From: Verrucomicrobiota bacterium
Lineage (GTDB): Bacteria > Verrucomicrobiota > Verrucomicrobiia > Chthoniobacterales > Terrimicrobiaceae
DNA length: 33,436 nucleotides
Direction: 5' to 3'
Assembly (NCBI GenBank): GCA_026398275.1
Contig: JAPLTF010000039.1
Span: 1 to 33,436, forward strand
Made by a program: the position numbers and the translations under genes. Shown here one piece after another: positions 1-33,436 of the stretch (positions are counted from its first letter, which is position 1; the number at the start of each line of letters is the position of its first letter). The notes beneath the pieces are model-generated. The model had not been told where the DNA came from. It saw only the letters and a program-made list of their open reading frames with translations, and made no database searches.

Positions 1-1
1 C

Positions 2-118
2 GCCACGCACTCCCTGAGTGGTGACGGACCCGATGAGGAAATCCAAATTGCTCGAGATTTCCTTGCGAAGGCGTTCCGCCTTTTGGCTGAGATTCCAAGT
101 GGTTGCAGGCATATATGA
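2..118 (+). CDS. C-terminal end of a possible gene entering from upstream
   Basis: Frame 2 is open from the window edge to a TGA at 116-118 and gives 38 residues that end in LLAEIPSGCRHI. The composition (acidic stretch, then an amphipathic helix-like part) looks coding, but it is too short to assign to a family. An imperfect hairpin begins at the stop codon, which suits a gene end. An alternative is that this is chance open frame; confidence is low because the N-terminal part lies outside the window. Confidence 0.3.
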   Translation, partial: ATHSLSGDGPDEEIQIARDFLAKAFRLLAEIPSGCRHI

Positions 119-152
119 AAAGCGGTCAGGCGCATGTATGCACCTGCTTTTC
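117..152. terminator. Imperfect hairpin after the possible gene end
   Basis: GAAAAGC at 117-123 pairs with GCTTTTC at 146-152. Inside it AGG pairs with CCT and GCAT with ATGC around a 2-nt loop, with small bulges. No uridine run follows on either strand, so intrinsic termination is uncertain. From 153 to 412 I see no supported gene, only AT-rich sequence and a short GTCCC/GGGAC-type inverted repeat near 244-272. Confidence 0.3.
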
Positions 153-412
153 AATAAAAAGCAAGCGCTATTTTCCAAGAAATCAAAAAAACAATTTCGC
201 AAACCGACGATTCCCCTCAAAAAACAGCTAAACTGTTACCATGTCGGGGGACACGTGGCTGGGGTCAGTCCCGCGTATTGTCGCCTTTTTGAGCGTGAGG
301 GGCAGCCGCGGAGATGAAAACCGGAAGGGGAAAAGAGAAGTTGATCGTCGAGGGCTGGGGAAAAAGGGGGATTCTACATGGTGCAAAATCCGCGATCCGT
401 CGAACCCGATTA

Positions 413-701
413 TCAGCGGAGAGGGCGTCGTCGTCGCGCTCCATGCCAGAAACGGAGCACATGGACTTCCCGCAACCTGGGATCGAGCCGGTAAATGATC
501 AGATAGGAGCCTGCAACAAGGATGCGTGCGCCTCTTCGCTCCGGCATTGGCCGTCCGGAATGAGGATCAAACGGTGGCTCTCCTCAAAAGCGCCAACACG
601 AAAGTCTCCGCTGCTTGGGAGCCGTCCCGGTTCTCAATATATCCGCCGATTCGATACAGGTCATTGCGGCTTGCAACACGAAAAATTATTTTCCAAACCA
701 T
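413..701 (-). pseudogene. ParE-like toxin, broken by a frameshift
   Basis: The gene starts at 701, overlapping the antitoxin end by 16 nt. The first frame reads MVWKIIFRVASRNDLYRIGG and onward, then meets TGA at 567-569. Shifting by one base restores a frame reading SGRPMPERRGARILVAGSY and later YRLDPRLREVHVLRFWHGAR, ending with TGA at 413-415. These two halves match the start and end of RelE/ParE-family toxins (ribonuclease-fold plasmid-stabilisation proteins), whose C-terminus typically carries R-x-L-x-V-G-x-Y and a final HGAR motif. The span is 289 nt, one more than 96 codons, so a single extra base in roughly 567-590 explains the break. The intact product would be about 95 residues, normal for the family. 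It is either a genuine inactivation or a sequencing error. Confidence 0.7.
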
Positions 702-907
702 GAGCGGACTTCCCCTTGCATCTGCGTGAGGGAAAGCCCAGGCCCCTGTTCCGCATCCGCCTCGTCCTCGGCCGCAAGCAAACCGGCCCGTTCCTCTCCG
801 CTGAGAGAATCCATCGCCGGATGACCAAACAGGCGGATTTCGAGTTCCTCTCGCTCGCTTGCTGCAAGGCCCTGAATCGCTCTTTCAATTTCAACAACCG
901 TGCTCAT
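686..907 (-). CDS. ParD/addiction-module-type antitoxin, 73 aa
   Basis: This small acidic protein begins MSTVVEIERAIQGLAASERE and is followed, with a 16-nt overlap, by the frameshifted ParE-like toxin. The TVxEIExAIxxLxxxE opening is typical of short antitoxins paired with ParE/RelE toxins. Such proteins bind the toxin with their C-terminal half and often repress their own promoter. The start at 907 is preferred over the in-frame ATG at 949 because the family motif begins there. The coding frame is intact while the toxin is not, so the antitoxin may persist as a harmless remnant or protect against a related toxin. No DNA-binding fold can be proven from the sequence alone. Confidence 0.6.
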   Translation of the reverse strand: MSTVVEIERAIQGLAASEREELEIRLFGHPAMDSLSGEERAGLLAAEDEADAEQGPGLSLTQMQGEVRSWFGK

Positions 908-1240
908 GGGTTTTCCCCTACTACAGAATCGTCCTCCTGCCGAGGCCATTCAGTGTTGACAGTAAATGCGTGAGCGTGCTCTTGATCTGAGTTTGATGGG
1001 GGTCTTTAGGGGTCAAGCCATTTCCTGTTGATATTTATTGGAAGCGGAGGCGTCGGCTCCATCTGGTCGTTGGGATTCACGGACGACACGGCGGTCGTCC
1101 CTCCAGTGGGCAATCTTCGCCCTTCCCGTCTCGTCGATGAGAAGTCAGGCCGCCAAGGGGCGGGAAATCTATGCCTCCCGGCCACTCGACTGTGAGCCCG
1201 TTCGTCCGGCCCCAACAGTCAACAAAGGCAGCCTGAGGGG
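908..1240. other. Spacer without a supported gene, carries one repeat
   Basis: No frame in this 333-nt stretch has a convincing protein. It holds one copy of a hairpin repeat (1081-1105). Next to it, at 1041-1062, is GGAGGCGTCGGCTCC-type sequence that may be a decayed relative. The promoter of the antitoxin at 907 should lie here, but I could not pick a clear -35/-10 pair. Confidence 0.5.
1081..1105 (-). repeat. 25-nt hairpin repeat, copy 1
   Basis: On the minus strand this reads TGGAG, stem GGACGAC, loop CGCCGT, stem GTCGTCC. The 7-bp stem is perfect. The same architecture with different stem letters occurs at 9263-9287 and, inverted, at 9310-9334. The stem differences are compensatory, so the pairing itself appears to be kept. 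This copy lies in non-coding sequence. Confidence 0.75.
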
Positions 1241-1975
1241 TCATTTCATGTCCACCAGGCCCAGCTTGGCGAGCCGGTAGTGCAGGGCGGCAGCCAGGCA
1301 GCCGAAGCCGTAAACCACGCTTCGGGACAGGTTGATGGATGAGGCTTCAGGAAAATACCTTGTCGGGCAGCTCAGCTCCCCGACCCGGAATCCGGACCAC
1401 AGGATCTGCAGCAGGATTTGGTTATCAAAGAGAAAATCGTCGGAGTTTTTCTCGAACGGAATCCGCTGGAGTAAATCCCGGCTGAACGCCCGGTATCCGG
1501 AGTGATACTCGGAAAGCTTCGCGCCCGTGAGAAGGTTCGCCACGAACGTCAGCCCGCGGTTGCCGACATACCGCCAGGCCGGCATCCCCCCGGCAAGTGC
1601 CCCTCCACCCAGAATCCGGGAGGCCACGACGCAATCGTAAAGCCCGGAGACCAGCATGCCCGCCATGGCGGGAATCAGGAGCGGAGTATATTGGTAATCG
1701 GGGTGGACCATGATCACGATGTCGGCACCCGACTCCAGCGCCAGGCGATAGCAGGACTTCTGGTTTCCCCCGTATCCAAGGTTTGAAGTGTGCGTGTGGA
1801 GAAGCGTCGCGGGAAGGCTGGCGGCAACGTGTGCCGTCCCGTCGGAGCTGTCGTCATCCACCACGATGACCAGGTCCACAATCCCCTGCGCCATGACTTC
1901 CCGGTGGGTCTTCAGCAGCGTCTTCTCCGCATTGTATGCGGGCATGACGACCACGATTTTCTTATTGTGAAGCAT
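1241..1975 (-). CDS. Family 2 glycosyltransferase (dolichyl-phosphate-mannose-synthase-like), 244 aa
   Basis: The GT-A fold opening is clear: IVVVMPAYNAEKTL at residues 7-20, then VIVVDDDSSDGT with Asp40-42, the nucleotide-sugar binding region. HPDYQY follows near residue 93 and takes the place of the usual DAD metal motif. Such enzymes transfer a sugar from a nucleotide donor to polyprenyl phosphate or to a growing glycan on the cytoplasmic side of the membrane. There is no C-terminal membrane anchor, so the product is probably soluble or peripheral. It follows the porin and oxidoreductase on the same strand after a 170-nt gap and may be a separate transcript. Acceptor and donor cannot be told from the sequence. 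Confidence 0.85.
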   Translation of the reverse strand: MLHNKKIVVVMPAYNAEKTLLKTHREVMAQGIVDLVIVVDDDSSDGTAHVAASLPATLLHTHTSNLGYGGNQKSCYRLALESGADIVIMVHPDYQYTPLLIPAMAGMLVSGLYDCVVASRILGGGALAGGMPAWRYVGNRGLTFVANLLTGAKLSEYHSGYRAFSRDLLQRIPFEKNSDDFLFDNQILLQILWSGFRVGELSCPTRYFPEASSINLSRSVVYGFGCLAAALHYRLAKLGLVDMK

Positions 1976-2145
1976 TTGATTCCTGAAAACTAGCTGCCAA
2001 AGTGAACCAAGTCACAACCGCATTGTTTCGTTTTGGTCACAATGGCTGCTGGAGAAACGTGTATCGTTTGCAGGAACTCCGACCAGAGAAATTTGTTCCA
2101 TCGCTACGCCGCTTTCCGGGATGGCGGTGCCGAGCGGGCTGTTTT

Positions 2146-3309
2146 TCAGTTGGCCTTCAGAAACGACTTGGAAAAATCTTCGCCGGGCGCGGTTTTTTTT
2201 ACGGTCTTCTTTTTGAATCGTGACGTCTCGATCAGCTTTTTCAAAAGCTTTTCATACCTTGCCGACGCAAAGGGAACCTCGACGGTTTCGCCCAGCATCG
2301 AGGACATGAGGATCGCGTTTCCGAGTTCGACCGAGTGGATCCCCTCGGCCGCCGGGGCCAGGAGCTTTTCACCGTCCAGGATCGCATTGGTGAAGTTCTT
2401 CAGGATCCCGATGTGTTGCTCGCCGGTCTGAACGACCGGGATCTCCACATTCCACACGGGAGGCCGGCTGAAGCTCTCTGCGGTCGTCCGGCTGAATTCG
2501 GTCATGGGAACTTCGTTGCGGGTGAAGGAAAGATTCCCGCCCTCCATGACGAGCCGGCCCCGCTCGGCGGAGATTTCGAGGCGGTTCGCGCCCGGCGCCT
2601 CCCCGGTCGAGGTGATGAAGACCGCGCTCGTGCCGTCCTTGTATTCAAAGTAGGCCGTCACATCGTCCTCGACCTCGATCTTATGATGGTACCCGAGTTT
2701 GCAGAAGCCGCGGACTTTGGAGGGCATTCCAAAAATCCACTGGTAGAGGTCCAGGTTGTGCGGGCACTGGTTCAGGAGAACTCCCCCACCCTCGCCGGCC
2801 CAGGTGGCCCGCCAGCCGCCGGATGCGTAGTAGGCTTCCGACCGGAACCAGTCGGTGATCGTCCATGTCACACGCCGGATTTTGCCAAGCTCCCCGCCCC
2901 TCACGAGCTCGCGGATTTTCCGGTAGACCGAGTCGGTGCGCTGGTTGAACATCGCGGCGAAGACCTGCTTCTTCGACCGGTGCGCCGCGATCAGGCGTTC
3001 GCAATCGGCCTTGTGGACGGAGATCGGCTTTTCCACAAGGACGTGCAGGCCGGCCTTCAGCGCGGCGATGCCGATCGTTGTGTGGGAATAGTGCGGGGTG
3101 GCGACGAGAACCGCATCCACCTCGCCGGAGGCGATGAGGGCATCGCTGTCATTCGTTTGAAAAATCCCCGGGTATTTCGCGGTTCTGTCCCGATCAAGAT
3201 CGCTGACACCAGCGAGCCTGCACCGCGGGATCTTTCCGGCGAGAACGGCAGCCGCGTGCGCGGATCCCATATTGCCAAGACCGATGATGCCGAGGCGGAG
3301 ATCCCTCAT
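2146..3309 (-). CDS. Gfo/Idh/MocA-family oxidoreductase, 387 aa
   Basis: This is an NAD(P)-dependent sugar dehydrogenase-like protein. The Rossmann glycine motif GIIGLGNMGSAH is at residues 7-18, and the family EKP signature is at 93-95, whose Lys is the usual catalytic or substrate-orienting residue. A later segment, GGGVLLNQCPHNLDLYQW, matches the GG-xxxD-xxxHxxD region that closes the active site in this family. Members oxidise or epimerise sugars, inositols and related polyols. Here the first Asp of that motif is Asn and the following Gly is Cys or Pro-like, so substrate chemistry may differ. A Lys-rich tail (KKKTVKKT) near the C-terminus is unusual. The gene begins 11 nt after the porin and is probably co-transcribed with it, which suggests handling of an imported carbohydrate. 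Confidence 0.9.
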   Translation of the reverse strand: MRDLRLGIIGLGNMGSAHAAAVLAGKIPRCRLAGVSDLDRDRTAKYPGIFQTNDSDALIASGEVDAVLVATPHYSHTTIGIAALKAGLHVLVEKPISVHKADCERLIAAHRSKKQVFAAMFNQRTDSVYRKIRELVRGGELGKIRRVTWTITDWFRSEAYYASGGWRATWAGEGGGVLLNQCPHNLDLYQWIFGMPSKVRGFCKLGYHHKIEVEDDVTAYFEYKDGTSAVFITSTGEAPGANRLEISAERGRLVMEGGNLSFTRNEVPMTEFSRTTAESFSRPPVWNVEIPVVQTGEQHIGILKNFTNAILDGEKLLAPAAEGIHSVELGNAILMSSMLGETVEVPFASARYEKLLKKLIETSRFKKKTVKKTAPGEDFSKSFLKAN

Positions 3310-3320
3310 GCCGGGAGAGA

Positions 3321-4766
3321 TCAGAATGTCAGCCCGGTCGAAAAGCCTAGGATTGTTGCGTTGGCCACCGCTCCCGTTCCAGCGGGCCGGATTTCATACT
3401 GGATGAACGGCTGGACGAAAGCCCATTTGTTGATTTGAAACCGGTAGCCGGCTTCGAGGAAGATCGTGTAGTTCGGCTGGTTGACGTTGCCCTTGTTCTG
3501 AAGGTTCTCGATGTTGTAGTAGCTGTAGCTGCCGTAGGCGATCGAGAACATCGTGAGGTCCTCGTCGCGGTGCGGGATGAGTCCGGTGTAGACGAAGCCC
3601 GTTTGGAAGTAGAACGGGTAAAGGTTGTTATACTTCGGCGCGAGGGTCACAAGGCTGAACATGCTCAGGCCCTGGTCCGAGAGCTTCGGTTTTTCCGGGG
3701 CGACCGGGGATTTGAAGTCTTTTCCGGAGGCGACGCTTTTTCCATCGGACGGGCCCTTGGCCAGAACGGGTGCCTCCTCAGAGGGTTCGCGGAAGAGCAT
3801 CTGGTCGGCTTGGAGATACATGCCGTATTGGCCGTAGCCCTGGGTGCCCAGAAACGATTTTTTGGCACCGCCGTAGTAGTAGCCGCCGACGGCATACTTC
3901 CCCGGCAGTTTGGAGGGGCCGATTTTCGGGGTGATGCCTGTTTCGAACATGGCCATGAGCCCGTTCTGGTGCGTGTCTGGACCATAGCCCTGGTAGGCGA
4001 GGCCGTGGTTGCCGCTGGCCGTGGCCTCAGGATAGGACATGAACAGGCCGCCCTTGAGATAATACCATTCAAGGGGCTTGATCTTGAGGGTGCCGCCCCA
4101 GGTGGAGAAGCTTGATGAGAACGGGATATTTCCACCCACGCCCTTGGCGCTGTTCACCGCGTTGTTGAGAAACAGCTTTGAGAGCGGCTGGTCAATGAAC
4201 TCTTTCTGCGGCTGCAGCCAGCCGCCCCGCAGCACGACCATGTCTTTCACGGGCAGGTGTTCGCCGGTTCCGATCTCCAGGCCGAACTGCAGCACCCGGA
4301 ACTGCGTGCCGGAATACCAGTTGGTCGGAGCGAACAGGCTGGACGCCTCCACAAACCGGTTCGGGTTCGCGTCGGCCTGCGAGTCGCGGTAGCGGAACTG
4401 CGCAAATCCTTTCACCCCGTCCAGCGCGTCCACGCGGAGAAGCTTTCCAAAATTCTGTTCGGCGCCGAACTCGATCCCCTCGTCCCAGAACCCGCGGGCA
4501 CCGCCCTGGCTTTGAACGACCCCGAAATACGCGCCGTAATATTTGCCATTGAACGTCAGGCCGACGTCGCCCAGCGTGTCGCGCAGGCCAAACCAGTTTC
4601 CGGTCATGTATTTTCCGTTCCACCAGTCGGCGAGCGGGCAGGTTGACGCCGGAGCGGTCGGAGCGGCGACGGTTCCGGCATTCAGGGATCTGCCGGAAAA
4701 TCCAAGTGCGAGGACTGCGACGGCGAAGCCGCGCAAACAATTCGGGACAATGTGTCGGATTTGCAT
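3321..4766 (-). CDS. OprB-family carbohydrate-selective porin, 481 aa
   Basis: The protein has an N-terminal signal peptide (MQIRHIVPNCLRGFAVAVLA, then an AGT-type cleavage region). It then has the OprB entry motif ADWWNGKYMTGNWFGLRDTL, followed by many alternating aromatic/glycine beta strands and a final strand ending in Phe (ATILGFSTGLTF), as expected for BAM-inserted outer-membrane proteins. OprB porins admit mono- and disaccharides. A Lys/Pro-rich insert near residues 330-350 is probably a surface or periplasmic loop. The open frame extends up to 4934, but the start at 4766 is chosen because the signal peptide begins there. No Shine-Dalgarno sequence precedes it. It heads a likely operon with the downstream Gfo/Idh/MocA gene. 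Confidence 0.88.
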   Translation of the reverse strand: MQIRHIVPNCLRGFAVAVLALGFSGRSLNAGTVAAPTAPASTCPLADWWNGKYMTGNWFGLRDTLGDVGLTFNGKYYGAYFGVVQSQGGARGFWDEGIEFGAEQNFGKLLRVDALDGVKGFAQFRYRDSQADANPNRFVEASSLFAPTNWYSGTQFRVLQFGLEIGTGEHLPVKDMVVLRGGWLQPQKEFIDQPLSKLFLNNAVNSAKGVGGNIPFSSSFSTWGGTLKIKPLEWYYLKGGLFMSYPEATASGNHGLAYQGYGPDTHQNGLMAMFETGITPKIGPSKLPGKYAVGGYYYGGAKKSFLGTQGYGQYGMYLQADQMLFREPSEEAPVLAKGPSDGKSVASGKDFKSPVAPEKPKLSDQGLSMFSLVTLAPKYNNLYPFYFQTGFVYTGLIPHRDEDLTMFSIAYGSYSYYNIENLQNKGNVNQPNYTIFLEAGYRFQINKWAFVQPFIQYEIRPAGTGAVANATILGFSTGLTF

Positions 4767-4792
4767 AAGGAGAAGCCCGTGAAGATCGCAGT

Positions 4793-4829
4793 ATTTTTTT
4801 TCAGGGTCAATCGATTCGCTGAAAAAAAT
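4793..4829. repeat. A/T-tract inverted repeat in the porin leader
   Basis: ATTTTTTTCAG-type sequence at 4793-4804 is mirrored by CTGAAAAAAAT at 4819-4829 around a 14-nt centre that contains AATCGATT. It lies 27 nt upstream of the porin start, in the 258-nt gap between the porin and the divergent methyltransferase. On the minus strand it overlaps a weak promoter-like pair (TTGACC, 17 nt, GATCTT). It could be an operator or simply an A/T-rich hairpin. I see nothing else definite in 4830-5024. Confidence 0.35.
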
Positions 4830-5024
4830 TCGCCATGATTCCGGTGCCGTCGGAAATTTGCCCCGCTTTTGGGGGCCTCTTGGAGCTTTCCGCTGCCCGG
4901 CCGGAAAATGAGTCAGCCCGGCCGCCATGCCCAATTGAGTTTGTGATACGCTGGCAACGAGAGTAGTAATGGAGCGCCCGCGCCAAAAAATGTATTACGC
5001 CCCCCCCGGCACCTTTCCGGCTCA

Positions 5025-5846
5025 ATGAACATTCTCCAACTCATCCCGCTCCTGCGCTGCCCCGAAACCGGTTCCCGGCTGGAGAGGGAGGGCGGGGCCT
5101 GGCTCCGCTGCCTCGTAGGGACCGGGCGCTACCCGATCGTGAACGGCGTCCCGGTCTTCACGCCTGAGGGGGGCGGAGTGAAAATCCACTCGGACTTGCA
5201 TGTCAGCAATACCCTCCCTCCCGAGGCGCTCGAAATCATCCGGGAGTGCCCCGGAAATGTTCTGAATCTGAGCGCCGGCGGGACCGTGAACAAAGCGCCG
5301 AATGTCATCGAGTTCGAATACAGCATTTTCCGAAACACGGACATCGCCGGCGATGCCCACAGGCTCCCCTTTGCCGATGAAACCTTTGACGCGGCCCTCT
5401 GCCTCAACGCGTTCGAGCACTACCGTGATCCCCGGCAGGTTGCCGCCGAGGTCAGGCGGACGCTGAAACCGGGCGGCATGTTTTTTATGCACACCGCGGC
5501 GTTGCAGCCCGTTCATGAGCCCCCTCATCACTACTACAATATCACCCGCTACGGGCTGGCCGAATGGCTGAAAGAATTCGGCAAGGTCGATCTGAAGGTC
5601 AGCGAAAACTTCAACCCCGGGTATGCGCTTTCCTGGATCGCCTCCGAGCTCCGCTGCGGCTTGGAGTCCCTCGCGGACGAGAAGCCGCTGAAAGACTTTT
5701 TGCAAGCCAGCATCGGGGAGCTGGCGGACCTGTGGGCCAGGCCTGCGACAAGGAACGAATCCTTACTGTGGCAGGCTTTCCAAAGGTTGCCGGAATCGAC
5801 AAAGGAAACCTGCGCGGCCGGCTGGCAGGCAAGGGCGGTCAAGTGA
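5025..5846 (+). CDS. Class I SAM-dependent methyltransferase with Trm112-like N-terminus, 273 aa
   Basis: Residues 1-50 (LIPLLRCPETGSRL, later WLRC and YPIVNGVPVF) resemble the small Trm112/YcaR-like domain often fused to methyltransferases, although only two cysteines of the usual four are seen. The methyltransferase core follows: motif I in the NVLNLSAGG strand, acidic loop and post-I in GDAHRLPFADETFDAALCLN, and post-II in RRTLKPGGMFFMHT. That places it in the methyltransferase-11 group. HYYNITRYGLAEWL is typical of enzymes from glycan or secondary-metabolite loci. The substrate is unknown. It stands alone between the divergent porin and the convergent bioF, with 97 nt before bioF's end. 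Confidence 0.85.
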   Translation: MNILQLIPLLRCPETGSRLEREGGAWLRCLVGTGRYPIVNGVPVFTPEGGGVKIHSDLHVSNTLPPEALEIIRECPGNVLNLSAGGTVNKAPNVIEFEYSIFRNTDIAGDAHRLPFADETFDAALCLNAFEHYRDPRQVAAEVRRTLKPGGMFFMHTAALQPVHEPPHHYYNITRYGLAEWLKEFGKVDLKVSENFNPGYALSWIASELRCGLESLADEKPLKDFLQASIGELADLWARPATRNESLLWQAFQRLPESTKETCAAGWQARAVK

Positions 5847-5943
5847 CCCTGCGCTCTGCCCCCGCAGACCAAATTACGGCTGGCACCAGAGCACACGCGA
5901 CCAGGATCAGCCTGGCGACAGATGGTTTTGCAGCCCTCTTCGA

Positions 5944-7170
5944 TCATGCACGGGACGGCGAGGAAACCCCGGAAGGGGCAACGGGCGATCTCAAGACGTT
6001 CGCCAGGCCGGTGATATCCTGCTCCGAGTGGGCGGAGGAAAGCGTTAGCCTGAGGCGCGCGGTTCCGCGCGCGACTGTCGGGTAGCGGATGGCGGGAGCC
6101 AGAAAACCCGATGCGAGCAGATTTTCGCCGGCCTGCATGGCGGCGGATTCGTCACCGATGATGATGGGGACGATCGCGCTCGGGGGGCGTGGAATTCCAA
6201 GGGCGGCTGAGAGGTTTTCGATATTTTTCCAGAGGCTCTGCAGGAGCAGTGCACCCTCCGGTCCGGCAAGGAGTTCGACCGCTTTGGCCGCTGCGGCGGC
6301 AACCGGGGCGGGAGGGGCTGTCGAGTAGATGAAGCTGCGAGCACGGTTGATCAGGAATTCGCGCAGGCACCGGCTGCCGGCGATATAGGCCCCATGTGCG
6401 CCAAGGGCTTTGCCGAGGGTGCCCATCTGGATTTCGACGCGGCCCTCGACACCGGACTCTTCCGCCAGCCCACGCCCGCCGGCCCCCAGAACCCCCACCC
6501 CATGCGCCTCGTCGAGAAACAGCCAGGCTCCGTGGCGGTCTTTCAGCTCGACGATCTCCCGGAGAGGCGCGATATCGCCGTCCATGCTGTAAACCGATTC
6601 GGCCACGACAAGAACCCTGCTCGCAGGATGCTTGCTGCGGGCCCAGCGCAGGTGGCTCTCCAGCTTCTCCATGTCATTGTGGGGGAAAACCCGCAGGTGC
6701 GCACCGCTCAGCCGGGAGGCATCCACCAGGCAGGCATGGCAGAGCTTGTCCAGGATGATGACGGCGTCCGTTGCGCACAGTGCGGGAATCGTCCCCATCG
6801 CCGCGGCGTAGCCGCTGGAAAAACACAAGGCGGCTTCGGCGCGTTTGAACCCCGAGATCGCCTCTTCAAGCCGCTCGTGCGCCGCCAATGTTCCGCAGAC
6901 CAGGCGCGATGCCCCGGATCCGAATCCGGCCCGATCCCACTCGGCCATCGCCGCCTCTTTGAGAGCCGGATGGTTCGCCAGGCCGAGATAATCGTTCGAG
7001 GAAAAATTGACGAGCGAGCGGCCATCGATCTCGACGTGCGTGGTCTGCGGGGATTCCAGGATCCGCAGTCTGCGAAGGAGGCCCACATTCTTGATCCTGC
7101 CAAGTTCTTCCTGCAAAAAATCCCCCAGCGATCGCGATCCGCCGGGTATTGAAATTCCGGGATCCGCCAT
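5944..7170 (-). CDS. bioF: 8-amino-7-oxononanoate synthase-type alpha-oxoamine synthase, 408 aa
   Basis: This PLP enzyme joins pimeloyl-ACP/CoA and alanine in biotin synthesis. Visible signatures are VNFSSNDYLGLANHP (54-68), GSGASRLVCGT (84-94), LDEAHGVGVLG (219-229) with the PLP-contacting Asp220 and His223, and GTLGKALGAHGAY (250-262), where Lys254 should form the Schiff base. Length (408) is slightly above the usual 380-390, with a short extension at each end. The start at 7170 is supported by AAGGAG at 7179-7184, 8 nt upstream; the frame is open far beyond that but only as a shadow of pdxJ. No other biotin gene is in the window, so a related oxoamine synthase such as glycine C-acetyltransferase remains possible. 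It follows pdxJ by 5 nt. Confidence 0.87.
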   Translation of the reverse strand: MADPGISIPGGSRSLGDFLQEELGRIKNVGLLRRLRILESPQTTHVEIDGRSLVNFSSNDYLGLANHPALKEAAMAEWDRAGFGSGASRLVCGTLAAHERLEEAISGFKRAEAALCFSSGYAAAMGTIPALCATDAVIILDKLCHACLVDASRLSGAHLRVFPHNDMEKLESHLRWARSKHPASRVLVVAESVYSMDGDIAPLREIVELKDRHGAWLFLDEAHGVGVLGAGGRGLAEESGVEGRVEIQMGTLGKALGAHGAYIAGSRCLREFLINRARSFIYSTAPPAPVAAAAAKAVELLAGPEGALLLQSLWKNIENLSAALGIPRPPSAIVPIIIGDESAAMQAGENLLASGFLAPAIRYPTVARGTARLRLTLSSAHSEQDITGLANVLRSPVAPSGVSSPSRA

Positions 7171-7175
7171 GCGAC

Positions 7176-7913
7176 TCACTCCTTTTCGATCAGGCCGCAC
7201 ATTTCGCTCACCGCCTGCTCGAGGCCCACGATCACTGCGCGCGATACGATCGAGTGGCCGATGTTCAGCTCCTCGAGTCCGGCGAGTCCGAGGATCGCGG
7301 GGGTATTGCGATAATTGAGCCCGTGCCCGGCATTCACCCTCAGCCCGCGCGCGACAGCCAACCGCGCCGCCGATTGCAGCCGCTGCAGCTCGCGCTCCAC
7401 ATCGGTTCCCGCGGCATTTGCATAAGCCCCCGTGTGCAGCTCCACGAAATCCGCGTCCAGGTCCGCGGCGGATTCGACCTGCTCCTCGTCCGGATCGATA
7501 AACAGGCTGACCCGGATCCCCCGCCCCCTCAGTCGCGCCACGGCAGGCCGCAGGACATCCAGATTGCTGCGGCAATCGAGCCCGCCTTCGGTCGTCACCT
7601 CGCGGCGGTTCTCCGGCACCAGGCACACGTCGTCCGGCAGGATCTCGAGGGCGACCCGCAGGATTTCCTCCGTGACCCCCATCTCGAGGTTGAGCTTCGT
7701 GGTGACGCTCTCGCGGAGCCGCAGAATATCGCGGTCCTGGATGTGCCGCCGGTCATCGCGCAGATGCGCGGTGATTCCTTTGGCCCCCGCCTTCTCCGCC
7801 AGCAGCGCGGCGGCGACGGGATCCGGCTCCACATTCGGGTTCTCCGGGTCCTCGCGGTAGCGCGCCTGCCGGATCGTGGCGATGTGATCAATGTTTACTC
7901 CGAGGCTTGGCAT
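7176..7913 (-). CDS. pdxJ: Pyridoxine 5'-phosphate synthase, 245 aa
   Basis: PdxJ condenses 1-deoxy-D-xylulose 5-phosphate with 3-amino-2-oxopropyl phosphate to make pyridoxine 5'-phosphate, the last ring-forming step of DXP-dependent vitamin B6 synthesis. Family signatures are all present in order: [15 protein letters not shown] at the N-terminus, SLFIDPD in mid-protein, [19 protein letters not shown] and [13 protein letters not shown] near the end. The TIM-barrel length is normal. The start at 7913 overlaps the upstream glycosyltransferase by 19 nt, implying translational coupling, and bioF follows after 5 nt. Placing a PLP-making enzyme directly before a PLP-using enzyme makes functional sense. 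Confidence 0.96.
7179..7184 (-). promoter_or_regulatory. Shine-Dalgarno site of bioF
   Basis: AAGGAG on the minus strand, 8 nt before the ATG at 7170. It lies across the last codons of pdxJ and fixes the bioF start. It is one of few strong Shine-Dalgarno sites in the window. Confidence 0.75.
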
Positions 7914-8638
7914 ATCTTCGTATATTCACGCCTGACGCGGCGCACCGCAAGTATTGCCTCAACGAGCGACGAGACCCCGTCCTGCAGCGGCCGGAGCTTC
8001 GATCCCGAGACGTCCGCCCACTCGACGGGAAGCTCGATGATGCGGAAGCCCAGCACCTCCGCCAGCGCCATCGCCTCCACATCAAAACCGAACCCCTCCT
8101 GCCGCACCCGCGAAAAAATCTCGCGCGCGGCCGCGCGGCGGAAGGCCTTGAACCCGCACTGCGTATCGGAAAATCGCGTGGCCCCGGCCAGCCGCAGCAT
8201 CCGGTTGAACACGCGTCCGGCCGCCTCCCGGGGGAATGGCTGCCGGTTGACAATCCGGCTCGCGCTGTGCCGGCGCGACCCCATCAGCACATCCGCATGA
8301 TCGGCCGAACGCAAAAACTCATGAACAAAACGCAATGGCACGCTGAGGTCGGCATCCATGAAAAAAATCCAATCCCCCCGCGCGCGCAGCATCCCGGATC
8401 TGACGGCATACCCCTTGCCGTGCGCGGTCGGGTTCGCAACGATTTCGAAGCGGGGATCGCCGCCGATCTCCCGTCGCGCGACCTCCCCGGTGCGGTCGCT
8501 CCCCGGCTCCACGACGATGAGAAACTCCCACGCCTCCGAGGGAAAAGTCCGCCGGATTTCGCGAAGGGACACAGGCAGGCGCCGCTCCTCGTTTCTGGCA
8601 GGAATGACGATACTGACTCGCGGGGCTTGATCAGGCAT
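7895..8638 (-). CDS. Family 2 glycosyltransferase (polyprenyl-phosphate-glucosyl/mannosyl-transferase-like), 247 aa
   Basis: The GT-A fold is seen from [14 protein letters not shown] (residues 8-21), and the metal-binding DAD is at 94-96 ([11 protein letters not shown]). [13 protein letters not shown] and [13 protein letters not shown] follow; these are signatures of the ALG5/DPM1 group, which loads glucose or mannose onto polyprenyl phosphate. The C-terminus has no membrane span. Its start codon is only 24 nt from the divergent start of the GT-C type membrane protein at 8663. That enzyme class uses polyprenyl-phosphate sugars, so a donor-maker/donor-user pair is plausible but unproven. The 3' end overlaps pdxJ by 19 nt, so it heads the operon with pdxJ and bioF. 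Confidence 0.87.
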
Positions 8639-8662
8639 GGGTGCTCGGATTATCCCAAGCTA

Positions 8663-10348
8663 ATGCCAGCCCGTCTGTCAAAGCTCCCTTTGCTCGAAAT
8701 CGCGATTTTCTGCATCGCGATTTTTTTGCGCGTCTGGCTGATCGAGATCAAGCCGCCGCATTTTGACGAGGGGGTGAACGGGTGGTTTGCCGATCAGATG
8801 ACGGCGAATGGCTACTACCATTACGATCCCACAAACTATCACGGGCCACTGCATTTTTACGCGGTCTTCCTCTCGCAGACACTGTTCGGGCGGCATCTTT
8901 GGGCGCTCCGCCTGCCGGCGATCGTCGCAAGCCTCCTGTGCATCTGGGCGATCCTGCGGTTCAGGGAATTCTTCGGGGCCCGGACCGCCCGGCTCGCGGC
9001 GCTCGCCATGGCGGTCTCGCCGGCGTATGTTTTTTACGGGCGGTATTCCATCCACGAGTCCTGGCAGGCGCTTTTCTCGATCCTGCTTTTGTGGGGCGTT
9101 CTCGGCCTTTGGAAATCCGGGGGGCGCAGGTATTTTTTCACATCGGTCCTTTCCGCAGCCGGCCTGGTCCTGACGAAGGAGACCTACCTGATCCACCTCG
9201 GCTGCTTCGCGTTTGCAGGCGGAGTTCTCTGGGCCTGGCAACATGTGCTCCCGTCGATCCCCTGGAGGGATGGCCTCCGTGCCATCCCATGTTTTGAATC
9301 GGGGAAGTCGGCGCTGACGGAGCAGCGCCCTCCAGATTTTGCGGCGGAGCCTTGTGCTCAAACGGGCGGGACGCCCGTTCCCCCTGTGCGAAGCAATGTT
9401 CGCAAAGGCACCCCGATCGCCGCACAGCTCTGGACCCGCGACGACGCGATCCTCGGAGTCGGGATCTCGGCCCTCCTCATTGTCTTTTTCTACTCGGGAA
9501 ATTTTCTCGATTTCGCTTCCTTGAAGGGGCTCTACCAAACATTCGGCGCTTGGTTCCAAACCGGAGTCCAGGCGGCCGGGCACGAGAAGACATACTACCA
9601 GATCGGGCCGGCGAAGTTTCCGCTGAACTACTATTGGGGATTTCTCATGGCTCACTACGAGTGGCCGGCACTGGCCGGGTTGGCCGCGTGCCTTCGCTAC
9701 GTCGCGCCATCGGACCCCCGCCTGCGCTATACCGCCATCATGGCGGGAGGCGTGCTGATCGCCTATTCGATCATCCCCTACAAAACCCCTTGGTGCATCA
9801 TCTCGATCATCTGGCCGTTCTACCTCATTCTGGGCGCGCTGCTCGGCGAGTGGGCCGAACTCTTTAAAAAGCGGATCCTGCCATGGCTCGTCATGGCCCC
9901 GCTGCTCGCCGCCTCCCTGGTGTTCTGCTGGCGGCTGAACTTTCAAAAGTTTGCCGACGACAAGGAACCCTACGTCTACGTCCAGACGTTTCCGGAAATT
10001 TTTCAATTCACCGGCCCGCTGCTTGCGATGGCCACGAAAGACCCCGGCAACTACCACATGAGCGGGCTGATCCTTCTCGACAGCTACTATCCACTGCCCT
10101 GGATGCTCGGGGACTTCACCCGGGTGGGATACTACGGAAAAGATCAGCTCCCGTCGGATTGGAACGCCGGGTTTATCGCCGTGGAAAAGGCGCGCGAACC
10201 GGAGGTCGAAAAGCACCTCGGCCAGGCCTACTTCAAGCGGAACTTCAAACTCCGGAGTGCGCAGGAGGAATGCACCGCGTATTTCTCCGCTGCGGATTTT
10301 TCGGATTTCTTCGGCGGCACGCCCGAGTTCCAACCGGCCGCGCGCTGA
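8663..10348 (+). CDS. Agl23-like GT-C family membrane glycosyltransferase, 561 aa
   Basis: A polytopic inner-membrane protein similar to the flippase-associated Agl23 family (TIGR03663) and GT39-type mannosyltransferases. After the first membrane span comes a luminal loop with Asp35-Glu36 in PPHFDEGVNGWFAD, the usual GT-C catalytic acid position. Next come TNYHGPLHFYAVFLSQTLFG and YGRYSIHESWQALFS, and later ISIIWPFYLILGALL. Roughly ten hydrophobic spans are visible, with a soluble tail after about residue 430. Members probably move sugars from polyprenyl-phosphate donors outside the cytoplasm. Residues about 200-248 (GLRAIPCFESGK through VRKGTPIA) are encoded by a block of DNA hairpins inserted in frame between two spans. 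That part is atypical for the family and is probably an extramembrane loop. The start is chosen at the first ATG before the first span; it has no Shine-Dalgarno site. Confidence 0.82.
   Translation: MPARLSKLPLLEIAIFCIAIFLRVWLIEIKPPHFDEGVNGWFADQMTANGYYHYDPTNYHGPLHFYAVFLSQTLFGRHLWALRLPAIVASLLCIWAILRFREFFGARTARLAALAMAVSPAYVFYGRYSIHESWQALFSILLLWGVLGLWKSGGRRYFFTSVLSAAGLVLTKETYLIHLGCFAFAGGVLWAWQHVLPSIPWRDGLRAIPCFESGKSALTEQRPPDFAAEPCAQTGGTPVPPVRSNVRKGTPIAAQLWTRDDAILGVGISALLIVFFYSGNFLDFASLKGLYQTFGAWFQTGVQAAGHEKTYYQIGPAKFPLNYYWGFLMAHYEWPALAGLAACLRYVAPSDPRLRYTAIMAGGVLIAYSIIPYKTPWCIISIIWPFYLILGALLGEWAELFKKRILPWLVMAPLLAASLVFCWRLNFQKFADDKEPYVYVQTFPEIFQFTGPLLAMATKDPGNYHMSGLILLDSYYPLPWMLGDFTRVGYYGKDQLPSDWNAGFIAVEKAREPEVEKHLGQAYFKRNFKLRSAQEECTAYFSAADFSDFFGGTPEFQPAAR
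9263..9287 (+). repeat. 25-nt hairpin repeat, copy 2 (inside a CDS)
   Basis: TGGAG, stem GGATGGC, loop CTCCGT, stem GCCATCC. The pairing is perfect over 7 bp. Compared with copy 1 at 1081-1105, two base pairs differ and both are compensated (C-G to T-A and A-T to G-C). It is translated as part of the Agl23-like protein. Confidence 0.8.
9310..9334 (-). repeat. 25-nt hairpin repeat, copy 3 (inverted, inside a CDS)
   Basis: On the minus strand: TGGAG, stem GGCGCTG, loop CTCCGT, stem CAGCGCC. It has the same flank and loop as copy 2 but a largely different, fully paired stem. It lies 22 nt from copy 2 in opposite orientation. Confidence 0.8.
9361..9379. repeat. GC-rich palindrome (AACGGGCG-GGA-CGCCCGTT)
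   Basis: Perfect 8-bp stem with a 3-nt loop, third hairpin of the in-frame block. It encodes TGGTPVPP, a peptide I associate with repeat-derived reading frames in Verrucomicrobiota; that association is from memory and not tested here. Confidence 0.7.
9387..9404. repeat. Small hairpin TGCGAA-6-TTCGCA
   Basis: A perfect 6-bp stem with loop GCAATG, the fourth hairpin of the block at 9263-9404. It starts 7 nt after the preceding palindrome. Confidence 0.55.
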
Positions 10349-10361
10349 AGGCGCGAGCCGG
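10334..10361. terminator. GC-rich hairpin between convergent genes
   Basis: CCGGC at 10334-10338 pairs with GCCGG at 10357-10361, and CGCGC at 10341-10345 pairs with GCGCG at 10351-10355, around loop TGAAG. It straddles the stop codon of the Agl23-like gene and ends 2 nt before the end of the convergent vapC gene. No uridine run follows, so it may act as a bidirectional roadblock or 3'-end stabiliser and not as a classical terminator. Confidence 0.45.
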
Positions 10362-10363
10362 CC

Positions 10364-10753
10364 TCAGGGAGTCGGAAATGCAATCACCATCAAGCCGGGA
10401 ATGTCATCAAAATGCTTGTCGGCGGTCATCACGGGCACTCCCGCCCGCAGCGCACACGCCGCGATGAGGATGTCCGGCCCGGGAATGATCAATCCTCGAC
10501 GGTCGAGTTCCCAGCCAAGCTCGGCCGCCTGTTCCCACAGATTGTTGTCTGTTGGGACATTGCAGAGCACGTTGAAAAACGCAGCCATGGCATCACGCTC
10601 GCGGGGATTCTTCATCCCCCGCAGGACCTCAAGCCGCACCATGCCGCAGGTGTAGATGTCCTCAAACCGGCTGCCGAGCCACAGGGACGAATCCTCCCGG
10701 CGGCGAGTCAACGCGATGAAAACATTGCTGTCAACGAGCGCCGCGCTTGCCAT
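10364..10753 (-). CDS. vapC: PIN-domain ribonuclease toxin, VapC type, 129 aa
   Basis: PIN-domain toxin that cleaves RNA, commonly initiator tRNA or a rRNA loop, with Mg2+. The four acidic positions are visible: Asp8 (AALVDSNVFIAL), Glu42 (VRLEVLRG), Asp94 (GPDILIAACAL) and Asp112 (VMTADKHFDD). Length is typical. The start at 10753 is chosen over the upstream ATG at 10813 because the PIN fold begins there. It overlaps the vapB reading frame by 23 nt, so the pair is translationally coupled. All catalytic residues are intact, so the toxin should be active. Confidence 0.9.
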   Translation of the reverse strand: MASAALVDSNVFIALTRRREDSSLWLGSRFEDIYTCGMVRLEVLRGMKNPRERDAMAAFFNVLCNVPTDNNLWEQAAELGWELDRRGLIIPGPDILIAACALRAGVPVMTADKHFDDIPGLMVIAFPTP

Positions 10754-10985
10754 ATTTTTTTGGGATTTCGGCGACGCGGAGCGCCATGACGTCGTAATCG
10801 GGATCAAACGCATTTCCCAATTCCTCGGGCGTCAACCCAAGCCCGTTCTTGAAATACTCCTTGAGCCTGTGCTTCCTGTCCATCTCCCTCAACGCCATCT
10901 CGACCGCCTCTGTCTTGCTCGCGAAGCCATGTGCGGCGATCACCCGGTCGAGCAATTCCTCGTCAATGTGCATCGTCATCTTCAT
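10731..10985 (-). CDS. vapB: VapB-family antitoxin, 84 aa
   Basis: This begins MKMTMHIDEELLDRVIAAHG, a ribbon-helix-helix N-terminus. SKTEAVEMALREM follows, the signature of the VapB antitoxins paired with PIN toxins, and a charged C-terminal half that should wrap the toxin. Start at 10985; the frame is open far upstream but only as a shadow of the divergent membrane-protein gene. The start codon abuts a perfect 8-bp inverted repeat (10985-11003), the probable binding site for the VapBC complex. The toxin gene follows with a 23-nt overlap. Confidence 0.9.
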   Translation of the reverse strand: MKMTMHIDEELLDRVIAAHGFASKTEAVEMALREMDRKHRLKEYFKNGLGLTPEELGNAFDPDYDVMALRVAEIPKKYGKRGAR

Positions 10986-11003
10986 GCCATACCGAGTATG
11001 GCA
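10985..11003. promoter_or_regulatory. vapBC operator: TGCCATAC-CGA-GTATGGCA
   Basis: Perfect 8-bp inverted repeat with a 3-nt centre ending at the first base of the vapB start codon. It overlaps the predicted -10 box. The position and symmetry fit autorepression by a ribbon-helix-helix antitoxin; binding itself is inferred. Confidence 0.65.
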
Positions 11004-11021
11004 ACACCCCGAAAATGTCAA
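10995..11021 (-). promoter_or_regulatory. Candidate vapBC promoter
   Basis: Consensus -35 TTGACA at 11016-11021, a 15-nt spacer (short), and CATACT at 10995-11000 as -10 (4 of 6). Transcription would begin only a few bases before the vapB ATG, giving an almost leaderless mRNA. This agrees with the absence of a Shine-Dalgarno site. Confidence 0.4.
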
Positions 11022-11141
11022 GCCCGACGCATCGCTTTCTGCCGGATAACTCCACCGGTTTGAATCCGCCCCCCTGATGCGACGCAACACAAATTGTGCC
11101 GGACATATGAGCATCGGTGCTGTAAGAAACAGCGCTGAGAC

Positions 11142-12803
11142 ATGAGAACGCCGGGAGCCATTTTGATCTTTTTTGCATCGAGCATATGCTCTGCGGTGAT
11201 GCTGGCGTTTCCCTGCGGCGGGCTCTCTCCGGCATTGGCATCCGCCTCGTTCGCCATCGGCTTCGCCGCCGCGCTTGCCGCGTGGAGGGGAATCCGGGGC
11301 GGAGGCGGGCCATCGCCGAATGCCTGGGACATTCTGATCCTCGTTGTCTTTGGATTGGCCTCGCTGCGGGCATTTCTGTGGCTGCTCTATCCCGTCGGAG
11401 ACGAGTGGCGGGTGCTCTCCCCAAACAACCTCGGGGATATTTCGCTGCACCTTCAGCTGATTCGCTACATGGCCGCAGGCGTGGATTTCTGGCCAGCGAG
11501 CCCGATCCTTGCAGGTGCGCAACTGACCTATCCGCTCGGGGTCGACCTGTTCAATTCGCTTCTGCTCTGCGCCGGAGTGCCTGTGGAAAAGGGGCTCATT
11601 TGGATGGGGCTTCTGGGGGCCGGGCTCTCGGCCTGGGCGCTCTGGCGGTGGGGCGGAGCCTTTGCGCTTGCGGCTTTGCTGTTCAATGGCGGGCTGGCGG
11701 GATTTCTCATTTTCCAAACCGGGCACGTGGCAGATTTTCAAGCGGAGCTGGCCTGGAAAAACTTTTTCCTGACGATGCTCGTCACCCAGCGGGGTCTTCT
11801 CTACGCCCTGCCGTGCGGTCTCTTCCTGCTGAACGCATGGCGAGCGGAGTTTTTCGGCAGCGGCTCCGGCATCCCTCCCTGGGTCGCCTTTCTGCTCTAT
11901 TCAACGATGCCGGTCTTCAGCGCCCACACTTTCGTATTCCTGAGCCTGGTCCTTGCCTGCGCGTTTCTGGTGCAACCGGCGCAGCGAAAATTTCTGGCTG
12001 CTTTCGTGGCGTGCTCTGTTCTGCCGGCGACGACTGCGCTGTTTTTTGTCACCGGACACTTCTCTGCCGCATCAGGTCTCCGCTGGCTGCCCGGCTGGAT
12101 GCAGGGAAACGAGATGTGGCTGGCGTATGCAAACGTCTCCGGCTACGCATGGCTACAGGACCATTCGGCCTGGCTCTTCTGGATCTGGAACTTCGGCATT
12201 TCGCTTCCGCTGCTGCTTCTGCTCGGATGGAGCGTCGTCCGAAACCGGAGCCGCGAGGCCATCTGCTTTGCTGGAACCGGGCTTTTTCTTTTTCTCATCT
12301 GCTGCTTTGTCAGCTTTGCCCCGTGGGAGTGGGACAACACGAAATTCTTTCTCTGGGCCTGGCTGGCATGTGCCCCGTTCCTTTGGGAGATGATCCTCAA
12401 ATGGCCGGTCCCGGTGCGCGGGCTCGTCTGCTTCCTGCTCTTTTTCTCGGGCGCCGTCTCGCTGGCAGGCGGGCTCGACGGACGCCACGGCTACAAATTG
12501 ACCTCGCGCTCGGAGCTCGCCGTGACAGCCAGGTTGCTTGCCACAGTCCCGCTCGGGGACCGGATCGCCGTGGAGCCGGACTTCAACAATCCGGTCATGC
12601 TTCTCGGCCGGCCCGTTCTCTGCGGCTACGAGGGGCACCTCTGGAGCCATGGCCTGAACTACCACAAGCAATGGGACGCGTTGCAGATCGTGCTGAAACA
12701 TGAGCCCGGCTGGCAGGAAACCCTGAAGCAACTCGACGCGAAGTGGCTCTACCTGAAAACAACTCCACCGGCCCTGATTCCGCTCCCTCAGGCCCGGGAG
12801 TAG
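11142..12803 (+). CDS. Uncharacterised polytopic membrane protein, possibly GT-C-like, 553 aa
   Basis: I do not recognise a named family. About eleven to twelve hydrophobic spans are visible, the first at residues 6-24. After the second or third span come Asp87-Glu88 (YPVGDEW) and NNLGDISLHLQLIRYM with Asp99 and His103. Later segments include TYPLGVDLFNSLLL, a long WGGAFALAALLFNGGLAGF span and WEWDNTKFFLWAW. The C-terminal 100 residues look soluble (LTSRSELAVTARLLATVPLG, then RIAVEPDFNNPVMLLGRPVL). Acid residues after the first spans plus a soluble tail resemble GT-C glycosyltransferases, so lipid-linked sugar transfer is a reasonable guess, no more. It is divergent from vapBC and ends 12 nt from the convergent permease gene. 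Confidence 0.6.
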   Translation: MRTPGAILIFFASSICSAVMLAFPCGGLSPALASASFAIGFAAALAAWRGIRGGGGPSPNAWDILILVVFGLASLRAFLWLLYPVGDEWRVLSPNNLGDISLHLQLIRYMAAGVDFWPASPILAGAQLTYPLGVDLFNSLLLCAGVPVEKGLIWMGLLGAGLSAWALWRWGGAFALAALLFNGGLAGFLIFQTGHVADFQAELAWKNFFLTMLVTQRGLLYALPCGLFLLNAWRAEFFGSGSGIPPWVAFLLYSTMPVFSAHTFVFLSLVLACAFLVQPAQRKFLAAFVACSVLPATTALFFVTGHFSAASGLRWLPGWMQGNEMWLAYANVSGYAWLQDHSAWLFWIWNFGISLPLLLLLGWSVVRNRSREAICFAGTGLFLFLICCFVSFAPWEWDNTKFFLWAWLACAPFLWEMILKWPVPVRGLVCFLLFFSGAVSLAGGLDGRHGYKLTSRSELAVTARLLATVPLGDRIAVEPDFNNPVMLLGRPVLCGYEGHLWSHGLNYHKQWDALQIVLKHEPGWQETLKQLDAKWLYLKTTPPALIPLPQARE

Positions 12804-12815
12804 AATTCAGGGAAA

Positions 12816-13652
12816 TTAGTTTTTGCCTCCACTCGTCGCGATGCCTTCGATGAAGGATTTCTGCGTGAAGAAAAAGAGGGCGATGACCGGGAGGACGACG
12901 AGGGTTGAAGCGGCCATCAGGTGGTGCCATGCGGTCCCTCCCTGCTGGCTCTGAAAGCTTTGCAGGCCGAGCGCGAGGGTGAAGTCCTTCTGCTCGGTGA
13001 GGTAGATCAGCGGGCCGAGGAAGTCATTCCACGTGTGGAGAAACTGGAAAAGCGCGACGACGAGAAGCGCGGGCTTGCAGAGCGGGAGGATGACGCGGAA
13101 AAATATCCCGATCTCCGAGCAGCCGTCGATCCTTGCGGCTTCGGAAATGTCTTTCGGCAAGCCGAGAAAAAACTGCCGGAGGAGGAAGACGTTGAACGCT
13201 CCGGCAAAAAATGTCGGAACCCAGAGCGGCTTGAACGTCCCGATCCAGCCGAGGCTTTTGAACAGCCCGTAGATCGGAACCATCACCACGGGGAACGGGA
13301 TCATCATCGTCGCCAGCAGAATCACAAAAACCGTATCCCGGCCCTTCCACTCAATGCGCGAGAACCCGTAGGCGGCGAGCGCGCTGCTGGCCACCGTTCC
13401 GACGACGCTGAGCAGGCAGAGCAGCAGCGAGTTCCCGGCATAGCGCCAGAAATACCGCATCTCGCGGATCGCATCCGGGTAGTTCTCCCAATGGATTTCG
13501 TTTGGGATCCAGCGCGGCGGCAGGGACATGGTTTCGTTGAGCGGCTTGAGCGACGTGGACACCATCCAGGCAAACGGCGCGAGAAACGCGATGGCCGCAA
13601 GGATAAGCGCGCTATAAATCAGGATCCGGGCAAACAGGTTGGTGCGGGCCAT
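12816..13652 (-). CDS. Sugar ABC transporter permease, MalG/UgpE type, 278 aa
   Basis: Second inner-membrane subunit of a CUT1-family importer. It has six membrane spans. The EAA coupling loop is clear as DISEAARIDGCSEIGIFFRVILPL (about residues 168-190), which contacts the ATPase. The N-terminal ILAAIAFLAPFAWMVSTSLK is characteristic of MalG-type permeases. The upstream permease ends 2 nt before this start, so the two are co-transcribed and coupled. The substrate is probably an oligosaccharide or glycerol-phosphate-like solute but cannot be read from the sequence. Confidence 0.92.
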   Translation of the reverse strand: MARTNLFARILIYSALILAAIAFLAPFAWMVSTSLKPLNETMSLPPRWIPNEIHWENYPDAIREMRYFWRYAGNSLLLCLLSVVGTVASSALAAYGFSRIEWKGRDTVFVILLATMMIPFPVVMVPIYGLFKSLGWIGTFKPLWVPTFFAGAFNVFLLRQFFLGLPKDISEAARIDGCSEIGIFFRVILPLCKPALLVVALFQFLHTWNDFLGPLIYLTEQKDFTLALGLQSFQSQQGGTAWHHLMAASTLVVLPVIALFFFTQKSFIEGIATSGGKN

Positions 13653-13654
13653 GG

Positions 13655-14572
13655 CTATTTTCCGGCGTAGTAAACGTGGCGCTCCGAGAGCTTGGTGGCG
13701 AAAAGCGTGAGCAGAAGGATGATCGCGAAGAGGATGACGCCGATCGCGCAGGCGTAGCCCATGTTCCAGTAGTCGAAGGCGTTCTGGTAGAGATACGTCG
13801 CGAGGAAAAGCAGCGAGCGGCCGGGCCCGTCGCCGCCGCCGGTCATGACATACGGCACGGCGAAAACCTGAAACGAACCGATGAGCCCCATGATCATATT
13901 GAAATAAATCACAGGCGAGATGACGGGCAGCGTGATGTGCAGGGTTTTCTGCCAGAAGCTTGCCCCATCGATGTCTGCGGATTCATAGAGGTGCCGGGGG
14001 ACATCCTGCAAGCCGGCCAGGAAGATGACCACGGCATTGCCCACGCCCCAGAGGACCGTGAAGATGATTCCCCATTTCGCGTAGCGGGCCTCGGCCAGCC
14101 AATTCGGGGCCTGCCAGTGTGTGCCCAGGGCATGGTTGAACACATCCAGCACCGGATTGATCGTGCTGTTCACGAGCCCAAGCTCCCCGTTGAGCATCCA
14201 TTGCCACAGCACCGCAAGACAGACCATCGGGACCAGCGAGGGCAGGAAAAATACCGTGCGGAAAAACCCCCGGCCGCGCGCCTCAAAATTCAGAAGGACC
14301 GCCAGGCTCAGCGACACCAGCAACCCGAGCGGGATCGCGAGGGCCGCAAAGAAAAAGGTGTTGTAGAGCGCGGTCCAGAAAACCTCATCGGCCGCGAGAT
14401 CCCGGTAATTCTGAGCCCCGATGAAGACCGCCGGCGAGAGCACCGAGTAATCGCAAAGCGAAAAATAGACCGAGCTCACAAGCGGGTAGGCGCAGAGGAC
14501 GAGAAATCCCACTATCCATGGGCTGATGAAAAGGAGGCCCACCCTCAGGTTGTGTCGTTCCTGCCCTGTCAT
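13655..14572 (-). CDS. Sugar ABC transporter permease, MalF/UgpA type, 305 aa
   Basis: First inner-membrane subunit of the CUT1 importer. LLFISPWIVGFLVLCAYPL opens the first span, and the EAA loop is YESADIDGASFWQKTLHITLP. Of two in-frame ATGs I choose 14572, because it overlaps the stop of the binding-protein gene as ATGA and has GGAG six bases upstream; the other lies at 14584. Gene order (binding protein, MalF-like, MalG-like) is standard. No ATP-binding subunit is encoded nearby, which is common when a shared MsmK/UgpC-type ATPase is encoded elsewhere. Confidence 0.92.
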   Translation of the reverse strand: MTGQERHNLRVGLLFISPWIVGFLVLCAYPLVSSVYFSLCDYSVLSPAVFIGAQNYRDLAADEVFWTALYNTFFFAALAIPLGLLVSLSLAVLLNFEARGRGFFRTVFFLPSLVPMVCLAVLWQWMLNGELGLVNSTINPVLDVFNHALGTHWQAPNWLAEARYAKWGIIFTVLWGVGNAVVIFLAGLQDVPRHLYESADIDGASFWQKTLHITLPVISPVIYFNMIMGLIGSFQVFAVPYVMTGGGDGPGRSLLFLATYLYQNAFDYWNMGYACAIGVILFAIILLLTLFATKLSERHVYYAGK

Positions 14573-15915
14573 TGCTCGCTCCACGATTTGGTGAGGACGG
14601 GTTCGCTCCGGTGCCAGCGCTCATGACGGCGGTCCAGGTTTTTCTGCTGCCGCTTCTGGACATCCGCCAGGGCCTCCTCCGCCGTGGCCGCCCCGGTCCA
14701 GATCCGCGTGACCGCATTTTTCATGTCGGCATTATACTCGCCCCATGTCGTCACGGCAGGAGCAGGACGGGCGTTGGGGCTTTTTGCAAGCTCGAGGAAC
14801 GTGCGGATGAACGGATTCGGATGCGCCTCGAAAAATGTCGGGCTGCATTCCTGGAGCGGGCTGAACTTCCGCTGGCCGAGGCAGAGCTTTTCCATGGGAC
14901 CACGCGTGTTCACATAGCGCATGAACTCGAACGCCTCCTGCGGGTGCTTCGCCCCGACCGGGATCACCAGCAGGTCGCACTCGACGATGGTGACATCGCG
15001 CAGATGGTCGGGATCATTGGACGGGAACGGGGCCACGCCCCATTCAAAATCCGCCGGCGCGTAGTTTGCGATAAAATTGTAGATCCACGAGCCCTGGAGG
15101 ATCATGGCCACCCGTCCCGTGAAGAACGGGTTCTGCGGGGAAGCGAAATTCCCGAAACCGTCGCGCAGCGCCAGCAGGCGGTCCGCGCCGAAGCGCTCCG
15201 GATAGGATTGGACCCAGCGATAGGCGGCAACGTTTTCCGGTGATGTCGCCGTGATCCTCGAATCCCCCTCGACCATGCTCCCCCCGAACCAGTATCCCCA
15301 AAGCCCGTTCCACCAGCCGGGCTCCTCCGGGACATGGCCGATCGTCTCCAGCCTTCCTGACGCGGATCGCCGGGTCAGCTTTTCATTGAAGGCTTCCAGC
15401 TCGGCGATCGACCGGGGCGGCTTGTCCGGATCCAGCCCCGCCTCGCGAAACATTTTTTTGTTGTAGATGAGCGCATTGCAGCTGGGCGTGGCAGGCAGGG
15501 CCCAGAGATGGTCGCGGTATTGGCACATCTTCCAAAACACCGGGATGTAGTCATCCGGGTTGATGCCGGCGTTGCGCGCCAGCTTATCCAATGGAGTGAG
15601 CGCGTTGTTTTCGGAATAGACCGGCAGGTTGATCGCCCAGATGCCCGCCACATCGGGAGGCACGCCGCCCGCAGTCGCCAGCATGAGGCGGCGGTCGATC
15701 TGGCTCACCGAGTTGAACTCCACAAAGATGCGGTCCTGGCTCGCGTTGAAATCGTCCACAACGGCCCGCATCGCATCCGCCTCGAATCCGGTCCATTTGT
15801 CCCAGTATCTGATGACGGTCCGCCCGTCTGCGGCTCCTGACAATTGCTGGAGCCCAAGGCCGGCGGGCAGCAGGCAGAGCGCGAAGAAGAACCGGCAGTA
15901 ACGGAAAGCGGTCAT
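14569..15915 (-). CDS. Extracellular solute-binding protein, family 1, 448 aa
   Basis: Periplasmic binding protein for the following two permeases. An N-terminal signal peptide (YCRFFFALCLLPAGLGLQQL) with cleavage near SGAADG has no lipobox cysteine. The mature start TVIRYWDKWTGFEADAM and later GVPPDVAGIWAINLPVYSEN, PSCNALIYNKKMFREAGLD and FFTGRVAMILQGSWIYNF are the usual landmarks of MalE/UgpB-type proteins. Several tryptophans could stack on sugar rings. The C-terminal ERWHRSEPVLTKSWSEQ tail is strongly charged. It begins 55 nt downstream of tsf on the same strand, so readthrough from the ribosomal operon is possible. A small hairpin lies in that gap. Confidence 0.9.
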   Translation of the reverse strand: MTAFRYCRFFFALCLLPAGLGLQQLSGAADGRTVIRYWDKWTGFEADAMRAVVDDFNASQDRIFVEFNSVSQIDRRLMLATAGGVPPDVAGIWAINLPVYSENNALTPLDKLARNAGINPDDYIPVFWKMCQYRDHLWALPATPSCNALIYNKKMFREAGLDPDKPPRSIAELEAFNEKLTRRSASGRLETIGHVPEEPGWWNGLWGYWFGGSMVEGDSRITATSPENVAAYRWVQSYPERFGADRLLALRDGFGNFASPQNPFFTGRVAMILQGSWIYNFIANYAPADFEWGVAPFPSNDPDHLRDVTIVECDLLVIPVGAKHPQEAFEFMRYVNTRGPMEKLCLGQRKFSPLQECSPTFFEAHPNPFIRTFLELAKSPNARPAPAVTTWGEYNADMKNAVTRIWTGAATAEEALADVQKRQQKNLDRRHERWHRSEPVLTKSWSEQ

Positions 15916-15947
15916 TCGCCGGGAGAAACCGCCATACGGAAACTCAT

Positions 15948-15963
15948 GTTGCCTGGGGGCAAC
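15948..15963. terminator. Small hairpin between tsf and the transporter operon
   Basis: GTTGCC, loop TGGG, GGCAAC, perfect 6-bp stem, 8 nt past the tsf stop codon. No uridine run follows on the minus strand (ATGAGTTTCC follows), so at best it is a weak terminator. Confidence 0.35.
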
Positions 15964-15970
15964 CGGCCGG

Positions 15971-16573
15971 CTATTCCCCCAGATCCTCGCCCACCATGTA
16001 GCGGGTGAAGCGGCGGATGATCATGTTCTCTCCGAGCTCGGCAATTTTGCTGGTGAGGAGATCCTTGATCGTCAGATCGGGATTCTTGATGAACGGCTGT
16101 TCCAGAAGGCAGATCGTGCTGTAAAACTTGTCGACTTTTCCATCCACAATTTTGTCCACGATGTTCGCCGGCTTCCCCTGCACCTGGGCCGCGTAGATCT
16201 CGCGCTCGGAGAGGATCAGCTTCTCCGGCACCTGCTCCCGACTCACGTAGAGCGGATTGGCGGCGGCGATGTGAAGGGTGACGTCCTTGACAAAATCCCG
16301 GAAGATGTCGTTCTTCGCGACGAAGTCGGTCTCGCAGTTGATCTCAACCAGAACGCCCACCTTGCCCTGAAGGTGAATGTAGGAGGCGATGGCCCCCTCC
16401 TTCGCGGCGCGCGAGGATTTCTTTCCGGCGCTGGCGATGCCCTTCTTGCGAAGGATGTCTTCGGCGGCGGCAAGATCCCCGCTGGCTTCGGTCAGGGCTC
16501 TCTTGCAATCCATCATTCCCGCGTTTGTTTTCTCGCGGAGTTCTTTGACAACTGAGGCAGATATTTCGGACAT
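15971..16573 (-). CDS. tsf: Translation elongation factor Ts, 200 aa
   Basis: EF-Ts releases GDP from EF-Tu. The N-terminal UBA-like domain is clear (VVKELREKTNAGMMDCKRAL), and the catalytic TDFVAKND motif is at residues 82-89 (TDFV 82-85). The protein is the short form (about 200 aa, as in Thermus) without the long dimerisation and coiled-coil insert of the E. coli protein. The start at 16573 is preferred over an upstream in-frame ATG at 16588, which lies in the AT-rich repeat of the spacer. It follows rpsB, the usual partner, after 95 nt. Confidence 0.96.
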   Translation of the reverse strand: MSEISASVVKELREKTNAGMMDCKRALTEASGDLAAAEDILRKKGIASAGKKSSRAAKEGAIASYIHLQGKVGVLVEINCETDFVAKNDIFRDFVKDVTLHIAAANPLYVSREQVPEKLILSEREIYAAQVQGKPANIVDKIVDGKVDKFYSTICLLEQPFIKNPDLTIKDLLTSKIAELGENMIIRRFTRYMVGEDLGE

Positions 16574-16575
16574 AA

Positions 16576-16660
16576 AAGTATTAAGCATTAAGAATTAAGT
16601 ATTAAGGGAAGAAAGCGCCCGGCCAGGGGTGCGCTTAATACTTCACACTTAAAACTTAAG
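16576..16660. repeat. ATTAAG-rich repeat and hairpin between rpsB and tsf
   Basis: AAGTATTAAG occurs at 16576-16585 and again at 16597-16606. Its exact reverse complement CTTAATACTT is at 16634-16643. Related copies (CATTAAG, AATTAAG, CTTAAAACTTAAG) fill the rest. A GC-rich inner stem (GCGC at 16615-16618 with GCGC at 16631-16634) supports folding. It lies just before the tsf start and differs sharply in base composition from all neighbours. It may tune tsf relative to rpsB, or be a short mobile repeat. Confidence 0.7.
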
Positions 16661-16668
16661 ACCCGTTT

Positions 16669-17415
16669 TTATTCTGAGACGGCGGACAGCTCGGAGGGAG
16701 CGGTCTTCGTCGCGCCCTTGGCTTCGATGATCGATTGGACAAGCTTCTGGAGGATCACGCGGATCGAGCGGATCGCGTCGTCGTTGCCCGCGATCGGGTA
16801 TTCGATTTTCTCCGGATCGCAGTTCGTGTCCACGATGGCGATGATCGGGATCTTGAGGCGGTTGGCCTCAGCGACGGCGATCTCCTCGCGGAGCGTGTCG
16901 ATGACGACGAGCGCATCAGGCAGCTTCTCCATGTTCACAATCCCTTCGAGATTGTGGAGGAGCTTGGCGCCTTCGCGGCGGATGGCCGCAGCTTCCGCCT
17001 TGTTGATCTTTGCAAAGGCGGGAGTTCCCTCCGCCGCCTGAATTTCCTTCAGGCGGGCGACGCTTTTGCGGATCGTGGTCAGGTTGGTGAGCGTTCCGCC
17101 AAGCCAGCGCTGGTTGACGAAGAGCTGGCCAGTGGCCGTCGCGGCCTCGCGGACGGCTTCCTGCGCCTGCTTCTTGGTTCCGACGAAGAGGATTTTCCCG
17201 CCGCCCCGGGCGAGGTTGGTCAGGTATTCCGTGGCACGCGAGAGCTGGTCCACTGTCTGGGCCAGATCGATGATGTAGATGGAATTTTTTTCTTCGAGGA
17301 TGTAGTCGCGCATCTTCGGATTCCAGCGCTTGGTCTGGTGTCCATAGTGCACGCCGGCTTCGAGCAGTTCGGTCATGAGTTCGACGTTTGGATATTTGGA
17401 TGTTTCTTCGGACAT
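16669..17415 (-). CDS. rpsB: 30S ribosomal protein S2, 248 aa
   Basis: S2 binds late on the head of the small subunit and is needed for S1 docking. Family landmarks are LLEAGVHYGHQTKRWNPKM, YIIDLAQTVDQL, ILFVGTKKQAQEAV, NQRWLGGTLTN, PDALVVIDTLREEIAVAEA and IPIIAIVDTNCDPEKIEYPIAGNDDAIRS, all in order and uninterrupted. Length is typical. It starts 8 nt after rpoC, so here rpsB-tsf appears appended to the RNA polymerase operon and not in its own transcription unit. Confidence 0.98.
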   Translation of the reverse strand: MSEETSKYPNVELMTELLEAGVHYGHQTKRWNPKMRDYILEEKNSIYIIDLAQTVDQLSRATEYLTNLARGGGKILFVGTKKQAQEAVREAATATGQLFVNQRWLGGTLTNLTTIRKSVARLKEIQAAEGTPAFAKINKAEAAAIRREGAKLLHNLEGIVNMEKLPDALVVIDTLREEIAVAEANRLKIPIIAIVDTNCDPEKIEYPIAGNDDAIRSIRVILQKLVQSIIEAKGATKTAPSELSAVSE

Positions 17416-17423
17416 GGGATCTC

Positions 17424-21539
<4,116 letters not shown>

Positions 21540-21569
21540 GGAATCGATTCTTTATTCAGTTGCGGTGGA

Positions 21570-25364
<3,795 letters not shown>

Positions 25365-25577
25365 GGTGGATTCGAGTGGCTATTTCCGGTGAATTGTTGG
25401 CGTGCCAACCAGCTTTTGTTTAGCCCGGAAATTCGGTCAAAACGTCGGAATGCAAAACATCCGTGCAGGCAGGCAGGGATTTCCCCACCCGTCTGGTGAC
25501 GGATTGTTGATTACTCGGACGGATTCGATCGGATAACAGGGCCTTGGCTTCCAGCGGAGGTGAGAAATTATAGGGAT

Positions 25578-25618
25578 CCGCAGAGAGATCAAGACTTTTT
25601 TTCGAGATCTCTCTGCGG
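25578..25618. terminator. 13-bp perfect hairpin between rplL and rpoB
   Basis: CCGCAGAGAGATC at 25578-25590 pairs exactly with GATCTCTCTGCGG at 25606-25618 around a 15-nt loop. It begins 16 nt past the rplL stop on the minus strand. No uridine run follows, so partial termination or RNase III-type processing is more likely than full termination. The E. coli rplL-rpoB spacer also holds an attenuator and an RNase III site, but no sequence similarity is claimed. The rest of the gap (25365-25577) shows only a small GTTGGC/GCCAAC hairpin near 25396-25409 and no confident promoter. Confidence 0.75.
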
Positions 25619-25634
25619 TGTTAAAGGGACGGGA

Positions 25635-26015
25635 TTACTTGATTTCGACTTTGGCGCCGGCGGCTTCGATCTTTTTCTTGATCTCTTCCGCTTCTTCCTT
25701 GGTCACGCCCTCTTTGAGGGACTTGGGAGCGCTCTCGACGAGGGCCTTGGCTTCGGCGAGGCCGAGACCGGCCACGGCGGCGCGCACCTCTTTGATGACG
25801 GCGATTTTGTTTCCGCCGGCTTCAACGAGGATCACGTCAAACGCGGTCTTTTCCTCAACCGGTGCTGCAGCGGCTCCGGCAGCTCCTGCTGCGGCGACTG
25901 CGACGGGTGCTGCGGCGCTGACGCCCCATTTTTCTTCGAGTTGTTTTACCAGTCCGGCGATCTCCAGAACGGTGAGTCCGCTGAGCTGGTCTACGAGTGC
26001 TTGTGTGTCTGCCAT
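25635..26015 (-). CDS. rplL: 50S ribosomal protein L7/L12, 126 aa
   Basis: Stalk protein that recruits translational GTPases. The N-terminal dimerisation helix pair ([20 protein letters not shown]) is followed by an alanine-rich hinge (residues about 33-52, [19 protein letters not shown]). The C-terminal domain ends with [20 protein letters not shown] and [20 protein letters not shown], the GTPase-contact helices. Length is typical. It is separated from rplJ by 138 nt that contain a strong hairpin, and from rpoB by another. Confidence 0.98.
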
Positions 26016-26114
26016 TGTGTTTTTTCTATTGTGGTATCGTCGCGCCCGGAAGCCTCAGGGCATTTGAGCCAGACAGCCGTCTGACCGACGAGGAACCGAT
26101 TTGTGTTGTTGTTG

Positions 26115-26148
26115 TTTGCCCGGTGCGGCTTCGAAAACACCGGGCAAA
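26115..26148. terminator. 11-bp perfect hairpin between rplJ and rplL
   Basis: TTTGCCCGGTG at 26115-26125 pairs exactly with CACCGGGCAAA at 26138-26148 around a 12-nt loop. It starts 5 nt past the rplJ stop on the minus strand and is followed by a CAA-rich stretch, not uridines. A processing or attenuation role that sets the 1:4 L10:L12 ratio is plausible but inferred. Confidence 0.7.
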
Positions 26149-26153
26149 ATCTT

Positions 26154-26675
26154 CTAGGCCGCCTCCCCTGCCGCGTCGGCTTTCGCCTGGAGGACGCGGG
26201 CCAGGCTGGCGCCCGGCTCGTTGAGGACACGGACAAATTGGGTCGCCGGCGTCTGCAGGAGGCCGAGGAGCTTGGATTGCAGGGCTTCCTTGCTGGGCAG
26301 GTCCGCGAGCTCCGCAACCTGGGCGGTGGTCAGGGCGGCATTATCAAGAACCCCGCCGCGCACGGTCGGCTTCTGGAACTCCGCATGGAAGGTCTTGAGG
26401 ACTTTCGCGGCGGCGCAGATATCGGCCTCTCCGGTGACCATCGCGGTCTGCCCGGCGAGCGAGCCCTCGAGCTCCGGCATCTTGAGGTCCTGCGCGGCAA
26501 TTTTCAGAAAGGTGTTGCGCACCACGCTGAGGCGGGCACCGGCGCCGGTCAGGCGGGTGCGGAGCTCCTCAAAATGAGGCACCTTCATGCCGGTGTAATC
26601 AACCACCAGCAGATACGGCGAGGATTTCAGTTTTTCGCGGACGTCCGCGACGATCAAAGTTTTCTCGGGTCTCAT
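26154..26675 (-). CDS. rplJ: 50S ribosomal protein L10, 173 aa
   Basis: L10 anchors the L7/L12 dimers on the ribosome and, in well-studied bacteria, represses its own operon. The N-terminal RNA-binding domain is typical: VADVREKLKSSPYLLVVDYTGM, then LRTRLTGAGARLSVVRNTFLK. The C-terminal helix that binds L12 dimers is shorter than in E. coli but present (RVLNEPGASLARVLQAKADA). It begins 5 nt after rplA. Confidence 0.97.
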   Translation of the reverse strand: MRPEKTLIVADVREKLKSSPYLLVVDYTGMKVPHFEELRTRLTGAGARLSVVRNTFLKIAAQDLKMPELEGSLAGQTAMVTGEADICAAAKVLKTFHAEFQKPTVRGGVLDNAALTTAQVAELADLPSKEALQSKLLGLLQTPATQFVRVLNEPGASLARVLQAKADAAGEAA

Positions 26676-26680
26676 GGGAT

Positions 26681-27382
26681 TTAGTGTTTGAGGTAGGGGG
26701 TCGGGTCGACCGACACGCCCGGGGTCATCGTGGCTGCGAGAGTGATGGACTCGACAAACGAGCCCTTGGCCGTGGCGGGGCGGGCCTTCACGACGGCGTC
26801 AATGACAGCCGACCCGTTCTCCACGAGCGCCAGGTCTTCAAAGGAAAATTTTCCGACAGGCACGGCGACATTTCCGTTCTTGTCGAGTTTGAACTCCACG
26901 CGTCCGGCCTTGACTTCCTTCACGGCTTTGGCGGTGTCGTCGGTGACGGTGCCGGTCTTGGGATTCGGCATCAGGCCGCGGGGCCCGAGGACCTTGCCGA
27001 GCTTGCGGACCTCCGCCATGGCGGACGGGGTGGCGATCGCGACGTCGAAGTCGGAGAACCCGCCGGTCACTTTTTTGATGAGATCTTCGAACCCGACGAA
27101 TTCCGCCCCGGCTTCCTTCGCAGCATCCGCGGACTGGCCGGTCGCAAAAACGAGGACCCGCACGTTCTTGCCGCTTCCGTTCGGGAGGGGGCAGGTTCCG
27201 CGGACCATCTGGTCGCTCTGCTTGGGATCGACGCCCAGCTTGAACGACAGGGTGACCGTCTGGTCGAACTTTGTCGGGGGCAGGGTCTTGAGTGTCTTGA
27301 CTGCCTCGGACAGCTGGTATTTCTTGCTGCCGTCCACTTTTTCAGCGGCGGCCCGGTAACGCTTGCTTCGTGATTTTTGCAT
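26681..27382 (-). CDS. rplA: 50S ribosomal protein L1, 233 aa
   Basis: L1 forms the mobile stalk at the tRNA exit site and can repress its own mRNA. Landmarks are SKRYRAAAEKVDGSKKYQL, KFDQTVTLSFKLGVDPKQSD, RGTCPLPNGSGKNVRVLVFA, the signature GKVLGPRGLMPNPKTGTV, and SFVESITLAATMTPGVSVD at the end. Length is normal. It is the first gene of the cluster: rplK, normally directly upstream, is not there, and the next gene upstream is a divergent pseudopilin. A promoter-like sequence sits about 76 nt upstream. Confidence 0.98.
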   Translation of the reverse strand: MQKSRSKRYRAAAEKVDGSKKYQLSEAVKTLKTLPPTKFDQTVTLSFKLGVDPKQSDQMVRGTCPLPNGSGKNVRVLVFATGQSADAAKEAGAEFVGFEDLIKKVTGGFSDFDVAIATPSAMAEVRKLGKVLGPRGLMPNPKTGTVTDDTAKAVKEVKAGRVEFKLDKNGNVAVPVGKFSFEDLALVENGSAVIDAVVKARPATAKGSFVESITLAATMTPGVSVDPTPYLKH

Positions 27383-27457
27383 ATTTTGTTGCAGTGCGAT
27401 CGACCGTGTCTGGTCTCCTGCGTTGGTGGTTTTCCGACGGGATGTCGGGAGCCGGTC

Positions 27458-27485
27458 AAATTAACGGACACGGCAACAGTGTCAA
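27458..27485 (-). promoter_or_regulatory. Candidate promoter of the rplA-rpoC-tsf cluster
   Basis: A perfect -35 TTGACA (27480-27485), a 16-nt spacer and TAATTT (27458-27463, 3 of 6) lie upstream of rplA and leave a leader of about 70 nt. The leader could hold an L1-binding site, but I could not identify one by eye. Confidence 0.45.
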
Positions 27486-27517
27486 AGAAATAATGAAAAA
27501 ATATTCACGGCGCCAGG

Positions 27518-27553
27518 ACCGGGTCCGGACGAGCCCGGATCGGTCGATTTTTT
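27518..27553 (+). terminator. Terminator-like hairpin with T6 on the plus strand
   Basis: ACCG/CGGT and TCCGG/CCGGA form a two-part stem at 27518-27544, followed by CGA and six T at 27548-27553. It would stop plus-strand transcription, but no plus-strand gene lies upstream. It may block antisense transcripts from the rplA region reaching the pseudopilin gene, or be chance. Confidence 0.35.
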
Positions 27554-27660
27554 GCCCGGATTGAAACGCAGCGCGCGTATCGACAAGAAATTGCTTGCCG
27601 CAGCGGCGTTGAGAATGCACCTTGAAGAGCCGTTTCATTGGATAGATACCTGCAGCCATC

Positions 27661-28224
27661 ATGAACAACACTCCCCGCATTCCAGAAAGATCCGCTTTCA
27701 CGCTCATCGAGCTCCTCATCGTGATCGCGATCATCGGAATCCTGATGTCCCTGCTCTTCCCGGCTGTCAACTCCGCCATCGACGCCGCCAAAAAGGCCCA
27801 GGCCAAAAATGACGTCACCCAGATCGCCACGGCGGTCATCGCGTATGAAACCGAGTATGGGAAGCTGCCTGCAACAAATGCCTCCGGCGTAGATGTGGGC
27901 GAGCCTTTTCTCTCTGCCCTGATGGGGAGCAATACGAGCAGTTTGAACCCACGGCAAATTGTGTTTATTGAAGTTCCGAACGCCAAAGTAGGAAAAAAAA
28001 GCGGCCTATCCACGAATACGGGTATTTTTGTGGATCCTTGGGGTGCATCCTACCAAATTGCGTTTGATGATAACTACGACAATATCATTTCCTCTGCCGG
28101 GGACAACAAAGGTATCACGGCATCCAGTCTCAGAAAAAAAGTTGCTGTATGGAACAACGTCACGGCAATGAGCAATACAACGGACGCACAGAGAAAACGG
28201 AGAGCCGTTGTCTCTTGGGAATAA
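27661..28224 (+). CDS. Prepilin-type pseudopilin (GspG/type IV pilin-like), 187 aa
   Basis: The short leader ends in RSAFTLIELLIVIAIIGILM: a basic leader, cleavage before Phe13, Glu17 at position +5, and a hydrophobic helix. Prepilin peptidase should cleave and N-methylate it. The residue before the cut is Ala12 and not the usual Gly. After the helix come AAKKAQAKNDVTQIATAVIAYETEYGKLP, as in major pseudopilins of type II secretion and in the many prepilin-like proteins of Verrucomicrobiota. FVDPWGASYQIAFDD is the conserved DPWG motif of GspG-like proteins. The following segment lacks the calcium-site pattern I would expect of true GspG. It is a single gene with no secretion apparatus nearby. 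Confidence 0.88.
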   Translation: MNNTPRIPERSAFTLIELLIVIAIIGILMSLLFPAVNSAIDAAKKAQAKNDVTQIATAVIAYETEYGKLPATNASGVDVGEPFLSALMGSNTSSLNPRQIVFIEVPNAKVGKKSGLSTNTGIFVDPWGASYQIAFDDNYDNIISSAGDNKGITASSLRKKVAVWNNVTAMSNTTDAQRKRRAVVSWE

Positions 28225-28231
28225 TTTTCAC

Positions 28232-28302
28232 GCGGGTGTAGTTCAATGGTAGAACGGCAGCTTCCCAAGCTGCATACGAGGGTTCGATTCCCTTCACCCG
28301 CT
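28232..28302 (+). tRNA. tRNA-Gly (anticodon CCC)
   Basis: Full cloverleaf of 71 nt. Acceptor GCGGGTG pairs with CACCCGC (28295-28301), with discriminator T at 28302. The D loop is GTTCAATGGTAGAAC. Anticodon stem GCAGC/GCTGC encloses loop TTCCCAA, giving CCC, which reads GGG. The T arm is GAGGGTTCGATTCCCTT. The 3' CCA is not encoded (CCC follows). It begins 8 nt past the pseudopilin stop, so the two could share a transcript. Confidence 0.95.
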
Positions 28303-28324
28303 CCCTCTGATAAAGAACAACTTA

Positions 28325-28350
28325 CGATGATTTCTGTCTAAAAATCATCG
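28325..28350. terminator. 9-bp perfect hairpin downstream of the tRNA and hipA
   Basis: CGATGATTT pairs with AAATCATCG around an 8-nt loop. It lies 23 nt past the tRNA and 125 nt beyond the hipA stop, between convergent genes. No U run follows. Just after it, GTTCAAAC occurs twice (about 28352-28372). The rest of 28351-28474 shows no gene. Confidence 0.45.
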
Positions 28351-28474
28351 AAGTTCAAACAAAAGTTCAAACACTTCCACCGTTTTCCGAGCCTTTCCAA
28401 GGTATTCCAAGAGACTGTGGAGAGACGCAATTCGCCGCCCACTCGGACATTGCCAGTCCCTGTTCAACAAGGGC

Positions 28475-29779
28475 TCATTTCTCGGGAAAAGAGAGCCGTT
28501 GATTTTTTTGGATCTGCCGCAGCCAATCGTCTGAAACTTTCGCCTCTCTCGCAAATTCCGGCCAGCGTTCCACGACAGCGCATATTTCTTCGACGATCGT
28601 CTTGGCCCGGCCTCGCTTCATGAGCGCAGCCCTCGCGCACACTTCGAAGTCCTCCATTGTGAAACCGTCCCGCTTTCCGTTGACCGTCATCTGGTGCGCT
28701 CCCGTCCAGAGGCCGGAGGGATTGAAACTGTAGGTCACGTCAAATGCCGGAGCCAGCGACCAACTGCCCTGTTTGTCCATCAGGAAGGCAATGTTCTTCA
28801 CGTGGTCATCCTGGTTCCGGGCCACGATGTTGAAGGCCATCCGCCGGAACTGCTCCTCCACCGCAGACATCGGCAACTCGAGCTGCCGGATCGCGAGCAT
28901 CGCCTGCTCGTAGGAGTAGGCACCGGCCTGGTTGAAATCAAAATGTGCCATCGCGCACAGCGACTGCATGTGGAGTTTCTCCCCGCCCGCCAGGCGATCG
29001 AACCGGCGGGTCATGAAATGCCGGCGTCCCTTTTCTTCGAGCAGCCGGCACTCGCTCATCGTGACGCCCGCCGCCTTGGCCATCAGGTAATACGCATATT
29101 CGATCGCCCCGTAGCCCTTGGGGTCCTCCATCTCCTTGTCTTTGTTCCCCGACACGCCATCGAATTTCAGCAGCCAGTAATCGAACCCTTCGCCCGCCTC
29201 GATCTGCCCGGAACGCACTTCATTCGTTTCGCGGTTCCATGCGATCACCGCCTTCGCACGCGCACCACCGGCGGACGTGCCGACGCGAAGAATTTCCCTG
29301 AGTGCTTTCTCCCGGCCTTTGGTGTGGAAGTGGCCCTGCAGATCGCCGCGATGCGTCAAGACCTCCGAAGCCAGGTTGACCAAGGCGTCGATCTCGACGT
29401 GATGTGCCTTGACCGGACGCAGGCCGAGCGAAGGGCGGAATTCCAGCGCCCCCATGCCGCGCGTCCCTGTGTAACACAAACGCTCCACCGCGCTGAAACT
29501 CTCCGGCGTCCGGCCTTGCGTCGCCAGCCAGGCGTCAATCAAAGCGTTGCCGAACCGGTCGGGCAGGGAATCGGCCAGCAGCCCGGGCAACCCGTGAAAC
29601 GTGTTTCGAGGCAGTGCCGGGAACTCATACACTTCCTCGCTCAACGGCATCGTCAGCGGGGAAACCTGAATGCCGCTCGTTGCGAAGTCCGGATCGTATT
29701 GGAATGTGGCCACTTCGCGCCCATCCTCGAGCGACACCGCCCCGATCCTCCGCCCCCATAGCCGCACTTCGGCGATCAT
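28475..29779 (-). CDS. hipA: HipA-family serine/threonine kinase toxin, 434 aa
   Basis: HipA-type kinases phosphorylate translation targets such as glutamyl-tRNA synthetase and induce dormancy. The N-subdomain motif YTGTRGMGALEF is at 103-114. The activation region is GTSAGGARAKAVIAW (167-181). The catalytic loop NQDDHVKN has Asp324/Asp325, and the Mg-binding aspartate is Asp347 in SLAPAFDVTYS. All key residues are kept and the length is typical, so an active kinase is expected. Its start overlaps the hipB stop as ATGA. The target cannot be inferred. Confidence 0.92.
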   Translation of the reverse strand: MIAEVRLWGRRIGAVSLEDGREVATFQYDPDFATSGIQVSPLTMPLSEEVYEFPALPRNTFHGLPGLLADSLPDRFGNALIDAWLATQGRTPESFSAVERLCYTGTRGMGALEFRPSLGLRPVKAHHVEIDALVNLASEVLTHRGDLQGHFHTKGREKALREILRVGTSAGGARAKAVIAWNRETNEVRSGQIEAGEGFDYWLLKFDGVSGNKDKEMEDPKGYGAIEYAYYLMAKAAGVTMSECRLLEEKGRRHFMTRRFDRLAGGEKLHMQSLCAMAHFDFNQAGAYSYEQAMLAIRQLELPMSAVEEQFRRMAFNIVARNQDDHVKNIAFLMDKQGSWSLAPAFDVTYSFNPSGLWTGAHQMTVNGKRDGFTMEDFEVCARAALMKRGRAKTIVEEICAVVERWPEFAREAKVSDDWLRQIQKNQRLSFPEK

Positions 29780-30129
29780 GACGGCTCACCCCATGTCCAT
29801 TTTTTCGATTCGCTTTTGACTGTTTTTCGTCCCGTCGCCCGCTTGCGTTTTCGGCTTTGGAGTTTCAACTGCGCAATCGGGCTCGCCGCTGCTTCCGGGA
29901 TCAGAACCTCGAACCGCTCCACCAGTCCGAGTATTCGGCACACTCTGACGAAGCTCGATAATTGCGTGGCCGCAGCTCCCAATTCCAACCGCTGCACGGT
30001 TCGCAATCCGATCCCCGCTTGATCTGCGAGTTGTTCTTGAGTCAAATTCTTGGAAAGGCGAATCTGCGCCAAACGCTCCCCGATCAGCTTGAGAAGCGTC
30101 TCGTTAGTCAATTTATCAGAAATTTCCAT
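29776..30129 (-). CDS. hipB: HipB-like antitoxin, Xre-family helix-turn-helix, 117 aa
   Basis: DNA-binding antitoxin for the following kinase. The HTH spans about residues 17-50: ERLAQIRLSKNLTQEQLADQ, then AGIGLRTVQRLELG. The C-terminal third is basic (SRKRKRATGRKTVKS), which is unusual for HipB and may add non-specific DNA affinity. The start at 30129 is chosen over the longer frame at 30231 because family homology begins there and a small inverted repeat sits immediately upstream. Stop and hipA start overlap by 4 nt, so the pair is coupled. Confidence 0.87.
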   Translation of the reverse strand: MEISDKLTNETLLKLIGERLAQIRLSKNLTQEQLADQAGIGLRTVQRLELGAAATQLSSFVRVCRILGLVERFEVLIPEAAASPIAQLKLQSRKRKRATGRKTVKSESKKWTWGEPS

Positions 30130-30132
30130 ACA

Positions 30133-30146
30133 CGCCACATATGGCG
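30133..30146. promoter_or_regulatory. Possible hipBA operator (CGCCA-CATA-TGGCG)
   Basis: A 5-bp inverted repeat with a 4-nt centre, ending 4 nt before the hipB start. A weak -35 (TTGAAA on the minus strand, 30060-30165 region at 30160-30165) lies at suitable distance. Placement mirrors the vapB operator. Repression by HipB is inferred. Confidence 0.45.
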
Positions 30147-30506
30147 GATAGATTGAGTTTTTCAAGATAAAAAGCCGTTTAAGACGTGTTATTTTGATTT
30201 CAAAAGACGATCTCTCGGTTAAAATGTTCATGTCAACCGGCTATTCAGCCCCCCTTCAATTCCACGGAGAGAGCGAGGCTTCGAGGTCCTGTTTGCTTTC
30301 CATTCACCAGCTCATCTATTTAAATAACAGCGCCTTACAGAAACGTAACGGCATCGGAAAAGGCCAAGTGGGAAAGATAGTGGGAAAATATCTCACGATG
30401 TTTGCTGATGTTTCTCGGTGTGAAAGTCCCCATTTTCTGCACTGTCCTCATCCGCCTTGCCGGCATTCTCGTTGCCTCCATTTCATACTCCTTAGTGACC
30501 GGACGG

Positions 30507-30554
30507 ACGCCAGGGGGCTGGCGTAACTACAGCAGAGTGCACGCCTGCGGCGTG
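30507..30554. repeat. Pair of REP-like palindromes after a Gfo/Idh/MocA gene
   Basis: ACGCCAG-GGGG-CTGGCGT (30507-30524, perfect 7-bp stem) and CACGCC-TGC-GGCGTG (30540-30554, perfect 6-bp stem) lie 15 nt apart and 4 nt beyond the end of the oxidoreductase gene. They could be a repetitive extragenic palindrome unit and may also stabilise or end the minus-strand transcript. Confidence 0.55.
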
Positions 30555-30558
30555 GAAT

Positions 30559-31752
30559 TTATCGAACGGGCGCGATGAATCCGGCTTGGGAGAGCAGGTT
30601 TTCCTGCCGCGCGGCTGAGGCGGCGTTGACGGAAGGCGGGACTTCGAACCATCTTTCGGCGCGGCTCTCCCGGCCTTCGGCGATGGCTCGGACGAGGCGA
30701 GCAGCCTTTTCCACGGAGTAGATGCGGCCAGTCCCCTCACCCGCCTCGCGGATGTCGCGGGCATCCATGGTGGTAACACCCTGCGAAACGGCGAAGGCTC
30801 CGCAGACGGCCTGAAGGTAGCCGGCGCAATCCTGTAAACGGGTACGCGGACGGGGAGATTCCCGGGTCATGACGCGGAGGAGGCCGCGATAACTTTGGTA
30901 GAGAAGTTCCGCGGGGTTAAAGCTTTCGAGGCTGCGCTGGTCGAAAACGATTTCGCCCTTCGTGCCCTCAATGCGGACGATCCAGGGATGGTGTTCCTCG
31001 CTGCAATGACAGACGGCGAGCTCGAAGGCAGGGCCTTGTTGCAGGCGGCCCTCAAGGTAGGCGAAGTCGTAGGCTTCGATAGGACGGGCTCGCAGGAATC
31101 GTCCCGTAATCGTGTCCGGCAAAGCAAAGGCAGTCTCGTCTGCCCCGCCAAAGAACATGATGAGATGGACGAGATGGGCGAGACCGTTGCTCGCGGGGCC
31201 GTCGAAGACGGCATTGGCCCCAAGAGCGAGGCGGCCGGCCCAGCCGCTTCTCTGATAGTAGCTATCGGCGCGCGGGGTGGCGGCGGAGGCGCGGATGGCG
31301 CGGATTTCTCCAATCTCACCAGCGAGCAGGCGGCGCTTGACGTCCTGAATGAGATGGGACTCGAGGAACTGGAAGCCGACGGCGACGCGCTCGCTGGCGG
31401 GATTTTTCAGCAGGCCCTCGAGCTGGGTATAGAGCGGCACGGGCGGCTTCTCCAGATAGACAAAGGCGCGCGGATGCCGGAGCACGGCCTCGACCATGTC
31501 GAAGTGCAGGAAGGGCGGCGTGGCGATGCTAATAAGATCGCACTCCTCCTCGGCCAGCAGTTTTTGCAAACTCTCGTAGAGGCGAAGGCCGGGCTGGTAT
31601 TTCCAATTTGCGGAGGGAGCGATGGCGGCGATGTTTGGATCGGCGACCGCCACGGTGCGCAGGGCTTGCTCGTCCTGCAGCCTTTCCAAAATGGACATGT
31701 GGTTGCGGGCAAAACCGCCCGCGCCGATCAACGCGGCGTCGAAAGAATTCAT
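30559..31752 (-). CDS. Gfo/Idh/MocA-family oxidoreductase, 397 aa
   Basis: Rossmann opening AALIGAGGFARNH (residues 6-18), TPP-type loop after DLISIA (72-81) and the EKP motif at 101-103 place it in the NAD(P)-dependent sugar dehydrogenase family. The middle (GWAGRLALGANAVFDGPASN, then GLAHLVHLIMFFGG) corresponds to the active-site closing segment. It has GPASNGLAHLVH where many members have GGxxxDxGxHxID, so the catalytic chemistry may be altered. It is only distantly like the gene at 2146-3309. It stands alone, with decayed gene fragments on its upstream side, suggesting the rest of a sugar-use locus was lost. Confidence 0.87.
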   Translation of the reverse strand: MNSFDAALIGAGGFARNHMSILERLQDEQALRTVAVADPNIAAIAPSANWKYQPGLRLYESLQKLLAEEECDLISIATPPFLHFDMVEAVLRHPRAFVYLEKPPVPLYTQLEGLLKNPASERVAVGFQFLESHLIQDVKRRLLAGEIGEIRAIRASAATPRADSYYQRSGWAGRLALGANAVFDGPASNGLAHLVHLIMFFGGADETAFALPDTITGRFLRARPIEAYDFAYLEGRLQQGPAFELAVCHCSEEHHPWIVRIEGTKGEIVFDQRSLESFNPAELLYQSYRGLLRVMTRESPRPRTRLQDCAGYLQAVCGAFAVSQGVTTMDARDIREAGEGTGRIYSVEKAARLVRAIAEGRESRAERWFEVPPSVNAASAARQENLLSQAGFIAPVR

Positions 31753-31924
31753 GATGGGGCCGGGGTTCCGGGTTAAGCTACTTTAATGCGCCTTCCTGTG
31801 CGAACCCAATGGAAATTGCGCTCGAAAAATAGGCATATCCAACCATTTGAACAGATCGCGATTGAACTCCCTGTCGGATGGAAATAAACGGAGCATGATT
31901 CGAAAAGCTTTTGACATCTCGCTC

Positions 31925-32066
31925 TATCAGTCACACGCATCGGCCACGAAGCGGCCCTGCTGGTGAAGGACTCCGCAGCGGCAATCTTTTTGCCGTAAAT
32001 ATGGATCGAGGAGGCGGCCTCCTTGGTGTCGTCGGTGTCGCGGCGGGAAAGAAAGCGATATCGGCC
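31925..32066 (-). pseudogene. Internal fragment of a glycoside-hydrolase-like gene
   Basis: The minus strand is open through RYRFLSRRDTDDTKEAASSI and then HIYGKKIAAAESFTSRAASW. The pattern ending in IYGKKIAAAESFTS resembles a conserved stretch of large GH106/rhamnosidase-like or GH2-like enzymes (recalled motif, not searched). There is no start, and the similarity stops abruptly at both ends, so this is an internal piece only. It abuts a fragment on the opposite strand near 32066. Confidence 0.45.
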
Positions 32067-32067
32067 A

Positions 32068-32202
32068 TTTGATCCCGAAGGCGGCCCCGGCTACATTCGA
32101 TCCACCCTGCAAGCGCTGGCCAGCATGGCTCTGCCAGAGACGCAGTTGCGCGGCATCCTGTCGGAGAATTTCCGGCGCATCACGGCCGCGCCGCGACCTT
32201 AG
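32068..32202 (+). pseudogene. C-terminal fragment of an amidohydrolase-like gene
   Basis: The frame reads FDPEGGPGYIRSTLQALASM, then ALPETQLRGILSENFRRIT, with TAG at 200-202 (32200-32202). A final helix of the form LPxxQLRxILxxNFRRI is typical of the C-terminus of TIM-barrel metal-dependent hydrolases (amidohydrolase/phosphotriesterase type). No N-terminal part or metal-binding residues are present. It starts where the minus-strand fragment ends, marking a head-to-head junction. Confidence 0.5.
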
Positions 32203-32400
32203 AACCTGTGAAATCATTAGGAAAAGCCGCGCTGTAATTCCGATGCCATCCGGGCCTCCAGAGATTAGATTGTCCCTCAAGCATCGATCTCAAATGTCGC
32301 TCGCTTCCTAAATTCTACCACAACCTCCATAATGAAAAATTGGCGTAATCACCCTTGGGCCGGCTCGCCCCTCGACCACTCCTCCGCATCGTCCGTCTGC

Positions 32401-32550
32401 GCCGGTGAATACAGCTCGATCCAGGGGGCGGTGGATAAAAATCCGGGGACCATGATTTACATCCCAGCGGGATTTCACGACCTCCGTTTTTCAGGCCACA
32501 TGTTTGACCCCGGGTGCCGGGGCATCAGTAATGTGCCGTTGCCGGAATGA
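32401..32550 (+). pseudogene. N-terminal fragment of a beta-helix (pectate-lyase-like) protein
   Basis: The frame contains GEYSSIQGAVDKNPGTMIYI and then PAGFHDL. SIQxAVDxxPGxxIYIPAG is the usual first turn of right-handed beta-helix polysaccharide lyases and GH28-like enzymes. After PAGFHDL the sequence diverges and stops within 23 residues. Only the first coil survives, so it is not functional. Confidence 0.5.
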
Positions 32551-32581
32551 ACGCCCCTCCCGGGATCCACCCGACTGAATT

Positions 32582-32875
32582 ATGACCGAAGCCGCCACCC
32601 GCAACCTCCTCACTCCCCTCGACGCCGGGGCGGTCGTGCTTTATCTCGCCGCCGTTCTCTGGATTGGCCTCCGTTACGCCCGTCAGGAGGGGGCGGATAG
32701 TTATTTCCTCGGGCATAAGAAAATTCCCGGCTGGGCGGTGGGCATCTCGATGTTCGCTTCGATCCTCTCCTCCTTCACCTTCATTGCTTTTCCCGGTTGG
32801 GCCTTCGACGGCAACTGGGCCATCCTGCTGAGGGAATTCCAGATGTTTGCGGTCCGGAACGAACGCGAGGGATAA
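32582..32875 (+). pseudogene. N-terminal stub of a sodium:solute symporter
   Basis: The first 83 residues are good sodium/solute symporter sequence: span 1 (AGAVVLYLAAVLWIGL), then YFLGHKKIPGWAVGISMFAS and ILSSFTFIAFPGWAFDGNW. After about 32831 the frame runs antisense into an unrelated gene (EFQMFAVRNEREG) and stops. Full-length symporters have 13-14 spans and about 500 residues, so more than 80 percent is missing. This and the opposing truncated gene meet near an EcoRI-like GAATTC (32834-32839). Confidence 0.75.
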
Positions 32876-33243
32876 TCGGTCGGATATTTTCCGCCGCGCA
32901 CCGCCCACACGTCGGAGGTGTCATTCGCGCGGGCGGCGGGGGTGATGGCCGAATTTACGAACAGCTTTTCCTGCATTGCAAGCCGCTCCAGGTTCGAGGC
33001 CGAGAGCAGCATGATATCCACGATATCCTGCGCAATGACGGCGCGCACCTGATCGAGATACTGGTCGAGTGTCTTCCAGCATCCCTCGGATTCATTGTAG
33101 CCGTGCCTACAGGACCCTGCCTGCGGACCCGGGGCTGTGATCCCGAATGCCATGTCGGCATCCTTCGCATCGGCAATGATGAAATCCTTCGCCCCCGACG
33201 GGTCGCGGAGGATGTTGGCAATTTTCTGGTCGACGCGTTTCAT
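32701..33243 (-). pseudogene. Truncated, unrecognised gene, possibly aldolase-like TIM barrel
   Basis: Starts MKRVDQKIANILRDPSGAKD at 33243 with GGAG nine bases upstream. FIIADAKDADMAFGITAPGP looks like the first strand of a class I aldolase-type TIM barrel; this is tentative. YLDQVRAVIAQDIVDIMLLS, then SASNLERLAMQEKLFVNSAI, would be a helix-strand repeat. Real coding content ends near 32836 (PSRSFRTANIWN); beyond that the frame is antisense to the symporter stub. The TGA of a short upstream frame (ending RSGIGTVEVEMH) overlaps this ATG as TGATG, suggesting the last codons of a lost upstream gene. I see nothing further in 33310-33436. Confidence 0.55.
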
Positions 33244-33436
33244 CAGTGCATCTCCACTTCGACCGTTCCGATCCCGGAGCGCAAATAGTGAAAGTGGACG
33301 TTGATATGGTTGCGCTTTTGTCAACAGGCAAAATGGTTTTGCGGATTGTTTTTTCATAACATCCCTGGCGGCCGGAAGGAAAAGCAAGTGGGAGGCGGAG
33401 GAGCGGGCGGGGTGATTCTCCCGGCGGCTTGTATGC

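Follow-up and report, generated by a model that had tools for sequence, protein, structure and literature searches.

The window, i.e., the whole 33,436-nt stretch of a Verrucomicrobiota contig that was analysed, carries a gene for an Agl23-type GT-C glycosyltransferase with a block of hairpins inside its reading frame (Table 1). The encoded protein was assigned by an NCBIfam profile search to TIGR03663 (Agl23; 126.3 bits, cut-off 126.25), possesses a Pfam PMT_2 domain and is predicted to adopt a GT-C fold, with ArnT (5ezm) as the closest structure (E 2e-7), and matches to it are present in 87 of 97 related genomes. Its AlphaFold2 model (mean pLDDT 83) is confident except at two positions, i.e., residues 198-249, where pLDDT drops below 50 and which represent the insert, and a seven-residue loop at 303-309. 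Adjoining the gene on the minus strand (10364-10813) is a short ORF which, on sequence only, reads like a PIN-domain (VapC-type) toxin.

Table 1. Features of the hairpin block, its host gene and related loci. Plain coordinates are window positions; entries marked G000 lie elsewhere in the same genome.
Feature	Position	Strand	Description or evidence
Agl23-type GT-C glycosyltransferase gene, host of the insert	8663..10348	+	open frame, 561 codons/aa
In-frame composite insert, 144 nt, 48 codons, residues 201-248	9263..9406	+	no such block in same-genus orthologues; pLDDT below 50 at 198-249
Family A element (hairpins 1 and 2), REPIN-like, 72 nt	9263..9334	+	inverted pair TGGAGGG...CCCTCCA
Hairpin 1	9267..9288	+	8-bp perfect stem, 6-nt loop
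Hairpin 2	9310..9329	+	7-bp perfect stem; reverse complement resembles hairpin 1
Family B palindrome, half of an inverted pair	9360..9386	+	AAACGGGCGGGACGCCCGTTCCCCCTG; core GGGCGGGACGCCC has copies in the genome
Hairpin 3 stem	9361..9379		8-bp perfect stem, 3-nt loop
Hairpin 4, diverged flank of long-form B element	9387..9404	+	6-bp perfect stem; 83% match elsewhere
Weak partial copy of a 62-nt family A relative	1039..1105	-	28 bits, E 0.0024; between called ORFs
Complete RAYT in frame in LeuRS (L154)	G000:C51:27878-31117
RAYT-type domains in frame in AlaRS, SAM methyltransferase, DNA methylase (L155, L156, L157)	G000 C32, C31, C37		own flanking palindromes

A sequence-only reading of this DNA had described the block as 142 nt of four perfect stem-loops lying in a stop-free Agl23-like frame and adding about 47 residues of low-complexity, Gly/Pro/Thr-rich sequence. 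The four perfect stems (8, 7, 8 and 6 bp) and the absence of a stop throughout the frame are borne out, while the insert measures 144 nt, with boundaries that are uncertain by a few nt. It comprises 48 codons, and low complexity was overstated, as Gly, Pro and Thr account for 14 of the 48 residues. The single strand of the block folds better than all of 200 dinucleotide shuffles (z -3.08). A Rfam search of the window returned tRNA only, with no known structured RNA at the block, and searches of the host protein against Pfam and NCBIfam returned enzyme models only, with no splicing or intron family among them. A phage origin was rejected, no match being found among phage records.

The site without the insert was read from a codon-level alignment with seven relatives and from a 26-row protein alignment. 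The block is missing in all 25 aligned orthologues (39-76% identical) and in 24 of these leaves a clean gap, as the same reading had anticipated; in the most distant one (39%), a short run of unrelated sequence occupies this position. In the orthologues of two same-genus genomes, G001 and G003 (71-82% identical), exactly residues 201-248 are missing, and the equivalents of residues 1-200 and 249-560 abut with zero bases between them. A target-site duplication was sought, and none is resolvable because the orthologues diverge within the loop. The insert itself is seen in one assembly only (4.66 Mb, 117 contigs, 3.84% contamination).

In agreement with its proposed position between two membrane spans, the insert is bracketed by predicted transmembrane helices at residues 175-195 and 259-277, which in the predicted model are the sixth and seventh of a fold whose N-terminus is inside and whose DE-motif loop is outside. 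The further proposal of an external loop is not upheld: the loop is probably cytoplasmic, given the helix count on this N-in GT-C model and the basic residues of the equivalent loop in the orthologues (R-P...RQ.WTRDD). Two Agl23 relatives of family f5 (L271 and L272, in genomes G045 and G082) possess ~100 additional residues at the same loop, which represent more hydrophobic spans and not repeats.

Pieces of the block returned 46 matches in the window's own genome, and the block is made up of parts of two families. Family A is 70-79 nt in length and has the arrangement TGGAGGG-stem-spacer-stem-CCCTCCA, with related arms in inverted orientation; among aligned copies the arms are conserved and the middle spacer varies in both sequence and length. 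A covariance model identified 12 copies in the genome at 74 bits or above. Family A thus shows the related inverted palindromes, variable spacer and dispersal of a REPIN, and the window holds a full A pair. Whether its sequence is 'coding-ready' by design was also considered and rejected, since 4.5 of its six frames are open against 4.35 expected from composition. A 62-nt subfamily akin to family A, TGGAGGGACGACCGCCGTGTCGTCCC...GGACCGGACAGCGCCGGTCCCTCCA (L081-L098), is spread over many contigs, and no ORF of at least 100 aa spans its weak partial copy in the window. Many contigs of genome G003 have A-like repeats no more than a few hundred bases from their start, and these repeats probably break that assembly.

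Family B is defined by the core GGGCGGGACGCCC, of which the genome contains 57 exact copies, compared to none for the reversed control. Elsewhere in the genome it often occurs as an inverted pair; the window's unit is a half-element, which makes direct transposition of that piece alone conjectural. The hairpin 4 region (query bases 103-156) matches three other loci at 83% and corresponds to the outer flank of long-form B copies. Neither family carries the GTAG or CGTC tag at the palindrome end, the ends being TGGAGGG in A and CAGGGGG in B. Judged from these sequence matches, the block is a complete family A pair set against half of a family B pair, and the possibility of a single four-hairpin element was rejected, its parts occurring separately elsewhere in the genome. 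At a further locus (L253, G000:C30:21500-30500), a 1414-aa open frame joins DinB-like and DnaE-like polymerases with a B palindrome at the junction, which may represent neighbouring genes read in frame or a fusion.

The distribution of these repeats relative to genes was surveyed in the genome stretches around them, and the flanks of 52 A/B clusters were scored by codon log-odds, with a table trained on the genome itself. Under a strict test, eight of the 52 are in frame within coding sequence, and no cluster shifts the same-strand frame of a gene that contains it; the chance of eight out of eight in frame, if random, is ~1.5e-4, although some clusters share a gene, which makes the effective n smaller and this probability larger. 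As 24 clusters are without a coding flank by this measure, extragenic copies are at least as common, and there is therefore no sign of a targeting of coding sequence, the in-frame copies being survivors. Reading frames and Pfam matches place repeat-encoded peptides, in frame, in two hybrid histidine kinases with two repeats apiece, in NuoL, in a tandem ArsA, and in a ClpA/ClpC-type AAA+ protein, a glycosyltransferase and an exported protein; the last four hosts were recognised by inspection, in addition to the strict test. The B pair in NuoL of the window's genome has no counterpart in same-genus genomes G002 and G003, whose NuoL lacks ~36 residues there; the ArsA proteins of G001 and G027 are likewise shorter. 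At locus L163 (G000:C36:64500-74000), two neighbouring hybrid histidine kinases have an A repeat in frame between the HATPase_c and receiver domains, and each has a B-type repeat peptide in its HATPase_c region.

The same genome returned nine matches to Y1_Tnp, four of which are located in frame in long proteins, i.e., LeuRS (1080 aa), AlaRS (1135 aa), a methyltransferase (637 aa) and a DNA methylase (810 aa). The domain embedded in LeuRS corresponds to NF047646, 'REP-associated tyrosine transposase' (81.9 bits, cut-off 80), and B palindromes form an inverted pair around this RAYT, CAGGGGGCACGGGCGTCCCGCCCGTG...CACGGGCGGGACGCCCGTGCCTCCTG, and are close to the window's AAACGGGCGGGACGCCCGTTCCCCCTG. 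Family B thus has a candidate cognate RAYT flanked by the same repeat, whereas no family A repeat was found within ~1.5 kb of any of the nine Y1_Tnp genes. The RAYT interrupts LeuRS between the end of the editing domain and the next catalytic part, where the best solved LeuRS structure (1h3n) has ~10 residues. LeuRS is without a RAYT in same-genus genomes G002 and G003 and with one in G001, G007 and G010, and over its full length the fusion is 62-63% identical to proteins of Haloferula and of a Verrucomicrobiaceae genome. Pfam and NCBIfam searches of LeuRS and similar proteins returned host and transposase/REP-Tyr models only, with no splicing (Hint) domain flanking the RAYT. A predicted structure of the 1080-aa protein, based on nine sequences, has a mean pLDDT of 46, and no claim is therefore made regarding the packing of the two domains.

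When used as a query, the LeuRS RAYT was found to match 95 of 213 genomes of the order. Among the best 112 listed matches, 71 fall within frames of 400 aa or more that are free of stops, and 39 within frames no longer than 320 aa; as a random open run at the window's G+C averages 31 codons, the long RAYT-bearing frames represent host genes. Curated models identify the hosts as ValRS, LeuRS, AlaRS, CarB, ClpB, IspG, PriA, HsdR and a menaquinone biosynthesis enzyme. The isolate Haloferula rosea KCTC 22201 has a RAYT at the same site in LeuRS, and other carriers belong to the Planctomycetota (AlaRS), Akkermansiaceae (IspG) and Kiritimatiellales (PriA), with RAYTs in methylase-like proteins of Desulfobacteraceae and Thiodictyon; embedded RAYTs thus occur in several phyla, partly at recurrent sites. 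Two further RAYT-bearing frames were also observed: a 717-aa open frame in G002 (L168, G002:C330) contains two near-identical tandem RAYTs and repeated SGSAGVPPA...SGQDARAP peptides, for which palindromes code, and a 786-aa open frame of an Akkermansiaceae contig (L283, CAISTY010000024.1) holds a RAYT and consists mostly of tandem HGLEQDAPATFTP and ADSGSC repeats.

Across all 47 RAYT sequences compared, none of which contains a stop, neither the two HUH histidines nor the catalytic Tyr varies. This Tyr is that of the motif EYI..NP and corresponds to the position known for the E. coli RAYT; the Tyr of WQEEYFD was rejected as the catalytic residue, as it varies (20/47). Maximum-likelihood phylogeny clusters the RAYTs according to their host gene (16 changes compared to 31.1 in shuffles, with none of 200 shuffles as low), and the tree requires at least two entries into LeuRS, most simply four, and at least two into CarB. 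Recurrent use of one site together with long retention, through targeting or tolerance, fits these sequence data best. On balance, we lean towards the view that this RAYT clade is an in-frame passenger of essential proteins, in which the RAYT together with its palindromes and their derivatives would be translated within host enzymes at recurrent sites (LeuRS, CarB, ValRS and others), with its catalytic residues intact; it would represent a protein-embedded transposon that is sheltered by the essentiality of its host and follows an intein-like life-style without splicing.

With regard to the glycosyltransferase, the block is very probably a nested stack of elements from two dispersed, non-autonomous repeat families of REP/REPIN type, which inserted in the Agl23 linker, with family B spread in trans by a RAYT and selection keeping the in-frame landings. 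A complete A inverted pair and an adjacent half B pair would have landed in the linker that joins transmembrane helices six and seven; with a length that is a multiple of three and a stop-free frame, the gene would survive and the hairpins would be read as 48 extra residues, which are probably disordered and without function in a cytoplasmic loop. Family B would most likely have been spread by an HUH-Tyr single-strand transposase, and we infer this to be the LeuRS-embedded RAYT; no transposase to go with family A was found. Purifying selection would then spare only those insertions that keep the frame in tolerant linkers.

That the extra loop instead confers a new function on the glycosyltransferase, and was selected for it, would be in keeping with an insert that stays open and in frame and whose basic residues recall those of the orthologues' loop. 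Such an adaptive domain is nevertheless very improbable, as only one of 26 aligned genomes has the insert, which is predicted to be disordered and whose sequence is made up of repeats that are also found elsewhere, both within and between genes. Strong hairpins are generally known to stall ribosomes, or to cause them to skip, in a few systems, and the block might accordingly be absent from the mature protein through bypassing, RNA processing or intein-like splicing; yet there is no stop or frameshift that would demand its removal, none of the Rfam, Pfam and NCBIfam searches matched a splicing or intron family, and many in-frame copies exist in differing contexts, which makes removal or skipping after transcription extremely unlikely.

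The fragmented, metagenome-type nature of the assembly, and the frequent occurrence of similar repeats at contig ends in G003, could point to a repeat-driven misjoin or binning error that placed the hairpins in the gene. A misjoin would not, however, leave both flanks matching a single orthologue without loss of a residue or of frame, and NuoL and LeuRS repeat this picture, so that an artefact is hardly plausible.

RAYTs are usually single-copy and are said to be domesticated, and the embedded RAYTs bear on how these genes persist: a clean loss from LeuRS or CarB needs frame-exact excision, so that the host enzyme would shelter the transposase. They are also of relevance to how aminoacyl-tRNA synthetases and other essential enzymes are annotated. 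In the open-access literature searched, no description of RAYTs in frame in host genes was found, an absence that is weak evidence for their novelty. A large survey of TnpA-Y1 proteins set aside a few 'unexpectedly long' proteins, regarding them as fused genes or faulty annotations (PMC6006769), which may explain why embedded RAYTs went undescribed, and a study of RAYT-REP recognition does not use the terms 'intragenic', 'in frame' or 'within gene' (PMC8266576).

Among known systems, inteins and homing endonuclease genes resemble the LeuRS-type RAYT in that essential enzymes carry a nuclease-like domain in frame, at sites that recur; in contrast to inteins, the LeuRS-type insert is without a splicing domain and is an HUH-Tyr transposase that apparently stays in the mature enzyme. 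Rickettsia palindromic elements (RPEs), to which the sequence-only reading had likened the block, are palindromic mobile DNA that is translated in frame as part of host proteins, and the window insert is likewise a repeat-derived, in-frame insert in a coding gene that is missing from orthologues. This likeness holds in mode only; the block is a composite of two unrelated dispersed families. As far as is known, RPEs differ in lineage and sequence, and we know of no link between them and a RAYT. The insert indicates that REP-type repeats lengthen proteins outside Rickettsia as well, and do so traceably, with empty sites in close relatives.

According to passages of Di Nocera et al. 2013 (PMC3733652), intragenic REPs are present in many genomes, most of all in Opitutus terrae and Rickettsia conorii, the verrucomicrobial O. 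terrae being the genome richest in intragenic GTAG REPs; dimers and groups encode 20-30 residues and larger clusters 43-82 (overall 20-82). These elements resemble the present ones in that REP singlets, dimers and clusters lie in frame in ORFs, and differ in belonging to GTAG or CGTC families; a transposase gene within the host ORF is not stated in those passages (PMC3733652). With the REP/REPIN (BIME) elements and their RAYT/TnpA-REP proteins, the repeats described here share short dispersed palindromes, often in inverted pairs with a variable spacer, and Y1 HUH transposases flanked by B palindromes. They differ in that TGGA (A) or CAGGGGG (B) takes the place of the GTAG/CGTC tag by the stem, that a notable share is intragenic and that the transposase itself lies in frame in host proteins. 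REP/REPIN elements are thus the nearest documented relatives in kind of the window insert, which is a variant of the published in-frame REP/RPE inserts that is untagged and stacks two families.

Follow-up and report, generated by a model that had tools for sequence, protein, structure and literature searches.

How did pieces of several genes, set in mixed orientation, come to lie side by side within 1.5 kb of the right-hand end of contig C38, and do they still encode anything? We address this question for the window, by which we mean the whole stretch of DNA analyzed (33,436 nucleotides, positions 1-33436 of the contig). A preliminary description had read the patchwork as a graveyard of fragments from five unrelated carbohydrate genes, left by a collapsed polysaccharide-use locus or collected at a recombination hotspot. 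Three of the five named pieces, derived from GH106, symporter, and aldolase-like genes, are borne out by our analysis, whereas the amidohydrolase and beta-helix labels given to the other two are not. Three further parts were absent from that inventory: a repeat end at 32198-32232, the C-terminus of a nagB-like gene at 33246-33302, and a dispersed repeat from ~33296 (Table 1). The patchwork appears to be what recently broken genes left behind, and it encodes no working system. We put at somewhat better than even the chance that the stretch is a young relic, in which a few illegitimate joins at short homologies left scraps of broken carbohydrate-use genes.

Table 1. Features of the patchwork and of its left border in the window
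Feature	Position	Strand	Basis
tRNA-Gly(CCC), left of the patchwork	28232-28304		
Gfo/Idh/MocA-type oxidoreductase, 397 aa, apparently intact	30559..31752	-	Pfam PF01408 E 9.3e-16, PF22725 E 2e-6
GH106 alpha-L-rhamnosidase-like gene, internal fragment	31944..32066 (best supported 31959-32033)	-	PF17132; DNA and protein matches
Open frame, described earlier as amidohydrolase C-terminus (putative)	32067..32197	+	No Pfam, PDB, or relative match
MITE-like repeat, single terminal end (CTTA + about 31 bp)	32198..32232	+	Own-genome BLAST, pattern matches, arm alignment
72-codon open frame, described earlier as first coil of a beta-helix lyase	32333..32550	+	Marginal matches
Sodium:solute symporter-like gene, N-terminal 83 codons, cut off	32582..32830	+	PF00474; protein matches
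Abrupt strand-changing junction, few filler bases	32831..32839	.	GAATTC at 32834
Aldolase-like gene, first 134 codons, cut off	32840..33243	-	DNA identity, dN/dS
nagB-like (glucosamine-6-phosphate deaminase-like) gene, last ~20 codons	33243..33302	-	DNA match, neighborhood
Start of second dispersed repeat, running to contig end	~33296..33436	.	Partial matches in relatives

Setting of the patchwork on the contig

The genome that carries the window is a draft of 4,657,333 bases in 117 contigs, with a completeness given as 98.68%. To the left of the patchwork, the same contig holds rpoB, rpoC, ribosomal protein genes, a pilin-like gene, and a HipA/HTH pair; the oxidoreductase gene forms the left border, beyond which the patchwork starts. 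A stretch homologous to the pilin/tRNA-Gly(CCC) part of the window is found at a contig end, or at most ~400 bases from one, in three same-genus genomes (G001 C138, G002 C259, and G003 C140), hinting at an adjoining variable or repetitive spot. We considered a tRNA-borne island as well and rejected it: the window contains no second instance of the final 16-24 nt of the tRNA-Gly, and hence no duplicated tRNA 3' end.

Four pieces align to parts of longer homologs

The GH106, symporter, aldolase-like, and nagB-like pieces all align to parts of longer, intact homologs, as gene remnants do. The internal piece on the minus strand that had been called GH-like belongs to GH106, with a match to Pfam PF17132 at E 2.9e-7 over profile positions 426-459 of 743, and its matches lie inside long frames (731-1367 aa for the other frames among those listed). 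Protein matches at E <= 0.1 occur in eight of 58 genomes, the own genome included, and the DNA is 76% identical over 31963-32025 in two of the 58 (up to six candidate places per genome). Two relatives encoded in the own genome are 48 and 58% identical to the piece over 26-29 residues.

The reading of the next named piece as a symporter N-terminus on the plus strand is likewise confirmed. The piece matches PF00474 at E 0.0012, under the gathering score, and 52 of the 58 genomes (counting the own one) yield protein matches to it, the best of them at E 1.3e-11 when the window itself is excluded. The other frames listed are 453-903 aa in length, barring one of 199 aa, and identity to the nearest other copies that the own genome encodes is 31-36%.

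For the aldolase-like N-terminus on the minus strand, the evidence is DNA identity: 84% to two same-genus genomes (G001 and G002), 81% to a third, and 81% also to a gene of 347 aa at C32 of the own genome. The piece is thus upheld, although its name is weak, because the matches of the full 347-aa paralog are weak and cover only the later part of the protein. The paralog is without a Pfam match at E <= 10, its best NCBIfam match (E 1.3e-5) is far under the cut-off, LsrF heads its PDB matches (E 0.073), and the NCBIfam and PDB matches fall C-terminal to the part retained in the window. The aldolase-like protein encoded at L009 5179-6222 (minus strand), 347 aa in length, is conserved: Verrucomicrobia-type and planctomycete genomes encode relatives of it, as do a few others. 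A scan of named genomes with the own-genome aldolase protein, from which the window's own genome was left out, returned matches mostly in Verrucomicrobia-type MAGs.

Directly upstream of the aldolase piece lies the nagB-like piece, whose stop overlaps the aldolase start (TGATG). The DNA at 33246-33302 is 87-89% identical to nagB-like C-termini in G007, G002, G020, and G021; the name derives from an NCBIfam match of one homolog at E 0.002, under the cut-off. The full gene has ~311-313 codons in G007, G020, and G021 and in the second copy of G007. The copy in G002 (L059 1287-1557) keeps only codons 1-15 and 244-313, with ~230 internal codons missing, so that the aldolase operon is broken elsewhere too. 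nagB-like and aldolase genes adjoin at L131 (about 30 bp apart) and at L146 and L149 (about 130-140 bp), and one gene lies between them in G002. Since the two genes are neighbors in relatives, we regard the two window pieces as one operon fragment.

Two open frames of putative identity

Neither Pfam nor the PDB nor the 57 other genomes searched at E <= 0.1 yielded a match for the frame at 32067..32197, and we do not retain its description as an amidohydrolase C-terminus. The beta-helix label of the frame at 32333..32550 fares no better: Pfam and the PDB returned nothing, and relatives match at E 0.018-0.095 in three of the 57 other genomes. We read one of these marginal matches as a likely first coil in a 989-aa frame that is lyase-like. 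At 54.2%, the third-position GC of the window frame is lower than that of the symporter, aldolase, and GH106 pieces.

Junctions and the second dispersed repeat

Two abrupt junctions with a change of strand had been proposed, and the one at 32831-32839 stands: symporter similarity ends at 32830, and aldolase similarity starts at 32840 on the opposite strand. By contrast, no sharp break is seen near 32066. GH106 similarity to one relative, though weak, reaches about 32081, past 32066, and the identity of the partner frame is unsupported; for these reasons, we do not treat the break as established.

From ~33296 onward, the window has partial matches of 80-95% identity in G002 C289, G002 C100, and G041 C19, each in a different context. 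The repeat begins GGACGTTGATATGG in L057 (1501-1615), L060 (1501-1570), L054 (1501-1537), and the window (33296-33415), and it is common to two relatives of different families. At the 33302 junction, the nagB-like piece and this dispersed repeat both hold GGACGTT, a microhomology of 7 bp.

A MITE-like repeat family with one end in the patchwork

The repeat end in the window comprises 34-35 bp, its interior and partner end being absent. A pattern search of 97 genomes, with up to three mismatches allowed, gave 26+26 = 52 matches in the own genome and none in the 96 others; the reversed control gave none among the matches listed. We aligned 36 places (35 fetched and the window), of which 13 are two-ended, nine are cut by contig ends, 12, the window among them, are one-ended, and two are irregular. 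Copies with two ends span 73-364 bp and carry the family arms, as at L029 1447-1794. Multiple short copies, inverted terminal repeats, and a common interior mark the family as MITE-like. Its end repeat is about 31 bp long, CTNA-type flanks are present at many copies, and many copies lie at contig ends.

The one-ended copies are those at L008, L013, L019, L023, L030, L031, L032, L035, L036, L037, L043, and window 32198. In nine of the 12, the match breaks off within the first 46 arm positions, close to the end repeat's inner edge. At L030, L037, and window 32198, the outer-end bases of the repeat, as judged by eye, give the stop codon of the incoming reading frame. Another of the one-ended copies, on C58, is located at a frame of 28 codons, a putative DUF423-type start.

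No facing repeat ends 1-2 kb apart were seen among the places listed (best 40 candidates per search), although such a pair could be concealed by contig ends or runs of N, and no inverted partner end was seen between 32232 and 33436. Because the GH106 fragment lies outside the repeat end and the partner end is absent, this family seems not to be the maker of the patchwork. The presence of a repeat end inside the patchwork, together with the 7-bp microhomology at 33302, gives the earlier suggestion of a recombination hotspot indirect support.

Age and source of the pieces

Against nine homologs, the aldolase piece has a dN/dS of 0.023-0.087, and the homologs among themselves give 0.015-0.169, with three pairs saturated. 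Its 134 codons are free of stops, and neither relaxed selection nor a frameshift is evident. This test covers the aldolase piece, the others being without a close enough homolog. The lack of excess amino-acid changes since truncation points to either a young event or an artifact, and the open frames together with the low dN/dS argue for a recent truncation.

Third-position GC is 70.8-77.1% in the symporter, aldolase, and GH106 pieces and 74.1% in the neighboring oxidoreductase gene; these pieces are thus not set apart from their neighbor, which speaks for the relic reading. The genome has no match to Ku, which was found in six of the 25 genomes searched, making classical NHEJ unlikely.

Among the best 40 of 75 candidate places, the own genome showed no near-identical source copy for any gene piece, and the only DNA-level relative was the 81% aldolase paralog. 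With similarity to the symporter and GH106 relatives confined to the protein level, the notion that the fragments are partial duplications within the genome is not sustained. A DNA search of 213 genomes of the order (up to two candidate places each) found matches at E <= 1e-5 in 21, own included, and almost every match was to either the nagB-like or the aldolase piece. Across the 58 genomes (up to six places each) and these 213 (up to two each), the only two pieces found close together were nagB-like and aldolase, in G002. At 68 aldolase loci from named genomes, a symporter match occurred once (L143) and a GH106 match never. GH106, symporter, and aldolase genes are so rarely together that the pieces need not derive from one locus. 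The idea of a collapsed locus has support for the nagB-like/aldolase pair, which are neighbors elsewhere, but a single resident sugar locus as the source of all the pieces is hardly supported.

Discussion

In the reading that we favor, the sources would include a nagB-like/aldolase operon, a symporter gene, a GH106 rhamnosidase gene, and possibly further genes. Illegitimate joins at short homologies would have left scraps of these genes, at least one join setting pieces in opposite orientation, and the MITE-like repeat end and the start of the second repeat would be part of the debris. We infer that a few events within a short time made the patchwork. Several observations count against this relic reading. 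No genome with GH106, symporter, and aldolase genes together was found at the 68 aldolase loci, the identity of two among the five named pieces is putative, with a lower third-position GC in the beta-helix-labeled frame, and the region is the end of a draft contig. Uniformly clean frames would also be odd in a heap of separate deletions accumulated over time.

The main rival, which we consider unlikely but weighty, is that pieces of different molecules were joined at a draft contig end as an assembly or library artifact. The location in the last 1.5 kb of a contig in a 117-contig draft, the N runs inside repeat copies, and the clean state of the confirmed frames all fit such an origin, as does the GAATTC that lies inside the 32831-32839 junction (the window has 11 such sites). 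A repeat end of 34-35 bp could, moreover, mislead an assembler. The 7 bp that the 33302 junction has in common with its two parents, however, are too short for an assembler join, and the genome, given as 98.68% complete, showed no near-identical source copy (best 40 of 75 places). The absence of any other match across 32831-32839 or 33302 within the assembly at E <= 1e-3 (best 40 of 75 places) also counts on this side.

Two other origins appear improbable to us, each to about the same degree. Short pieces of environmental DNA may have been captured at a break by end joining, which would suit short, unrelated pieces with clean frames and mixed orientation, best-matching relatives that differ from piece to piece, genes that seldom adjoin in relatives, and the lack of a near-identical source in the own genome (best 40 of 75 candidate places). 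The nagB-like/aldolase piece, however, can also be explained by a resident operon, the missing Ku match weighs against end joining of the classical kind, and the repeat end was found in the own genome alone, one of 97. Alternatively, the patchwork might have formed in one burst, in a single repair event that proceeded without Ku by microhomology stitching. Several short pieces of sugar-use genes, either lost or foreign and 60-470 bp in length, would then have been combined with a transposon end in mixed orientation. 

A Pack-type element, with its transposon end at 32198 and captured gene fragments as its interior, is very improbable and was rejected: the repeat end does point into the patchwork and 11 other copies are likewise one-ended, but two inverted ends enclosing the fragments were not found within the window, the GH106 fragment lies outside the end on the left, no near-identical donor copy was found (best 40 of 75 places), and the two-ended copies are short and carry the family arms.

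If the junctions are real, the young relic that we favor offers a readable case, little decayed and sharp at its junctions, of the break-up of sugar-use genes in a genome of Verrucomicrobia type. The patchwork points to no new system, and it exposes a MITE-like family seen, among 97 genomes, in its own genome alone.

The patchwork resembles several known systems in part. Pack-type transposons are known from eukaryotes, and, as in these elements, gene fragments adjoin a transposon end; the patchwork differs in that neither a partner end up to 33436 nor donor copies (best 40 of 75 places) were found and in that fragments flank the end on either side. The 7-bp overlap at one junction and the mixed orientation recall illegitimate recombination at microhomologies, although only one junction of the patchwork can be read against both parents. 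MITEAba12 of Acinetobacter is a bacterial MITE (PMC6382973), and the repeat family represented in the window is like such elements in being short, in having inverted terminal repeats, and in its many copies. The window copy differs in retaining one end only, and an autonomous parent was not found among the places listed. With bacterial gene-remnant (pseudogene) clusters, the patchwork shares truncated genes, the lack of a full-length gene, and repeats inside; it departs from them in that its frames are clean, and thus young if real, and its pieces very short, at about 60-400 bp.
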